From an uncultured Flavobacteriaceae bacterium (lineage in GTDB: Bacteria; Bacteroidota; Bacteroidia; Flavobacteriales; Flavobacteriaceae), in assembly GCA_947497245.1 (NCBI GenBank), contig CANMFO010000003.1:310001-374000 (forward strand): a stretch of DNA of 64,000 nucleotides. The letters are read 5' to 3'. The notes under the pieces are model-generated. The model saw only the letters and a program-made list of their open reading frames with translations. It made no database searches and had not been told where the DNA came from. Position 1 is the stretch's first letter, and every line of letters starts with the position of its first letter. The position numbers and the translations under genes are program-made. Shown piece by piece: positions 1 through 64,000 of the stretch.

Positions 1-1233
1 CGTTGGGGAAGGACAAACGGGACATTTGGGGAAGATGCCCACCTTTCCGCTTTAATGACCAAGGCATATGTTTTGGGCTTTCAGGGCGATTCGCTTACCA
101 AGACCAGTGTAGCCTGCATGACCAAGCATTTTTCCGGCGGCGGGCCCCAAGAAAAAGGAGAGGACGCACATTTTCCGTACGGTCGCGAACAGGTTTATCC
201 CGGAGATAATTTTGATTATCATGTAATTCCATTTACCGAAGGTGCCTTTGCGGCCAAAACCGCCCAGATAATGCCGTATTATGGGATTCCAGTGGATCAA
301 ACCAGCGAAAATGTCGCCTTCGGGTTCAACAGGGAAATCATCACCACGCTGCTACGGGATTCCCTTAAGTTTAAAGGGGTCGTCTGCACCGATTGGAACA
401 TCATCACCGATTCCAAAATGGGCGAGGGCCGGGCATGGGGCGTGGAAGATCTGTCATATAAACAAAGGGTAAAAAAGGTGCTCGATGCCGGATGCGACCA
501 ATTTGGGGGCGAAAATGTGCCCGAACTGATTGTCGAACTGGTCAATGAAGGGCAGATAAGCAAAGCGCGTATCGATATTTCGGTAAAACGGATTCTTTTG
601 GACAAATTTAGATTGGGCTTATTTGATGACCCTTATGTGGACCGGGAAGAGGCAACTAAAATTGCGGGTAAAAAAGAATTCCGGGATAAGGGAAAAATTG
701 CACAGGCCAAATCGATGGTCCTGCTAAAGAACGATAAGGTGCTGCCCTTGGAGAAAGGCACCAAAGTCTATGCTGAAGGAATGTTGAACCCGCAGGCGAT
801 CGACCGATATGGAAGTCTGGTCAGTGACCCCGAGGACGCCGATGTGGTGCTGACCAGGATAAGCACACCTTTTGACGAACGAAGCGACTATTTTTTGGAG
901 AGTTTCTTCCACCAGGGCAGATTGTACTACAACGATGGGGAAAAGAACAAGATTTTGGATTTGATCGAACAAAAGCCGTCCATAGTCGTTGTGAACCTGG
1001 AACGCCCGGCCATACTTACAGATATTGACAAGGCCAGCGGAGCACTGTTTGGGGAATTTGGCACCAGTGACGAAGTGCTGGCGGAAGTGCTCTTTGGCCA
1101 GACCGCGCCGTCCGGAAAACTGCCCTTTGAACTGCCTTCTTCCTGGGAGGCCGTGGAGCATCAGAAGGAAGACGTTCCCTATGATTCCAAAAATCCATTA
1201 TATCCCTTCGGACATGGACTGTCATATGATTGA
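1..1233 (+). CDS. Glycoside hydrolase family 3 beta-glucosidase-type enzyme, 5' truncated by window edge
   Basis: The frame is open from base 1, so the N-terminus is outside the window. Family 3 enzymes release terminal sugars from beta-glycosides by a retaining mechanism. The first visible residues, RWGRTNGTFGEDAHL, match the GH3 substrate-binding stretch. A KHF motif (about base 124) and the nucleophile aspartate in CTDW (codon 391-393) follow. The second domain carries the AKSMVLLKND motif and the protein ends at PFGHGLSYD, so there is no fibronectin III tail. A periplasmic site is likely but cannot be checked without the signal peptide. xth follows on the same strand after 72 bases. The substrate cannot be told. 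Confidence 0.9.
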   Translation, partial: RWGRTNGTFGEDAHLSALMTKAYVLGFQGDSLTKTSVACMTKHFSGGGPQEKGEDAHFPYGREQVYPGDNFDYHVIPFTEGAFAAKTAQIMPYYGIPVDQTSENVAFGFNREIITTLLRDSLKFKGVVCTDWNIITDSKMGEGRAWGVEDLSYKQRVKKVLDAGCDQFGGENVPELIVELVNEGQISKARIDISVKRILLDKFRLGLFDDPYVDREEATKIAGKKEFRDKGKIAQAKSMVLLKNDKVLPLEKGTKVYAEGMLNPQAIDRYGSLVSDPEDADVVLTRISTPFDERSDYFLESFFHQGRLYYNDGEKNKILDLIEQKPSIVVVNLERPAILTDIDKASGALFGEFGTSDEVLAEVLFGQTAPSGKLPFELPSSWEAVEHQKEDVPYDSKNPLYPFGHGLSYD

Positions 1234-1305
1234 TTCTTAAAATGGGGCCGTGAAAATGCCCGATGGTGGATTGCATTTCCTATTTTTGGATTAAAATTAT
1301 TCAGT

Positions 1306-2073
1306 TTGAAAATAGTATCGTACAATGTAAACGGCATTCGGGCCGCAGTGGGAAAGGGTTTTTTGGAATGGCTGCAAACGGTCGATCCCGATGTGGTATG
1401 CCTACAAGAGATCAAGGCGCAGGAAGACCAATTGGACCTGTCCCTTTTCGAGAAAGCGGGCTATGCCCATAATTACTGGTACAGTGCACAAAAGAAAGGG
1501 TACAGTGGAGTGGCCATCCTTTCCAAGACAGTGCCCGACCATGTGGAATTTGGTACGGGAATCGAGTACATGGATTTCGAGGGAAGGAACCTCCGGGCCG
1601 ATTATGGTGATGTCTCCGTTATGAGCATGTACCTGCCCTCCGGCACCAATTTGGAGCGTTTGGACTTCAAATTAAAATATATGGCGGATCTGCAGAAATA
1701 CGTCGACCGACTTAGGCAGGAGAGACCCAACCTTATCGTATTGGGCGATTACAACATTTGCCATCGGGCCATCGATATCCACGACCCGGTACGCAACAAG
1801 AATGTTTCCGGATTTCTGCCCGTGGAGCGGGAATGGATCGGCAAGTTCATGGACAGCGGGTTTATCGATAGCTTCAGGCACTTCAACAAAGAACCGGACC
1901 ACTATACCTGGTGGAGCTATAGGGCCAATGCCAGGAACAACAACAAAGGTTGGCGCTTGGACTACGGGATGGTCAGCCGGTCTTTGGAAGCACGGTTAAG
2001 ACGTTCCGTTATCCTGTCCGAGGCGAAGCACAGTGACCATTGTCCCATCCTTATCGAGATAGGGAATCCATAG
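1306..2073 (+). CDS. xth: Exodeoxyribonuclease III (AP endonuclease)
   Basis: 255 residues, the usual size of the exonuclease III family, which cuts DNA at abasic sites during base excision repair. All expected active-site elements are present: N7 in SYNVNGIRA, E35 in CLQEIK, D148 and N150 in GDYN, and the terminal SDH (D244, H245). The start is TTG at 1306; it gives the canonical N-terminus MKIVSYNVNG and no ATG is better placed. A TATTTTTG element at 1281-1288 could be the -7 box, but no -33 TTG lies at the right distance. Confidence 0.95.
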   Translation: MKIVSYNVNGIRAAVGKGFLEWLQTVDPDVVCLQEIKAQEDQLDLSLFEKAGYAHNYWYSAQKKGYSGVAILSKTVPDHVEFGTGIEYMDFEGRNLRADYGDVSVMSMYLPSGTNLERLDFKLKYMADLQKYVDRLRQERPNLIVLGDYNICHRAIDIHDPVRNKNVSGFLPVEREWIGKFMDSGFIDSFRHFNKEPDHYTWWSYRANARNNNKGWRLDYGMVSRSLEARLRRSVILSEAKHSDHCPILIEIGNP

Positions 2074-2154
2074 AACACACTTGGGGAAAAACGTAAAAGG
2101 AACCCGAATTTGCCTCCTTTCCCATTTTTATATGGACAGGTAGTTGCCGCCGTA

Positions 2155-2186
2155 TTGTGGGAAACCGCGTATTATCCTTAAATTTG
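2155..2186 (+). promoter_or_regulatory. Bacteroidota-type promoter ahead of the aldo/keto reductase
   Basis: TTG at 2155-2157, 21 bases, then TAAATTTG at 2179-2186, matching the TTG-N17-23-TAnnTTTG consensus of the phylum. The gene starts 27 bases further on. Confidence 0.6.
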
Positions 2187-2213
2187 TGGCTTCAAATATA
2201 GCAATAGCCGCCA

Positions 2214-3254
2214 ATGGAGTACACAAAATTACCGCACACCGAGATCGAAGTCAGTAAAATTTGCCTGGGGACCATGACCTGGGGCAAACAGAATACCGAG
2301 TCAGATGGCCATGGACAAATGGACTATGCCGTGGACCAGGGAGTAAATTTCTTTGATACCGCCGAACTCTATCCGGTTCCCCCCCACCCCGACCGTTATG
2401 CGGATACCGAGAAGATCATCGGTACCTGGTTCAAAAAAAAGGGCAACCGCGACAAGATCGTTCTGGCAACGAAAATTGCGGGAAGGGCAGAGTTCAGTAA
2501 GTTTATCAGGACCACGGGCTTTACCAGGGCGTCGATCATTGAAGCGGTTGAAGGCAGCCTTGCACGCCTGCAGACGGACTATATCGACCTTTACCAGCTT
2601 CATTGGCCCGATAGGCATACCAATTTTTTTGGACAGCGGGGATACCAATACGACATTACCGACCATTGGGAAGATAATATCCATCAGGTCCTGGAAACCT
2701 TGCGCGATTTGATTCGAGAGGGAAAGATTAGGCAGGTAGGGATATCCAATGAAACACCGTGGGGCGTGATGCGGTATTTGGAAGAGAGCAAGGTACATGC
2801 CAGCCTACCAAGAATGATTACCATACAAAACCCATATAGCCTTTTGAACCGTTTGTTCGAAGTGGGCAATTCGGAGGTTTCGCATCGTGAAAAAATAGGA
2901 CTTTTGGCCTATTCCCCCTTGGGGTTTGGAGTGCTTAGTGGAAAATATTTAGGAGACCGAAAACCCGATAATGCCCGAATCACCTTGTTTCCCAACTACA
3001 GCAGGTACAGCAGTGAAACAGCGGTGAAGGCCACACAAAAATATTACGAGCTGGCGAGGGCGAACAATCTTTCCCTGGCACAAATGGCTTTGTCCTTTGT
3101 GAATTCCCGGCCTTTTATTACCAGTAATATCATTGGCGCCACCAGCTTGAAGCAATTGAAGGAAAACATTGGGAGTATCGATATCGCCCTTAGCGATGAG
3201 GTGTTGCAGGGAATCGAGGCCATCCATAACGAACTGCCCAATCCTTCGCCCTAG
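2214..3254 (+). CDS. Aldo/keto reductase of the Tas type
   Basis: 346 residues, the same length as Escherichia coli Tas. NADP(H)-dependent reductases of this family reduce aldehydes and ketones in the cytoplasm. The catalytic tetrad is visible: D48 and Y53 in FFDTAELYP, K87 in ATKIAG, and H130 in YQLHWPD. The C-terminal NIIGATSLKQL stretch is the cofactor-binding element. The long loop after Y53 and the length point to the Tas branch rather than short AKRs. The physiological substrate is unknown. The gene is convergent with radA, with one base between the stop codons. Confidence 0.9.
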   Translation: MEYTKLPHTEIEVSKICLGTMTWGKQNTESDGHGQMDYAVDQGVNFFDTAELYPVPPHPDRYADTEKIIGTWFKKKGNRDKIVLATKIAGRAEFSKFIRTTGFTRASIIEAVEGSLARLQTDYIDLYQLHWPDRHTNFFGQRGYQYDITDHWEDNIHQVLETLRDLIREGKIRQVGISNETPWGVMRYLEESKVHASLPRMITIQNPYSLLNRLFEVGNSEVSHREKIGLLAYSPLGFGVLSGKYLGDRKPDNARITLFPNYSRYSSETAVKATQKYYELARANNLSLAQMALSFVNSRPFITSNIIGATSLKQLKENIGSIDIALSDEVLQGIEAIHNELPNPSP

Positions 3255-3255
3255 A

Positions 3256-4617
3256 TCAACCGAACAGATCCGTTACCACATCCTCTATCCGGGAGGCCAT
3301 TTGCACCCTTATTAGCGTGTCTTTGAGCCCGATCTTATTGTTCTTGGAAACGTAGATCTTGGTGAAGCCCAATTTTTCGGCCTCCAAGATTCGCTGTTCC
3401 GCACGTTGGACCGGCCTTATTTCTCCGGCCAACCCCACTTCTGCGGCAAAACAGACCCCCTTTTCAATTGGGATATCCTCACTACTTGAAAGGATGGCCG
3501 CGATTACGGCAAGGTCAATGGCGGGATCGTCCACCGATATCCCTCCGGTAATGTTCAAAAACACATCTTTGGCCCCCAATTTGAACCCTGCGCGTTTTTC
3601 CAATACGGCCAGGAGCATGTTCAGGCGTTTGGCGTTATAGCCTGTGGTAGAACGCTGCGGCGTGCCGTAGACCGCGGTGCTGACCAGAGCTTGAATCTCT
3701 ATCATCAAGGGTCGCATACCCTCGACGGTAGAGGCAATGGCCGTACCGCTCAAGCCGTCGTCATTTTTGGATATCAGGATTTCCGACGGATTGTTCACTT
3801 GTCGCAAGCCCCCGCCCTGCATTTCGTAAATGCCGAGTTCGGAGGTGGAGCCGAAGCGGTTTTTCAATGCGCGTAGAATACGGTACACATGGTTGCGGTC
3901 CCCTTCGAACTGCAAGACCGTATCGACCATATGTTCCAGGATTTTGGGTCCTGCGATGGCCCCGTCCTTGGTAATGTGCCCAATGAGCACAACGGGCGTG
4001 TGGGTCTCCTTGGCAAATTTGATCAGTTCCGCGGTACATTCACGGATTTGCGAAATACTGCCAGCGGCCGATTCGATATGATCGGAATGTAGGGTCTGGA
4101 TGGAGTCAATGACCACAATATCGGGCTCGGTGGCCACGATCTGTTGGAATATGTTTTGGGTCTTGGTTTCGGTAAGGACAAGACAGGTTTCGCCCTCTGG
4201 GTGGATGCGATCGGCACGCATCTTGATCTGTTTTTGACTCTCCTCTCCCGAAACATAAAGCGTTTTGTACGGGAGCTTCAATGCAATTTGAAGCAGTAGG
4301 GTACTTTTTCCAACTCCGGGCTCCCCGCCCAAAAGCACCAAGGACCCGGGAACCAGACCACCTCCCAGCACCCGGTTGAACTCGAGGTCGAAGGTGTTTA
4401 TCCGCAACTCTTTCTCGGTACTGATTTCGTTGATCTTAAGGGGCTTGGCCACTTTTTTAGTGGGAGCGCCGGCATGCTTCCAAGCAGTTTTCCCTTCCTT
4501 TTGGACCACTTCCTCGACCACCGTGTTCCATTCCTTACAGGCCGGGCATTGTCCTACCCATTTGGCATGTTGGGTACCACAGTTTTGACAGAAGAATGCT
4601 GTTTTGATCTTGGCCAT
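3256..4617 (-). CDS. radA: DNA repair protein RadA (Sms)
   Basis: 453 residues from the ATG at 4617. An upstream in-frame extension to 4728 exists but lacks family similarity, and the chosen start gives the usual MAKIKTAFFCQNCG. Domains in order: zinc finger with C10, C13, C24 and C27; RecA-like ATPase with Walker A GGEPGVGKST (97-106); the RadA-specific KNRFG motif (252-256); and a Lon-like C-terminal domain. RadA is a branch-migration helicase that processes recombination intermediates. It has its own likely promoter and stands apart from the pan operon, which lies upstream beyond a gene on the other strand. Confidence 0.97.
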   Translation of the reverse strand: MAKIKTAFFCQNCGTQHAKWVGQCPACKEWNTVVEEVVQKEGKTAWKHAGAPTKKVAKPLKINEISTEKELRINTFDLEFNRVLGGGLVPGSLVLLGGEPGVGKSTLLLQIALKLPYKTLYVSGEESQKQIKMRADRIHPEGETCLVLTETKTQNIFQQIVATEPDIVVIDSIQTLHSDHIESAAGSISQIRECTAELIKFAKETHTPVVLIGHITKDGAIAGPKILEHMVDTVLQFEGDRNHVYRILRALKNRFGSTSELGIYEMQGGGLRQVNNPSEILISKNDDGLSGTAIASTVEGMRPLMIEIQALVSTAVYGTPQRSTTGYNAKRLNMLLAVLEKRAGFKLGAKDVFLNITGGISVDDPAIDLAVIAAILSSSEDIPIEKGVCFAAEVGLAGEIRPVQRAEQRILEAEKLGFTKIYVSKNNKIGLKDTLIRVQMASRIEDVVTDLFG

Positions 4618-4637
4618 TCGCCTTTTAAAGGTTTGGG

Positions 4638-4665
4638 CGAAGATAAAACAAAGTTTGAAAAACAA
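4638..4665 (-). promoter_or_regulatory. Probable radA promoter
   Basis: On the minus strand, TTG (4663-4665), 17 bases, then TATCTTCG (4638-4645), one mismatch from TAnnTTTG. It lies 20 bases ahead of the radA start. Confidence 0.45.
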
Positions 4666-4739
4666 ACCAGAGGTCGTTGCAATAACCCAATACCAACGGA
4701 CGTTTTTATTTGTAGCCCCTTTTATCAAAAACAGTACCT

Positions 4740-5423
4740 ATGCGTCAGACGAATTTGTTTTGGAGCAAGCTTGCGCCGATATTATTGTTGTGTACCCTTC
4801 TGGGGGCGACCGGCTGTAGCAATGAAAATGTGGATGGGCGGGAAAAAGGGGATGAAACGATATTGGGGGAAACGGGCGGGGACTGCATTGACCTTCCGGT
4901 CCGCGATGATCGACTGTCCGCAAAAGTAGCGGCCGAAATTCTGGATCTGCACAACGAAAAACGCGCCCAGTACTGTCTTCCACCTCTGGAGTGGGATGAA
5001 AACCTGGCAAGAGTGGCCCTATGGTGGGCAGAAAGTTCAGGGGCGGATGGCCCCCATAGCCAAATGGGCGACCGGCTGGTGAAATACAAGGAATTTTCAG
5101 ATTGCCAGGACGATTGCCCGGATTCAATAGGGGAGAATATGCATTGGAGACAGCCTTGGGATTTTTTTGAGGACAGCTACGTCTCGGGATGGTTGTCCGA
5201 GGAAGGGGACAGCGCCGGTTGCAACCGGGGAGGCGCACATTACACGCAAATGGTTTTTGAAGGGGCCACCAAAGTGGGCTGCGCCGCTTTTATCGACCCT
5301 GAGGGAAGACTTCACTTCATCTGCGAATATGATAAATGGCAAGGGGCCCACGATCCGGTGTTCCCTGACGAAAATTGTAACTGTGGCGGAACTACACCTG
5401 TGAAGGCCCAGTCCTGTGGGTAG
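4740..5423 (+). CDS. CAP-domain (SCP/PR-1-like) lipoprotein
   Basis: 227 residues. An N-terminal hydrophobic segment ends in the lipobox LGATGC (C26), so it is probably lipid anchored outside the inner membrane. The remainder is one CAP domain: LDLHNEKRAQ near residue 67 is the first helix, and the signature HYTQMVFEGATKVGCA carries the conserved histidine and the region that binds metal or sterol in homologues. The mature part is cysteine rich, consistent with disulfides, and ends with CNCGG. CAP proteins bind lipids or peptides and some are proteases; the role here is unknown. It is a single gene, divergent from radA. Confidence 0.88.
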   Translation: MRQTNLFWSKLAPILLLCTLLGATGCSNENVDGREKGDETILGETGGDCIDLPVRDDRLSAKVAAEILDLHNEKRAQYCLPPLEWDENLARVALWWAESSGADGPHSQMGDRLVKYKEFSDCQDDCPDSIGENMHWRQPWDFFEDSYVSGWLSEEGDSAGCNRGGAHYTQMVFEGATKVGCAAFIDPEGRLHFICEYDKWQGAHDPVFPDENCNCGGTTPVKAQSCG

Positions 5424-5499
5424 ACGCTTTCATGAATGTTTCCATAAGGCTACCATAGAGTGTCCTTCCGGCACCGGCAAAGATGCCATTCTCCCGTGG

Positions 5500-6642
5500 T
5501 CAAAACCCGAAATCGGCCTTAAGGGCATCAATTTTTTCGAGTGCCATTTCCTTGGTCAAAAAATCGATCTCGTCCATACCGAATGCCTTTTCGAAGGTCT
5601 TCAGGGCTTTTTTCGGCTCCCCCATCTGCTCGTAGTACTCCCCTTCAAAATAAAAGCCGAGCATGGTGCCGGGGAATTCGTCCTTGCAAAGATCGGACAG
5701 CGGTCTTAGGGATTCAAAATCCTCCTTCTTGCGGACACCGGCATAAATGGCCATGATATCGTTGAGTTCCACTGCCTTTTGAAAACCGAAAAGGTCCTGG
5801 ATTCCCTCGTATTTGTTCTCGAGGTACTGAAAAACCGGTTCTTCGGAAGTCAATATCTGTGTTTTGTATTCTTTGGGGCTGATCGGTTTGAACATTCCAA
5901 AAATATTATCGAATGCCTTTCCGATTCCATAGGTGGCGATCGAGATATGATCGGCTCCCGCGTATTCATCGAAATAGTAGTGTAATGACTCCTTGTCAAT
6001 GGCCTTAAGGGCCTGGTTCATTGAAAGGATCCTGGCGGTGTTCTTACTTTTTTCACCCTCAACGATCAGTTGGTAAAAAATCTTTTGGTCCAGGGCACCC
6101 AAACGCGCTGGAACCCTGGTCTCCATTTCCGGGGCGAGGTCCGGGGAGATATTTATATAGGCATTGAAGAGGGAGTTTTCCTTGAACAGCCAATAGTTTT
6201 GAAAATTGGCGGTGATATCATAACCCACGATCATCTTGAAAGGGGCGGTGTTGTAGTTCAGGTCCAAATAGGGAATAATCTCCATCCCCAGGAACTCGAA
6301 AAACAACTTTCCCTTTTCACTGGGAAGGCCATTGCCTTCATCGAATGCGCAATCATCGAGGCGTATATCGTTCTTGCCTTGGTCGACCCCCACAACGATC
6401 ATTTGGGGCATTCCGTGAAATTGACTGTAAAATTTAGCCTGGGCCACTACCTGATCGAAGAGGTACTCGGCATCGAGTACCACAACAAGGGGGTATTTTT
6501 TCTCTTCGTCATAGTCCTCTGGAAAATAGTAGCGTACGTTCCTGCGCTCCTGAAGTTTAAAGGATTCAAAGATTTCTTGGGTAACTTGCCCATGGAGACC
6601 AAGGCACAAAAACAGTGCAAATAGGGTAATGATACGTTGCAT
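5500..6642 (-). CDS. Alpha/beta-hydrolase (esterase D-like) homologue lacking the serine nucleophile
   Basis: 380 residues with a signal peptide ending about residue 18 (CLGLHGQ), so probably periplasmic. The fold resembles the putative esterase family (Fes/IroE type): YPLVVVLDAEYLF strand, FNAYINISPDL after the elbow, and H232 where the family has its catalytic histidine. The nucleophile elbow, normally GHSxGG, reads GYDITA (140-145), with aspartate in place of serine. The last 100 residues look helical and TPR-like. It is the last gene of the panC-panD-flippase operon, 27 bases downstream. It may be a non-hydrolytic binding protein. Confidence 0.75.
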   Translation of the reverse strand: MQRIITLFALFLCLGLHGQVTQEIFESFKLQERRNVRYYFPEDYDEEKKYPLVVVLDAEYLFDQVVAQAKFYSQFHGMPQMIVVGVDQGKNDIRLDDCAFDEGNGLPSEKGKLFFEFLGMEIIPYLDLNYNTAPFKMIVGYDITANFQNYWLFKENSLFNAYINISPDLAPEMETRVPARLGALDQKIFYQLIVEGEKSKNTARILSMNQALKAIDKESLHYYFDEYAGADHISIATYGIGKAFDNIFGMFKPISPKEYKTQILTSEEPVFQYLENKYEGIQDLFGFQKAVELNDIMAIYAGVRKKEDFESLRPLSDLCKDEFPGTMLGFYFEGEYYEQMGEPKKALKTFEKAFGMDEIDFLTKEMALEKIDALKADFGF

Positions 6643-6669
6643 GGCAGACTTTTTGGTTCGTTCGGAATG

Positions 6670-7635
6670 CTATTCGTCTTTGTTCCATAACGGCAATATC
6701 AGAAAAGATATTGCACCGAAGACCACGATCATGAGCGTTTGCGCGATCCACATGATCCAACCAAAAGCATCCCCGGATACTTCACCAATACCAAAAATGG
6801 CCAGGGCCTTGCTCACCGCGATGGGGTACAGTCCAATGCCCCCATTGGTGGTCGCCATGGCAAAAGCGCCAGCCACGAAAGCCACCATAAGTTGACCCAG
6901 GGACAAATCCATGGTCTCGGGAACAGTGAACTTAATGACCCACAACATGCCCACATAGCAGCCCCAAATAAATAGGGTATGGAACACAAAGGCCCACTTG
7001 TTCCTCATTTTAAAGATGCTGAGCACCCCATCCATCAACCCCTTTACAAAAGCCTTTATTTTCAAGGCAATGCGCTGATTCGATTTTTTGACAAAGACAA
7101 AAAATACGAACAACGCCAAGAGGCCTGCGCCCAATAACAAAAATAGGGTCCGGTAAGGGATTCCCCGCTCTTGAAAAAAATCAAGTATGACATCGGTCTG
7201 TAACAAAAGAGTGGTAATGACCACAAGGAGGAGCATGAAAACATCCACAACCCTTTCGGTGACAATGGTGCCAAAACCTTTTTCGAAAGGGACCCCCTCG
7301 TAGGTGGTCAGTGCCGTCGCCCTTAAAAACTCACCGGTCCTGGGAATGCCCAGGTTGGCGAAATAGGCCATCAATATGATAAGTATGTTATTGCTCAATT
7401 TTGGCCGGTATCCCAACGGCTCCAATAGGTAGTTCCATCGAATGGCCCGGGACACGTGCCCAAGAATTCCAAGAAAAACGGAAAGCCCCACCCAAAATAG
7501 ATCGGCCTCCTTGATGTGGTACAAGATCTGTTCCCTGTCCTCAGGGGATGTCTTGTAGTACGAATACCAGACCAAAAAAACGCCCAGGGCGATCGGGATT
7601 GCAGTTTTTAGGATTTTTTTTGTCCGGTCGTCCAA
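6670..7635 (-). CDS. Flippase-like integral membrane protein (YbhN / LPG synthase TM-region family)
   Basis: About 321 residues with eight or so membrane helices. The family contains the membrane half of MprF, which moves lysyl-phosphatidylglycerol across the membrane, and many stand-alone proteins of unknown cargo. Family hallmarks seen are RAIRWNYLLEPLGY, the LGIPRTGEFLRA loop and the late NGGIGLYPIAVSKAL stretch. The first ATG (7716) would overlap panD by 79 bases and add an odd hydrophilic tail, so I place the start at TTG 7635, directly after the panD stop. There is no synthase domain, so lysyl transfer is not implied. Confidence 0.8.
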   Translation of the reverse strand: MDDRTKKILKTAIPIALGVFLVWYSYYKTSPEDREQILYHIKEADLFWVGLSVFLGILGHVSRAIRWNYLLEPLGYRPKLSNNILIILMAYFANLGIPRTGEFLRATALTTYEGVPFEKGFGTIVTERVVDVFMLLLVVITTLLLQTDVILDFFQERGIPYRTLFLLLGAGLLALFVFFVFVKKSNQRIALKIKAFVKGLMDGVLSIFKMRNKWAFVFHTLFIWGCYVGMLWVIKFTVPETMDLSLGQLMVAFVAGAFAMATTNGGIGLYPIAVSKALAIFGIGEVSGDAFGWIMWIAQTLMIVVFGAISFLILPLWNKDE

Positions 7636-7637
7636 AA

Positions 7638-7988
7638 TCAGTTCAACAGGTTGTTTTCCTCGTTGGGGAATACCAATGAAGGGTTGAATTCTTTCGCCTC
7701 TTCGATCCCCATCCAAGCATAGGCAATCAAAATCAGGACATCACCGACCGCCACCTTTCTGGCCGCGGCACCGTTGAGGGTAATTTCACCACTTCCGCGA
7801 GGTCCGGGAATGGCATAGGTCTCCAAGCGTTCCCCGTTGTTGTTGTTCACAATTTGAACCTTTTCGCCTTGGATGAGGTTGGCGGCATCCATCAAATCTT
7901 CATCGATGGTGATACTTCCTATATAGTTAAGGTCGGCACCGGTGACCTTCACACGGTGGATCTTTGATTTTACAACTTGAATTTGCAT
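7638..7988 (-). CDS. panD: Aspartate 1-decarboxylase
   Basis: 116 residues. Makes beta-alanine from aspartate for pantothenate synthesis. The proenzyme cleaves itself between G24 and S25 in YIGSITID to create the pyruvoyl cofactor; that site and the later LNGAAAR active-site segment are intact. It follows panC by 13 bases on the same strand, so the two enzymes that make and use beta-alanine are made together. Confidence 0.97.
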
Positions 7989-8001
7989 ACCACTAAGTTA
8001 G

Positions 8002-8847
8002 TTAATTCAGGGCGATGTTGTCGACCAGTCTGACCCCATCGGCATAAACGGCAACAAAGGCCCTATATTTTCTGTTTTGTTGTTTTCTTTTTACCGGGGA
8101 CAAGGTTTCAACATCGGTGATCATTATGTACTCCAGTTCAAGGTCGGCCTGTTCCTTAAATTGGCCTTGGACCCAATCCGATACGTAATTAGCACTTTTC
8201 GTGCCAAATTTTTTCTTGGCAGTCCGCAAGACCTTGAAAATGAACGAAGCCTTATTTCTAGTGGTTTTGGAGAGTCTTTCGTTGCGGGAACTCATGGCCA
8301 GGCCACTGGTTTCCCGGACAATTGGGCAGCCAACGATCGCCACAGGTATTTTTTGGATCTGCACCAGTTTTTTGATGATCTGCAACTGCTGGAAATCCTT
8401 TTCGCCAAAATAGGCCCTGTCCGGAGCGACCAACTTCAACAGGGTCTCGATGATGGTACCGACCCCGTCAAAGTGCCCCTCTCTGAATGCGCCCTCCATG
8501 ACCTTGTCGAGTCCCTGGAAATCGTAGGATTTGGAGCGCACTTCTTTTTTATAAACTTCGTCCACGGCGGGAGCAAAAACGATCAAGTCGTTCGAAATCT
8601 GCCGTAACAACCCCATATCCGCGTCCAAGGTCTGTGGATATTTGTCAAGATCTTCCTTATTGTCGAACTGGGTGGGGTTCACGAAAATGCTGACCACGAC
8701 CGTATCGTTTTCAGAAAGCGCTCTTTTGACAAGGGAGAGATGCCCCTTGTGCAATGCGCCCATAGTGGGGACCAAGCCCAGTCGTCTGTTTTTATTCGAG
8801 GAGACTAAGGACGATTTTAGTTCTTTTTCGGTCTTGACCAGAATCAT
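8002..8847 (-). CDS. panC: Pantothenate synthetase
   Basis: 281 residues, normal length. It joins pantoate and beta-alanine with ATP. The nucleotide-binding signature PTMGALHKGHLSL (28-40), FVNPTQF, GEKDFQQL and MSSRNERLS are all present. First gene of a minus-strand operon with panD. A TAAGTTTG box lies at 8868-8875, 21 bases ahead of the start. panB is not in the window. Confidence 0.97.
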   Translation of the reverse strand: MILVKTEKELKSSLVSSNKNRRLGLVPTMGALHKGHLSLVKRALSENDTVVVSIFVNPTQFDNKEDLDKYPQTLDADMGLLRQISNDLIVFAPAVDEVYKKEVRSKSYDFQGLDKVMEGAFREGHFDGVGTIIETLLKLVAPDRAYFGEKDFQQLQIIKKLVQIQKIPVAIVGCPIVRETSGLAMSSRNERLSKTTRNKASFIFKVLRTAKKKFGTKSANYVSDWVQGQFKEQADLELEYIMITDVETLSPVKRKQQNRKYRAFVAVYADGVRLVDNIALN

Positions 8848-8867
8848 GGCTCCAATTTAAAAGCGAG

Positions 8868-8875
8868 CAAACTTA
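8868..8875 (-). promoter_or_regulatory. Possible -7 box for panC
   Basis: Minus-strand TAAGTTTG fits TAnnTTTG; no TTG was found at the -33 distance. Confidence 0.35.
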
Positions 8876-8906
8876 CTACAAATACGGCTAATCTGCATAA
8901 TTTTTG

Positions 8907-8914
8907 TAATTTTG
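8907..8914 (+). promoter_or_regulatory. Possible -7 box for the GT5-like gene
   Basis: TAATTTTG, 36 bases before the start at 8951; no clear -33 TTG. The divergent panC box lies 31 bases upstream. Confidence 0.4.
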
Positions 8915-8950
8915 CAGTTCGGTTTTCACGATTAACGAAATACAGCTTTT

Positions 8951-9760
8951 ATGAATGGCAAAAAGATATTGTTCGTATCTTCAGAATTAGTGCCCTATCT
9001 TCCAGAGAACGAAGTGTCCTTAATGTCTTACGAAGCGCCAAGAATGGTCAACAGCAACGGTGGCCAGATACGGATTTTCATGCCCAGGTACGGGAACATC
9101 AATGAACGCAGACATCAGTTGCACGAGGTCATACGCCTTTCCGGTATGAATTTGGTGATCAACGATATGGATATGCCCCTGATCATTAAGGTGGCATCCA
9201 TCCCAAGGGAGCGTATTCAGGTGTATTTTATCGATAATGATGAATATTTTAAAAGAAAATCGACCTTTGCCGATGAAGAGGGGACCCTTTTTCCGGACAA
9301 TGACCAAAGGGCCATTTTCTTTGCAAAAGGGGTGGTGGAAACGGTAAAAAAATTGAACTGGAATCCCGATATTATCCATGTCCATGGTTGGATGGCGTCG
9401 CTATTGCCCCTTTACCTCAGAAAGTATTATGCGGACGAACCCTTGTTCGCGGACAGCAAAATTGTGACTTCGGTGTACAAGAAAGCCTTTGATGGGGAGC
9501 TGGATAAAGACATGATCAAAAAAATAGCCTTCGATGGCATTCAAGAGGAAAGTATCAGTAGCTTGAATGCCCCCAACTATAATAATTTGTTAAAAGTAGC
9601 GGTAGATTTTTCCGATGCGGTTATTTTAGCGGCGGAAGAGATTCCGGAAGATTTACAACAGCATATTTCCAACCTCCAAATACCAGTGTTGCCATACGTT
9701 TCGCTTCAAGAGTTTGAAGAAGCCTATGCAAATTTTTATAACACCGAAGTTTTAACATAG
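8951..9760 (+). CDS. Glycogen/starch synthase-like protein, N-terminal GT5 domain only
   Basis: 269 residues, about half a normal glycogen synthase. It keeps the GT5 catalytic-domain fold: [11 protein letters not shown] at the start, [11 protein letters not shown], and [17 protein letters not shown]. The ADP-glucose-binding KTGGL near residue 18 is replaced by ENEVSLMSY, and the whole C-terminal GT-B half that holds the donor sugar is missing. Glycogen synthesis is therefore doubtful. The gene sits between panC (divergent) and a DUF4270 gene (5 bases downstream, so probably one transcript). A regulatory or structural role is possible. Confidence 0.8.
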
Positions 9761-9765
9761 CCCAA

Positions 9766-11631
9766 ATGACTTTTTTGAATAAACTAAAATCCCCTGCCTT
9801 GGCGGGCCTTTTTTTGTTAGTGGCCCTGATTTCCTGTGAAGAAGAGCTCACCTCGATCGGCGCCGGGGTTGTCGGGGGCGAGCCGTTTACCACAGACAAG
9901 GTCGAGTACCCGGTTTTTGCCTTCAATAAAAAAATTGAGGCGGTCCAGACAAATAAAATTCCCCTGTACCAGTTGGGTGTATTTGAAGATCCCATATACG
10001 GGAGGACCGAGGCACAGATCAATTCCCAGTTGGTATTGTCGGTCCCCAATCCCAGTTTTGGCCTTTTTTCACAAGCGGTGGAAGATGCCGGGGCCAGCGA
10101 CGAAAGCGCTACCACGATACAGGAAGAGGAAACGGTCAAGGAGGTTTTTCTATATATCCCTTTTTTGACGAGGACTGCCAGTCGACGGGACGCGGACAAT
10201 GATGGTGTCGACGACCTTTATGATGCCGATTCTGCCGACCCCAACAGTGATTCGGATGAGGACGGGGTATCCGATAATTTGGAAAAGATCAATGGCACGG
10301 ATCCTTTGAACAAAGATACGGACGGCGATGGGATCAATGACGACACCGATACGGAAACGGCAAGGGACATATTTGCAAAACGGGTGGATATTGACAGCAT
10401 TTACGGGGATAGGGCGGCAACCTTTGCCCTTAAGGTGCAGCGCTCGACCTTTTTTTTAAGGGACCTCGATCCGAATACCAACTTCCAGCAGGCCCAGGAA
10501 TACTATTCTTCACAGCAGTTCTCCCCCTCCTTTGTTTCCGATGTGTTCTATGATGCGGATACGCTTACGATAAGCGATTTTCAGATACTTATCCCTAAAG
10601 TGGACAATCGGGAAACTGAGGATGTCGACGAGTCGAAGGAGTTTAATGCGATAGGCCCGGGCATCCGGGTTCCCTTGGACCCCGCTTTCTTCCAAACCAA
10701 CATTTTGGACAAAGAGGGGAGCCAGGAACTGGCCAGTCAGATAAACTTTTCGGAGTTTTTTAGGGGAATCCATTTAACGGTTACACCGTCCGTTGGGAAA
10801 CAATTGCTCTTCCTATTGGATATCGCCCAGGCAAACGTAACGATTACCTACGAATACGATAAAGTAGATACAATGGGGACCATCACCGACATCTCCGATG
10901 ACGAGACCATAAAGGTACAGAAAGACTATGTCCTCAACCTATTGCAGATCCAGGGGCAGTCTGTCAACGGCAACGCGGTGAACACTTTTATCGATGAGGC
11001 CCTGCCGCCCCATATCGCCGATAGCCTGGATACGCAAAAGAACGCCTCCAGGATATATCTCAAAGGGGGAGCGGGCTCGTTTGCCCAGATCAATCTTTTT
11101 GATGAAACCAACGGAAGGGAGATTATCAATGAGATCAAAAGCCAGAACTGGATCATCAACGAGGCCAATCTGGTGTTCTATATCGATAGGGAAACCTTGG
11201 ATGCGGTCGGACCCCTATCCGTCATCGAACCGCCTCGATTATATCTTTACAATGCCGAAACGGGAGTGCCCCTCATTAATTTCAACACGGAAACCACGGT
11301 TTCCCAAGACCTGTTCGGAAGCTTTCTCAACTATGACGGGATCATTCAAAAAACAGCGGGCAAAGGGATAAAGTACAGTGTGAAAATTACCGACCACATC
11401 AATAATTTGGTCGTGAGGGATTCGACCAATGCCACGCTGGGGCTCACCCTGACCACCGATATCACCCGTTTTTCCATCCTTGATGCGATGTTGGCGAACG
11501 GGGAAGAACAGAGGATTCCCTTGATTTCGACCTTGACCCCTTTGGGGACCGTACTCTTCGGTAGCCAAGTCGGGGGTCAAAATGCGGACAAAAAACTAAA
11601 GCTCGAAATTTTTTACACCGAGGCGAACTAA
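9766..11631 (+). CDS. DUF4270 lipoprotein with a calcium-binding-type aspartate-rich insert
   Basis: 621 residues. An N-terminal hydrophobic stretch ends in ALISC (C24), a lipobox, so it is anchored in a membrane, probably the outer one. The body matches the DUF4270 family of Bacteroidota ([17 protein letters not shown] near the start), whose function is unknown. Residues about 141-200 carry runs of DxDxDG type ([27 protein letters not shown]) typical of thrombospondin type 3 calcium-binding repeats. It starts 5 bases after the GT5-like gene and precedes glmS, which has its own promoter. Confidence 0.85.
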
Positions 11632-11748
11632 GTTCTCCCACGCCATTCGGTTTTTATCGTAAATACTTGATTTGCAAGAAGGAGGGACTTTTATGCCCCC
11701 CTGACATACCACTTGTAGAAATTATACGTTCTATAACCAATAATAACC

Positions 11749-11777
11749 TTGGTTTTTGCCCGGGTCATGTACCTTTG
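11749..11777 (+). promoter_or_regulatory. Promoter of glmS
   Basis: TTG (11749-11751), 18 bases, TACCTTTG (11770-11777). The gene starts 38 bases later, so the leader is short and leaves no room for a glmS ribozyme. Confidence 0.6.
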
Positions 11778-11815
11778 GGGCAAAATCTACCAATCTAATT
11801 TTAAATTGAGCAAGT

Positions 11816-13663
11816 ATGTGTGGAATAGTGGGCTATATAGGGCATAGAGATGCCTATCCGATACTTATAAAAGGATTGCAACGACTGGAATATAGGGGCT
11901 ATGACAGCGCCGGGGTCGCTTTGTTCGACGGAAAGGACATCAATCTTTCAAAGACAAAAGGAAAAGTAGAAGATCTAAAGAACAAGACCGAGGCCAACAT
12001 ATCGACCAAAGGAAACTTGGGGATCGGGCATACGCGCTGGGCGACCCACGGCGTACCCAATGATGTGAACTCCCACCCGCATTATTCCAATTCGGGCAAT
12101 CTGGTGATCATCCACAACGGGATTATTGAAAACTATGAGTCCGTTAAGAAAGAGTTGATAAAAAGAGGATATACCTTCAGTTCGGATACGGATACCGAAG
12201 TTTTGGTGAACTTGATCGAGGAAGTGCAAAAAACCGAGGACGTTAAACTGGGACAGGCCGTACAGATTGCCTTGAACCAGGTTGTCGGGGCCTATGCAAT
12301 CGCCGTGTTCGACAGACAGAAACCGGATGAGATCGTAGTCGCCAAGCTGGGCAGTCCTTTGGCGATCGGGATCGGTGACAAGGAATTTTTTATTGCGTCC
12401 GATGCCTCCCCGTTCATTGAATTCACCAATAATGCCGTTTATCTTGAGGACGAGGAAATGGCGATCGTTCGTTTGGGCAAGGAGATCAAGCTCAGAAAAA
12501 TAAAGGATGATGCCATAGCGTATCCCAATATCCTGGAATTGCAGCTGAATTTGGAAGAGATTGAAAAGGGGGGCTACGAACATTTCATGTTAAAGGAGAT
12601 TTATGAGCAGCCCAGGGCCATTATGGATACCTATCGAGGCCGGCTTTTGGCCGATCAGGGATTGATCACCATGGCGGGCATCGACCAACATTTGGAAAAA
12701 TTCCTCAATGCGCACCGTATCATAATCGTCGCCTGTGGCACCTCATGGCATGCAGGTTTGGTGGCCGAGTATATTTTTGAGGATTTGGCGAGGATACCGG
12801 TAGAGGTGGAGTACGCTTCGGAGTTCAGGTACAGAAACCCGGTAATTACGGACAAGGATATACTTATTGCCATATCACAGTCGGGGGAAACAGCCGATAC
12901 CCTTGCGGCCATTAAACTGGCCAAGGAAAAAGGGGCTTTCGTATTCGGTGTCTGTAATGTCGTGGGATCGTCCATCGCTCGAGTGACCGATGCCGGCGCG
13001 TATACCCATGCCGGACCGGAGATCGGGGTGGCCTCTACCAAGGCGTTTACCACACAGATTACCATATTAACACTGATCGCCTTAAAATTGGCCAAGGAAA
13101 AAGGGGAGTTTTCGTCTTCCAAGTTCCACGAGTTCCTAACAGAGTTGGAGACCATTCCCGCCAAGGTTGAAAAGGCCCTGGAGTCGAACCCGTTGATCGA
13201 GATCATTGCGGATGTCTATAAAGATTCTCCCAATTGCCTGTATTTGGGGCGCGGATACAATTTCCCCGTTGCCCTGGAGGGCGCCCTTAAATTAAAGGAG
13301 ATCAGCTACATACATGCCGAAGGATATCCGGCCGCCGAAATGAAGCATGGCCCGATTGCCCTTATCGATGAACAGATGCCGGTAATTGTGATCGCCACCA
13401 AAAAGGGGCATTACGAAAAGGTAGTCAGCAACATCCAAGAGATAAAGTCGAGAAAAGGAAAGATAATCGCGGTCGTGACCGAAGGGGACGAACAGGTCAG
13501 GGAACTGGCCGACCATGTGGTCGAGGTGCCCGAGACCTTGGAGACCCTTAGCCCATTGTTAACCACGATTCCCTTACAATTGTTGTCGTATCATATTGCG
13601 GTAATGCGTGGTTGCAATGTAGACCAACCCCGTAACCTGGCCAAGTCGGTTACCGTGGAATAA
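11816..13663 (+). CDS. glmS: Glutamine-fructose-6-phosphate aminotransferase (isomerizing)
   Basis: 615 residues. Makes glucosamine-6-phosphate, the entry to peptidoglycan and lipid A sugars. M1 is followed by the catalytic C2 (MCGIVGYIG). The glutaminase domain shows GHTRWATHG; the two SIS domains show ACGTSWHAG and ISQSGETADT; the protein ends DQPRNLAKSVTVE, the standard C-terminus. It has its own promoter and a strong terminator, so it is monocistronic. Confidence 0.98.
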   Translation: MCGIVGYIGHRDAYPILIKGLQRLEYRGYDSAGVALFDGKDINLSKTKGKVEDLKNKTEANISTKGNLGIGHTRWATHGVPNDVNSHPHYSNSGNLVIIHNGIIENYESVKKELIKRGYTFSSDTDTEVLVNLIEEVQKTEDVKLGQAVQIALNQVVGAYAIAVFDRQKPDEIVVAKLGSPLAIGIGDKEFFIASDASPFIEFTNNAVYLEDEEMAIVRLGKEIKLRKIKDDAIAYPNILELQLNLEEIEKGGYEHFMLKEIYEQPRAIMDTYRGRLLADQGLITMAGIDQHLEKFLNAHRIIIVACGTSWHAGLVAEYIFEDLARIPVEVEYASEFRYRNPVITDKDILIAISQSGETADTLAAIKLAKEKGAFVFGVCNVVGSSIARVTDAGAYTHAGPEIGVASTKAFTTQITILTLIALKLAKEKGEFSSSKFHEFLTELETIPAKVEKALESNPLIEIIADVYKDSPNCLYLGRGYNFPVALEGALKLKEISYIHAEGYPAAEMKHGPIALIDEQMPVIVIATKKGHYEKVVSNIQEIKSRKGKIIAVVTEGDEQVRELADHVVEVPETLETLSPLLTTIPLQLLSYHIAVMRGCNVDQPRNLAKSVTVE

Positions 13664-13687
13664 ACAGGAAACCATTATATTTTATAG

Positions 13688-13716
13688 GGTCGTGAAGGAT
13701 TTCACGACCTTTTTTT
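13688..13716 (+). terminator. Rho-independent terminator after glmS
   Basis: Nine-base perfect stem GGTCGTGAA/TTCACGACC around a four-base loop, followed by seven Ts. It begins 25 bases after the glmS stop. Confidence 0.9.
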
Positions 13717-13863
13717 GTGCCTTTTCGAATCCTTCATTTGGAACCCCTCGCTTTTATGGGCAATTTACTATGCACGCATAATTTTTTTCCATTTTATGAC
13801 CATCCATTTGAAAAAATCGGTATCTTGCCGGTAACTTAATAACTAACTTAAATATTCACTGGA

Positions 13864-16647
13864 ATGAGAACAATTCTCTTTTTGTCGCTTCTTCTGTTGG
13901 GATCCTTTGGTTTTTCGCAAACGACCATTAATGGTAAAGTGACCGATCAGAACAATGAACCCGTGCCAGGAGCCAACGTGGTCATTGTTGGCAAGGCAAT
14001 AGGAACTGTTACCGATTTCGATGGCAACTTTGTCCTGGAAACTGCCGAGGTACCCCCCTTTCAACTGAGGATCACTAGTCTGGGATATTCTGAGGCAACC
14101 GCGGAGGTCACCTCCAATACTGAGACCCTTTCCATTTCACTTGCTGAGACACAGACCTTTTTGGACGAGGTTGTGATTTCTGCCTCAAGAACTCCCGAAC
14201 GTATCTTCGAATCACCTGTTTCCGTGGAGCGCTTTGGCCTTAAGGAAATCAAAAGCACCACCTCGGAATCGTTCTATGGCGGACTTCAGAATTTGAAGGG
14301 AGTGGACATCAATACCAACAGCCTTACCTTCCAATCGATCAACACCCGCGGTTTTGCCACTTTCGCCAATACGCGGTTTATGCAGTTGGTTGATGGGATG
14401 GACAACTCCGCACCGGGCCTCAACTTCGTTTTGGGGAATTTAGTAGGGATGTCCGAACTGGAAGTGAGCAGCGTGGAGATTCTGCCGGGAGCATCTTCGG
14501 CACTGTACGGTGCGGGCGCCTTCAACGGAATTCTGTTCATGACCAGCAAAAACCCGTTCGATTACCAGGGCATAAGTGCCTATTTTAAAACGGGGATTAC
14601 TTCCCAGGAAGCGGCCGGTAACAACAACTATTACGATTTTGGAATACGCGCGGCCCACGCTTTTAGCGAGAAGTTTGCCATAAAGGCCAACTTCTCCTAT
14701 ATGCAGGGAGAAGATTGGCATGCGGTCAACAATGTAGACCTGCTCAACCCTGGGCGTACCCGTACCGACCCTGCCTTCGATGGTTTGAACATATATGGGG
14801 ATGAGGTGAGCACCATGCTTAATTTCGATGCTGCGGGCGGATTGCCGTCGGGGACCGTAGGTTCCGCATTGGTGAGCCGAACAGGGTACAATGAAAGCGA
14901 CCTTACCAATTACGACGCACAAAGTGTAAAGTTCGATGGGGCCATCCATTACCGTCCCTTTGCCGACGATTTTGAGATTGTGTACAACGGTCGTGTCGGT
15001 CGGGGGAACACCATCTATCAAGGGGCCAACCGGTATTCGATCAAAAATTTCATAATGCAGCAACACAAGCTCGAACTACGGAACGACAACTTCTTTCTGA
15101 GAGGCTATATCACCACGGAAAATTCCGGGGATTCCTATGACATGCGTTTTGCTGCCATCAATATCAATAGACAATGGAAAAGGGATGCTCCGAATCCTGC
15201 CGACCCAAGTGAACCCTCTTGGTTCGGAGACTATGCGCGTACGTTCATTGGGGCGAAACTGGGAGTGGGGACCGGAGTGATGGCCGATGATGCCACGGCG
15301 CATGCCGCGGCAAGGGCGGCCGCTGATGCCGGGCGATTGGTGCCCGGGACCCCGGCCTTTGACGCGGCGTTCAATTCGGTCATAGCGGATGGCGATCTGA
15401 CCAAAGGTGCGAAGTTCATCGACAATACCAAATTGCGCCATGTGGATGCCAATTATAACTTCAGCCATCTTTTGGGAGACAAGGTCGATTTCCAGGTGGG
15501 GGGATCTTTTAGGGAGTATGTCCTGAACTCCAATGGAACGATCTTTACCGATATCGATGGTGCCATTACCTATGGGGAATACGGAGCGTACGCCCAGGTC
15601 CAGGGCAAAGTTATGGACGAAAGACTTAAATATACCGTCTCCGGCCGTTACGACAAAAATGAGTTTTTCGAAGGGTTTTTCTCCCCTAGGGGATCCCTGG
15701 TCTATACCTTGGGAGATAAAAGAAATCACAATGTTCGGGTTTCCGTCCAGCAAGGTTTTAGGAACCCTACCACCCAGGACCTTTTTATCGGCCTTGATAC
15801 GGGCAGGGCGATTTTGGTGGGCTCCGCACCGAACAACCTGGATAAAGATGTTAGGACGTTTCCAGTGAGCCAGCGCGGAACCGAAATATCCGGATTGCAA
15901 ACAGCGACCATAGTAGGACGGGCAGCCTATGAAAACGCCTTTTCCTTTACCGAATTCGATGAAAATAAAAACAAGGTGGTGGTGTCGACAGAAATTGTCA
16001 AACCCGAAGAGATCACGGCCTTTGAGGCGGGTTATCGCGCCCAGATTGGAAAAATGGCCATAGATATCAGCGGCTATTTCAACAGGTACAAGAACTTTAT
16101 TTCCAATTCCGATGTGGTGGTCCCGCTCTATGGAAATACGCAATCGAATCTAGCACTGGCGGAAGATGCCCTGGACAATGGCGATTTTAAGCGGTACCAG
16201 ACCTATACCAATGCCGATGTCGATATCAATTCCTATGGGGTTACAGCGGGTGTGGATGCCAAAGTTTTCGGCAACTTTGATATAGGTACCAACTATACCT
16301 ATTCGGAGATTGATTTTAACCAAGCCGCTTTTCCAGATTTTAGGACCAGCTTCAACACGCCAAAGCACAAGGTAAAGGCCTCCTTTGGAAACACGGAACT
16401 ATTTAAGAATTTTGGGTTCAATATCAACTACCGGTGGAGTGATTCGTATTTCTGGCAGAATACCTTCGCGGATGGTCCCGTACCTTCTTTCAGTGTACTG
16501 GACGCACAGATCAACTATTCGGCTCCCGGAATCAAATCGGTCTTTAAACTCGGGGGATCCAATATTCTGAACGAAGAGTATTTTACGGCCGTGGGTACCG
16601 GCCTTATAGGATCGATCTATTATATATCCTGGACGATAAACCCATAG
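13864..16647 (+). CDS. TonB-dependent receptor with N-terminal carboxypeptidase-regulatory-like domain
   Basis: 927 residues, outer-membrane active transporter. A signal peptide ends about residue 18 (GSFGFSQ). Residues 22-105 are a CarboxypepD_reg-like domain (INGKVTDQNNEPVPGANVVI). The plug follows (VVISASRTPERIFESPVSVE, then LPGASSALYGAGAFNGI), then the beta barrel, ending in YISWTINP. No SusD partner is adjacent, so it is probably not a glycan-type SusC. The substrate is unknown. It stands alone between terminators at 13688 and 16672. Confidence 0.93.
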   Translation: MRTILFLSLLLLGSFGFSQTTINGKVTDQNNEPVPGANVVIVGKAIGTVTDFDGNFVLETAEVPPFQLRITSLGYSEATAEVTSNTETLSISLAETQTFLDEVVISASRTPERIFESPVSVERFGLKEIKSTTSESFYGGLQNLKGVDINTNSLTFQSINTRGFATFANTRFMQLVDGMDNSAPGLNFVLGNLVGMSELEVSSVEILPGASSALYGAGAFNGILFMTSKNPFDYQGISAYFKTGITSQEAAGNNNYYDFGIRAAHAFSEKFAIKANFSYMQGEDWHAVNNVDLLNPGRTRTDPAFDGLNIYGDEVSTMLNFDAAGGLPSGTVGSALVSRTGYNESDLTNYDAQSVKFDGAIHYRPFADDFEIVYNGRVGRGNTIYQGANRYSIKNFIMQQHKLELRNDNFFLRGYITTENSGDSYDMRFAAININRQWKRDAPNPADPSEPSWFGDYARTFIGAKLGVGTGVMADDATAHAAARAAADAGRLVPGTPAFDAAFNSVIADGDLTKGAKFIDNTKLRHVDANYNFSHLLGDKVDFQVGGSFREYVLNSNGTIFTDIDGAITYGEYGAYAQVQGKVMDERLKYTVSGRYDKNEFFEGFFSPRGSLVYTLGDKRNHNVRVSVQQGFRNPTTQDLFIGLDTGRAILVGSAPNNLDKDVRTFPVSQRGTEISGLQTATIVGRAAYENAFSFTEFDENKNKVVVSTEIVKPEEITAFEAGYRAQIGKMAIDISGYFNRYKNFISNSDVVVPLYGNTQSNLALAEDALDNGDFKRYQTYTNADVDINSYGVTAGVDAKVFGNFDIGTNYTYSEIDFNQAAFPDFRTSFNTPKHKVKASFGNTELFKNFGFNINYRWSDSYFWQNTFADGPVPSFSVLDAQINYSAPGIKSVFKLGGSNILNEEYFTAVGTGLIGSIYYISWTINP

Positions 16648-16671
16648 AAATTATAGCTTTTTCAAATATAC

Positions 16672-16698
16672 GGGCGACTGTTATGGTCGCCCTTTTTT
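16672..16698 (+). terminator. Rho-independent terminator after the TonB receptor
   Basis: Stem GGGCGAC/GTCGCCC with a seven-base loop and six Ts. Confidence 0.88.
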
Positions 16699-16746
16699 CT
16701 TTTAAAAAAAGCCTTGAAAACCATTTTCATTTAAAATGTAAAATCC

Positions 16747-16754
16747 TATCTTTG
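16747..16754 (+). promoter_or_regulatory. -7 box of the atpD-atpC promoter
   Basis: TATCTTTG followed by CAG, the typical form for well-expressed flavobacterial genes. No TTG lies 17-23 bases upstream; only a T-rich stretch is there. The atpD start is 74 bases downstream. Confidence 0.5.
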
Positions 16755-16824
16755 CAGCCGGAAAAACAAGGGTATTGCGAGCCTGTTTTTCGCAATCTCA
16801 TAATCCTAATAATTAAACACATAA

Positions 16825-18336
<1,512 letters not shown>

Positions 18337-18411
18337 CCAGTGGAAAGTGGACCGCAAACGGTCGATAATTGCCGCCGAACGCGGTTTGTTGAATACGGAA
18401 TACCGATAAAT

Positions 18412-18690
18412 ATGCATTTAGAAATCGTATCACCTGAAGCTACCTTATTTGCCGGGGAAGTAACTTCCGTTACCGTACCGGGCATCAACGGGGAATTCCA
18501 AATGTTGCGGGATCACGCACCCATTGTATCCCTTCTGCAGGCCGGAAAGGTCAGAATCGATGGCAAGGTTACGCTTGAAGAGGTCCATGAGGACAAATTT
18601 TCGAAAGATCCGGACGGAAAGACCGTGCTCTCCATTGTCAGTGGAACGGTCGAGATGAAAGATAATAAGATAATCGTGCTGGCGGATTGA
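18412..18690 (+). CDS. atpC: F1F0 ATP synthase subunit epsilon, short form
   Basis: 92 residues from the ATG at 18412, which gives the standard start MHLEIVSPEATLFAGEV; the earlier in-frame start (18340) adds unrelated sequence. Only the N-terminal beta-sandwich domain is present (VPGINGEFQMLRDHAP motif). The C-terminal helical pair that inhibits ATP hydrolysis in other bacteria is missing. It lies 75 bases after atpD and is followed by a terminator. Confidence 0.93.
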   Translation: MHLEIVSPEATLFAGEVTSVTVPGINGEFQMLRDHAPIVSLLQAGKVRIDGKVTLEEVHEDKFSKDPDGKTVLSIVSGTVEMKDNKIIVLAD

Positions 18691-18712
18691 TTCCAAAGAA
18701 GAACGGTAATGG

Positions 18713-18745
18713 GATGCCCGTCTGAAAAGATGGGCATCTTTATTT
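18713..18745 (+). terminator. Terminator after atpC
   Basis: Eleven-pair stem GATGCCCGTCT/AGATGGGCATC (one G-T wobble) with a GAAA loop, then a T-rich run. It overlaps the stop codon of the convergent acetyltransferase gene. Confidence 0.85.
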
Positions 18746-19282
18746 TGCCCCGGACCAATCCCAATAGATCAATTCCCAGGACGTGCCTTTTGCGACCCGG
18801 GTATTCAGGATTTCAAAACCCGCACTTCGATGTGCGGCGAGTGAACGCTGGTTGGTTGTCGCAACTTCGGTGACCAAACCATCGAACTCCCGGTGAAATA
18901 CTTCTTTGTAGAAGGAGTACATTCCTTTGAACACCCCCATTTTGCGATAGTCCCTGTCGATGCAAATCTGCCCCATGGCCAGATAGTTGCTGTTGGGAAG
19001 CAAACGGTCCGCCGCCTCGAACATGGGTGTCAATTCCGGAATTTCGTTTCGAAAGGAAGGGAGCATTACAAGGGCATAGCCGACTATCCCCTGACTTGTG
19101 TAGGCTATGATATGAGGGGAGGCCGAATTCATTTTTTCGAGAATGTCAAAGGTGTGGCCGACCGTTATAAATCCCTCTTTCTTAATTTCCCCGGCCGACA
19201 GGACTTTGGCCATGTTCCTGCTCTGCAGGTCAAGGATCTGCTCGAGTTCAGAGGTTCGGGAAACCCTTTTATACGCAATCAT
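18740..19282 (-). CDS. GNAT-family N-acetyltransferase
   Basis: 180 residues. GNAT enzymes move an acetyl group from acetyl-CoA to an amine. The core is visible: IVGYALVML (beta 4), the GQICIDRDYRKMGVFKGMY acetyl-CoA loop with a variant of the Q/RxxGxG/A signature, and NQRSLAAHRSAGFEI near the C-terminus. Substrate unknown. Convergent with atpC and divergent from bioF, from which it is separated by 36 bases. Confidence 0.85.
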   Translation of the reverse strand: MIAYKRVSRTSELEQILDLQSRNMAKVLSAGEIKKEGFITVGHTFDILEKMNSASPHIIAYTSQGIVGYALVMLPSFRNEIPELTPMFEAADRLLPNSNYLAMGQICIDRDYRKMGVFKGMYSFYKEVFHREFDGLVTEVATTNQRSLAAHRSAGFEILNTRVAKGTSWELIYWDWSGAK

Positions 19283-19306
19283 GCGGCGATGTTTCGATAA
19301 AGATAG

Positions 19307-19314
19307 TAAATTTG
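19307..19314 (+). promoter_or_regulatory. Possible -7 box of bioF
   Basis: TAAATTTG only four bases ahead of the bioF ATG; if used, the bioF mRNA would have almost no leader. No -33 TTG found. Confidence 0.35.
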
Positions 19315-19318
19315 GGAT

Positions 19319-20485
19319 ATGCCCGAATTGCCGAAAAAACTGCTAGATAAATTGTCCCGGAGGGCGGATGGTAAAATGCTGCGCGATCTTCCCACATCGG
19401 AGGATCTGATCGATTTTTCCTCCAACGATTATTTGGGCTTTTCGCAAAATGCGGATATTTTTCAGGGGGCCGTTGCCATTCTGGAGAAAAGAAAATTGGA
19501 GGTAAACGGGGCCACGGGTTCCCGCTTGCTTTCCGGGAACCACCTGCTCTATAAGGAATTGGAAACAATGCTTGCAACGTTCCACCAGGTGGAATCGGCA
19601 CTGGTCTTCAATTCAGGCTACGATGCCAATCTTGGATTTTTTAGCTGTGTCCCCCAAAGGGACGATGTAGTCTTTTATGATGAATTGATCCACGCCAGCA
19701 TTCGGGATGGTATAAAGATGAGTGGCGCGAAAAGTCGCAAATTCAGGCACAACGATATCGAGGATGTGATTCAAAAATGTCGGGTTGAACGGGAGCGGAG
19801 CCCTTTGGATACGATAATCTATATCGTGACGGAGTCTGTCTTTTCCATGGACGGTGATTCCCCGGATTTGATCGCCTTGACCAAATTCTGTGGAGCGAAC
19901 GGGCATCGTTTGATAGTTGACGAGGCCCACGCCTTGGGAATCTTTGGAAAAAAGGGCCAGGGCTTGGTGCAGCAACTGGATTTGGAGAACAGCGTCTTTG
20001 CACGGATCGTCACCTTTGGAAAGGCAATAGGCTGCCATGGTGCGGCCGTTCTGGGAAATGGCGACCTGAAGGCGTACCTAGTGAATTTTGCGCGGAGTTT
20101 TGTCTATACCACGGGCCTCCCCCCGCACACCATCGCAACCATATTGGCCGCATATGAATACATGTTGGGCGAACGGATGGATGCCCGACAGAAACTGTTT
20201 GGGGGCATTTCCTTTTTCAACGATCAAATGGAAAGCCTGGGCTTGAAACACCTTTTTGTTCCGAGCCGTTCCGCGGTCCATTGCTGTATTGTTCCCGGAA
20301 ATGAAAAAGTGAAGTATTTAGCGGGCAGCTTTCGGGAAAAGGGTTTTGATGTAAGGCCCATAGTATCTCCCACCGTACCCATGGGGCGTGAAAGATTGCG
20401 GTTCTGCCTCCACGCCTTTAACGACAAAGCCCAGATTTCAGAGGTGCTGTCCCATTTGTCAATCCATATCACTACCTATGGATGA
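19319..20485 (+). CDS. bioF: 8-amino-7-oxononanoate synthase
   Basis: 388 residues. PLP enzyme that condenses pimeloyl thioester with alanine, the first ring-forming step of biotin synthesis. Seen: the alpha-oxoamine synthase family start (SSNDYLGFS), GATGSRLLSGNH, VDEAHALGIFG, and the PLP-lysine region VTFGKAIGCHGA. First gene of the biotin cluster. It overlaps the next gene by 8 bases. Confidence 0.95.
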   Translation: MPELPKKLLDKLSRRADGKMLRDLPTSEDLIDFSSNDYLGFSQNADIFQGAVAILEKRKLEVNGATGSRLLSGNHLLYKELETMLATFHQVESALVFNSGYDANLGFFSCVPQRDDVVFYDELIHASIRDGIKMSGAKSRKFRHNDIEDVIQKCRVERERSPLDTIIYIVTESVFSMDGDSPDLIALTKFCGANGHRLIVDEAHALGIFGKKGQGLVQQLDLENSVFARIVTFGKAIGCHGAAVLGNGDLKAYLVNFARSFVYTTGLPPHTIATILAAYEYMLGERMDARQKLFGGISFFNDQMESLGLKHLFVPSRSAVHCCIVPGNEKVKYLAGSFREKGFDVRPIVSPTVPMGRERLRFCLHAFNDKAQISEVLSHLSIHITTYG

Positions 20486-20861
20486 AACCTTCTATACCCT
20501 GGCCTCCTTTGAGTTTGCGGCCGATGTACAGATCATTAAGGGCAAATTGGAGTCCGAGGGAATCAAAGTGTTCCTAAAGGACGAAAACACCTTGAATTCC
20601 GACCCATTGATCAGCAGTGCCATTGGTGGGGTAAAGCTACAGGTCTATGCCCATGAGCGGGAAAGGGCGATCGAAATTTACAATGAAATTCGCCCTTATG
20701 CCCTAGATGATAAGGGGCATCCGGTGATATGCCCGAACTGCAAGGCCAAAAAATCGGAAATTTATTATGACCGGAAAGGGGTCTTCAACAAACTTTTCCC
20801 CTTTTTTGAGAAAAGAAAATACAAATGCCTAAATTGTGGAATGATTACAAAACCCCTATAG
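20478..20861 (+). CDS. DUF2007 protein with C-terminal zinc ribbon
   Basis: 127 residues from the ATG at 20478, inside the end of bioF. Residues 1-70 match the DUF2007 domain (FADVQIIKGKLESEGI start, YAHERERAIEI end), a small alpha/beta domain of unknown role once proposed to be regulatory. The C-terminal half has two CxxC pairs (CPNCKAKKSEIYY and CLNCGMITK) that should bind zinc. It is translationally linked to bioF and one base ahead of bioD; nothing in it suggests an enzyme. Confidence 0.8.
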   Translation: MDETFYTLASFEFAADVQIIKGKLESEGIKVFLKDENTLNSDPLISSAIGGVKLQVYAHERERAIEIYNEIRPYALDDKGHPVICPNCKAKKSEIYYDRKGVFNKLFPFFEKRKYKCLNCGMITKPL

Positions 20862-20862
20862 G

Positions 20863-21480
20863 ATGCAGCGAATTTTTGTGAGCGGAATTTCAACGGAAGT
20901 AGGAAAGACCATGACGTCCGCGATAATTGCTGAGGCCTTGGAAGCGGATTATTGGAAGCCGGTGCAAGCAGGAGATCTTGACCATACCGATAGCGATAAG
21001 GTGGCGTCCCTGATCTCGAATGCCAAGACCAAGATACACAAGAGTAGTTTTGAGCTCACCTCTCCGATGAGTCCGCATGCGGCAGCGGAAATCGATGGCG
21101 TTGTGGTGGATGCCAATAAGATACATGAACCCCACACGGACAACCACCTGGTGATAGAAGGGGCGGGTGGACTTCTGGTTCCCCTCAACGCGGAGGACAC
21201 CATTCTGGACATTATTATGCCCAATTATAAGGTGGTCGTGGTATCCAGACATTATTTGGGCAGCATCAACCATTCGCTGTTGACCATAAACTGGCTAAAA
21301 ATGAAGGGTTATGATGTCTCCGTACTTTTTAACGGGGAGGCGAATCCATATACGGAAGATATCATCCTTCAAAAGACGGGGGTTTCTCTGATCGGTAGAT
21401 TGGATGAAGAGGACACCTTCGACAAAGAGGTGGTAAAAAAGTATGCCGAGAGGTTCCGGGGCGTTTTGCAGTCACTCTAG
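20863..21480 (+). CDS. bioD: Dethiobiotin synthetase
   Basis: 205 residues. ATP-dependent ring closure of diaminopelargonate with CO2. The P-loop variant is seen at the N-terminus (GISTEVGKTMTSA), followed by WKPVQAG and the IEGAGGLLVPL motif. One base after the DUF2007 gene. Its last 9 bases overlap the convergent GT39 gene. Confidence 0.96.
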   Translation: MQRIFVSGISTEVGKTMTSAIIAEALEADYWKPVQAGDLDHTDSDKVASLISNAKTKIHKSSFELTSPMSPHAAAEIDGVVVDANKIHEPHTDNHLVIEGAGGLLVPLNAEDTILDIIMPNYKVVVVSRHYLGSINHSLLTINWLKMKGYDVSVLFNGEANPYTEDIILQKTGVSLIGRLDEEDTFDKEVVKKYAERFRGVLQSL

Positions 21481-22959
21481 GCGCTGATAAATTTCTGCTT
21501 GGTCAACCGTTGCCCTCAGTTTATAGTGTTGCCTTAGAAACACATTTATGTAGCGGTTTTCCGCCTCCAATACGTCGTCAAAGATCATGCGGCCCTTTCG
21601 GATGACCACGATTTTGGGACGCACCTCCCGCATGAGGTATTCCAATTCCTGTACCGCTGTTTTTCTTGGGTTGTCAAAATATGGGAAAAGCTCGTTCCTG
21701 CAAATATTGCTCGGATGGGTGGCGGCCATGGTCGGTGGTGCTGCGTCCATGGGCCAGTATCCGATATGATAGCCCAAAAAAAGCACATTTTTTTCTGATG
21801 GGTAATGTTCGCCCAGATATTCTGGAACCGTAATGCCCTCGCCGTTATAGAACGTACCCTTTTCTATTTTGTTCCTGGTGATGGCAAAATACTCCAGATA
21901 GCTCTCGACGGGAAGCAGCGGAAGCAAAAAAAGAAGGTAGGGGCGATAGTCCCATTTTTTTAAAAAGGACAACCGACTTGCAAAAATAGCTACCAGGACA
22001 ATGAGCAGCGGATGCAATTGGATCAAATAATGGCTGTTGATCCTACCCGCCTTGGCAAAGGAAAAGACCACCCCTACGATAGCCACAACGAGTATTTGTA
22101 TGTTGGCGTTCCGGTAATTTAGGTACCTTTTCTTCCATGTAAAAAAGAAAAAAAGGCCGAGCACCAAGAAAGTGGGTGCCAGATTAGCGATGGAATAGCG
22201 GCGTGCCCCCGCGTACTCGAGCGAGGCCAATACGACCGATTTCCACCAGACCTCGGGCCTTCCTTCCCAATAGTAGGGCAAAAAAGTAAGTAAAACAATG
22301 GTCAAAATACCCAAACCGTACACTGCTGGCATGCCCAGTCCTTTGTAATATTCCTTCCTTATAAAATGCCTGTGGAGTGGGTATACTGCGACAAATAGTA
22401 CCGCATAGGCGATGTTCAGTTTGGTCATGACGGCCAGTCCCATAAGCAGTCCCGCACCCAGATGCCCCACTACGCTCCTCGATTTGATCAACAGATAAAG
22501 GGCGGGCATAAAGAACGCCATGCACAAATGCTCAGACATGACCCCCTGAATGCTTCCGAACATGCTTTGGAGCACCACGGCCCCAACAGCGGCCCAGAAC
22601 CCTATTTTTTTTGAGCTTGTAAGCCCGCCGATCTTATAAGTGAAAAAAGCTGTCGAAGCGACAAGAAGGGTGCCAAAAAAGCGAATGGCCAAAAAACTCT
22701 TGCCGAACACATAGATGATACCGGCAAAAAACAAGAACGTAATGGGAGGTTTTAAATCCCATAGCTCCGTGTAGGGAAGGTGTCCATCGACCCACGACTG
22801 CCCCATCAGGATAAACGTACTTTCATCCCTGTCGATATAATCGCGAAAGAAAAAAGGCAATCGGATAAAAGTGGCCACACCTATCAGGACTGCGAACACC
22901 ACACGGTCGGTGAGGGCGGGATAATTCGGGGTAAGGGTTTTGATAAGCTTATTTGGCAT
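21472..22959 (-). CDS. GT39-family (PMT/ArnT-like) glycosyltransferase, integral membrane
   Basis: About 495 residues from ATG 22959 (an in-frame TTG or ATG up to 22992 is possible). A GT-C fold enzyme: many membrane helices and an acidic first external loop, YIDRDESTFILMGQSW, followed by YTELWDLKPP, as in dolichyl- or polyprenyl-phosphate-sugar transferases. Such enzymes add a sugar to protein or lipid A at the outer face of the inner membrane. It sits on the opposite strand between bioD and bioA and so splits the biotin cluster. Acceptor and sugar are unknown. Confidence 0.85.
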   Translation of the reverse strand: MPNKLIKTLTPNYPALTDRVVFAVLIGVATFIRLPFFFRDYIDRDESTFILMGQSWVDGHLPYTELWDLKPPITFLFFAGIIYVFGKSFLAIRFFGTLLVASTAFFTYKIGGLTSSKKIGFWAAVGAVVLQSMFGSIQGVMSEHLCMAFFMPALYLLIKSRSVVGHLGAGLLMGLAVMTKLNIAYAVLFVAVYPLHRHFIRKEYYKGLGMPAVYGLGILTIVLLTFLPYYWEGRPEVWWKSVVLASLEYAGARRYSIANLAPTFLVLGLFFFFTWKKRYLNYRNANIQILVVAIVGVVFSFAKAGRINSHYLIQLHPLLIVLVAIFASRLSFLKKWDYRPYLLFLLPLLPVESYLEYFAITRNKIEKGTFYNGEGITVPEYLGEHYPSEKNVLFLGYHIGYWPMDAAPPTMAATHPSNICRNELFPYFDNPRKTAVQELEYLMREVRPKIVVIRKGRMIFDDVLEAENRYINVFLRQHYKLRATVDQAEIYQRLE

Positions 22960-23023
22960 GGATTGTTTTGGGATTAATTCCCATCTTTGCAAGATAGATC
23001 AAATCGCGAATTCCATAAACACA

Positions 23024-24298
23024 ATGCGTTTGAAAAATCTTTCGGAAAGAGATCAAAAACATATATGGCACCCTCTGACCCAGCACAAGCTGCATCCAAA
23101 GATGTTGGGCATTGTAAAGGCCAAAGGGGCGTTGCTGTTTGATGAAAAGGGCAAGGAGTATATCGATGGAATTTCTTCTTGGTACACCAGTGTTTATGGG
23201 CATTGCAACAATTTTATCTTGGAAAGGGTAGGTCGGCAGATGCAACAATTGGACCAAGTGGTCTTCAGTGGTTTTACACATGAACCCGCCGTGCAGCTGT
23301 CCGAGGAACTGATTCAAATCCTCCCTGGAAACCAGGCAAAATTATTTTTTTCCGACAATGGGTCCACAGCTACCGAAATTGGAATAAAGATGGCCCTGCA
23401 GTACCATTTCAACAAGAGCGGGCGACGAAACGTGATGCTCGCTTTGGAGAACGGCTTCCACGGCGATACCTTTGGGGCCATGTCGGTCTCCGGACTATCG
23501 GTCTACAACGGCCCATTTGAGGATTTTTTTATTGATGTAGAGCGCATTCCCGTGCCAACGAGGGACAATGTAGCCGACATTCTGTTGCAATTGGAAAACA
23601 GGCTGAAGGAAAATAATATTGCGGGATTCATCTATGAACCTTTGGTCCAGGGCGCCGCTGCCATGAAGATGTACGATTCAAGGCCCCTGTCCCGGATATT
23701 GGACCTGCTGCAGTCCCATGGGGTGCTGACCATTGCGGACGAGGTCATGACGGGGTTCGGAAAGACAGGGACCCACTTCGCATCAGATCAAATTGGCACC
23801 AAACCCGATATTATCTGTTTGTCCAAGGCACTGACCGCTGGTCTACTGCCAATGGCGATCACCTCCTGTAGCCAAGAAGTGTACGATGCCTTTTACAGTG
23901 ACGAAATGGCCAAAGGGCTGTTCCATGCACACACCTATTCGGCGAACCCCCTGGCCTGTACAGCCGCATTGGCCGGCTTGGAGCTGCTGCTTTCCGAGGA
24001 AATGCAGTCCAACATCCAACGGGTAGTGAAGTCGCATCGGGAGTTCGACAAGGAGATCGGACAACATCCCAAGGTGGCCCGCACCCGGCAGTGCGGGGTG
24101 ATTTATGCCCTGGATATCGATACCGAAATGGAACGTTACGGAAATTTAAGAGACCGCCTTTTTGACCATTTTATGGACAATGGCGTATTTTTGAGGCCCT
24201 TGGGAAACACCATATACATTTTGGCCCCCTATGTCATTACGCATGAACAACTGCAAAAAATCTATGGAACCATAAGAAGTTCCCTAGATCTGGTTTAA
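23024..24298 (+). CDS. bioA: Adenosylmethionine-8-amino-7-oxononanoate aminotransferase
   Basis: 424 residues from ATG 23024 (MRLKNLSERDQKHIWHPLTQ). An upstream in-frame ATG at 22940 would run into the divergent GT39 gene. PLP aminotransferase that makes diaminopelargonate using SAM as amino donor. Seen: DGISSWYTSVYGH, LFFSDNGSTATE, FHGDTFGAMS, ADEVMTGFGKTG and the PLP lysine in CLSKALTAGLLP. CATCTTTG at 22982-22989 with TTG 16 bases upstream is a weak promoter candidate. Confidence 0.96.
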   Translation: MRLKNLSERDQKHIWHPLTQHKLHPKMLGIVKAKGALLFDEKGKEYIDGISSWYTSVYGHCNNFILERVGRQMQQLDQVVFSGFTHEPAVQLSEELIQILPGNQAKLFFSDNGSTATEIGIKMALQYHFNKSGRRNVMLALENGFHGDTFGAMSVSGLSVYNGPFEDFFIDVERIPVPTRDNVADILLQLENRLKENNIAGFIYEPLVQGAAAMKMYDSRPLSRILDLLQSHGVLTIADEVMTGFGKTGTHFASDQIGTKPDIICLSKALTAGLLPMAITSCSQEVYDAFYSDEMAKGLFHAHTYSANPLACTAALAGLELLLSEEMQSNIQRVVKSHREFDKEIGQHPKVARTRQCGVIYALDIDTEMERYGNLRDRLFDHFMDNGVFLRPLGNTIYILAPYVITHEQLQKIYGTIRSSLDLV

Positions 24299-24312
24299 GA
24301 AAGGATCGACTA

Positions 24313-25524
24313 TTGAAAGAACCCATTTCCATAACGGCAATTTCCTCCATCTCTCCCCTGGGAAACACCTTGGAGGAAGCATGGCAAGGCTATCAAAGCA
24401 GCGACCATCTTTTTTCCCTGGCTAAATTTGGGGAGAATGAAGCGTGGGTGGCCCCTGTTCCCATAGCTTCAAAACTGGAGGTCGACCAACTCAAAAGATC
24501 GGATTTCAAGTATAAGAACCTGGACGATTCTGTGCGATATGCCCTGTGTTCTTCCCGAAGGGCGGTGGCCATGGCGGGCTGGAGATCCGGAGATCATTTT
24601 GGAATTAACCTAGGGTCTTCTCGAGGGGCTACCGCCTTATTTGAGCGATACCACGAGGAGTTCCTCCAACGGAAAAGCACGCCCGTCTTGTCCTCGCCCA
24701 CAACTACCCTGGGAAATATTTCGTCTTGGGTGGCCCACGATCTACAGACCAGCGGTCCTGAAATTTCCCACTCGATCACCTGTTCAACCGCGCTGCACGC
24801 ACTGCTGAACGGGGTGGCCTGGATCAAGAGTGGTATGGCCGATAAATTTTTGGTGGGAGGCAGTGAAGCGCCCTTGACCGCTTTTACGATCGCGCAAATG
24901 CAGGCCTTGAAGATTTATGCCGACCCAAAAAGGATTCGGTCACCCCAAGCAACATCCAAAGGCGGACAGGCATCTTCGTTGCCGTACCCCTGTCGTGCGC
25001 TGGATCTGACCAAAGAACAAAACTCCATGATTTTGGGCGAAGGTGCCTCGGTGGCCTGTCTGGAACGTGGTATTGGCAAAAATGCACTGGCCCTTATCGA
25101 AGGTTTGGGATATGCTACCGAACCCTTGGAGCACAATATCTCTATTTCCACGGATGCACAGTGTTTCCAGCGTTCGATGAAAATGGCCATGGGAGAAATC
25201 GATCCGGAGGAAGTCGATGCCATTGTAATGCACGCCCCGGGCACGATTCAGGGAGATCGATCTGAATACCAGGCCGTAGAAGCCGTTTTTGGATCGCAAA
25301 TGCCGGCCTTGACGACCAATAAATGGAAAATAGGCCATACCTTTGGCGCCTCGGGAATGTTGGGTGTCGAACTGGCCATTTTGATGTTGCAACACCAAAA
25401 ATTTGTTCAAGTACCTTTTCTGGACTATGATTTTATCCCGTCAAAGATCGATAGGGTGATGGTAAATGCCGTGGGGTTTGGTGGAAATGCGGTCAGTGTC
25501 CTATTGAAGTTCCCGAATGGGTGA
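24313..25524 (+). CDS. FabF-like beta-ketoacyl synthase inside the biotin cluster
   Basis: 403 residues from TTG 24313, 14 bases after bioA. Thiolase-fold condensing enzyme with the full KAS I/II triad: C157 in SITCSTALHA, H307 in MHAPGTIQGD and H342 in IGHTFGASG. The motifs differ from housekeeping FabF (no NAHGTST), so this is a separate paralogue. Its place between bioA and bioB suggests a part in making the pimeloyl chain, or a later-recruited role; no bioC, bioH, bioW or bioZ gene is in the window. The link to biotin is inference from position. Confidence 0.85.
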   Translation: MKEPISITAISSISPLGNTLEEAWQGYQSSDHLFSLAKFGENEAWVAPVPIASKLEVDQLKRSDFKYKNLDDSVRYALCSSRRAVAMAGWRSGDHFGINLGSSRGATALFERYHEEFLQRKSTPVLSSPTTTLGNISSWVAHDLQTSGPEISHSITCSTALHALLNGVAWIKSGMADKFLVGGSEAPLTAFTIAQMQALKIYADPKRIRSPQATSKGGQASSLPYPCRALDLTKEQNSMILGEGASVACLERGIGKNALALIEGLGYATEPLEHNISISTDAQCFQRSMKMAMGEIDPEEVDAIVMHAPGTIQGDRSEYQAVEAVFGSQMPALTTNKWKIGHTFGASGMLGVELAILMLQHQKFVQVPFLDYDFIPSKIDRVMVNAVGFGGNAVSVLLKFPNG

Positions 25525-25599
25525 TCGCTGGCCGGAAAGAATTTGGTGGGGGCCCTATCATTTAAGATTTGGGAATTCGAATTTCAATTTGAGAAAGGT

Positions 25600-25623
25600 T
25601 ATTTTTGACCCATAATAATTTTG
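25600..25623 (+). promoter_or_regulatory. Candidate -7 boxes ahead of bioB
   Basis: Two matches to TAnnTTTG: TATTTTTG (25600-25607) and TAATTTTG (25616-25623), 20 and 4 bases before bioB. A 103-base gap separates bioB from the ketosynthase gene, so bioB may have its own promoter. No well-spaced -33 TTG. Confidence 0.35.
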
Positions 25624-25627
25624 CGTT

Positions 25628-26722
25628 ATGAACGAAACTAGGCACGACTGGACCAAAGAGGAAATCCTGGCCATTTACGACAAACCTTTGATGGAATTGC
25701 TCTACGATGCGGCCACCATCCACAGAAAGCACCACGACCCCAATACAGTTCAAGTGTCCACTCTACTTTCCATAAAAACGGGGGGCTGCCCGGAAGATTG
25801 CGGGTATTGCCCGCAAGCGGCCCGTTACCAAACCAATATCGAGGGGAACGATTTAATGTCGGTGTCCCAGGTAAAGGCACAGGCACTTCGTGCGAAGGCG
25901 TCGGGAAGTTCCCGGGTCTGCATGGGCGCCGCTTGGCGCAATGTGAAGGACGGCCCCGAATTCGATCAAGTCCTGGAGATGGTCCGAACCATCAATAAAT
26001 TGGACATGGAAGTTTGCTGTACCTTGGGCATGCTTACCGAAAACCAGGCAAAACGACTGGCTGAGGCCGGGTTGTACGCCTACAACCACAATTTGGATAC
26101 TTCCGAGGACTATTACAAGGATGTGATCTCTACCCGCGCCTTTGAGGACCGTTTGCAGACCATCGACAATGTGCGCAAGAGCAATGTTACCGTTTGTAGC
26201 GGTGGCATTATTGGCATGGGGGAACGGCTTGGGGACAGGGCGGGCATGCTTGTTGCCCTGGCCTCGTTGAACCCTCAACCGGAATCCGTGCCGATCAACG
26301 CCTTGGTAGCGGTCGAGGGGACGCCCATGGCCGACATGGAACCCATCTCCATTTGGGAAATGGTGCGTATGGTGGCCACCACTAGGATCGTCATGCCCGA
26401 AACTCAGGTGCGCTTGTCCGCTGGCCGTACCGAAATGAGCCGTGAGGGGCAGGCCATGTGCTTCTTTGCAGGGGCCAATTCGATCTTCGCAGGCGACAAA
26501 CTGTTGACCACCCCAAACCCCGATGTAAATGAAGATATGGCCATGTTCAAACAGTTGGGCCTGAACCCTCAGAAACCTTTTATCAAAGTATCACAGCCAA
26601 AGACGGTGGAAGCCGGGGATTCGCAGTTGCAGCCCTTGGGAGAAAAACCAAAATGGACACGTCCGGGGCACATCATTGAACGGAACGAGGCGGTAAAGGA
26701 CCGTGCAAAAGTCACTGAATAG
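25628..26722 (+). CDS. bioB: Biotin synthase
   Basis: 364 residues. Radical SAM enzyme that inserts sulfur into dethiobiotin. The radical SAM cluster motif is C54, C58 and C61 (GGCPEDCGYCPQ); YNHNLDTSEDYY, GGIIGMGE and VRLSAGR are also as expected. The C-terminal tail of about 40 residues is slightly longer than in E. coli. Confidence 0.98.
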   Translation: MNETRHDWTKEEILAIYDKPLMELLYDAATIHRKHHDPNTVQVSTLLSIKTGGCPEDCGYCPQAARYQTNIEGNDLMSVSQVKAQALRAKASGSSRVCMGAAWRNVKDGPEFDQVLEMVRTINKLDMEVCCTLGMLTENQAKRLAEAGLYAYNHNLDTSEDYYKDVISTRAFEDRLQTIDNVRKSNVTVCSGGIIGMGERLGDRAGMLVALASLNPQPESVPINALVAVEGTPMADMEPISIWEMVRMVATTRIVMPETQVRLSAGRTEMSREGQAMCFFAGANSIFAGDKLLTTPNPDVNEDMAMFKQLGLNPQKPFIKVSQPKTVEAGDSQLQPLGEKPKWTRPGHIIERNEAVKDRAKVTE

Positions 26723-26768
26723 GGTTTACATTAGCTTAATTTTAAGATAATTTTTCCACAAGGTTGGT

Positions 26769-26776
26769 TAAATTTG
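26769..26776 (+). promoter_or_regulatory. Possible -7 box of the JmjC gene
   Basis: TAAATTTG, 25 bases before the TTG start; no -33 TTG at the right distance. Confidence 0.35.
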
Positions 26777-26801
26777 AGGTTTAAAAATAACCCAAATACC
26801 A

Positions 26802-27656
26802 TTGAAATTAGACGAAATCCCAAGGGTAGGTACCATTACCAAGGAAGACTTTATCCAGCACTACTTCAAACCACAAAAACCGGTCGTCCTTGAGCGCGCA
26901 GTTGTGGACTGGCCCGCATTCGACAAATGGAACTTGGACTATATGTGCAAAGTTGCCGGGGAAAAGACCGTTCCGCTTTATGATGATCGACCCGTGAACC
27001 ATGAAGACGGTTTCAACGAGCCGCATGCCGAGATGAAAATGGCCGATTATGTGCAACTATTAAAGTCGGAACCTACCAGATATCGCATTTTTCTATGGAA
27101 TATTTTAAAGGAAGTGCCCGAACTGCAACAAGATTTTGATTTTCCGGATTTTGGGCTCAAGATAAAGAAGAAACTGCCCATGCTCTTTTTTGGCGGGAGG
27201 GATTCCTACACCTTTATGCACTACGATATCGACCTATCCAATATTTTCCATTTTCATTTTGAGGGAAAAAAGGAATGCATCCTGTTTCCACCCTCCGAAA
27301 CCAAGTACCTGTACAAAGTGCCCCATTCCCTGATCACGCATGAAGCCATTGATTTCTCGAATCCGGACCTGGTAAAATGGCCTTCCCTGCAAAGGGCCAG
27401 TGGGTATAGGACCCAGTTGAACCACGGGGAGATGCTCTATATGCCGGAAGCCTATTGGCACTACATGAAATATCTTACGCCCGGTTTTTCAATGAGCTTG
27501 AGGTCGTGGCCCAAAAATCCTTTGAACTTTGCCAAGGGGCTCTACAATATCTTCGTCATGCGGTATTTCGATGTCCTGATGCGAAAACTGAGGGGACAGC
27601 AATGGATCGACCATAAAAACTCGGAGGCGATAAGGCGTGCCGATAAAAGATCCTAG
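26802..27656 (+). CDS. Cupin-like JmjC-domain Fe(II)/2-oxoglutarate oxygenase
   Basis: 284 residues from TTG 26802 (MKLDEIPRVG). Members of this family hydroxylate proteins or small molecules. The iron ligands are H140 and D142 in FMHYDIDLSN and H220 in EAYWHYMKY; the N-terminal FIQHYFKPQKPVVLERA is the standard cupin_8 start, and YRTQLNHGEMLYMPEAYW matches the family's last strands. The substrate is unknown. It follows bioB by 79 bases, but a functional link is not shown. Confidence 0.85.
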   Translation: MKLDEIPRVGTITKEDFIQHYFKPQKPVVLERAVVDWPAFDKWNLDYMCKVAGEKTVPLYDDRPVNHEDGFNEPHAEMKMADYVQLLKSEPTRYRIFLWNILKEVPELQQDFDFPDFGLKIKKKLPMLFFGGRDSYTFMHYDIDLSNIFHFHFEGKKECILFPPSETKYLYKVPHSLITHEAIDFSNPDLVKWPSLQRASGYRTQLNHGEMLYMPEAYWHYMKYLTPGFSMSLRSWPKNPLNFAKGLYNIFVMRYFDVLMRKLRGQQWIDHKNSEAIRRADKRS

Positions 27657-27698
27657 CCTCTGACCCATGCCATTGTCGCTTTCCGTAAGCCGGGAAGC

Positions 27699-28169
27699 TT
27701 ACAGCAGTTCCCCTACTTTTTCATAGACCAAATGGCGCTCCCAGCCACGGTATAGCAGATAGTCGGTCAACTTTTTTCGCCGTTTTTGCAAATGGGTTTC
27801 GGTCAGCAGGGCCACTCGTTTTCTGGCGAGGTTGTCCAAGGTTGAAAGGTAGGCCTCTTCCTCGATTTCCTTTAGGGCGGAATTGATATTGTAGATCGAG
27901 ATATCGCGTTGCTTCAATTCACCCACGATACGGTTGCGTCCCCATTTTTTAATATGGAATTTGCCCCGTGCGAAGCTTTGTGCAAAGCGTTCTTCGTTGA
28001 TGTAGTTTTCTTGGATCAAATGGGCGACGATATGGTCGATGGCCTCCGGGATCATCTTCATTTCCCTCAATTTGGCGATGACCTCCTTATGACATCGCTC
28101 CTGGTAGGCGCAATAGCCTTCCAATTTTTTTGTGGCCTCTGCCAGGGTATGACTTTTCCCGGATTTCAT
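27699..28169 (-). CDS. recX: RecX regulatory protein
   Basis: 156 residues, all alpha-helical with the three repeated helical modules of RecX: ERCHKEVIAKL, NEERFAQSFARGKF with KKWGRNRI, and KRRKKLTDYLLYRGW. RecX limits RecA filament growth. Next to no recA here. It shares the minus strand with the RNase G gene but a strong terminator lies between them. Confidence 0.92.
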   Translation of the reverse strand: MKSGKSHTLAEATKKLEGYCAYQERCHKEVIAKLREMKMIPEAIDHIVAHLIQENYINEERFAQSFARGKFHIKKWGRNRIVGELKQRDISIYNINSALKEIEEEAYLSTLDNLARKRVALLTETHLQKRRKKLTDYLLYRGWERHLVYEKVGELL

Positions 28170-28224
28170 AGGGTAAAAATAGCAAAACCGGGGCAGCCGG
28201 AAGAACGGAAAATAAATTGTCCAA

Positions 28225-28260
28225 AAAAAAAGCGACCCCCGTGGTCGAAGGTCGCTTTTT
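28225..28260 (-). terminator. Terminator between RNase G and recX
   Basis: Stem AAAAAGCGACC/GGTCGCTTTTT around a 13-base loop. A-run on one side and T-run on the other make it usable in both directions; on the minus strand it ends the RNase G transcript 6 bases after the stop. Confidence 0.85.
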
Positions 28261-28265
28261 AAATT

Positions 28266-29813
28266 TTAGTAAATGGTCTTACCGTCCTTGTCCTTAAAAC
28301 GGTACTCGAGATAGGTATAGGCATCACGAGGTTGGATCTTTATCCATTTTTTGTGCTCCAAGAACCACTTGGTACGCATGGACGGGAATCCTTTGGTCAA
28401 ATAGGCTGCTATAAAAGGATGTATGTTTAGTGTCACACTGTTGTCCTTTGCAGGGCCCTTGACCAGTTTTTCCAAATCGAAGTTGATCTTGTCGATCAGC
28501 CCGATCGGGGCCTCGACCTCTCCGTTTAATTTGTTAGGGTCTTCCTCGGTCGTCTTGATATTCATCTCCGGCCGTACCCTTTGCCGCGTGATCTGTATAA
28601 GTCCAAACTTGCTCGGCGGCAATATTTTGTGTTTGGCCCGATCATCTTTCATCTCATTCCTGAGATGTTCGAACAGCTTTTTTCTGTGGTGCGGTTTCAC
28701 CATGTCGATGAAATCTATCACAATAATACCACCCATGTCGCGCAAGCGCAGTTGCCTGGCTATTTCGGAGGCAGCGAGCAGGTTTACTTCCAATGCGGTA
28801 TCTTCTTGGTTGTTGGCCTTGTTCGAACGGTTACCGCTGTTCACGTCGATTACGTGCAGTGCCTCGGTATGCTCAATGATTAGGTATGCCCCCTTGCTCA
28901 TGGAGGCGGTGCGGCCAAAAGAAGTTTTGATCTGCCTTTCTATCCCGAATTTTTCAAAAATGGGGACGGGGGATTTAAATAATTTTACAATAGACTCTTT
29001 TCCCGGTGCTATCTCTTGCACATAGTCCTGAATCTGTTCATAAAGCGTTTGGTCGTCCACATGGATCCCGGTAAAGGAATCGTTGAACACATCACGAAGT
29101 ATGCTCGAGGCCCTATTGACCTCTACCAATACTTTAGATGGAGTTCGCGCTTTGTACAGTTTTTTACACATTGCTGTCCATTTGTTCAGCGAGTTCTCCA
29201 GATCTTTGTCCAGTTCCGCGACTTTTTTGCCTTCAGCGACCGTGCGTATGATAACCCCAAAACCTTTGGGCTTAATGCTCATCACCAGACGCTTTAACCG
29301 GTCTTTTTCCTCTCTGCTGCTTATCTTTTGCGAGACCGATACACGGTCCGAAAAAGGTACCATTACCAGATACCTCCCAGCGAAGGAAAGCTCCGAACTA
29401 ATTCGGGGCCCTTTGGTGGAAATGGGTTCTTTTACAATTTGAACCAGCAAGGATTGGTTGGCTTTGATGACATCGGTTATCACGCCATTTTTGTCAATAT
29501 CCTTTTCGAACGGAAAGTTCTTTAGGGAATAGTCCCTCAGCTTTCCGGAGCTCACCCCTTTAATGAACTTAAGTAGTGAGGACAGTTGTGGCCCCAGGTC
29601 GTGATAGTGCAAAAAAGCATCTTTCTCATAACCGACATTCACAAAGGCGGCGTTTAGGCCAGTGACGGGCTTCCGTATCTTGGCTAAAAAAATATCACCT
29701 ACGGAAAAATTGTTGTTGTCCTCATCTTTATGCAATTCAGTGAGCTTTCCATCTTTCAGCAAAGCAAAGTCAACGGCATCGGAACTAGATCTTACGATTA
29801 ATTCTCTATTCAC
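28266..29813 (-). CDS. rng: Ribonuclease G/E family endoribonuclease
   Basis: 515 residues from GTG 29813, which gives the family N-terminus MNRELIVRSSSDAVDFALL; another GTG at 29840 would add nine residues. Domains: S1 RNA-binding region (GDIFLAKIRKPVTGLNAAFVNVG), DNase I-like catalytic part with DVNSG and IIVIDFIDM carrying the metal-binding aspartates, and a late RQRVRPEM. The E. coli RNase E zinc link CPxC is not seen. Role: rRNA maturation and mRNA turnover. The small basic protein and HU genes lie upstream on the same strand. Confidence 0.95.
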   Translation of the reverse strand: MNRELIVRSSSDAVDFALLKDGKLTELHKDEDNNNFSVGDIFLAKIRKPVTGLNAAFVNVGYEKDAFLHYHDLGPQLSSLLKFIKGVSSGKLRDYSLKNFPFEKDIDKNGVITDVIKANQSLLVQIVKEPISTKGPRISSELSFAGRYLVMVPFSDRVSVSQKISSREEKDRLKRLVMSIKPKGFGVIIRTVAEGKKVAELDKDLENSLNKWTAMCKKLYKARTPSKVLVEVNRASSILRDVFNDSFTGIHVDDQTLYEQIQDYVQEIAPGKESIVKLFKSPVPIFEKFGIERQIKTSFGRTASMSKGAYLIIEHTEALHVIDVNSGNRSNKANNQEDTALEVNLLAASEIARQLRLRDMGGIIVIDFIDMVKPHHRKKLFEHLRNEMKDDRAKHKILPPSKFGLIQITRQRVRPEMNIKTTEEDPNKLNGEVEAPIGLIDKINFDLEKLVKGPAKDNSVTLNIHPFIAAYLTKGFPSMRTKWFLEHKKWIKIQPRDAYTYLEYRFKDKDGKTIY

Positions 29814-29969
29814 CTGAATGTATTTATAGTTATCCCTCACCGATGGTCATCGGGAGTGGATAAATAGATTAAACAATACTGTAAACAAGTCTCAAAGACC
29901 TGCCGAAATTCTATTTTCTTGAATCTCTATGTCAATGAACGTCTTAAAATGAAAAAGTAGTCAAAACAA

Positions 29970-30059
29970 CTACTTCTTCTTGTGTCGGTTTGCTCTCCGC
30001 CGCTTTTTTCGCTTATGGGTAGCCACCTTATGTCTTTTTCGTTTTTTACCACTCGGCAT
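29970..30059 (-). CDS. 29-residue very basic protein, candidate ribosome-associated
   Basis: ATG at 30059 to TAG at 29970. The product begins MPSGKKRKRHKVATHKRKK; 17 of 29 residues are K or R and four are H. The composition and size resemble small ribosomal extension proteins, and I recall near-identical short ORFs annotated next to HU or RNase G in other flavobacteria; whether it equals a named Bacteroidota ribosomal protein cannot be decided here. It lies 24 bases downstream of HU on the same strand. Confidence 0.7.
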   Translation of the reverse strand: MPSGKKRKRHKVATHKRKKRRRANRHKKK

Positions 30060-30083
30060 GAAGTTCTACTTTTAGATTAGTGA

Positions 30084-30374
30084 TTATTTTACTTGAACAT
30101 TGCTCTTTACACCTTCAACAAAAACTTTGGCCGGCTTAAATGCCGGTATGTTGTGCGCAGCGATTTTGATCGTGGTGTTCTTAGAGATGTTCCTCCCTGT
30201 TTTTTCGGCCCGGGTCTTTATGATAAAACTTCCAAAACCTCTTAAGTACACATTGTCCCCCCCTTCCAGGGAAGATTTGACCTCTTCCATGAAGGATTCC
30301 ACAGTCGCTTGCACATCACCTTTTTCCATTCCCAGTTTGTCCGAGATCTTTGCTACAATTTCCGCTTTCGTCAT
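30084..30374 (-). CDS. HU/IHF-family DNA-binding protein
   Basis: 96 residues. Small nucleoid protein that bends DNA. The family features are clear: MTKAEIVAKISDKLGM helices, GFGSFIIKTR, and the DNA-inserting arm tip NIPAFKPAK (conserved proline). Single-chain dimer partner unknown. The gene precedes the small basic protein and RNase G on the minus strand. Confidence 0.95.
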   Translation of the reverse strand: MTKAEIVAKISDKLGMEKGDVQATVESFMEEVKSSLEGGDNVYLRGFGSFIIKTRAEKTGRNISKNTTIKIAAHNIPAFKPAKVFVEGVKSNVQVK

Positions 30375-30414
30375 CTTTAATTATTGTATATGATTGAGTT
30401 TGTTTTAAGGGATG

Positions 30415-30422
30415 CAAATATA
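30415..30422 (-). promoter_or_regulatory. -7 box of the HU promoter
   Basis: Minus-strand TATATTTG followed by CATCC, 41 bases ahead of the HU start; the -33 region is T-rich without a clear TTG. Confidence 0.5.
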
Positions 30423-30502
30423 TAAATTAAATTGAATCTTTTGCTTTAAACCGTTAATTTTAAGTCTCTAAACCACTACTTTAGCACTTTACGAATGAAT
30501 TG

Positions 30503-31552
30503 ATGTCCTTTTCCCAAAAAATCTTGCTGTGGTATGCCGAGAACCAAAGAACATTGCCCTGGCGAGCTACCAAAGACCCTTATAGAATATGGCTTTCCGA
30601 GATTATGCTTCAGCAGACCAGAGTGGTCCAGGGGACACCCTACTATCTAAAATTCCTGGAACATTTTCCCACGGTGGCCGATCTGGCCGATGCACCGGAG
30701 GAAAAAGTGCTGAAGTTATGGCAAGGGCTGGGATACTATTCCAGGGCGCGAAACCTGCACGCGACCGCTGGGAAGATTGCGTATGAACTCGATGGAAAAT
30801 TCCCTGGAACCTACACCGAACTGCTGAAGCTCAAAGGGGTTGGCGATTACACCGCCAGTGCCATTGCCTCAATCTGTTTCAATGAGGCCCAGCCCGTTGT
30901 CGATGGCAATGTGTTCAGGGTGTTGGCGAGGTACTTCGGAGTGGAGCGGCCCATTGACGGCAGCCAGGGAGCCGCCTTTTTCAAGCAATTGGCCCGCGAA
31001 GTGATGGATGTCCAAAACATAAGGGACTACAACCAGGGCATCATGGAGTTCGGCGCGATGCAATGTGCCCCAAAAAACCCGAACTGCCTCAATTGCCCAC
31101 TGAACCATGGCTGTGAGGCCCTGAAAATGAACAAAGTGGACCAACTGCCCGTAAAACGAAAGGCGGCCAAGGCAAGGAAACGATATTTCAATTATATGGT
31201 GGTGGTCGCCAAAGACGAAAATGGGGAACCTACCTCCTTGCTCCGGCAGCGAAAAGGGAAGGGCATCTGGCAGAACCTATGGGAGTTTCCCTTGATGGAA
31301 TCGGATGGCCCATTGGATCTGGACGCCGTTAAAAAAAAGCTTCCCGAGGTGCTGGATATAGATGGCGCCCCTGAGGTTTATCTGTACAACGAGGAACAGA
31401 TCGTGCATAAATTGTCGCACCAACATCTGCACACCAGGTTCTGGATCGTACAATACAATGGGGTCCTTTCACATGGGGTACCCTTTGATTCCATAGGGGA
31501 TTATGCCGTGCCAGTTTTGTTGGCGGATTTTATAAAAGCATTTAAAATTTAG
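30503..31552 (+). CDS. mutY: A/G-specific adenine glycosylase
   Basis: 349 residues from ATG 30503 (a TTG precedes it directly). Removes adenine paired with 8-oxoguanine. Catalytic E33 in EIMLQQTRV, helix-hairpin-helix LKGVGDYTASAIASI with D134 in VVDGNVFRV, and a [4Fe-4S] site at C188, C195, C198 and C204 (spacing 6-2-5). The C-terminal NUDIX-like domain (IWQNLWEFPL) recognises 8-oxoG. Start of the mutY-ssb-gldE-gldD order common in Flavobacteriaceae. Confidence 0.97.
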   Translation: MSFSQKILLWYAENQRTLPWRATKDPYRIWLSEIMLQQTRVVQGTPYYLKFLEHFPTVADLADAPEEKVLKLWQGLGYYSRARNLHATAGKIAYELDGKFPGTYTELLKLKGVGDYTASAIASICFNEAQPVVDGNVFRVLARYFGVERPIDGSQGAAFFKQLAREVMDVQNIRDYNQGIMEFGAMQCAPKNPNCLNCPLNHGCEALKMNKVDQLPVKRKAAKARKRYFNYMVVVAKDENGEPTSLLRQRKGKGIWQNLWEFPLMESDGPLDLDAVKKKLPEVLDIDGAPEVYLYNEEQIVHKLSHQHLHTRFWIVQYNGVLSHGVPFDSIGDYAVPVLLADFIKAFKI

Positions 31553-31560
31553 TACTTTTG
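31553..31560 (+). promoter_or_regulatory. Possible -7 box of ssb
   Basis: TACTTTTG overlapping the end of the mutY stop region, 39 bases before ssb; -33 TTG not at normal spacing. Confidence 0.4.
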
Positions 31561-31599
31561 TTTAAGGAAGTCGTTTAACCCACTTCACTACTTAAAATT

Positions 31600-32052
31600 A
31601 TGAGCGGAACATTGAACAAGGTGATGTTGATCGGGCATCTGGGTGATGAGGTAAAAATGCACTATTTCGAAGGTGGCGGCTGTATTGGACGCTTTCCCAT
31701 AGCGACCAATGAGACCTATACCAACAAACAGACCGGTGAGCGTGTGACGAATACCGATTGGCACAATATCGTTGTGCGGAACAAGGGAGCTGAAATTTGT
31801 GAAAAATACCTGAGCAAGGGCGACAAGGTATATGTAGAGGGGCGCTTAAAGACCCGTCAATGGCAGGGAGAGGATGGCAATACCCGGTACGCGACCGAGG
31901 TACAGGTCCAGGATTTTACCTTTTTGACCACCAAAAAGGAAAGTTTGGCCAATGCCCAAACAACCCAGCAAACTGGGGACAAGGACTCTGTTGCCGCTCA
32001 AGAAACTGCCCCGGCGGACCCTCCGGAAAAGGAAAACGACCTGCCGTTTTAG
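31600..32052 (+). CDS. ssb: Single-stranded DNA-binding protein
   Basis: 150 residues. OB-fold in residues 1-110 (NKVMLIGHLGDEVKMHYF, DWHNIVVRNKGAEICEKYLSKGDKVYVEGRL), then a short acidic-glutamine tail that ends NDLPF, the conserved SSB tip that binds partner proteins. Between mutY and gldE. Confidence 0.97.
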   Translation: MSGTLNKVMLIGHLGDEVKMHYFEGGGCIGRFPIATNETYTNKQTGERVTNTDWHNIVVRNKGAEICEKYLSKGDKVYVEGRLKTRQWQGEDGNTRYATEVQVQDFTFLTTKKESLANAQTTQQTGDKDSVAAQETAPADPPEKENDLPF

Positions 32053-32075
32053 TGAAACCAAAATAATCTCGACTG

Positions 32076-33404
32076 TTGGACCCTGACCCCTTTAGTTTAC
32101 TATTGAATTTCGTTGTTTTTGATAGTGCCCTGGCGGTAAAAATCGGCGTAATGGTGATCCTCCTAGTGTGTTCGGCGCTCATTTCGGGGGCGGAAGTGGC
32201 TTTTTTTGGACTTTCCTCCACGGACATTAACGAAATCCGGGAAAAAAAAACCTCCAAAGGCGTACTTATCTCAAAACTTCTGAAGCGCCCAAAAAAATTG
32301 TTGGCGACGATTTTAATCGCCAATAACACCATCAATATCGGGGTGGTGCTTTTATTCAGCACCATAGGCGATGTGTTGTTTGCCCATATCGATCAGCGCT
32401 GGCTTGGTTTTATCTCGGCCCGGTTCCTGCTGGAAGTGGTCCTGGCCACCTTTTTGATACTGATGTTCGGCGAAATCCTGCCCAAGGTCTATGCCAATCG
32501 AAACAAGATCGCTTTTTCGCACCTTATGTGCTATCCGCTAAAAATGCTCGATATATTGTTTTCCCCCCTTAGTTTGCCCATGCGCTCCGCAACCATTTTT
32601 CTGCATACCAAGCTGGGCAAGGAAAAATCCAGTTTGAGTGTGGACCACCTTTCCCAGGCCCTGGAGCTCACCTCCGAAGGGGATACCACAAAGGAAGAGC
32701 AAAAAATATTGAAGGGAATCGTTTCTTTTGGAAATACCGATACCAAACAGGTAATGCGCCCGCGTATCGATATTTTTGCCCTGAACGAGGAAATGAAATT
32801 TCCAGAAGTACTTGCCGAAATCAAAACGCATGGATATTCCCGTATTCCCGTTTTTTCGGAGCACATGGACAACGTGCTCGGGGTGCTGTACGTCAAGGAC
32901 CTGCTGCCCCATATCGACCGGAAGACCTTCAATTGGATGTCGCTCATTCGCGAGCCCTATTTCGTTCCCGAAAACAAAAAGCTGGATGACCTATTGTTGG
33001 AGTTCCAGGACATGAAAAACCATTTGGCCGTGGTGGTCGATGAATATGGGGGCACCTCTGGCATTGTGACCTTGGAGGACATCATAGAGGAGATCGTGGG
33101 CGATATCAGTGATGAGTTCGATGATGAGGACCTTGTTTTTTCGAAACTGGACGATCACAATTACGTATTCGACGGTAAAACGGCACTAAAGGATTTCTAC
33201 CGTGTGGTCAAGATCGATCAGGAAGAGGCCTTTGAGGCACAAAAGGGCGAATCGGAGACTATCGCCGGGTTCGTGCTGGAAATCGCCGGAAGCTTTCCCA
33301 AAAGGGGTGAAAAAGTACGCTTTAACGATTATCTCTTCGTTGTGGAGAGCCTCGACAAGAAGCGCCTAAAGCAAATTAAAATCACCTTACCGCATGAACA
33401 ATAG
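32076..33404 (+). CDS. gldE: GldE-like CBS/CorC-family membrane protein
   Basis: 442 residues from TTG 32076. An N-terminal DUF21/CNNM-like membrane domain of about four helices (VCSALISGAEVAFFGLS), then two CBS domains (VMRPRIDIFAL; LAVVVDEYGGTSGIVTLEDIIEEIVGDISDE) and a CorC_HlyC tail. In Flavobacterium johnsoniae GldE lies beside GldD, needed for gliding and the type 9 secretion system. It overlaps gldD by 11 bases, so translation is probably coupled. Ion transport is a possible alternative function. Confidence 0.9.
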   Translation: MDPDPFSLLLNFVVFDSALAVKIGVMVILLVCSALISGAEVAFFGLSSTDINEIREKKTSKGVLISKLLKRPKKLLATILIANNTINIGVVLLFSTIGDVLFAHIDQRWLGFISARFLLEVVLATFLILMFGEILPKVYANRNKIAFSHLMCYPLKMLDILFSPLSLPMRSATIFLHTKLGKEKSSLSVDHLSQALELTSEGDTTKEEQKILKGIVSFGNTDTKQVMRPRIDIFALNEEMKFPEVLAEIKTHGYSRIPVFSEHMDNVLGVLYVKDLLPHIDRKTFNWMSLIREPYFVPENKKLDDLLLEFQDMKNHLAVVVDEYGGTSGIVTLEDIIEEIVGDISDEFDDEDLVFSKLDDHNYVFDGKTALKDFYRVVKIDQEEAFEAQKGESETIAGFVLEIAGSFPKRGEKVRFNDYLFVVESLDKKRLKQIKITLPHEQ

Positions 33405-33951
33405 ATACATGGTTGGCCTTGTTTTTCTTTTTGCCTGTGCAATGGGCTGTAAGGAACAGCTGATACCAAAACCCGGTGCCCAGTTGCGGTTAGAATACCC
33501 CCAGGCCCAGTTGGGGCCGTTGGAGACCGATCACTTTAAGTTCCAGTTCAATCAAATGGCAAAGCTGAAGTATAAAAATGCCCAGTCCCTGACTTTGGAC
33601 TACCCCGGAATGAAGGGAACCATCTTCATCAATTATAAAAAGGTGGAGGACAATCTGGAAAAACTGCTCAGTGATGCACAGAAGTTCAGCTACGAACATG
33701 TGGTCAAGGCCGATGGCATCCAAGAAAAACTGTTTGTGAACGATGCGAACAGGGTGTACGGTACCTTTTATAGTGTTAGTGGGGATGCGGCCTCCCAGGC
33801 GCAGTTTTATGCCACCGACAGCACTGATCATTTCATGACCGGTTCACTGTACTTTTATGCCAAACCAAACTACGATTCCATTTATCCGGCAGCGGTGTAC
33901 CTACAGAACGATATCCTCACCATAATGGAAACCCTGAGTTGGAAGCAGTAG
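33394..33951 (+). CDS. gldD: Gliding-motility lipoprotein GldD
   Basis: 185 residues. Signal peptide with lipobox ending at C19 (CAMGC). The mature part matches GldD (YPQAQLGPLETDHFKFQFNQ; LTLDYPGMKGTIFINYKKV). GldD is required for gliding and for type 9 secretion in F. johnsoniae; its molecular action is not settled. Its presence says this organism likely has a type 9 secretion system, though no por/spr genes are in the window. Confidence 0.92.
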   Translation: MNNRYMVGLVFLFACAMGCKEQLIPKPGAQLRLEYPQAQLGPLETDHFKFQFNQMAKLKYKNAQSLTLDYPGMKGTIFINYKKVEDNLEKLLSDAQKFSYEHVVKADGIQEKLFVNDANRVYGTFYSVSGDAASQAQFYATDSTDHFMTGSLYFYAKPNYDSIYPAAVYLQNDILTIMETLSWKQ

Positions 33952-33986
33952 CTGCATTTTCAGATGTTGTCGCAAAATCAAGGAAA

Positions 33987-34922
33987 ATGAGGAAACAAGA
34001 CCTAATCGATTGCCACAAGAGAATTGAGCCCTATGTTCACAATACCCCGGTCCTGTCCTCTCAGCTGATCGATAGGGCCGTGGGCGCGAAAATCTTTTTC
34101 AAGTGCGAAAATTTCCAAAGAATGGGGGCCTATAAAATGCGCGGGGCCACCAATGCCATACTGCAATTGACCCATGCGGAACGGAGCAGGGGCGTAGTGA
34201 CCCACTCTTCTGGTAATTTTGCCCAGGCACTTTCCCTGGCCGCGCAAAGTTTGGGTGTCCAGGCCCATATCGTCATGCCGACATCCGCTCCGGAGGTGAA
34301 AAAAGCAGCGGTGCTGGGATATGGGGGAACGATCCACGAATGTGCACCCACCTTGGAGGCAAGACAAGCTATGGCCGATCAAATTGCAACTGAAACCGGC
34401 GCTACCTTTCTACACCCGTCAAACGATGAACAAGTGATTCTCGGACAGGGCACCGCAGCCCTGGAACTGCTCGAATCCCATCCGGACCTGGATGCCATTT
34501 TCTGTCCGGTCGGCGGTGGGGGCCTGATTGCGGGCTCCGCACTGGCAGCGCATTATTTTGGTCAGGACTGTAGCGTTTTCGGAGGCGAACCCTTTGAGGC
34601 GGACGACGCCTATCGCTCACTTAAAAGCGGAAAGATAGAGGGTAATGCTACCGTGAATACCATCGCGGACGGATTGAAAACCACTTTGGGAGATAAGAAC
34701 TTCCCGATAATAAAGACCCATGTACGTGCTATTTTTCGGGTTACCGAAGAGGAAATTGTAGCCGCAATGCGATTGATCTGGGAACGAATGAAGATCATAG
34801 TAGAGCCTTCAAGCGCCGTCGCCCTGGCCGCCTTGATTGCGGAAAGGAATGATTTTAGGGATCGGAAAGTGGGAATCATCCTATCCGGTGGGAATGTCGA
34901 TTTGGAGAAGTTGCCTTTCTGA
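33987..34922 (+). CDS. PLP-dependent threonine/serine dehydratase or serine racemase
   Basis: 311 residues from ATG 33987, 35 bases after gldD; the earlier start (33939) overlaps gldD and adds unrelated residues. Fold type II PLP enzyme: MGAYKMRGATNA carries the PLP lysine, SSGNFAQA binds the substrate, and CPVGGGGLIAG binds the phosphate. There is no C-terminal ACT domain, so it is not the feedback-controlled IlvA. Threonine dehydratase and serine racemase cannot be told apart by eye. Confidence 0.85.
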   Translation: MRKQDLIDCHKRIEPYVHNTPVLSSQLIDRAVGAKIFFKCENFQRMGAYKMRGATNAILQLTHAERSRGVVTHSSGNFAQALSLAAQSLGVQAHIVMPTSAPEVKKAAVLGYGGTIHECAPTLEARQAMADQIATETGATFLHPSNDEQVILGQGTAALELLESHPDLDAIFCPVGGGGLIAGSALAAHYFGQDCSVFGGEPFEADDAYRSLKSGKIEGNATVNTIADGLKTTLGDKNFPIIKTHVRAIFRVTEEEIVAAMRLIWERMKIIVEPSSAVALAALIAERNDFRDRKVGIILSGGNVDLEKLPF

Positions 34923-34980
34923 AGATTCCAGTTCAAGTCGCTGGACCGTGTTCCTTTTTCAGTTGCGGTCGGCCCCGGCT

Positions 34981-35409
34981 TTACTCTTTCAGCAAGGCTT
35001 CCGCTTTTTCGATACTGGAGTTGATCTGCTCCCTAAGCGCCTTTACCTTCTCCTCTTCCTGATCGAGCCATTTTTGCTTTTGTTCGGTAAGGACCTTTCC
35101 GTTCAAAATTTCACCCGAATCGAAGCGGTCCCCGAAACCCTGCATCCACTGCATCATGGAATTGTTGGCCGCCTGTAGATCTTTCATTGCCTTTTCATAG
35201 GCCATGCCCTGTTCGGTGGAATCGACTTTGGCCTTGAGCTTGCCGACCAGTCTTCCCAAAACACCCATTTTGGGCATCACTTCATCGTGAATCGCCATGA
35301 CCTCCTCCATTTGGGTAGTTTCTTGGCTTTCGGTCGTTTTCTTTTCTTCCTTACAGGATAGGGCCATCGCTACCCATAGGGCCAAGGATGCCATTGCTAA
35401 TTTTTTCAT
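34981..35409 (-). CDS. Small helical lipoprotein of unknown function
   Basis: 142 residues from ATG 35409. The signal peptide ends in a lipobox with C19 (AMALSC). The mature part is charged and almost wholly alpha-helical, with heptad-like stretches, and looks coiled-coil. Similar proteins in Bacteroidota are often labelled viral A-type inclusion protein without evidence. It follows the beta-barrel gene on the minus strand by 89 bases and may belong to the same transcript. Confidence 0.75.
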   Translation of the reverse strand: MKKLAMASLALWVAMALSCKEEKKTTESQETTQMEEVMAIHDEVMPKMGVLGRLVGKLKAKVDSTEQGMAYEKAMKDLQAANNSMMQWMQGFGDRFDSGEILNGKVLTEQKQKWLDQEEEKVKALREQINSSIEKAEALLKE

Positions 35410-35498
35410 GATAAATTTTTTGTAAATATACGCCATTCCCGTGATAGCTTGTTCCCGGATCAGGGGCAAACGACCAGGGGAATGGCGGGCTATTTCAA

Positions 35499-36521
35499 TT
35501 AAAGGGAGTATTGCAGTCCCAAGACCAGCATCTCCTTGTTTTTCAATTGTATTCCGTTCAGGTCTTGGTAGAGGGGATAACCGAATTCAAAACCCAGACG
35601 CGTATTTTTGAAGGTACCATTGGGGATATAAATGTTAAGACCGATTGCTGAATTGATAAAATTTCCTCCAGAATTTTGGGTGTCCGCGGTGATGACCATC
35701 ATGGGGTTCAAGTTGGGATCCATTCCATCGATCTCTCCGGCCAATACCCCTTCGATGCGGGCCGACAGGCTCAGCCAATCTGCTATTTTGGCCCCCATCC
35801 AGTTGTTTAAACTGTAACGGTTGCCATAGCTATAGTCGCGTTCGTTCTCTCCGAAGCGGAAAATCCCGCGGACCTGGGCCCCGTAGGAAAGCCAATCGCC
35901 CTGGCATAGATAGGTCATCGCCAGATTCGTGTCGAACGTGCCACTGCCCAGTTGCATGGGGTAGGGCAAAACGGTCTCATTGGGCGAGGATGCCGGCGTA
36001 ACATCGCTTTCGGAGACGCCTCCTGTGGGAATGGAAAGACCCAACTGCCCATGCAGGGTCTGCCTGTTGGTGTTGAAAAATTGATACAGACCGGAAATGG
36101 AAACATCCCCGAACCCGGAGGCCTCGGTGGTAAAGGTCCCGCCCATACGGGTACTATGGTCCATCTCCATAGACAGGACATTGACCATGGCCATCAAGGT
36201 CAACTTATCACTGGGAGCGTACATGGCGCCCAACATATGCATTTTCATGGGCATTTTTGTTGGACTGACCATGTAGTCCGACAGGGCGTCTGCTATGCTG
36301 GCATCATCGTTCCCGTGTTTTAGGTCTTTCATGTCCATGTACATATACCGATAGGAAAACATCCATTCCCCTTTTCCGTGCATATGATCGCCCATAACGG
36401 AAATCGGGGCGTGTCCATCGGGGCGGCCAGCGGACCATCTCCCGTCGTCGTTAGTAGTGGTTTGTTGTGCGCATAGCGCTGTGCTTGCCATTAGCAGAAT
36501 GGCAACAATATAGATTTTCAT
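35499..36521 (-). CDS. Outer-membrane transporter-like beta-barrel, methionine/histidine rich
   Basis: 340 residues with a signal peptide cleaved after ALCAQ. The rest is beta-rich and resembles the MetA-pathway/phenol transporter-like barrels (IPTGGVSES; FTNTRLGFEFGYPLYQ-like C-terminus), ending in LQYSL. Residues 43-100 hold 12 methionines and four histidines, including MGDHMHGKGEWM and KMPMKMHM, a pattern expected for copper or silver binding. It lies downstream of a small CxGKC protein on the same strand. A role in metal handling is inference. Confidence 0.75.
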   Translation of the reverse strand: MKIYIVAILLMASTALCAQQTTTNDDGRWSAGRPDGHAPISVMGDHMHGKGEWMFSYRYMYMDMKDLKHGNDDASIADALSDYMVSPTKMPMKMHMLGAMYAPSDKLTLMAMVNVLSMEMDHSTRMGGTFTTEASGFGDVSISGLYQFFNTNRQTLHGQLGLSIPTGGVSESDVTPASSPNETVLPYPMQLGSGTFDTNLAMTYLCQGDWLSYGAQVRGIFRFGENERDYSYGNRYSLNNWMGAKIADWLSLSARIEGVLAGEIDGMDPNLNPMMVITADTQNSGGNFINSAIGLNIYIPNGTFKNTRLGFEFGYPLYQDLNGIQLKNKEMLVLGLQYSL

Positions 36522-36606
36522 TGTTTGCGATTTATAATTTTATAGTATGGAATAGAGAGATATTTCCCGTGTTGGGAAAGCTCTGCAGTGGGTCAAAAAA
36601 GAATGA

Positions 36607-36981
36607 TCATACCATAAGGTTCGGGGGATGGAAACTATCGTCGCTGAACAAGTAATTGTAGTTGCTCCGATACAGGCACCCCAAAGTTGAAAATACAGGG
36701 GCTTCCTGAATCAGGTCCACGGAAGTCAAACGTACAAAACCGATGGGGTACTCTTCAAGGACAATTCTCGGAAGGTTCCGGTTTTTTTCTTCTTTTTGTT
36801 CGTTCAGCCGCTGCATCAGGTAGCACTTTCCCTGGCAGTCGAGTTCCGTTTTTTCCTTGTTGATGCAGAGAAACTCGGCGATGTAATCTTGATTTACCAC
36901 ATACTCGAACAGGGGTAGCACAGGCCGTAACATGGCCAATAGGTACAAAGAAACAAAGAAGATCGCCCGAAAAGTGTTCAA
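36607..36981 (-). CDS. Small membrane protein with CxGKC motif, unknown function
   Basis: 124 residues from TTG 36981 (GTG 36987 is an alternative; the first in-frame ATG at 37179 adds implausible sequence). One N-terminal membrane segment (FRAIFFVSLYLLAMLRPVLP), then EYVVNQDYIAEFLCINKEK and LDCQGKCYLMQ with C39, C49 and C53. I recall this LCxNK...CxGKCYL pattern in short unannotated Bacteroidota proteins near metal-resistance genes. The cysteines could bind a soft metal. It precedes the Met-rich barrel gene by 85 bases. Confidence 0.65.
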   Translation of the reverse strand: MNTFRAIFFVSLYLLAMLRPVLPLFEYVVNQDYIAEFLCINKEKTELDCQGKCYLMQRLNEQKEEKNRNLPRIVLEEYPIGFVRLTSVDLIQEAPVFSTLGCLYRSNYNYLFSDDSFHPPNLMV

Positions 36982-37249
36982 TATCACAATATTTGCCCCA
37001 AAGGTACGCTGTGAATCGTTTATGCGCGGTCTTATCTTAAAAAAAAAGACCACTTTTGTCCGCTTGGGTTCATCTTCCTTGGTTTCAGTGCCCCAAGACC
37101 GCTCGTGCCAGTGGCCTGGGGGAGTATCCATGTATTGGGGCCTGATGGGCAAACAAAAATGGGTGCTGGCCGGTCCCATTTATTTTGCAAACCGTAACAA
37201 TCTGCAAAAGGTGTTATCTTTAATAAGGAATCAATCAAAAAAGTATACA

Positions 37250-38002
37250 ATGAAAAAATTAATCTTTATCGGAACGACCCTGTTGGTAGCTGTATTTGGT
37301 ATCCAGAGTGCAGAGTCCCAGTCAGATGCAATGGCCGTACGCGCTTTTAACAAAGTGATCATAAGTCCACATATAGAGGTCACCCTTGTGGAGGGGAACA
37401 GCGAATCGGTGACCATAGATAACGCGAAGATTTCCAGGGATAAAATAAATGTGGAAGTCGAGGGAAAAACACTCCGCATTTATTTGGACGATGCCCGGGT
37501 GATCACCAAATCCGAAAAAGTGGACTATGACAATTGGAAAGGACGCCGTTCCATTTACAACGGTACCATGGTCACGGCGACCATTACCTACAAGACCCTG
37601 AAGAAACTATCGGTACGCGGGGAGGAGCGGGTACGAGTGGCCAGCGCTATGAACCAGGAAGATCTAAAACTGACCCTTTATGGGGAATCGAAAGTTTACT
37701 TTGATGACCTGACCACCGAGAAGCTTGTCGTGTCCATTTATGGGGAAAGCTATTTGGAGATCACCAATGGATCGGTAAACCACCAGGTGTACCGGGCCTA
37801 TGGGGAAAGCGAGGTCAATGCCTCCAAAATAAACAATCGTTCCACAAAGATTACCGCCTATGGGGAAAGTAATTTCAGGGTCAAGGTATCCGATAGGTTA
37901 AAGGTGACCTGTTATGGGGAGACCCGCATCAATTATACGGGAAGCCCGGACGTTCAGCGGGGGATCGTGATCGGGGAAGCATCCATACGGAAGGTGGGCT
38001 GA
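37250..38002 (+). CDS. DUF2807 (GIN-domain) exported protein with 20-residue YGES repeats
   Basis: 250 residues from ATG 37250, with a signal peptide (MKKLIFIGTTLLVAVFGIQ). The body is the head-GIN/DUF2807 domain (FNKVIISPHIEVTLVEG start), which forms a beta-helix of unknown role in other Bacteroidota. Five copies of YGE(S/T) occur at 20, 20, 20 and 18 residue steps, one per turn of the helix. A single gene, divergent from the CxGKC gene. Confidence 0.85.
   Translation: MKKLIFIGTTLLVAVFGIQSAESQSDAMAVRAFNKVIISPHIEVTLVEGNSESVTIDNAKISRDKINVEVEGKTLRIYLDDARVITKSEKVDYDNWKGRRSIYNGTMVTATITYKTLKKLSVRGEERVRVASAMNQEDLKLTLYGESKVYFDDLTTEKLVVSIYGESYLEITNGSVNHQVYRAYGESEVNASKINNRSTKITAYGESNFRVKVSDRLKVTCYGETRINYTGSPDVQRGIVIGEASIRKVG
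37679..37930 (+). repeat. 60-base in-frame repeat within the DUF2807 gene
   Basis: The element TATGGGGAA recurs at 37679, 37739, 37799 and 37859 (exactly 60 bases apart), with a diverged copy at 37913. Between these cores the sequence is not conserved, so the period is set by the protein fold. Confidence 0.85.
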
Positions 38003-38128
38003 CCACGTTTTGCGCTTCTGGAAACAGAGGCCTCCTGCCTCCCAACCACACGGGTTTAACATAGATTTGTTGGCAGAATTCGCTGCTATTGTGTAACTTA
38101 AGGGTCGTCATCGTAAAATGTCCAAGTT

Positions 38129-38584
38129 ATGAAACAATATGCACTGCCCATTCGGTTTGGCATTGCCACAAGCGGTTGCCTGATTGCGTTTTTTTTGATT
38201 TTATCCCTGTTCGACCTGCACACCAACATTTTCTACAGCCTGTTCAACGGACTGATCACCGGTTTTGGGATCTACGAGGCGATCAAGTTCTTTCGGCTGA
38301 AAAATCCTGAGGGCTTCGGATACGGAGGTGGTTTCATGGCCGGAATGGTGACAGGTTTTGTGGCCACCCTTCTGTTTACACTTTTCTTTGCGTTTTATTC
38401 CACCGAGGTCAATACGGCCTTTTTAAAGGAACTCTCCCAAGTTTGGTTCAAGGATTATGGCAGTTTCGAGGCCATTGTTTTCTTTACGGTCGCGATCATG
38501 GGTTTTGCCACGACCCTGGTATTGACCCTGTCCTTTATGCAGTTGTTCAAGGCGAGCAACAACATGAAAAAGAAATCGGTCTAA
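38129..38584 (+). CDS. DUF4199 membrane protein
   Basis: 151 residues with four membrane helices (about 10-28, 33-50, 65-90, 112-137). The GYGGGFMAGMVTGFVA loop after helix 2 is typical of the DUF4199 family, found in Bacteroidota and without a known role. TAGATTTG at 38062-38069 may be its -7 box. The gene stands alone before the ribosomal protein pair. Confidence 0.85.
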   Translation: MKQYALPIRFGIATSGCLIAFFLILSLFDLHTNIFYSLFNGLITGFGIYEAIKFFRLKNPEGFGYGGGFMAGMVTGFVATLLFTLFFAFYSTEVNTAFLKELSQVWFKDYGSFEAIVFFTVAIMGFATTLVLTLSFMQLFKASNNMKKKSV

Positions 38585-38600
38585 AAACCTTTGAAATCAC

Positions 38601-38630
38601 TTGTAGATTGATCATTTAGCAGTATATTTG
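38601..38630 (+). promoter_or_regulatory. Promoter of rplU-rpmA
   Basis: TTG (38601-38603), 19 bases, TATATTTG (38623-38630) followed by CATCC. The rplU start is 52 bases downstream. Confidence 0.65.
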
Positions 38631-38682
38631 CATCCGCTTATTGAAAAAATAAGAGGTAAGAAATTAAACTAATATACACGCT

Positions 38683-39306
38683 ATGTATGCAATTGTAGAG
38701 ATGGCAGGGCAGCAATTCAAAGTTGCAAAAGACCAGAAAGTGTATGTTCACCGCTTACAGACCGAAGAAGGGAAAAAGGTAACTTTTGACAACGTACTTC
38801 TTTTGGACGACGGAAAGAACATCACCGTAGGCGCCCCAGCTATAGACGGCGCGGCCGTGGAGGCCAAAGTCGTGAAGCACCTTAAGGGCGACAAGGTAAT
38901 CGTCTTTAAAAAGAAAAGGCGCAAAGGGTACAAAAAGAAAAACGGGCATCGCCAATCGTTGACCGAGATCGTGGTGGAAAGCATCATTGCCTCCGGGGCC
39001 AAAAAGGCCACTTCCGCCAAAACCGCCCCTGCGAAAGCTAAGGCCGAAAAGGCTGCTCCAGCGGCCAAGGTGGCAAAGCCCAAGGCTGCTCCAAAAGCAA
39101 AGGCCGCGGCCAAGCCAGCTTCCAAAGCGGAACCCAAAAAGGCGGCAGCCCCGAAAAAAGAAACTGCTACAAAACCCAAAGCAAAAGCTTCCGTTGATCT
39201 GAGCAAGAACACGGTTGCCGAGTTAAAGGAGATGGCAAAGGCAAAAGGTATTGAGGGAATCTCTTCAATGAAAAAGGCCGATTTGATCGCTGCGCTGAGC
39301 AAATAA
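38683..39306 (+). CDS. rplU: Ribosomal protein bL21 with long C-terminal extension
   Basis: 207 residues, about twice the usual 103. Residues 1-103 are a complete bL21 (MYAIVEMAGQQFKVAKDQKV; KKKRRKGYKKKNGHRQ binds 23S rRNA). Residues about 105-170 are a lysine-alanine-proline linker. Residues 171-207 (DLSKNTVAELKEMAKAKGI...) look like a Rho N-terminal/SAP-like helix-extended-helix domain, which usually binds nucleic acid. Forms an operon with rpmA, 49 bases downstream. Confidence 0.95.
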   Translation: MYAIVEMAGQQFKVAKDQKVYVHRLQTEEGKKVTFDNVLLLDDGKNITVGAPAIDGAAVEAKVVKHLKGDKVIVFKKKRRKGYKKKNGHRQSLTEIVVESIIASGAKKATSAKTAPAKAKAEKAAPAAKVAKPKAAPKAKAAAKPASKAEPKKAAAPKKETATKPKAKASVDLSKNTVAELKEMAKAKGIEGISSMKKADLIAALSK

Positions 39307-39355
39307 GAATTTAATGGTTCCTGATACAACAGGTTCAAGACTAAAATAAAACAAC

Positions 39356-39616
39356 ATGGCACATAAAAAAGGTGTAGGTAGTTCCAAAAACGGTAGGGAG
39401 TCGGAATCGAAACGTTTGGGCGTTAAGATTTTTGGCGGACAAGCTGCCGTGGCCGGGAACATCATCGTAAGACAACGTGGCACAAAGCACAATCCAGGTG
39501 AGAATGTGTATGCCGGAAAGGACCATACTTTGCATGCCAAAGTGGATGGCTTGGTAAAGTTTGAAAAGAAAGCAGGAGGAAAATCCTATGTTTCCATAGA
39601 ACCTTTTGAGGCTTAG
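39356..39616 (+). CDS. rpmA: Ribosomal protein bL27
   Basis: 86 residues, starting [20 protein letters not shown], the N-terminal arm that reaches the peptidyl transferase centre. [18 protein letters not shown] is the family signature. Follows rplU and ends at a strong terminator. Confidence 0.98.
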
Positions 39617-39641
39617 AAAGTGCTTTCTTCCATAAAATGAC

Positions 39642-39675
39642 AAAACCCCTATCCAGGCCTGGATAGGGGTTTTTT
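39642..39675 (+). terminator. Bidirectional terminator between rpmA and the DinB-fold gene
   Basis: A perfect 16-base inverted repeat with no spacer (AAAACCCCTATCCAGG and its complement, 39642-39657 and 39658-39673). The A and T ends make it usable on both strands, serving rpmA and the convergent gene at 39688. Confidence 0.9.
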
Positions 39676-39687
39676 GTGGAACGTATT

Positions 39688-40155
39688 TCAATTCCCCAGA
39701 ATATCCCGGACAATTTTCAGATGGTGTTCCGTATGCAGTTGCAAAAATAGTTCGCTCCGGCGCCTGTTCAGTATTTTGAAGTAAGGATGCCTAATATGGG
39801 CCCTACGGTCCAAAGACCCAATTGACGAGAGCTTCCGTTTTGCCGTTTCCAATTGTTCCAAGAGTGCTTCTAGGGTGATCGATTCGGGCGGGCGGACCCA
39901 TTTTGGCGATTGGGCCACCCCCCTGGGGATATATCCAAAGATGAAACAGAACAAACGGCTCGCACTAAAGCTGCGTTTGTATTTTTTTGGGTCCGAGCGA
40001 ACAAGGGAATCACATATCACATTGATGGTCTTTAGGCTGTGGTCCAAATGCCATGCAACGGCCACCTCCGAGACCCCGGGATCCAGACGGTCCCTGTGGC
40101 ACAAATAGGATTGGATCTCGTGCAACTGGCCTTCCATAAAATCAGCTTTTTCCAT
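39688..40155 (-). CDS. DinB-fold (DUF1569-like) protein
   Basis: 155 residues from ATG 40155; the longer in-frame start at 40215 adds unrelated residues. Four-helix-bundle protein of the DinB/YfiT superfamily: VAWHLDHSLKTI early and ELFLQLHTEHHLKIV at the end supply the histidines that bind a metal in relatives. HPYFKILNRRR resembles the DUF1569 HPxFG stretch. Relatives use thiols such as bacillithiol, or have no known role. Convergent with rpmA. Confidence 0.75.
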   Translation of the reverse strand: MEKADFMEGQLHEIQSYLCHRDRLDPGVSEVAVAWHLDHSLKTINVICDSLVRSDPKKYKRSFSASRLFCFIFGYIPRGVAQSPKWVRPPESITLEALLEQLETAKRKLSSIGSLDRRAHIRHPYFKILNRRRSELFLQLHTEHHLKIVRDILGN

Positions 40156-40405
40156 AGGGCCCCTTTTTGTGCCTAAGCAATGGGCATGGGGCATAAAAGT
40201 ATGACAATTCCCCAACTTCTTTTATTTGCTATGGGAATTTGATCTTAAGAGTCTGTACTTTATCGATGCTCCATCCCCACCATTGTGTATGTTTCAATCG
40301 ATCCAATATCTTATTGGCAGATTTTTCCTTGAACTCGGTATGCTCCGTACGGTGTGGAGCATTTGTTTTGTTGTTGTCCGGCTTCATATTGGGTGTTTTT
40401 TATAT

Positions 40406-42790
40406 CTAGAACTGAAATCGATACCCAAAATCTGGAAAAAACCCAATTTGATCCACTCGATCCACATTGTTGGTCAGGCGGTTGTACCTTCTGGCAAAAA
40501 TGTTCTCGTTTGCGGTCACATTTTGCAGGTCTACATAGAGATGGTGTGATTGTTTTTTGGTTTTGCTGTTCAGCTTGATGCCGAACTTTAGGTCCCACCT
40601 GAAGTAGGCATCATGTTGTTGGCTATGGGCCAGGGCTTCCTGCTGTACCTCGAAGCCAGCTTGTTGGGAAGCCTCTAGGTCTACCGGAGTGTAGTAACGT
40701 CCTCCGGAAGTGGTAAGCCTGGTATCAACGAACAGTACGCTCTTTCTTGCTTTTCCTATTTTGAACTCCTTGCCGGCCAAGAGGTTGACCACATACCCAT
40801 TGTTGAACGGGGAATTTCGCTCCACCCCATCGCTTCCTGTATATTTGCTCTCAAAGAAGGAGCCCGTTAACAGACCGTAGTAGCCCTTGCTAAAGAATTT
40901 TTCAAGGGTCAGTTCCACTCCTTGGTTATATCCCGTGCCCGTATTGACCAGGGAAACCCGATCGTTGTCGAAGCCGAAATTGGCCCCTTCGGTAAGGGTG
41001 GAATAGCTCGAAGGGAAGGGCTCAACACCGGCCTTGTCGATATCTTGGTGATATACCTCCAACTTGCCGCGCCAGTTAGGGGCCAATTTAACATCATAGC
41101 CCGCAACGAAATGATTGCTCCGTACGAAATCGAGGCCTTTGTTTGTCTGGAGCAACGCGCCGTTGACATCTTCATTCAAAAAAAGGATGGGAAGGGGCAA
41201 TTGTTGTCGGTGCAGGCCGTACCCCAGGTTTATTTTGTGGTTTGGGGCGAGTTGGTACCCGATGGCGGCCCTGGGTTCCAAGGCAAACTGTTCGTTGAGG
41301 TCGCTGTATTGTGCGTGGAGCCCGGCACTCAGGGTAAGGGCCTCCGTAAGTCTGAACTGGCCCTGTACATAGGGTTGGAAAAGCACCAGGTTTTCATCAA
41401 TGTCGCGGAACGTAAAAAAGTCCGGGTCTCCATCACCATCGGTATCCCCCTGTTCGGTCCGGTCGCGAAGCAGGCTCTGCACCTGAAAATTTTCCAACAG
41501 CGCCCCTGCCCTTAAGGTACTTTTATTGCTCAATTTTGAGTTGAAAAGTGTGGAGAAGGTAAGACGGGTTTCCGATTCATCGGCTCTTGTGTAGGCAATG
41601 ATCCGTTCTTGTGGGGCACCCTTACCGATAAACCGATCGACCATAAACTCATTTCCGGAAAAAGATCCGGAGACCAAGGTCCTCAAAAACGAACGGTCCC
41701 CTATGCCGATACGGTGCTTTAGGCCCGCTACACCAAAGCGGGATTTGACAAACGTATTTTCGTCCTCGGCAGCAAAAAGGTCATCGGGATCGATATCATC
41801 TCCCAAAAAGTCAATATCGGAATTGCCCAAAATGCCAAAGACCGAAAAAGTCCCGAATCTACCGTTTCCAAAATTCACATTGAACGAAACATCGCTGTAA
41901 TCGGGGGTTGCGGATGTCCCTCCCGCGCCTATACCCAAAATACTTACCAGGGAGTAGCGCCCCGCGACAAGGAACGACCCGTTATTTTTTCCGAGCGGTC
42001 CTTCGGCCATGGCTTCCACGCCGGTAAAAATTCCCGTTTGCAATGTAAATTCATAGGCATCGGTATTTCCATTGCGAAATCCCAGGTCAAAGACCCCGCC
42101 AATCGCATTTCCGTATTCGGCGGGAAAGGCAGAGGTAAGAAAATCGGAATTCCTCAACATATTGGGATTTAGAGCAGAAACAGGCCCTCCAGTGGTTCCG
42201 GCAGTCCCAAAGTGGTTGGGACTTGGAATGGGAATGCCTTCCAACCGCCATAAAAGTCCGGTGGGAGAATTACCACGAACGACGATATCGTTTCTGCTGT
42301 CGTCCGGGGCGGACACTCCGGCAAAATTGGCGGCTAGGCGGCCCACGTCGCTGCGTCCCCCCGAGAACCGGGTGACCTCTTCCAACCCGAATTGTCGGGC
42401 AGAGACCGTTGCCAGTTTGTTCAAGGGAATATCTTTGTTGGTATCGGAGGTCAGTACTACTTCGTCCAACTGATCGAAGGCCTCAACAAGCGAAGTGTTC
42501 AGAAATACGTCTTTTCCCGAAGTGACCTCGATATTGGGAATGGTCGAGGATTCAAAGCCGATATAGCTTACGCGAACTACTTGTCGGCCGACCGGTACCT
42601 CCCGGAGCACAAACCTTCCGTTTCGATCGGTGACCGCCCCAATCGCATTGGAGGGGGTCAGGAGTTCAATGGTGGCGCCCTCCAAAGGACTTTCGGATTG
42701 TTTGTCCAATACAATACCTTTAATGGTACCGGTTTGTGCGCTTAAGGTCGAAACAACTAGGAGCAGCACAAAGGAAATCGATTTTTTCAT
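40406..42790 (-). CDS. TonB-dependent receptor with carboxypeptidase-regulatory-like domain
   Basis: 794 residues. Signal peptide to about residue 18 (STLSAQ), CarboxypepD_reg-like domain 22-100 (IKGIVLDKQSESPLEGATIE), plug with VVRGNSPTGLLWRLEGIPIPSPNHF and EYGNAIGGVFDLGFR, then the barrel ending in GYRFQF. The plug is of a type seen in peptide- or siderophore-linked receptors, but the substrate is unknown. Transcribed away from a LytS-type kinase gene, which starts 232 bases away and may control it. Confidence 0.92.
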   Translation of the reverse strand: MKKSISFVLLLVVSTLSAQTGTIKGIVLDKQSESPLEGATIELLTPSNAIGAVTDRNGRFVLREVPVGRQVVRVSYIGFESSTIPNIEVTSGKDVFLNTSLVEAFDQLDEVVLTSDTNKDIPLNKLATVSARQFGLEEVTRFSGGRSDVGRLAANFAGVSAPDDSRNDIVVRGNSPTGLLWRLEGIPIPSPNHFGTAGTTGGPVSALNPNMLRNSDFLTSAFPAEYGNAIGGVFDLGFRNGNTDAYEFTLQTGIFTGVEAMAEGPLGKNNGSFLVAGRYSLVSILGIGAGGTSATPDYSDVSFNVNFGNGRFGTFSVFGILGNSDIDFLGDDIDPDDLFAAEDENTFVKSRFGVAGLKHRIGIGDRSFLRTLVSGSFSGNEFMVDRFIGKGAPQERIIAYTRADESETRLTFSTLFNSKLSNKSTLRAGALLENFQVQSLLRDRTEQGDTDGDGDPDFFTFRDIDENLVLFQPYVQGQFRLTEALTLSAGLHAQYSDLNEQFALEPRAAIGYQLAPNHKINLGYGLHRQQLPLPILFLNEDVNGALLQTNKGLDFVRSNHFVAGYDVKLAPNWRGKLEVYHQDIDKAGVEPFPSSYSTLTEGANFGFDNDRVSLVNTGTGYNQGVELTLEKFFSKGYYGLLTGSFFESKYTGSDGVERNSPFNNGYVVNLLAGKEFKIGKARKSVLFVDTRLTTSGGRYYTPVDLEASQQAGFEVQQEALAHSQQHDAYFRWDLKFGIKLNSKTKKQSHHLYVDLQNVTANENIFARRYNRLTNNVDRVDQIGFFPDFGYRFQF

Positions 42791-43022
42791 GACTTTCGTT
42801 TTTGGATTTTACCCAAAAGTGCTGGAGTTTCCACTGGGGCGAAAATAAAATCGGTCCAAATGGCAATTGCCGCCTTAAGCTGTCGGAATGGATGTTGAAA
42901 GGCGCTTTGGCCGTTCTCGGCACTCTTTCGCAGATCAGGCTGCTTATATGACGGCCCAAGGGCAATTTTGACAATTCGACACTTTTGTGGGGCCCGCTTG
43001 TTGCGTTCTTTCCTATCTTTAA

Positions 43023-44120
43023 ATGAAAAATCTGGAATCGAACATGTTCAAAAGAAAGGCACTCAAGAAATTTGGCTTTCGTTTGTTGATCGTCAATTTG
43101 GTTTTCTTCCTGGTGAAGTTCACGGTAGATCACGGGGATGAGGAAGCCGATCTTTTGGTGGGTGGAGCCCTGTTCTACTACTGTTCCGCATTCTTTTTGA
43201 TCCTGTTTTCGTGGGAAATCAATGATTGGCTGATCAAAAGGCAGCTGGGCTCAAAAGGGGGGCTGGACATTCCGGGAAGTGTTAAAATTATGGGATGGTC
43301 CATGGCCTTTATCGTCCCTATGTCGGCATTGATCTACTATTTGGGTATTTTTGAGTTTGGCCATATTTGCAAGATAGATGCAGAAAATCCGGCCTTGCGC
43401 TTTCGAATAGATTTTTTTAGGGCATTGCTCCTGGGCTTTACCATTATCTTTTTCAACCTTTTCTATCATTCGGTTAAACAGAAAAACGATTTGGAACGGC
43501 GAATGGGGGAACTTCAAAGGGAAGCGATGACCTCAAAATACAAATCGCTCCGGAGTCAGATCAGCCCGCATTTTTTGTTCAACAGCCTCAACACGCTTAC
43601 CTCCCTGATGTACGAAGATCGCGACCTGGCCTCTGATTTCGTGACTCGGTTGGCGGCCAGTTACCGCTACATTCTGGACAATAAGGAAGAAGATGTGGTG
43701 AGCCTTGAAAAGGAATTGAATTTTTTGGATTCCTTTATCTTCATGATGAACGTACGTCATGAGGGCTCTATACGTATACGTACGAAAATCGGGGTGGATC
43801 CACAAGACTATTTGATTCCGACACTTTCTTTGCAGATGTTGGTGGAAAATGCGTTGAAGCACAATTATTTTTCAAGGGAAAAACCGCTGGTCATCGATGT
43901 GCACACGGTCGGGAAAATAGCCTTGGTTGTCGAAAACACCTTACGGCCCAGGGAGCCTGAGGGGGAGTCTACCAAATTGGGAATCCGGAATATTCAAAAA
44001 AGATATTCTTTCTATACCAAGCAGGAGGTTACCGTCGAAAGGGAAAAAGGTCTTTTTAAAGTAACCATGCCGCTCTTGGGGAAAACAATGGTTGAGGCCC
44101 CCATATTGTCGGCATCTTAA
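43023..44120 (+). CDS. LytS-type sensor histidine kinase
   Basis: 365 residues. Four predicted membrane helices (about 18-32, 45-63, 88-108, 130-148) with short loops, a short coiled coil, then a His_kinase domain with H183 in SQISPHFLFNSLNTL and an ATPase N-box LVENALKHNY. No separate input domain, so it probably senses within or near the membrane. It is followed 26 bases later by its LytTR regulator. TATCTTTA just ahead of the ATG is a weak promoter candidate. Confidence 0.93.
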   Translation: MKNLESNMFKRKALKKFGFRLLIVNLVFFLVKFTVDHGDEEADLLVGGALFYYCSAFFLILFSWEINDWLIKRQLGSKGGLDIPGSVKIMGWSMAFIVPMSALIYYLGIFEFGHICKIDAENPALRFRIDFFRALLLGFTIIFFNLFYHSVKQKNDLERRMGELQREAMTSKYKSLRSQISPHFLFNSLNTLTSLMYEDRDLASDFVTRLAASYRYILDNKEEDVVSLEKELNFLDSFIFMMNVRHEGSIRIRTKIGVDPQDYLIPTLSLQMLVENALKHNYFSREKPLVIDVHTVGKIALVVENTLRPREPEGESTKLGIRNIQKRYSFYTKQEVTVEREKGLFKVTMPLLGKTMVEAPILSAS

Positions 44121-44146
44121 GTTGAACTACAATAAACCCGAAAAAT

Positions 44147-44905
44147 TTGAAAGCTGTTATCGTCGAAGATGAAGGTATCGCGTCCAGGCGCCTGGCACAA
44201 CTGATAGGAGAATTGGCGCCCGAAATAGAGATTGTCGGGCAGCTCACCTCCGTAGAGAGCGGGTTGCGGTGGTTTGGGGAACATCCTTTGCCGGAGCTTA
44301 TTTTTTTGGACATCCAATTGAACGACGGCTATGGTTTTGATATTCTGGATCAATTGGAAGTACATCCGCCGGTCATCTTTACCACCGCTTACAACGAATA
44401 TGCGATCCGTGGGTTTAAGTACAATGGACTCGACTATCTTTTGAAACCCATTGACAAAAACGATTTAAAGGGCGCTTTGGACAAGTACAGAAAATCAAAT
44501 AACCGAGCTCCGGAAATATGGGAAGGAGATCGGTTGGAGGAAATCAGAAAGTTGTTCAATAAAGAATACAAACACCGATTTATGGTCAAGGTAGGCAATC
44601 AGTTCAAATCGTTCAACGTGGAGGACATTGCTTATTTTAAATCGGACGGGGGATTGATTTTTTTGTATGCCCATAGTGGAAAGTCCTTTCCGGTGGAGTA
44701 CACGGTGGATCAGTTGGAGGATATTTTGGATCCGGTACAGTTTTTTAGGATCAACAGGAAATTTATGGTGTCGGTAAGGGCAGTGGAGGAAATACATACC
44801 TATTTCAACAGTCGACTGCTGCTCAGGTTAATACCAAGAGGGGAAGAACAGGTCATCGTATCCAGGGAGCGCACCTCCAATTTTAAAAGGTGGTTGGATC
44901 TGTAG
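44147..44905 (+). CDS. LytTR-family response regulator
   Basis: 252 residues from TTG 44147 (MKAVIVEDEG). Receiver domain with D55 as phosphoacceptor (IFLDIQLNDGYG) and a LytTR DNA-binding domain from about 150 (FMVKVGNQFKSFNVEDIAYFKSDGG; FFRINRKFMV). Partner of the upstream LytS-type kinase. Likely targets nearby include the divergent TonB receptor, which is inference. Confidence 0.94.
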   Translation: MKAVIVEDEGIASRRLAQLIGELAPEIEIVGQLTSVESGLRWFGEHPLPELIFLDIQLNDGYGFDILDQLEVHPPVIFTTAYNEYAIRGFKYNGLDYLLKPIDKNDLKGALDKYRKSNNRAPEIWEGDRLEEIRKLFNKEYKHRFMVKVGNQFKSFNVEDIAYFKSDGGLIFLYAHSGKSFPVEYTVDQLEDILDPVQFFRINRKFMVSVRAVEEIHTYFNSRLLLRLIPRGEEQVIVSRERTSNFKRWLDL

Positions 44906-44970
44906 CGTTATGGAATAAAAAACCCTCACATCGCTGCAAGGGTCTCGGGTTCAATATAAAACCTCCAATA

Positions 44971-46287
44971 TCAATACCTATAGTACTCGGGTTTGAATGG
45001 TCCCTCAACGGTCACCCCGATGTACTCGGCCTGGTACTCTTTCAAATCGGTCAATTCCGCACCCAATCGGGATAAGTGCAATTTGGCCACTTTTTCGTCC
45101 AGATGTTTGGGCAGCATGTATACCTTGTTTTCGTATTTATCACTGTTTTTCCAAAGTTCGATCTGTGCCAATGTCTGGTTGGTGAACGAGTTGCTCATCA
45201 CAAAACTGGGATGCCCCGTGGCACAGCCCAGGTTCACCAAACGGCCTTCGGCCAAAACAATGATATCTTTTCCATCCACGGTGTACTTGTCCACCTGTGG
45301 CTTTATCTCGTCTTTGGTATGGCCATAATTGTTGTTCAACCAGGCCATATCGATTTCGTTGTCAAAGTGCCCAATGTTGCACACGATCACCTTGTCCTTC
45401 ATTGCCTTGAAGTGTTCGGGACGTATGATATCCTTGTTGCCAGTAGTGGTGATGATGATATCGGCATTGGCGACCACAGTTTCCAATTTACGTACCTCAA
45501 AACCTTCCATACAGGCCTGTAGGGCACAAATAGGATCGATTTCGGTCACGGTAACTATGGCTCCCGCTCCGCTGAATGAAGCCGCAGTGCCCTTGCCTAC
45601 ATCGCCATATCCGGCCACGACCACCCGTTTTCCTGCCAACATGGTATCCGTGGCTCGGCGAATGGCATCGACTGCGCTTTCGCGGCACCCGTATTTATTG
45701 TCAAATTTGGATTTGGTAACAGAGTCGTTCACGTTGATGGCGGGCATGGGAAGAGTGCCATTTTTAACACGCTCGTACAAACGGTGCACCCCGGTGGTGG
45801 TCTCTTCTGAAAGCCCCTTGATGGACCCGGTAAGCTCGGGATACCTATCCAACACCATATTGGTCAGATCGCCCCCATCGTCCAAGATCATGTTCAACGG
45901 TTGGCGATCCTCCCCGAAAAATAGGGTCTGTTCTATACACCAGTCGAATTCCTCTTCGTTCATACCTTTCCAGGCGTATACAGGGACTCCCGCTGCTGCA
46001 ATGGCCGCCGCCGCGTGGTCCTGGGTCGAGAAAATATTGCAGGAACTCCAGGTAACATCCGCTCCAAGGGCGACCAATGTTTCGATAAGTACCGCTGTTT
46101 GGATGGTCATGTGAAGGCATCCGGCAATTCGAGCTCCCTGTAGTGGCTTGTCATTGCCATATTCTTCGCGCAATGCCATCAATCCGGGCATTTCGGCCTC
46201 GGCCAGTTCGATTTCTTTTCTTCCCCAATCGGACAAGGAGATGTCTTTCACTTTATAGGGTACATAAGGAACGGTTTTGGTGCTCAT
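44971..46287 (-). CDS. ahcY: S-adenosylhomocysteinase
   Basis: 438 residues. NAD-dependent hydrolysis of S-adenosylhomocysteine to adenosine and homocysteine, clearing the product of methylations. Seen: [31 protein letters not shown], the NAD-binding [13 protein letters not shown], and the C-terminal KPEYYRY that reaches the neighbouring subunit. Single gene, convergent with the LytTR regulator. Confidence 0.98.
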
Positions 46288-46345
46288 ATCTATTTTATTT
46301 TTTACTTTCGTTATAGGGTGGTCCTATCCCACTTTTTTGCAAGTG

Positions 46346-46353
46346 CAAAGGTA
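46346..46353 (-). promoter_or_regulatory. -7 box of ahcY
   Basis: Minus-strand TACCTTTG followed by CAC; 58 bases ahead of the ahcY start. The leader is too short for an SAH riboswitch. Confidence 0.45.
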
Positions 46354-46373
46354 CAAATTACATACGAAATGGA

Positions 46374-47006
46374 ATGCCTCTTTACAAAACAATAACGGTA
46401 AGTGCATCGGTCAAGGTGCATATTTGGAGAATCGAGGAGGTAGAAGAAGTACTGTCCAAGGGAGTCGTCCTTACCGATCACTGCCAAAACCGGATGGATG
46501 GAATGAAATCGGAGCTGCACAGAAGGGGTTTTTTGAGCATTCGACACCTAATGGCCGAGGCGGGGTATGTTGACCAGGATTTGTACTATGACGATTTTGG
46601 CAAACCCCACCTCAAGGATGGAAAGCATATTTCCATCACCCATTCCAATCATTTTACCGGGATCATTGTGGGCGATGGCCAAGAGGTCGGGATCGATATT
46701 GAAATGCAGCGTGACAAGATTTTGCGTATCGCCCATAAATTCACCCCTATAGAAGAGTATCGCACCATTGCGAATACCGAAGCGCTGATCCGCAAGTTGA
46801 CAGTGGTCTGGGGATGCAAGGAATCGCTCTATAAAATCTATGCCCAACCGGGCCTCAGCTTTTTGCACCATATCAACATTGACGATTTTTCACTTTCCGA
46901 TGGCAAGACCACCGGGGAGGTCTTCTATAAGGGCAAAATTTCCCGTTATACCATCGATTTTTTGGAATTTGAAGGATTTACCTGCGTTTATGCCATTAGA
47001 AGTTAA
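46374..47006 (+). CDS. Sfp-type 4'-phosphopantetheinyl transferase
   Basis: 210 residues. Moves phosphopantetheine from CoA onto carrier proteins. Motifs: SITHSNHFTGIIV (87-99), GIDIE (106-110) with the magnesium-binding acids, and WGCKESLYKIY (146-156). The carrier cannot be told; in organisms without AcpS-type enzymes this form also serves fatty acid synthesis. Divergent from ahcY. Confidence 0.9.
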   Translation: MPLYKTITVSASVKVHIWRIEEVEEVLSKGVVLTDHCQNRMDGMKSELHRRGFLSIRHLMAEAGYVDQDLYYDDFGKPHLKDGKHISITHSNHFTGIIVGDGQEVGIDIEMQRDKILRIAHKFTPIEEYRTIANTEALIRKLTVVWGCKESLYKIYAQPGLSFLHHINIDDFSLSDGKTTGEVFYKGKISRYTIDFLEFEGFTCVYAIRS

Positions 47007-47020
47007 TACGTTTGCTTTGG

Positions 47021-47028
47021 TACCTTTG
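47021..47028 (+). promoter_or_regulatory. Possible -7 boxes of the PnuC operon
   Basis: TACCTTTG at 47021-47028, with a second match TACGTTTG at 47007-47014. The leader before 47071 is about 40 bases, so no riboswitch fits. Confidence 0.4.
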
Positions 47029-47070
47029 TGCCATTTTCACCGAACACGGACCCCTTGAACAGATAAAACA

Positions 47071-47331
47071 ATGAACATCTCGGTAGAACTCACCTTCTCT
47101 CCCCTTCAAGACGATTTTGAGGAACACATTATCAACTTTATCAAAAAATTACGGGCCTCGGGGCTCACTGTTTTGGAAAACCCTTTGAGCACCCAAGTGT
47201 ACGGAGATTATAATACCGTCATGGAGGTATTGAGAATGGAAATGGAAACAGCTTTTAAATTGATGGATAGGGGACTGATGTACCTAAAAATCGTAAAATC
47301 GGACCGAAGCGGATATGAACCACATTTTTGA
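47071..47331 (+). CDS. Thiamine-binding/YkoF-like small protein (DUF77 family)
   Basis: 86 residues. The ferredoxin-like fold of the thiamine-binding (MTH1187/YkoF) family is suggested by SVELTFSPLQDDFEEHIINFIKKL, LENPLSTQVYGDYNTVMEVL and LYLKIVK-type last strand. Homologues bind thiamine or its pyrimidine part. It overlaps the pnuC start by 17 bases, so the two are translated together. Confidence 0.78.
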   Translation: MNISVELTFSPLQDDFEEHIINFIKKLRASGLTVLENPLSTQVYGDYNTVMEVLRMEMETAFKLMDRGLMYLKIVKSDRSGYEPHF

Positions 47332-47953
47332 CTGGATTTTTTCACAATATCAGGATACCCCGACCCATATTGTTGTCCTGGAACTGATAAGCGTATTCTT
47401 TGCCCTGCTAAGTGTAATTTACTCCAAGCGTGAGAATATCCTGGTTTTTCCGACAGGGCTCATCGGAACCGGGATAGCGGTCTATATTTTGCTCGTATAT
47501 GGTCTTTTGGGAGATATGCTGATCAATGCATACTACTTTGTTATGAGCATTATCGGCTGGTATACATGGACAAGAAAGGTCGATGAGACCCACTATATCC
47601 CCATAACATTGACAACCGCAAAAGAGAAAAGATGGTCCGCGCTTTTGTTTCTGGGCACCGTTGTTTTTGTAGCCTTGGTGTACTCCCTTACCGATAGGTT
47701 CAACACCTGGACAGCGTATACCGATATTCTCACAACTGCGATCTTTTTCGTTGGAATGTGGCTCATGGCAAAGAAGAAGTTGGAGAATTGGGTATATTGG
47801 ATCATAGGGGATATCATTACCGTACCCCTCTATTTGTACAAAGGCCTTATCTTTAGCGCCGTACTGTATTTTGTGTTGACCATAATTGCCCTATACGGAT
47901 ATTCCGCATGGAAGAAAAGCTTAAACAAGAGCCCGCAGACATTGTTAAAATAG
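47315..47953 (+). CDS. PnuC-family vitamin transporter
   Basis: 212 residues, about seven membrane helices. Family motif regions: VIYSKRENILVFPTGLIG, YYFVMSIIGWYTW and WIIGDIITVPLYLYKG. PnuC transporters move nicotinamide riboside (PnuC), thiamine (PnuT) or riboflavin (PnuX) by facilitated diffusion, trapping the vitamin by phosphorylation. The two neighbours point to different vitamins (thiamine-binding domain upstream, NadR-like kinase downstream), so the substrate is left open. Confidence 0.88.
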   Translation: MNHIFDWIFSQYQDTPTHIVVLELISVFFALLSVIYSKRENILVFPTGLIGTGIAVYILLVYGLLGDMLINAYYFVMSIIGWYTWTRKVDETHYIPITLTTAKEKRWSALLFLGTVVFVALVYSLTDRFNTWTAYTDILTTAIFFVGMWLMAKKKLENWVYWIIGDIITVPLYLYKGLIFSAVLYFVLTIIALYGYSAWKKSLNKSPQTLLK

Positions 47954-48480
47954 TATTGTTCGGCCCGGAATCAACAGGGAAGACCACCTTGTCCGAACAG
48001 TTGGCCCGACATTACCGCACCGTTTGGGTACCGGAATATGCCAGGGAGTACCTTCAGGAGAAGTGGAACAATGAACGTAAAACCTGTGAACCAAAGGATC
48101 TATTGCCCATCGCCGAAGGTCAGATGCGATTGGAAAACAAGCTTTCCAAAAAAGCGACCGACCTGCTGATCTGCGATACCGACCTGCTCGAGACCAAAGT
48201 GTATTCCGAGGCCTATTATGTCGGCCATTGCGATTCGATTTTGGAAAAATACGCCTTGCAAAACGAGTACGAACTGTATTTGTTGACCTATATCGACGTG
48301 CCCTGGATAGGTGATGACCTTCGGGACAAACCGCACGAGCGGGAACGGATGTTCCAATATTTCAGGGCAACTCTCGAGAAATATCATCGTAATTTTGTTA
48401 TTTTAAAGGGAGATAAGAAAAAGCGCTTGGCGACTGCGGTCGGCCATATTGATGCGCTGCTAAAATTAAAAGGTACCTAG
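47908..48480 (+). CDS. NadR-like ATPase/nicotinamide riboside kinase
   Basis: 190 residues. Starts 46 bases inside pnuC. P-loop GPESTGKTTLSEQLA near residue 19, then WVPEYAREYL and ICDTDLLETKVYSE, as in the NadR C-terminal kinase. The NadR repressor and adenylyltransferase domains are missing. It would phosphorylate the vitamin brought in by PnuC. Followed after 2 bases by the DUF4301 gene. Confidence 0.85.
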   Translation: MEEKLKQEPADIVKIVLFGPESTGKTTLSEQLARHYRTVWVPEYAREYLQEKWNNERKTCEPKDLLPIAEGQMRLENKLSKKATDLLICDTDLLETKVYSEAYYVGHCDSILEKYALQNEYELYLLTYIDVPWIGDDLRDKPHERERMFQYFRATLEKYHRNFVILKGDKKKRLATAVGHIDALLKLKGT

Positions 48481-48482
48481 AC

Positions 48483-50036
48483 ATGTTATTTTCAGAAAAG
48501 GACGTACGGCAACTTTCGGTAAAGGGAATCTCCAAGGAAAGGGTAGAAGACCAGATCGAGACCTTTCGGGAGGGGATTCCGTTTGTCCACTTGGACAAAG
48601 CAGCGGTTGTCGATGATGGACTATTGCGGTTTTCCGAAATGGAGAAGGAGGGATTGATCCAAAAGTTCGAACAGCGGCAGTCCAAATTGGCGTTGCTCAA
48701 GTTTACCCCGGCCTCCGGCGCGGCATCCAGGATGTTCAAGGGACTGTTCAATTTTTTGGAGACCTTCGACCCGCACAATGAACGTTTTGATGCGTATTTG
48801 GACCGTACGGAAAACAATGCGGTACGGGCTTTTTTCGAGGAATGGCACAACCTACCGTTTTATGAAATCGTGCAAACAAGAATCGCCGGAAAAACCGCCT
48901 CTCCAGATATCGAAAAATACCTTTTTGTACAGGAAATGCTTTCTGAAAAGGGTCTCGACTACGGCTTTTACCCGAAAGGACTATTGCCTTTTCATCGATA
49001 CAGCGATCATGTGGCCACGGCTTTTGAAGAGCACTTGAAGGAAGCATCCCTATACGCGGAGACAGGGGGTGTCGCGAAGTTGCACTTTACGATTTCACCC
49101 CAGCACGATACGATGTTCAGGGACGAATTTTCAATAGCCGGAAACTGGGTATCGACTGAAACGGGAACTACTTTCGAGGTAGATTATTCCTTTCAGAAAC
49201 CATCGACCGATACCATTGCCGTTGATTTGGACAACCGTCCGTTTAGGAATGCCGATGGCTCCTTACTTTTTAGGCCAGGCGGCCACGGGGCGTTGATAGC
49301 CAACCTGAACGAGCAGGAGGCCGACATCGTTTTTATAAAGAACATTGATAATGTGGTCACTTCCAGATCCGTTGAAACCGTGGCCAACAGTAAAAAAGTG
49401 TTGGCCGGGCTCCTATTGCAGGTACAGGATCGGGTTTTCGATTTTGCCGGGCAATTGGAGCGAAGCGATATCAGTGTAGAACGCTTGGAAGAGATCAGGA
49501 CGTTTTTGGAAAAGGAGCTCAACGTGCGGTTTTCGGATAGCTTTCAGAGCTTTAGTCTATCACAGCAGGTTCGGGTACTCCAAGATAAAATAAACCGTCC
49601 CATCCGAGTCTGCGGGATGGTGAAAAATGAGGGGGAGCCGGGCGGAGGCCCCTTTTGGGTCACGGACACCAATGATCGCATCTCCCTACAGATAGTGGAA
49701 TCCGCCCAAATAGATATGGATAACGAAAAGCAAGTTGCCATCTTAAGGGCGTCTACCCATTTCAACCCGGTGGACCTGGTCTGCGGGATTCGGAACCACA
49801 AAGGCGAAAAATACGATTTGCTCCAGTATTTGGATGCCAAATTGGGGTTCATTTCATCAAAGACCAAAGAGGGTAGGGAACTAAAGGCCCTGGAACTTCC
49901 AGGATTGTGGAATGGGGCCATGGCTTTTTGGAACACATTGTTCGTTGAGGTGCCCGTGGGCACATTCAATCCGGTAAAAACGGTTAACGATCTGCTTAGA
50001 CCTTCCCACCAGGCCCAGCGGGGCGGGCCTGTGTAA
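48483..50036 (+). CDS. DUF4301 protein with nucleotidyltransferase-like motifs
   Basis: 517 residues, no signal peptide or membrane segment. The family has no known function. Three motifs recall UDP-sugar pyrophosphorylases: FTPASGAASRMFKG (74-87) like their nucleotide-binding loop, RPGGHGAL (263-270) like PPGHGD, and FIKNIDNV (283-290) like their NIDN element. A role as a nucleotidyl transferase is inference. Last gene of the 47071-50036 operon, 2 bases after the kinase. Confidence 0.82.
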   Translation: MLFSEKDVRQLSVKGISKERVEDQIETFREGIPFVHLDKAAVVDDGLLRFSEMEKEGLIQKFEQRQSKLALLKFTPASGAASRMFKGLFNFLETFDPHNERFDAYLDRTENNAVRAFFEEWHNLPFYEIVQTRIAGKTASPDIEKYLFVQEMLSEKGLDYGFYPKGLLPFHRYSDHVATAFEEHLKEASLYAETGGVAKLHFTISPQHDTMFRDEFSIAGNWVSTETGTTFEVDYSFQKPSTDTIAVDLDNRPFRNADGSLLFRPGGHGALIANLNEQEADIVFIKNIDNVVTSRSVETVANSKKVLAGLLLQVQDRVFDFAGQLERSDISVERLEEIRTFLEKELNVRFSDSFQSFSLSQQVRVLQDKINRPIRVCGMVKNEGEPGGGPFWVTDTNDRISLQIVESAQIDMDNEKQVAILRASTHFNPVDLVCGIRNHKGEKYDLLQYLDAKLGFISSKTKEGRELKALELPGLWNGAMAFWNTLFVEVPVGTFNPVKTVNDLLRPSHQAQRGGPV

Positions 50037-50038
50037 AA

Positions 50039-50065
50039 ATTACACAGATTTTTATGGATTACACA
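50039..50065 (+). promoter_or_regulatory. ATTACACA repeat upstream of the first small secreted protein
   Basis: Two copies of ATTACACA (50039-50046 and 50058-50065), 19 bases apart. A third copy lies at 50795-50802, ahead of the paralogous gene. A shared operator is possible. Confidence 0.35.
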
Positions 50066-50217
50066 CCATTATACAGACGGTATAGTGGCTTGACGTATTT
50101 TATATACCTGTAAATCAGATCGTTGCATTTTGTTTGCGCAAAATTTGTGCTTGGCACCATTTTCCTATTGGTTCGGGTGATTATCAAAACAAATAGTAAA
50201 TTTTAAACACACACAAA

Positions 50218-50559
50218 ATGAAAAAAGTATTTTTAGTAGCAGCTTTGTCCTTGGGAACAATGACTGCATTCGCACAAGAAGAAGCAACAGAAGCCGCAGC
50301 CACTGCAACGGAAGCCGCAGCCACTGCAACGGAAGCCGTGGCAACTGAGGTAGTAGAGGCCCAAGATGGTTTTGCCGAAGTAGCTGTTGAGGAACTTCCA
50401 GCCGCCATTGCCGAAGCCTTGGCCACAGATCATCCCGGAGCTACTATCTCCAAAGCATACGTTAACGAAGCTGCCCAGTACAAATTGGAAGTAGCAAAAG
50501 AAGACGGTACCGCTGTGGAACTATATGCTGACGCCGAGGGGAACTGGATTGAAATGTAA
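50218..50559 (+). CDS. Small exported PepSY-like protein, copy 1
   Basis: 113 residues. Signal peptide MKKVFLVAALSLGTMTAFAQ, then an alanine-glutamate-threonine-rich stretch built from a 21-base tandem repeat, then a C-terminal domain of about 70 residues (LPAAIAEALATDHPGATISKAYVNE) ending GNWIEM. The C-terminal domain resembles PepSY-like/DUF2874 proteins of Bacteroidota (periplasmic, sometimes protease-inhibitory). About 65% alike in its C-terminal half to the gene at 50918. Followed by a terminator, so it is monocistronic. Confidence 0.85.
   Translation: MKKVFLVAALSLGTMTAFAQEEATEAAATATEAAATATEAVATEVVEAQDGFAEVAVEELPAAIAEALATDHPGATISKAYVNEAAQYKLEVAKEDGTAVELYADAEGNWIEM
50290..50331 (+). repeat. 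Perfect 21-base tandem repeat
   Basis: Two identical 21-base units (starting GAAGCCGCAGCC) encode EAAATAT twice, with a degenerate third unit after it. The paralogue at 50918 has only one diverged unit, so the number of units appears to vary. Confidence 0.9.
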
Positions 50560-50605
50560 TCGGAACCCGATCTTATTATTGAGTTATATATAGTTAGTTT
50601 GAACC

Positions 50606-50640
50606 AAAAATTCCCAGCAGATCCCTGCTGGGAATTTTTG
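50606..50640 (+). terminator. Terminator after copy 1
   Basis: Fifteen-base perfect stem AAAAATTCCCAGCAG/CTGCTGGGAATTTTT with a four-base loop. Confidence 0.9.
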
Positions 50641-50917
50641 TATTTTGGATCTTCCACCACCCTTTCCCTAAATACGGTCCTGCCCTCCCTTCCTGTATTT
50701 TTGGCCTTCCAAAATTTCGTATCCGGCCCCACCAGTGACCTATGGCTTGAAAAACCGTGTATGTTTTATACGATTTCACAAAGGAGTACACACAATTACA
50801 CAGTCTTTCGAACCAAAAGGGAACACATATAATTGATAATCAACAAATTATATATTTTCCTCTTTTTGGTATCATATTTTCTATGTTTTAAGGGAATTAA
50901 TACTAAAATCGAGAATC
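50641..50917. other. Intergenic region between the two paralogous secreted proteins
   Basis: 277 bases without a gene. It holds one ATTACACA (50795-50802) and, at 50866-50884, TTGGTATCATATTTTCTAT, which resembles TTGGCACCATTTTCCTAT at 50151-50168 ahead of copy 1. TATATTTT at 50851-50858 with TTG at 50833 is a weak promoter. Nothing else recognised. Confidence 0.6.
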
Positions 50918-51220
50918 ATGAAGAAATTATTTTTTGTATTGGTGTTGTCCCTAGGAAGTTTGACGGCCTTCGCCCAAGATGCCGAAGCCGCGGCCGAAGT
51001 GACAACTGAAGCTGTTGCCGCCCAGGACGATTTTTCTGAAATCGCCACTAGCGAATTGCCCGAAGCCGTGACCGCCGCTGTCGCCAAGAACTACCCCACG
51101 GCCACTATCGACAAAGCATACACCAATGAAGCGAAGCAGTACAAATTGGAAGTATCCTTGGAAGACGGTACTTCTGGTACGCTATACGCTGACGAGAACG
51201 GAAACTGGATTGAAATGTAA
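50918..51220 (+). CDS. Small exported PepSY-like protein, copy 2
   Basis: 100 residues. Signal peptide MKKLFFVLVLSLGSLTAFAQ, a short acidic-alanine spacer, and a C-terminal domain that aligns residue by residue with copy 1 (KAYTNEAKQYKLEV...DENGNWIEM). The domain resembles PepSY-like/DUF2874 proteins. Its own upstream region and terminator suggest separate transcription. Divergence of DNA between the copies is too large for a recent duplication. Confidence 0.85.
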   Translation: MKKLFFVLVLSLGSLTAFAQDAEAAAEVTTEAVAAQDDFSEIATSELPEAVTAAVAKNYPTATIDKAYTNEAKQYKLEVSLEDGTSGTLYADENGNWIEM

Positions 51221-51533
51221 TAACTTGAGTTATTTGTTTTGTATCAAGTTGGTTTGGTCGGAAAGGGGTCGTATTTCATACGGCCCCTTTCTATTTTGAT
51301 CGGGTGTAGTTTCCGGATACGACCGAGGAAAACCGGCAACAGAATGTCCGGCCAGGGCACACGGCCCTCTGCCAATGGACCCTTTCCCCAGCTCCGGACC
51401 TCTTTCCACTTATTTTCACTTCCCCTACCCTTTTCAATACCGCAAGAAATACGACTTCTTTTAAGATAATTTTGGGCAGCAATCGGCCATCAAGTGCTAT
51501 TTTTACGTACATAGGTAACATAAGCGTGATAAT
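51221..51533. other. Intergenic region upstream of the NtrC-type regulator
   Basis: 313 bases without a gene. It begins with a hairpin terminator (51261-51291), then a stretch with no feature I can name, and near its end TAATTTTG (51467-51474) and TATTTTTA (51498-51505), either of which could be a -7 box for the gene at 51534. Confidence 0.6.
51261..51291 (+). terminator. Terminator after copy 2
   Basis: Stem GAAAGGGG-T-CGTAT/ATACG-G-CCCCTTTC with a three-base loop, one internal U-G pair in RNA, then a T-rich tail. Confidence 0.75.
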
Positions 51534-52889
51534 ATGCCAAACATCTTGATTATTGAGGACGATGCAGCATTCTGCAAGATGCTGCAGAGGTTCTTGACCA
51601 AACATCATTATCAAGTACAGACAAGTTTTACGGCACCTGATGCAAAAGCGAAATTTTCGGAGACCAGTTTCGATGTGGTCCTGACCGATCTCAGGCTGCC
51701 GGATTACGATGGGATACAACTGCTTACCGACATCAAGAAAGTGAGCCCAAAAACGCAGGTCATCTTAATGACCGGATATGCGGAAGTGGGTTCCGCAGTG
51801 AAGGCGATGAAGAAAGGTGCCTATGACTATATTTCAAAACCCTTTACGCCCGACGAGATCGTCATGGTCATCGACAATGCGCTCAAGGCAATGTCCGCAC
51901 AGGACGACCGTCCTGTGGAAACCAGAGTCCCTACCGAAAAAAACACCCCGATATCGACATCCGGGAGCATCATTGTGGGTACTAGCGATGCCTCCAGAAA
52001 TTTGGAGGAATATATCAACCTAGTGGCCCCTACCGACATGTCGGTCCTGATAACAGGGGAGAGCGGCACTGGGAAAGAAGTCACGGCAAGGGCCATTCAC
52101 GATAGGAGCAAACGAAAGGATTTTAACTTTATCGCGGTAGATTGTGGGGCCATTCCAAGAGAGCTCGCCACCAGTGAGTTTTTCGGACATATCAAAGGCA
52201 GTTTTACGGGAGCGGTAGAGGATAAGATCGGAAACTTTGAGGCGGCCAATGGGGGCACCCTCTTCTTGGATGAGGTGGGAAACCTATCCTATGAAAATCA
52301 GATTCAATTGTTGAGGGCCCTTCAGGAACGGAAGATCAAGCGTGTGGGAAGCACCAAGGAGATTAAGGTAAATGTCCGAATCATTACAGCGACCAATGAG
52401 GACCTTGGCGAGGCTGTGGAAAAGGGCACCTTTAGAGAAGACCTCTTTCACAGGTTGAACGAGTTCTCGGTGCAATTGCCTTCCTTGGAGGACCGCTTTG
52501 AAGACCTTGTGCTTTTTGCGGAACATTTTTTGGAAAAGGCCAATAGAAGTTTGGATCGGAACGTTGATCGATTTTCAAATGAAGTATGGGTTGCCTTCAA
52601 ACAGTACCATTGGCCCGGAAACCTAAGGGAGCTCCAAAATGTGATCAAGCGGTCCGTACTGCTTACCGCAGGGGATGAAGTGGCATTGGGGGCACTTCCG
52701 AAGGAAGTACGGAAGCCATCCGGAAAAAAAACCGTAGCTACCCATTTTTCTAAATCTGAATTTGAAAAAGACCGAATCATTAAAGCTTTGAAACGGACCA
52801 ACTTCAACAAATCCGAGGCCGCTAAGCTCTTGCAGGTGACCCGAAAAACATTGTACAACAGGATCAACCACTATAAGTTGGACTTGTAG
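51534..52889 (+). CDS. NtrC-family sigma-54-dependent response regulator
   Basis: 451 residues. Receiver domain with D52 (VLTDLRLPDYDG), AAA+ domain with Walker A GESGTGKE (175-182), a GSFTGA form of the sigma-54 contact loop (222-227), Walker B GTLFLDEVGN (241-250), and a Fis-type helix-turn-helix at about 425-446 (KSEAAKLLQVTRKTLYNRI). It should activate sigma-54 promoters. Its 3' end overlaps that of the convergent hybrid kinase gene by 26 bases, which suggests a working pair. Confidence 0.95.
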   Translation: MPNILIIEDDAAFCKMLQRFLTKHHYQVQTSFTAPDAKAKFSETSFDVVLTDLRLPDYDGIQLLTDIKKVSPKTQVILMTGYAEVGSAVKAMKKGAYDYISKPFTPDEIVMVIDNALKAMSAQDDRPVETRVPTEKNTPISTSGSIIVGTSDASRNLEEYINLVAPTDMSVLITGESGTGKEVTARAIHDRSKRKDFNFIAVDCGAIPRELATSEFFGHIKGSFTGAVEDKIGNFEAANGGTLFLDEVGNLSYENQIQLLRALQERKIKRVGSTKEIKVNVRIITATNEDLGEAVEKGTFREDLFHRLNEFSVQLPSLEDRFEDLVLFAEHFLEKANRSLDRNVDRFSNEVWVAFKQYHWPGNLRELQNVIKRSVLLTAGDEVALGALPKEVRKPSGKKTVATHFSKSEFEKDRIIKALKRTNFNKSEAAKLLQVTRKTLYNRINHYKLDL

Positions 52890-55332
52890 TCGATCGCCCT
52901 TCCAATGCCGCAATCAATATGGCAACGTTCCGTTTTAAGGTTGTCAGGCCCTTATCCATGGCAGGGGCGTCCATATTGTCGGTGTTTGCCAGTTCCAAGT
53001 TTTCAAGGGTGGGTACGCAACTGCCCACTTTAAGTTGTCGGAACATCGGCAACATACGGTGCGCCACATGGTTTACCTGGACATAATCCCTGGCCCCTAT
53101 CTTTTTCTCCAATAGTTGCAGGTTGTTGGCGGTATCGCTTATGAAGGTATCCAGTATCTCTTGCACGGCCTCCTCATTGCTTCCCAAAAAGGAATGGATA
53201 ATCTCCAAATCGTAAACTTTGAGTGTGCTTGCCCCTATTTCTGCGTCCGGGGCCTTGCTGGCAACCGGCTGTGTCTCCAATCCCAATGACCCAAGGATTC
53301 CGATCAGATCCTGCTTTGAAAAGGGTTTTTGGAGCACTTCCGCAAAGCCCGATGATGTATAGGTCTTCGACTCTAGGTCCCTTCGGCCCGTCATCGCAAC
53401 GATTGGCTGGCCCTTGTAATGTTCGTATGCTCCCTCCTGTAATTTTTGCAATACCTCGAAGCCCGTGATCCGCGGCATTTGAATATCGGTGAGTACAAGG
53501 TCGTAAGCCAGGGGAGAATCCTTTTCGATCTGATGGAAGTCCGAAAAGATATGTGCGGTGATACCCATGCTTGCAGTGAGCTCCTTGAGCATTTTGAGGA
53601 GTGAGGTGTCGTCGTCTATCATGAGCATGCCCAATTTTGATGCCATATATGGGGCCTTCGATTTCTTTGACATTACCTCCTTGGAAACTTCCAGGGGAAG
53701 CTCCAAACTAAAGGTACTTCCCACTCCGACTTCGCTCTTTAGGCCCAAATTGCCCTGGAGCAGTTCGGTCAGTTTTTTGGAAATCGTTAGCCCTAGGCCA
53801 TAACCCCCGAATTTTTTCTCGGTCTTGTGGTCCGCCTGTGCAAACTCCTTAAAAATCAATTTTTGCTTGTCCTTGGGAATGCCGATACCCGAGTCGGCCA
53901 CATCGATATGGGCCGTTATCGATTTCCCCTTTTCGACGGCCTTTGCGGATATTCTTATGGATCCCTGCTCGGTAAATTTAAAGGCATTTCCAATAAGATT
54001 GGTCAATATTTGTCGAATGCGGAAAGGATCCCCCAAAACGGTACATTGTAAGCGGGAATCGATTTCCAAATGCAGTTCTATGCACTTATGGCTATGGATG
54101 GCCTGTAGGTTTTCCGCTGTCTCCCGGATAAGATGTTCGGGGACAAAGGGCACTTTTTCGATATTCAATTTGCCCGCTTCCAATTTTGAAAAGTCCAGCA
54201 GGTCGTTGACCAGATTACCCACATACTCCGAGGCCGATCTTACATTTTTGAGATACTGTTGCTGTTTTCCGCTTAGGGGTGTACCTTCCATCAGTTCGGT
54301 ATATCCGGTGATGGTGTTCAAGGGAGTGCGAAGGTCATGGCTTACGGTCGAGATCAGCTGCTCCCTGCTTTGCAGCACCGATTCGGAAAACTTCTTCTCC
54401 TTCTCGAGCTTTTGCCGATAGGTCTGTATACGCCAGAAATCGCGATTGATCAAAACGGTAAAAAGGGCGACCACCAAGAACCCCAGTAAGGCGGCGGTCC
54501 CTGCCAATCGCATGCTTCGCCTCATGGCAGCTTGTCTTTTAAGGCTTTGGTTATAGGAGTTTAGGATCACTTCCTGTTCAAATTCCGAAATAATGAAGCG
54601 TAGTTGTTGGGAAAGCTCTAGGTCGTTTTTGTTGATTTCCTTTTCTTTCTGTGCCAGAAAACGCTGGGTTTTGGCATCATTTTTCTTGACTTCCACTAAC
54701 AGGACCTTGGATGCGTTCAAGATGGAATCTATCTTCTTGGAATCGGGAAGGTCCGAACTGTCGGTTGGAATGTTCTCGTTGAGATAGGCGACCCAGTCTT
54801 CCAACACCTTCCGTTCGTACGGGCTCAGTTTCTCGGGATTGGGGTTGAGGTTGTACACGGTCAACTTTCCGAAGGAGGATTCCATTTTCCGAAACTCCTT
54901 CAACGCATTGTCGATAGCACTGTTCGCCTCGTTTTTTACCTTTAGCGTATGCAGTTCGTTGCTGTTCGCCAATTTTTGCCGAAGCAACAATTGCACACTG
55001 TCGAGTAAGCCTCTCTGATACGCGGTGGAGGACAACTGCTTCAACGTATCGATTTCCAGGAAAATAGTGTCGATTTTGGCCGAATAGGCATTGAAATTTT
55101 CCTTGGATTTGTTCTGAAGGGCCAATTTTGATAGACTTTCCGCTTCGTACAGTTCCGTGACGAGAGACCCTGTCTTTAAAAGCTTCATGTCGGTTTCCTC
55201 CGCGACATCATCGTTGATGAGCACCTGAATTTCCGAATAGATGAAATACCCGGCAACCAACGCGAGCACCGCCAGCACCAAATAGCTGAAAATGATCTTT
55301 AAGGTGAATTTGTTCTTGGATTCGTTCTTCAT
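52864..55332 (-). CDS. Hybrid sensor histidine kinase with receiver and HPt domains
   Basis: 822 residues from ATG 55332 (TTG 55338 is two codons upstream). Membrane helix at about 12-34, a helical periplasmic sensor of about 240 residues, a second helix at about 277-295, HisKA with H332 (STVSHDLRTPLN), HATPase (DSGIGIP, GYGLGLTISKKL), a receiver with D616 (YDLVLTDIQMP), and a C-terminal HPt with H758 (HVAHRMLPMFRQL). The phosphate can thus pass H-D-H to an outside receiver, most likely the convergent NtrC-type regulator. Confidence 0.95.
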   Translation of the reverse strand: MKNESKNKFTLKIIFSYLVLAVLALVAGYFIYSEIQVLINDDVAEETDMKLLKTGSLVTELYEAESLSKLALQNKSKENFNAYSAKIDTIFLEIDTLKQLSSTAYQRGLLDSVQLLLRQKLANSNELHTLKVKNEANSAIDNALKEFRKMESSFGKLTVYNLNPNPEKLSPYERKVLEDWVAYLNENIPTDSSDLPDSKKIDSILNASKVLLVEVKKNDAKTQRFLAQKEKEINKNDLELSQQLRFIISEFEQEVILNSYNQSLKRQAAMRRSMRLAGTAALLGFLVVALFTVLINRDFWRIQTYRQKLEKEKKFSESVLQSREQLISTVSHDLRTPLNTITGYTELMEGTPLSGKQQQYLKNVRSASEYVGNLVNDLLDFSKLEAGKLNIEKVPFVPEHLIRETAENLQAIHSHKCIELHLEIDSRLQCTVLGDPFRIRQILTNLIGNAFKFTEQGSIRISAKAVEKGKSITAHIDVADSGIGIPKDKQKLIFKEFAQADHKTEKKFGGYGLGLTISKKLTELLQGNLGLKSEVGVGSTFSLELPLEVSKEVMSKKSKAPYMASKLGMLMIDDDTSLLKMLKELTASMGITAHIFSDFHQIEKDSPLAYDLVLTDIQMPRITGFEVLQKLQEGAYEHYKGQPIVAMTGRRDLESKTYTSSGFAEVLQKPFSKQDLIGILGSLGLETQPVASKAPDAEIGASTLKVYDLEIIHSFLGSNEEAVQEILDTFISDTANNLQLLEKKIGARDYVQVNHVAHRMLPMFRQLKVGSCVPTLENLELANTDNMDAPAMDKGLTTLKRNVAILIAALEGRSTTSPTYSG

Positions 55333-55440
55333 GGCCAATGGTCAAAGCAAAAGGGTACCATAGATACGTATACCGGACAGATTTTGTCTATAAACCTAAA
55401 TATTTATCAAGATTTTCTATGAAAAATAAACCTGCAGGAT

Positions 55441-55448
55441 TACCTTTG
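55441..55448 (+). promoter_or_regulatory. -7 box ahead of the TPP riboswitch
   Basis: TACCTTTG followed by CCGCA. RNA would start a few bases later, right at the 5' side of the riboswitch. The -33 region has only TTTTC. Confidence 0.5.
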
Positions 55449-55454
55449 CCGCAT

Positions 55455-55572
55455 CTCAAAGGGGTGCTGTATCCCGAACTACGACCAGGCAGGTACTGGT
55501 ACAGGTTTTGGAGAAAGCTGAGATTATACCCAATGAACCTGGGCGGGTAATGCCGCCAAGGGAAGGCGCGAG
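55455..55572 (+). ncRNA. TPP (THI-box) riboswitch
   Basis: Contains the conserved THI-box pieces in order: GGGGTGC (55461-55467), CTGAGA within GCTGAGA (55517-55523), ACCC and TGAACCTG (55534-55541), GGTAATGCC (about 55546-55554) and AAGGGA (55558-55563). The variable P3 arm lies between 55475 and 55510. It sits in the 337-base gap ahead of a TonB receptor gene, about 100 bases before its ATG, and should turn it off when thiamine pyrophosphate is plentiful. End points are approximate. Confidence 0.93.
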
Positions 55573-55669
55573 CCACTATTTGGAATTTCGTGGGTCCTTG
55601 ACTGGACCAAAAATCAATGTTTAATTTAGAATAATAGCCCCTTTTATTCGTCACTAAATTTTAGTACGA

Positions 55670-57841
55670 ATGAAACCTATTTTCACAACCTTGGCCCTTT
55701 TTGGGCTGACCATGGGCCTTTCCGCCCAAGATGCAACACCCATCGATTCCCTGCAGGGGAAAAAAGTAGTTTTGGACGAGGTCTTTGTCTCGGCCGTTCG
55801 CGTCAACAAGGGGACGCCCATTACCTTTTCCAACTTTAAAAAAGAGGAATTCGCTTCCCGAAATCTGGGACAGGACATTCCCGTTCTTATGAACTTTTTA
55901 CCTTCGGTGGTGACCACTTCGGATGCAGGGGCCGGTGTGGGCTACACGGGCATACGGGTTCGGGGAAGCGATGCTACCCGCGTGAACGTCACTATCAATG
56001 GTGTTCCTTACAACGATGCCGAATCGCACGGCACTTTTTGGGTGAACATGCCCGATTTTGCCTCTTCGACCGAAAGTTTACAGTTGCAGCGGGGAGTGGG
56101 GACCTCTACCAACGGCGCCGGCGCATTCGGTGCCAGTCTGAACCTGTTGACCGATGCCATTTCAGAGGAAGCTTATGGACAGATTTCCTCCTCGGTGGGC
56201 AGCTTCAACACCTTGCGCAACAACCTAAAGTTCAGTACGGGACTGTTGAGGGGGCAAGTGGAGGTCTCGGGCCGCTTGTCCAGAATTACATCCGACGGCT
56301 ATGTCGATAGGGCCTCCTCGGAACTGGACTCCTATTTTCTCCAAGGAGCGTATAAACAGGACAATACCCTGTTAAAAGTCCTCTTGTTTGGAGGCCATGA
56401 GATTACCTACCAGGCATGGAACGGTATTACCGCGGAGCAACTGGCCTCGAACAGGACGTATAACCCCTCGGGCATGTATACCGACGACGACGGTCTTGTC
56501 CGCTTCCATGACAAGGAAGAGGACAACTACAAGCAAGATCATGCCCAACTGCTTTGGAATGAAAAATGGTCCGGTTCATGGAGCACGAACATCGCGCTGC
56601 ACTATACCAGGGGCAGGGGTTATTTTGAGCAGTTCAAGGAAGATGATGATTTTGCCACCTATGGTCTTGAACCCTTCACAGTCGACGGTAACGAGGTAAA
56701 TACCACGGATTTGATTCGGCGGCGTTGGCTCGACAATGATTTTTATGGGACGGTGTTTTCGGCGAACTATGCTGCCGATCGGTGGGACCTGATCCTGGGA
56801 GGGGGATACAACCAATATGAAGGGGCACATTTCGGAGAGGTCATATGGGCCCGTCTTGCACCGACCAATAGCACCAGGGACCGCTATTACGACGAGGACT
56901 CCAAAAAGACCGATCTGAACCTGTATGCCAAGGCCCACTACAAACTCCATAGGAAATGGAGGCTCTATGGCGACCTGCAATATCGTACCGTAGGTTATAG
57001 GGCGGATGGAAATGACACCGGACTGGTAGACGATACCTTTAATTTTTTCAATCCGAAGGCAGGGGCGACCTTTGATTTGAACCCCAATAACAATTTGTAT
57101 TTGAGCTACGCCATCGCCAATCGGGAACCCAACCGGAACGATTATGAAAATGGCAGCCCCAGACCGGAACGACTGCAGGACGTGGAACTGGGATGGCGCT
57201 ACGTTTCCCCCAGTGTACAACTAAATACCAATGCCTATTACATGGGCTACAAAGACCAATTGGTGCTTACCGGGGAACTGAACGACGTAGGGGCCCCTTT
57301 ACGGGCCAATGTGGGAGACAGTTACCGCCTGGGCCTTGAGATCGATGCCCAGATCAAATTCGGCGACAAGTTCCAATGGAGGTCCAACCTAGCCTTGAGC
57401 ACTAACAAAAATCGCGACTTCTTTTTTCAGCGCAATGGAACCTTAGAGCGATTGGGCAATACGAACATCGCGTATTCCCCGGGTATTGTGGCAGGCAATC
57501 AGATAACCTATTTCCCCGTGGAAGCGCTACAGTTGTCCTTCCTGTCCAAATATGTGGGCAAACAGTATATGGGCAATATCGATTCGGAGGTTTCGGTCCT
57601 GAAAGCCTATTCCCAATCGGATTTCAATATACAGTATGTCCTTGAGATCGGCACCTTCATGGAGCGCATCACCTTCTCGGGAATGATCAACAATATCTTT
57701 GATCAGGACATTGTTTCCAACGGCTATTTCTTTACGTTCGATGATTTTTCGGACACCGGTGTGATCACCACGGTGGAGGGGGCCGGGTATTATCCGCAAG
57801 CGGGAACCAACTTTTTATTGGGGGCGACCGTACGGTTTTAA
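55670..57841 (+). CDS. TonB-dependent receptor under TPP riboswitch control, probable thiamine receptor
   Basis: 723 residues. Signal peptide MKPIFTTLALFGLTMGLSAQ, then directly the plug (LDEVFVSAVRVNKGTPITFSN; GVGYTGIRVRGSDATRVNVTINGVPYND) with no CarboxypepD_reg domain, then a barrel ending in GATVRF. The TPP riboswitch in its leader marks it as an outer-membrane receptor for thiamine or a precursor. Substrate is inference from the riboswitch; the protein alone does not show it. The Gfo/Idh gene follows by 49 bases. Confidence 0.93.
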   Translation: MKPIFTTLALFGLTMGLSAQDATPIDSLQGKKVVLDEVFVSAVRVNKGTPITFSNFKKEEFASRNLGQDIPVLMNFLPSVVTTSDAGAGVGYTGIRVRGSDATRVNVTINGVPYNDAESHGTFWVNMPDFASSTESLQLQRGVGTSTNGAGAFGASLNLLTDAISEEAYGQISSSVGSFNTLRNNLKFSTGLLRGQVEVSGRLSRITSDGYVDRASSELDSYFLQGAYKQDNTLLKVLLFGGHEITYQAWNGITAEQLASNRTYNPSGMYTDDDGLVRFHDKEEDNYKQDHAQLLWNEKWSGSWSTNIALHYTRGRGYFEQFKEDDDFATYGLEPFTVDGNEVNTTDLIRRRWLDNDFYGTVFSANYAADRWDLILGGGYNQYEGAHFGEVIWARLAPTNSTRDRYYDEDSKKTDLNLYAKAHYKLHRKWRLYGDLQYRTVGYRADGNDTGLVDDTFNFFNPKAGATFDLNPNNNLYLSYAIANREPNRNDYENGSPRPERLQDVELGWRYVSPSVQLNTNAYYMGYKDQLVLTGELNDVGAPLRANVGDSYRLGLEIDAQIKFGDKFQWRSNLALSTNKNRDFFFQRNGTLERLGNTNIAYSPGIVAGNQITYFPVEALQLSFLSKYVGKQYMGNIDSEVSVLKAYSQSDFNIQYVLEIGTFMERITFSGMINNIFDQDIVSNGYFFTFDDFSDTGVITTVEGAGYYPQAGTNFLLGATVRF

Positions 57842-57890
57842 ATGGCTATCTTTATTTTCTAACGCTAAGAATGTAAAGCTTCGACCAAAA

Positions 57891-58874
57891 ATGGATAGAG
57901 CACAAAAACCCATTCGCTGGGGCATTATAGGCTGTGGCGATGTTACGGAAGTAAAAAGTGGGCCCGCATACCAACAAACCAAGGGTTTTGAACTGATTGC
58001 GGTGATGCGCCGCAATGCGGAAAAGGCGGCAGATTATGCCAAACGGCACGGGGTGGCCAAGTTTTACTCCAATGCCGATGATCTGATCTCCGACCCGGAG
58101 GTGGATGCTGTCTATATTGCCACACCTCCCGATTCCCATAGGGCCTATGGAATACAGGTGGCCCAAGCGGGAAAGCCCTGTTGCATAGAAAAGCCGATGG
58201 CACCGACCTATGCGGATAGCCTCGCCATACAACAGGCTTTTGTGGAAAAGGGAATACCCTTGTTTATTGCTTACTACAGGCGATCACTGCCCCGCTTTGA
58301 GCGGATAAAACAATGGTTGGACGAGGGAAAGATCGGTGCGGTTCGGCATGTCCATTGGCAGTTGGCCAAACCCCCTTCCGAAATCGATTTGAAAGGGGGA
58401 TCTAACTGGAGAACAGAGGCAAAGACCGCCCCGGGAGGCTATTTTGACGACCTCGCCAGCCATGGCCTTGATTTGTTCGCACATCTGTTCGGCGATTTTA
58501 CCGAGGTAAAGGGTATTGCCCATAACCAGTTGGGACTGTACAGTGCCAAAGATGCCGTGGCCGCCTGTTGGACACACCAAAATGGCGCGACTGGGACTGG
58601 AAGCTGGAATTTTGGCTGTGCCGGGCATGAAGATCGGGTCGAGATCACGGGCAGTGGGGGAAAGATCAGCTTTGCCGTTTTCCATGAAGAACCCGTGGTC
58701 CTTGAAAATGATAGAGGTGTGGCCTCCATGGAGATACCACACCCCAAGCATATTCAAGAGTTTCATGTTGCCTATATCCGAGATCATCTGATGGGAACCC
58801 GGAACCATCCTTCCCAAGGAGGGTCAGGCTTGCATACGAGCTGGGTAATGGACCGGATTTTGGGCGAAATATAG
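57891..58874 (+). CDS. Gfo/Idh/MocA-family oxidoreductase
   Basis: 327 residues. Rossmann start WGIIGCGDVTEVK binds NAD(P); VDAVYIATPPDSHR and EKPMAPTYADS carry the family EKP lysine; GGYFDDLASHGLDLF gives the second-domain histidine. Acts on sugars, inositols or related compounds. No signal peptide. It is 49 bases after the thiamine-type TonB receptor and could be in the same transcript, but a chemical link is not evident. Confidence 0.9.
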   Translation: MDRAQKPIRWGIIGCGDVTEVKSGPAYQQTKGFELIAVMRRNAEKAADYAKRHGVAKFYSNADDLISDPEVDAVYIATPPDSHRAYGIQVAQAGKPCCIEKPMAPTYADSLAIQQAFVEKGIPLFIAYYRRSLPRFERIKQWLDEGKIGAVRHVHWQLAKPPSEIDLKGGSNWRTEAKTAPGGYFDDLASHGLDLFAHLFGDFTEVKGIAHNQLGLYSAKDAVAACWTHQNGATGTGSWNFGCAGHEDRVEITGSGGKISFAVFHEEPVVLENDRGVASMEIPHPKHIQEFHVAYIRDHLMGTRNHPSQGGSGLHTSWVMDRILGEI

Positions 58875-58901
58875 GTTTTACGGGAAGGTCGCGAAATAGA
58901 C

Positions 58902-59339
58902 TCAATTCGAAACGCTCACCACGTTTCCACTCAAGGTGGCCCGGTACTCCAACATATCGTAGTACCGGTTTCCGTCATCCGGACGGTTGAATTGCTGACC
59001 CGTAAAGACGCTGTACTCATAATCTTCACAGGGGCAAGTGGCCGTTTGCCCGTTCAACAGCATGGTCGAGCAGTCATTCGGGGCATGGTTTGGACAGCTG
59101 GCCTCAAAGGCGCGGAACTGGTCGAAACCCGCGTTGATCACGAAGACCCCCCGGGTGCCTACTCCACTGGCATCGATATAGACAGAGCTTCCCGTATTGG
59201 TCAACGGGCTGTACAGCGGTAAGCTAAGGTTCAGGTCGAACCGAAAACCGACTTCCTGCAAAAAGGGGTTGCGGGTATCCCGATTGTTGTCGCACGACAG
59301 TAGAAATAGCATTAAAATCAAACCCCAAATACGTCCCAT
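58902..59339 (-). CDS. Rieske-like lipoprotein with altered cluster motif
   Basis: 145 residues. Lipobox ends LLSC (C16). The fold looks like a Rieske domain: FEASCPNHAPNDC and TCPCEDYEYSVFTGQ sit where the two [2Fe-2S] boxes lie. A true Rieske needs CxH and CxxH; here the first reads CPNH and the second CPCE with no histidine, so an ordinary cluster is unlikely. Cysteines may form disulfides or bind another metal. Divergent from greA, with a 247-base gap between the starts. Confidence 0.75.
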   Translation of the reverse strand: MGRIWGLILMLFLLSCDNNRDTRNPFLQEVGFRFDLNLSLPLYSPLTNTGSSVYIDASGVGTRGVFVINAGFDQFRAFEASCPNHAPNDCSTMLLNGQTATCPCEDYEYSVFTGQQFNRPDDGNRYYDMLEYRATLSGNVVSVSN

Positions 59340-59388
59340 ACCTGTCTATCAATTTATAAAACCCTGACAAAATTGAGCAAAAATTATG

Positions 59389-59396
59389 TATATTTG
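59389..59396 (+). promoter_or_regulatory. -7 box ahead of the greA leader
   Basis: TATATTTG followed by CG. The nearest TTG (59373-59375) is 13 bases away, shorter than usual. It predicts an RNA start about 185 bases before greA. Confidence 0.45.
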
Positions 59397-59400
59397 CGTT

Positions 59401-59586
59401 AAATCCTCTCTAAAAAACGATGCTGTGCATTGTGGAAGCAGGGGATTTTGTTATTAATGAAACCCGGCTGTGAAAATGGGTACTTGCATGCTTGTTTTCG
59501 CACCGGTGCCTAGATGGTTCCCAATCGCACAGGGAGCCATACTATCAGATTTTGCATCCCACATCTAGACTTAAAACGTAAGAATT
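59401..59586 (+). ncRNA. Structured leader (or free small RNA) upstream of greA
   Basis: Three hairpins in a row: AAATCCTC/GGGGATTT type stem (59401-59408 with 59441-59448, one wobble) enclosing TGCT/AGCA (59421-59424, 59437-59440); a 12-pair stem CCGG-c-TGTGAAAA with TTTTCGCACCGG (59464-59476 with 59495-59506, one bulge, one wobble); and ATGGTTCCC/GGGAGCCAT (59514-59522 with 59532-59540, one wobble). No known riboswitch motif was recognised. No protein gene is there except a possible 17-codon frame at 59420-59473. Confidence 0.6.
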
Positions 59587-60063
59587 ATGGGTAACGTATC
59601 ATACTATACCGCTGAAGGGTTAAAAAAATTGAGGGACGAGCTGAACCAGCTAAGGGATGTGGAGCGCCCAAAAGCCTCGCAGGCCATTGCCGAGGCCCGG
59701 GACAAGGGAGACCTTTCCGAAAATGCCGAATACGACGCCGCTAAGGAGGCGCAAGGTCTATTGGAACTGAAAATATCGAAAATGGAGGAGGTACTGGCCA
59801 ATGCCAGGCTTATAGACGAGTCCCAGTTGGATACCTCCAAAGTACTTGTACTCTCCACCGTTAAGCTCAAAAACCAGAATAATGGAATGGAGATGTCCTA
59901 TACCCTTGTTGCCGAAAGCGAGGCCGACCTCAAAGCAGGGAAGATCTCTGTCAGTTCGCCCATAGGAAAGGGCCTATTGGGAAAAGTGGTGGGCGAAATT
60001 GCGGAAATCGTGGTTCCCAACGGTACTTTGAAATTTGAGATTTTAGAAATCAACCGAGCCTAG
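59587..60063 (+). CDS. greA: Transcription elongation factor GreA
   Basis: 158 residues. Frees stalled RNA polymerase by stimulating transcript cleavage. N-terminal coiled coil with the acidic tip (ARDKGDLSENAEYDAAKEAQ, residues D and E at the tip) and C-terminal FKBP-like domain (SVSSPIGKGLLGKVVGE). The gene has an unusually long structured leader. Confidence 0.97.
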   Translation: MGNVSYYTAEGLKKLRDELNQLRDVERPKASQAIAEARDKGDLSENAEYDAAKEAQGLLELKISKMEEVLANARLIDESQLDTSKVLVLSTVKLKNQNNGMEMSYTLVAESEADLKAGKISVSSPIGKGLLGKVVGEIAEIVVPNGTLKFEILEINRA

Positions 60064-60129
60064 GGCCGGATATTTTTTTATATTTGGTCCGGTCTCCCAA
60101 AGGGGGTTTTTAGCACCAACAAATACATT

Positions 60130-60519
60130 ATGCCGACCATTTTCACCAAGATCATCAACGGGGAGATTCCGTGTCACCAAATTGCCGAGGACGAAAACTA
60201 TTTCGCATTTTTGGACATTAACCCCAATGCGGTGGGCCATACGCTTTGCGTTCCAAAGAAAGAAGTGGACAAAATTACTGACCTGGACAGGGAAACCTAT
60301 CTCGGCCTGATGGATTTTTCCAGAAAAGTAGGTTTGGCCATTGAAGCATCGATTCCCTGCCTACGGGTGGGAATGACGGTAATTGGCCTGGAAGTGCCGC
60401 ATGTCCATGTACACTTGATTCCCTTGAACGAAATGAAGGAAGCCACCTTTACGCATAAAGTCGCCCTTTCCCAAGATGAATTTGAAACGGTTGCCAGCAA
60501 GATCCGTGCTAAAATTTAA
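60130..60519 (+). CDS. HIT-family protein (HINT-like hydrolase)
   Basis: 129 residues. Starts MPTIFTKIINGEIPCHQIAE, and the histidine triad HVHVHLIPL is at about residues 95-103. HIT enzymes cleave nucleoside phosphoramidates or dinucleotides. Follows greA by 66 bases on the same strand. Its 3' end overlaps the convergent zinc-ribbon gene by 11 bases. Confidence 0.94.
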   Translation: MPTIFTKIINGEIPCHQIAEDENYFAFLDINPNAVGHTLCVPKKEVDKITDLDRETYLGLMDFSRKVGLAIEASIPCLRVGMTVIGLEVPHVHVHLIPLNEMKEATFTHKVALSQDEFETVASKIRAKI

Positions 60520-60865
60520 AGCCCCCCTCCAGGAATAGATAAGCACCGGCACCCACCAGTACGATCAAAAAGAGCACCAATCCGTAAAAGAAGCCTGTAA
60601 ATTTTATCGATGCCTTTTCAGGGGACACCATCTTTTGGTAGTAATCGAAAATGCGTTCAATATCATCGGTCCATTTGGCCGGATAGATACGAGACCCACA
60701 TTTATGGCACTTGATTTGGTTCGATACCTCACTGGTGGTACGATGAAAAAATCGTCCGTATTTGTGCTTTTGATAGAAGGTTAGCTTCAATTCTTGATTG
60801 AAGCATTCCGGGCAGTTGTTCTGAAGGTCCGCTTCTTTTATGACTTCTAATCTTTCCTGTGCCAT
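60509..60865 (-). CDS. Zinc-ribbon membrane protein of unknown function
   Basis: 118 residues. Two CxxC pairs (CPECF at 18 and CHKCG at 53) form a likely zinc ribbon; one C-terminal membrane helix (FYGLVLFLIVLVGAGAYLFL, about 90-109). No named family was recognised. It lies 24 bases downstream of a histidine kinase gene on the same strand and may be cotranscribed. Confidence 0.75.
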   Translation of the reverse strand: MAQERLEVIKEADLQNNCPECFNQELKLTFYQKHKYGRFFHRTTSEVSNQIKCHKCGSRIYPAKWTDDIERIFDYYQKMVSPEKASIKFTGFFYGLVLFLIVLVGAGAYLFLEGGFKF

Positions 60866-60889
60866 TTCGTAACAATTGATATGGTTAAA

Positions 60890-62044
60890 CTAATCCCGTC
60901 CGTTGACCGAAAGGGACACTTGCATAATGGTACCTTGTTTGCTTGATGAAAGCACCTTTACCTTCCCCTTGTGGTACTCTTCAACAATCCTTTTGACCAG
61001 CGACAGGCCCAACCCCCAACCTCTTTTTTTGGAGGTCACCCCCGGATTGAAGATCGTCTGGTAACTGCTCTTTGGAATACCGTGCCCACTGTCGGAAACC
61101 AGGATATTTACATAATTGTGGTCCCGCACGATTTCGATGGCGATGTCGCCCTTTCCACGCATGGCGTCTATACCGTTCTTTACCAAATTTTCAATGGTCC
61201 ATTGGTATAACGAGGGGTTCATCAATACCGTGGCATGGTCGACCTGTGTTTTGAACCCGAAGTGTACTAGTTTGGAGCTTCGTAGTTTCAAGTAATCGAA
61301 GGCATTTTTGGTTTCCTCGACGATGTCGTGCGCTTCCAGTTTGGGCAAGGAACCAATTTTGGAAAACCGTTCCGTAATGGTTTCCAGGCGCGAAATGTCT
61401 TTCTCGATTTCCTTGGTGATCTCGGGATTGATGCTCTCAGTTTTCAATAGCTCGTTCCAGCCCAAAAGCGAGGAAAGGGGAGTGCCGATCTGATGGGCCG
61501 TTTCCTTTGCCATGCCAGCCCAAAGTTTGTTCTGTTCCGATGCCTTGTTCGTCTTGAAGAAAAAGTAGATCACCGTACCAAAGAGCAAGATGATCAACAT
61601 CAAGGCTAGGGGGTAGTACTTTAGCTTGGTCAATACCTCTGAATTACCATAATAGAGGGTTGCCAGTTCCTCTCCCAGATAATCGATGACAATAGGTTGG
61701 TTTTCCTTTTTGAATCTGGAAATGGTCTTTTGGATGTACGCCGCATCCGAGGCCTTTTCCTCCGGAATATTGTGAATTTTGATCGATCCGTCCTTGTCGA
61801 CCAATATCATCGGTGTCGAGGTATTGTTCTGGAAAATTTTTATGGGGAGGTTTCCGGGATCTGCATCCAAAGGGGCCTGCAACAATTCGGAATGCGCCGT
61901 GGCCCATATTTCCATTTTATGGCGCTCCTCTTCCTTGAATTTTTTAAAAAAACTGTTGGTGTTCCACAAGATAAGACTTACGATAACAAAGGATGCTATC
62001 AATAAGATGAGTTTGGAAGCCTTGTTCTTAGGATTGAAATTCAT
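60890..62044 (-). CDS. Two-helix sensor histidine kinase
   Basis: 384 residues. Helices at about 10-27 and 143-163 enclose a small periplasmic domain (PMILVDKDGSIKIHNIPEE, PAS/Cache-like). HisKA with H184 in ETAHQIGTPLSSLLGW, then HATPase with SDSGHGIPKSS and GWGLGLSLVKRIVEEY. No response regulator is adjacent, so its partner is elsewhere. Transcribed with the zinc-ribbon gene; divergent from the flavin reductase. Confidence 0.92.
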   Translation of the reverse strand: MNFNPKNKASKLILLIASFVIVSLILWNTNSFFKKFKEEERHKMEIWATAHSELLQAPLDADPGNLPIKIFQNNTSTPMILVDKDGSIKIHNIPEEKASDAAYIQKTISRFKKENQPIVIDYLGEELATLYYGNSEVLTKLKYYPLALMLIILLFGTVIYFFFKTNKASEQNKLWAGMAKETAHQIGTPLSSLLGWNELLKTESINPEITKEIEKDISRLETITERFSKIGSLPKLEAHDIVEETKNAFDYLKLRSSKLVHFGFKTQVDHATVLMNPSLYQWTIENLVKNGIDAMRGKGDIAIEIVRDHNYVNILVSDSGHGIPKSSYQTIFNPGVTSKKRGWGLGLSLVKRIVEEYHKGKVKVLSSSKQGTIMQVSLSVNGRD

Positions 62045-62150
62045 CCATCGGGTGTATATTCCAAAGATAGCGCAAATTGCCGAAAAATGCCGTGTGCTGT
62101 TCCCCTTAGGATGTTTTAAAAGGATACAAATTGCGTACCTTTATCCTTCG

Positions 62151-63032
62151 ATGACAAAAATGGTTTCCTTACTTCCGGCCGATATGCCCGTCCCTAAATT
62201 GCATGGGTACCTTTTGGGGGCTATCGGGCCCCGGCCCATTGCTTTTGCCAGTACCATGGACGAAAACGGCAGGCCCAACCTGTCGCCCTTTAGCTTCTTC
62301 AATGTTTTTAGTGCCAATCCCCCCGTATTGCTTTTCTCTCCGGCAAGAAGGGCACGGAACAACACCACCAAGCATACCTTGGACAACGTGCTGCGGACCA
62401 GGGAGGTGGTGATCAATATTGTAAATTTTGATATGGTGCAGCAGATGTCGTTGGCAAGCACGGAATATCCCGAAGGGGAAAACGAATTTAAAAAGGCCGG
62501 GCTGGGCATGTTGAAATCGGACCTTGTAAGACCCTATAGGGTGGCAGAATCCCCGGTACATTTTGAATGTAGGGTAAGTAAGGTCGAGGCTTTGGGAAAG
62601 AAAGGCGGAGCAGGAAACCTGGTTTTCTCCGAAGTGGTGAAAATGCATATCGATCCGGCTGTTTTGGATGAAAACGGTAACGTGGATCAATTCAAGATCG
62701 ATCAAGTGGCCCGTATGGGGGGCAATTGGTACAGTAGGGCCAATAAGGGCCTTTTTCAAGTGCCCAAACCACTTTCCACCCTGGGAATGGGGGTAGATCG
62801 AATTCCGGAACACATCCGGCTCAGTAAAACACTCACAGGGAACGATTTGGGCATGTTGGGGACAGTCGAAGCACCCCCCTCCCCAAGGGAGGTGAATGAT
62901 TTTGTGGCCTCCGACAAGGAAATACGGACCATTATCCGCAGTGGGGAACGGGAACTATTGGAATTGAAAGCTAAGGAATATTTGAACCGAAACGACGTAC
63001 TTTCCGCCTGGAAGATATTATTGGCCCCATGA
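62151..63032 (+). CDS. Flavin reductase-like FMN-binding protein
   Basis: 293 residues from ATG 62151 (ATG 62160 is possible). The flavin reductase/split-barrel domain covers residues 15-200: AIGPRPIAFASTMDENGRPNLSPFSFFN and NTTKHTLDNVL. The family binds FMN and reduces flavins or other small molecules. A C-terminal tail of about 80 residues is outside the core. It overlaps the next gene by four bases (ATGA), so the two are translationally coupled. Confidence 0.88.
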   Translation: MTKMVSLLPADMPVPKLHGYLLGAIGPRPIAFASTMDENGRPNLSPFSFFNVFSANPPVLLFSPARRARNNTTKHTLDNVLRTREVVINIVNFDMVQQMSLASTEYPEGENEFKKAGLGMLKSDLVRPYRVAESPVHFECRVSKVEALGKKGGAGNLVFSEVVKMHIDPAVLDENGNVDQFKIDQVARMGGNWYSRANKGLFQVPKPLSTLGMGVDRIPEHIRLSKTLTGNDLGMLGTVEAPPSPREVNDFVASDKEIRTIIRSGERELLELKAKEYLNRNDVLSAWKILLAP

Positions 63033-63835
63033 AACGGATACAACTTTTTGAATTTGAAGATTTTAACTGGTTCCCAAACTGGTTGCGCAACTGTATGACC
63101 AAGCTGATCGTGGTACTCCACAAAATGATGGGTATCAGCGAGGTACTGGCCGGGTTGATGGCCAAGGCCCTTAAGGGAAAAAAACTGTCACAAATAGTGG
63201 ATTTGGGCTCCGGATCGGGCGGTGCAATGCCAGAAGTGATGAAAACCTTGCACGAGACCCAAGGGCTGGAACAGGTTTCCCTGATCCTTACGGACCTATA
63301 CCCAAATCCCGATTGTATCAGAAAATTCAACCAGGACACGAACGACAAGATCAGTTATAGCGAAATAGCCATCGATGCCACCGATATCGCCTCGGCTCCG
63401 GAGGGACTCAAAACCATGATCAACAGTTTTCACCATATGCCTCCGGACGCCGCACGAAAAATATTGGAATCCGCTGAAAAAAACCAACAGGCCCTGTTGA
63501 TCTATGAAATGGCGGAAAATAAAATTCCCTTGTTGGTATGGTGGGTGTTGTTGCCGATTTCATTGATAATACTCATGATCATGGTACTGTTTATGACCCC
63601 TTTTGTAAAACCCCTGACCTGGAAGCAAGTTGTCTTTACCTATTTGATTCCCATCATACCCATATGTTATGCCTGGGACGGTCAGGCCTCACTGCCCAGA
63701 ATGTACTCCCTTAAGGATGTGGACCAACTATTGGAAGGGCTGGGCTCGGAACGGTATAAATGGGAAAAGGGGCATGCCTTAAAAAGGAATGGTAAAAAAC
63801 TGGGTACTTTTATACTCGGACTTCCTTCGACCTAG
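63029..63835 (+). CDS. SAM-dependent methyltransferase-like protein with C-terminal membrane segments
   Basis: 268 residues. Motif I VDLGSGSGGAMPEVM (58-72) and LILTDLYPNP fit a class I methyltransferase; INSFHHMPPDAARKILE is the motif IV-V region. Two membrane helices lie at about 170-190 and 200-217, then IPICYAWDGQASLPRMYS. The substrate is likely hydrophobic or lipid-like, which is inference. Coupled to the flavin reductase gene. Confidence 0.8.
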   Translation: MKRIQLFEFEDFNWFPNWLRNCMTKLIVVLHKMMGISEVLAGLMAKALKGKKLSQIVDLGSGSGGAMPEVMKTLHETQGLEQVSLILTDLYPNPDCIRKFNQDTNDKISYSEIAIDATDIASAPEGLKTMINSFHHMPPDAARKILESAEKNQQALLIYEMAENKIPLLVWWVLLPISLIILMIMVLFMTPFVKPLTWKQVVFTYLIPIIPICYAWDGQASLPRMYSLKDVDQLLEGLGSERYKWEKGHALKRNGKKLGTFILGLPST

Positions 63836-64000
63836 TTTGGGCATGGCCCAGCTATTCAATTTGGGGGAAATGTACATGGATTTTGAAGCAGCGGTACCAT
63901 GGGTCAGCCCTTTCATGATCGGAAGAAGGTAGGGTTTCCGGGCCATCGATTGTTTTGTTTTCGATGAAGCGCTCATCAACTTTTCAACCGCCAATACTAC
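63779..64000 (-). CDS. Possible 3' end of a gene running out of the window, unrecognised
   Basis: Frame open on the minus strand from the window edge to a stop at 63779. Product reads AVEKLMSASSKTKQSMARKP... and ends QFFTIPF. No family was recognised. It overlaps the methyltransferase gene by 57 bases, more than usual for convergent genes, so it may be a chance frame. Confidence 0.3.
   Translation of the reverse strand, partial: VVLAVEKLMSASSKTKQSMARKPYLLPIMKGLTHGTAASKSMYISPKLNSWAMPKLGRRKSEYKSTQFFTIPF

Follow-up and report, generated by a model that had tools for sequence, protein, structure and literature searches.

A probable promoter-proximal terminator in the leader of greA in Flavobacteriaceae and other Bacteroidota

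Little is understood of how cells set the level of the RNA-polymerase rescue factor GreA, and this holds for E. coli too: the authors who studied the question there describe the loop, in the passages of their paper drawn on here, as hard to classify. GreA acts on paused and backtracked RNA polymerase, and about two-thirds of E. coli greA transcripts stop in the leader (PMC6829880). Without greA, cells contain about 4-fold less of the leader RNA GraL and a leader fusion is about 3.5-fold higher, whilst the catalytic mutant GreA D41A gives no repression; as far as the same passages describe it, active GreA seems to raise termination in its own leader, either directly or via another factor, and as the effect is seen in vivo and not in vitro a further factor is suspected (PMC6829880). 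Leaders of greA and rnk were also described by Naville and Gautheret 2010, in a paper whose main text has no words starting with Bacteroid, Flavobacter or Cytophag (PMC2965389). For the Bacteroidota, no paper on a greA leader was found in open-access main texts, among the matches listed; greA is absent from the main text of the Bacteroides thetaiotaomicron map (PMC7366714) and is not named in the main-text passages of a study of Flavobacterium psychrophilum, Table S7 of which could list it (PMC9723704). The passages of that study drawn on here report 64 structured 5' regions (PMC9723704), including new ones that are conserved across the family, and as far as we can tell this is also the family of the DNA described below.

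The window analysed is a stretch of 64,000 nucleotides from an uncultured Flavobacteriaceae bacterium, and the features of its greA locus are collected in Table 1. The encoded GreA is 43% identical to that of E. coli over 149 columns and retains at the finger tip the D and E aligned with E. coli D41 and E44 (GDLSEN / GDLKEN); the named genomes with the closest GreA, among the best 80 of 586 matches, are Flavobacteriaceae such as Maribacter and Flagellimonas, at 89-92% identity. The gene upstream runs divergently, so hairpin 1 cannot be the 3' terminator of that neighbour. By eye this gene has a lipoprotein-like start and a Cys-rich stretch, a search of NCBIfam gave no match for it, and relatives have a similar coding strand upstream of greA, again by eye. 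Between the two genes lie a -7 box and then three hairpins. A sequence-only reading had described the region 59389-59586 as one structured RNA of about 185 bases in which such a box is followed by three hairpins, one of them of 12 pairs, with no clear protein. The parts of that description are borne out: the box is present, all three hairpins fold better than shuffles, the hairpin of 12 pairs is the third (the second is the longer), and the longest ORF wholly inside the stretch, among those of at least 25 aa, is 36 aa. Folding of the stretch as a whole is also better than that of shuffled sequences (z -2.9, 3 of 200 as good).

Table 1. Features of the greA locus, in window coordinates
Feature	Position	Strand	Details
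Divergent gene upstream of greA	58902-59339	-	145 aa; from ORF list
-7 box of greA promoter, TATATTTG (consensus TAnnTTTG)	59389-59396	+	read directly
Predicted transcription start (+1), A59401, first base of hairpin 1	59401	+	counted by the -12 to -5 rule
Hairpin 1, terminator-like stem-loop	59401-59448	+	dG -16.7 kcal/mol
U-rich tail UUUUGUUAUUA	59446-59456	+	read directly; first U's pair with the AAA of the 5' end
Predicted short terminated leader RNA, about 48-56 nt	59401-59456	+	from predicted +1 and tail
Hairpin 2, 18 pairs, no U-tract	59464-59506	+	z -4.5, 1 of 200 shuffles as good
Hairpin 3, 12 pairs, no U-tract directly after	59511-59544	+	z -5.1, 0 of 200 shuffles as good
greA	59587-60063	+	158 aa; NCBIfam NF001263 and TIGR01462 above cut-off

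We consider hairpin 1 to be a promoter-proximal intrinsic terminator, that is an attenuator, of greA, acting with a GreA feedback that is itself argued from E. coli, and we put the probability of this reading at roughly 0.7. Between the promoter and greA there is a stable stem-loop followed by a U-rich tract. Its outer stem, AAAUCCUC/GGGGAUUU, is near-invariant and its inner stem variable, hairpin and tail together fold better than shuffles (z -3.3, 2 of 200 as good), and for the predicted leader RNA the minimum free energy and centroid structures are identical. The U-tract is interrupted in the window's own lineage (UUUUGUUAUU) and is weaker than in many relatives, and a simple terminator scan with a loop limit of 8 did not list hairpin 1. 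Neither the U-rich tail nor the start of the hairpin at the predicted +1 had been mentioned in the sequence-only reading.

The start itself is placed by analogy. Seven of the eight positions of the -7 box are invariant among the window and 28 relatives, and as TAnnTTTG sits at -12 to -5 in Flavobacterium psychrophilum, as reported in the passages drawn on here (PMC9723704), the greA transcript would begin at A59401. By eye the bases before the box (59368-59388, CAAAATTGARCAAAAA) are conserved in the clade to which the window belongs, with a TTG 13 nt upstream of the -7 box, closer to it than the usual place of a -33 element.

On the reading preferred here, RNA polymerase would start at about A59401 and the first ~48 nt of RNA would fold at once into the hairpin, to be followed by the U-rich stretch. 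A share of the polymerases would stop at the U-tract and release a leader RNA of ~50 nt, and those remaining would read through into greA. Release at the U-tract, and how frequent it would be, we infer; a hairpin that looks like a stop signal, kept in the same place in most of the relatives, suggests that GreA may be metered through the very early end of a share of its transcripts. A correct start prediction would leave no upstream RNA from which an antiterminator or a ligand pocket could be built, and stopping or reading through would then most simply be decided by the polymerase together with its bound factors. The E. coli case points to GreA as the likeliest factor in control, which would give negative feedback, and we put the odds that GreA controls termination in its own leader here at roughly even. 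An earlier suggestion that the leader is cis-acting and tied to the state of the polymerase remains the best-supported reading, with the change that the conserved element is of ~55 nt and looks like a start-site terminator rather than a folded sensor.

Leaders of greA were collected from relatives of the window, from 80 named genomes and from the family, the class (with 60 more genomes) and the phylum. The loci were the best-scoring matches (80 of 586 for the named genomes, 30 of 199 genomes for the family, 30 of 149 for the class and 30 of 61 for the phylum), and apart from the 60 extra class genomes the sample leans to closer GreA proteins. Altogether 253 loci were considered and 239 distinct leaders kept, 12 of them with start positions set by hand; among the 14 dropped, 12 repeated another leader over the last 100 bases and two (L185 and L190) had no start placed. 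The terminator script searched the 200 nt before greA for hairpins 12-55 nt long with 5 or more T among the 8 nt of the tail, and it recovers the known E. coli GraL terminator as a positive control.

A terminator-like hairpin was found at dG<=-7 in 217/239 leaders, where dinucleotide shuffling gives 40.9 and the reverse strand 52, and the excess is there at looser and stricter thresholds (230/239 against 72.2 and 98 at dG<=-5; 154/239 against 9.5 and 16 at dG<=-11). Conservation before greA thus extends to most of the sampled leaders, at dG<=-7 to 23/25 of the relatives, 74/80 of the named genomes, 22/24 in the family with 5/5 more from wider draws, 1/1 in the same order, 80/91 in the class outside the order and 12/13 in the phylum outside the class. 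Several of the 22 leaders that miss the dG<=-7 cut still show a hairpin by eye, and one has its hairpin more than 200 nt from greA. Outside the class, five leaders (L175, L178 and L181-L183) have a near-alike hairpin, GCCGCAGCC ... GGCCGTGGCG, with a U-tract, by eye another form in which the element is conserved. Within the class, leaders that include L146, L203, L204, L210 and L233 share by eye a stem core, GAGUCCCG/CGGGAUUC, with the same G-U pair, and this core has UCCCG/CGGGA in common with Flavobacterium; to judge from these sequences, the likeness hints at common descent over repeated invention. A short ORF before greA (ATG AAG TTA TGA), seen in several Flavobacterium leaders, was considered and set aside, it is by eye not kept in relatives.

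The position of the hairpin was also measured. A TAnnTTTG box at least 40 nt before greA is present in 196/239 leaders, and in 162 of these a terminator-like hairpin starts -2 to 14 nt from the box nearest greA, where shuffling of the sequence after the box gives 3.9. When distance was left unlimited, taking the strongest terminator in each leader and the nearest box upstream of it (183 leaders), the median from box to hairpin was 6 nt, with quartiles of 4 and 9.5 and a 95th percentile of 55, and the distance was -2 to 10 nt in 138 of the 183; in terms of predicted starts, the quartiles place the beginning of the hairpin at +1 to about +6. Restricting the box to -2 to 40 nt gave quartiles of 4 and 7 (180 leaders). 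The gap between the end of the hairpin and the ATG has quartiles of 25 and 49, with 121 at the 95th percentile, and the element belongs to the start site and not to the gene start. The leader RNAs predicted for the other leaders are 30-57 nt long (5th-95th percentile). Box and hairpin occur together in 48/91 class leaders outside the order and 1/13 outside the class, so for these leaders placement at the start site is tentative. One genome, G001, has a leader (L007) of ~400 nt from the -7 box to greA, with hairpin 1 kept at the start site and more than 300 nt of other sequence after it.

What follows the stem bears on two further readings. It would seem unlikely that hairpin 1 is simply a stem-loop at the 5' end that shields the greA message against decay, or holds the leader accessible to ribosomes, with no termination. 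Stems known to stabilise a 5' end lie at the start of the transcript, as this hairpin is predicted to do, and the interrupted U-tract of the window's lineage also suits such a role. However, a stabilising stem needs no U-tract, and when hairpins closed on a G-C pair were sought after the -7 box with no tail required (132/196 leaders at dG<=-5; shuffles 324/1176), the 10 nt after the stem held on average 6.55 T, compared with 3.47 expected from composition and 3.48 after the hairpins found in shuffles. Furthermore, in 28 of the 61 leaders whose hairpin 1 ends 45 nt or more before the ATG there is a second hairpin with a U-tract (dG<=-5), against 4.4 in shuffles, which a stabilising stem again would not call for. 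Tandem terminators of this kind, between hairpin 1 and greA, are seen in L003, L004, L011, L012, L019, L048, L053, L087, L090, L095 and others.

There is likewise only a small chance, about one in ten in our estimation, that the hairpin stabilises a promoter-proximal pause with no release, where GreA would cleave backtracked RNA and the element would serve as a timing device. GreA does act on paused and backtracked polymerase, autoregulation in E. coli needs the catalytic residue, as the passages drawn on here report (PMC6829880), and the hairpin is located where polymerase has just left the promoter. Set against this, intrinsic termination is recognised by just such a U-tract next to the stem, and in the E. 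coli leader the fate of most transcripts, about two-thirds according to the same passages, is to end (PMC6829880). Intrinsic termination remains for us the better account of the stem and its tail.

Upstream neighbours were called by a simple ORF rule (at least 90 aa) at the 176 loci with enough flank, where the upstream gene is divergent in 123 and codirectional in 53. The terminator is present at 114/123 divergent and 48/53 codirectional loci. As 114 of the 123 divergent loci keep it, the hairpin does not there end the transcript of a neighbour, and a role as the terminator of the upstream gene is ruled out for them; at the 53 codirectional loci the hairpin could also end the upstream gene and so have a double role.

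Covariation was examined in two alignments, A1 with the window and 28 close relatives and A2 with 66 wider relatives; of the 120 distinct hairpins in the nearer set, 95 are included. The other 25 were left out by choice, for length, doubtful hairpin assignment, distance or near-identity, and four rows of A2 were trimmed at the 3' end. The inner stem of A1 was set by hand from the window's own fold, the structure of A2 was set after the RNAalifold result, and the shuffle control ignores relatedness. RNAalifold on A1 alone returned the outer stem only, with no compensatory pair. With the hand-set structure the outer stem hardly varies and all six inner-stem pairs show compensatory changes, the covariation score being 0.193 against 0.132 in shuffles, with 0/500 as high. 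The numbers of paired cells and of cells with double changes exceed every shuffle, the other two measures are mixed, the number of pairs with double changes being reached by 52/500 shuffles and that of pair types by 172/500. Sliding A1 by 3 columns gives a tie on pairs with double changes (7) and a slightly higher count of pair types (21 vs 20), at the cost of paired cells (50.5 vs 85.3% unslid) and score (0.101 vs 0.193); one third of the inner-stem cells of A1 are unpaired. In A2 90.9% of cells pair, 7/9 pairs have double changes, and on any of the five measures the alignment is reached by 0/500 shuffles and by no slid version. The check for covarying pairs that the sequence-only reading had proposed is therefore passed by hairpin 1, in both the 29 sequences of A1 and the 66 of A2.

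G-U pairs are common, at one pair in 12/29 sequences of A1 and at one in 22/66 of A2, and as far as the alignments go this speaks for an RNA structure. It is accordingly very improbable that the inverted repeat is a DNA operator at +1 to which a greA repressor binds. A repeat placed there would fit an operator, as would the finding of at most one model match in a genome (see below), but the inner stem changes with pairing mostly kept and with G-U common, which a DNA site would not favour, and hairpin and T-tract stand mostly on the greA strand (217 vs 52 of 239).

Elsewhere in the sampled genome the arrangement is rare. As a background, 464 kb of the window's own genome was taken (400 kb in stretches, and the window), in which 383 ORFs were tested, 234 of them with at least 60 nt of upstream space and 61 of those with a -7 box. 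In these 464 kb greA alone has a hairpin of dG<=-7 with a tail right after the -7 box; some terminator-like hairpin (dG<=-7, within 300 nt) is found in 62/234 ordinary upstream regions. The sole other background gene with a terminator-like hairpin right after a -7 box is in the window at 50917-51220 on the + strand, with a dG of -6.6. A covariance model built from A1 and run against 40 genomes gave 15 matches, at most one per genome. Of these, 12 have E <1e-6 and are all at greA by coordinates, 11 being members of the model and one, from G001, not; among the three weak matches two are at greA and one is elsewhere.

The picture for hairpins 2 and 3 is different. A DNA search of 60 genomes, including the window's own, gave a match in 25, and outside the own genome promoter with hairpin 1 and the start of greA match as separate pieces; there was one weak match elsewhere (E 4.9e-4, query 191-239). 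Nothing corresponding to 59448-59583 was found in the other 9 genomes of the genus, where the best match is 20 nt long (E 0.07) and on a contig other than that of greA, nor is this region repeated in the own genome, in which its best match elsewhere covers 37 nt (E 0.05). An origin of the two hairpins from a repeat is therefore not supported, there being no copies in the own genome or in the 9 others. Two genomes of the genus have just 83 nt from the beginning of the -7 box to greA, and hairpins 2 and 3 are missing there. Despite their strong folding these hairpins (59464-59544) are seen in only this one of 10 genomes of the genus, and we take them to be lineage-specific and perhaps young. All three hairpins are real yet they are not one unit, and hairpin 1 alone is conserved, so that the conserved element is the about 55 nt of hairpin 1 and its tail and not the stretch of 185 nt.

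Nor did the region match a family among those searched in Rfam. At the gathering score no Rfam family was found in the window, a permissive scan of 301 bases gave only a match to icaR on the other strand with an E of 3, which is at the level of chance, and 20 loci with greA leaders from the class gave no Rfam match. Least probable of all the readings, then, is the one offered from the sequence, in which all 185 nt of the leader would act as a structured sensor or as a separate small RNA of 6S-like or Flavo-1-like kind. All three hairpins fold better than shuffles, but two of them lack any counterpart among the other 9 genomes of the genus, two of those genomes have no space for them before greA, and Rfam has no match. 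It is possible, by analogy with GraL, that a small RNA exists in the sense of the terminated leader itself.

We would suggest tentatively, and at rather less than even odds, that across the phylum greA is under a minimal terminator at the first transcribed base, an attenuator with no sensor made of RNA, in which the one possible sensor would be polymerase with its bound factors and the rescue factor of that enzyme would set termination. Considered alongside the leaders of E. coli and Firmicutes, start-site terminator feedback would then be a recurrent and perhaps ancient means of setting GreA levels. The version with promoter, hairpin and U-tract, kept in most of the sampled leaders of the phylum, reduces the problem to its core, and if GreA still feeds back here its action is expected on polymerase at the terminator. 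The element also provides a recurring natural example for studies of intrinsic termination, in a phylum with its own type of promoter.

Finally, the leader can be compared with those already described. Its best reading is as a counterpart of the E. coli greA leader GraL, which it resembles in having an intrinsic terminator in the leader of greA (PMC6829880) and, at 30-57 nt predicted here against 37-59 nt for GraL as given in the passages drawn on (PMC6829880), in the comparable size of the RNA. The gene upstream of greA is also divergent in E. coli (dacB). The likeness is one of architecture, no sequence similarity between GraL and hairpin 1 is claimed. There are two differences from GraL; the first is that GraL has 19 nt before its hairpin which matter for autoregulation (PMC6829880), whereas here the hairpin begins at about the predicted +1, and because the upstream part of the leader that is important in GraL is missing we file the element as a greA-leader counterpart and not as GraL. 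The second is that control by GreA was shown for GraL, according to the same passages (PMC6829880), whereas for the Bacteroidota leader we infer it. The greA- and rnk-leaders of Naville and Gautheret 2010 include, in the main text, an antiterminator in each model (PMC2965389), for which there is seemingly no room upstream of the hairpin here. The Bacteroidota element would thus be a new variant of the known greA-leader attenuators.
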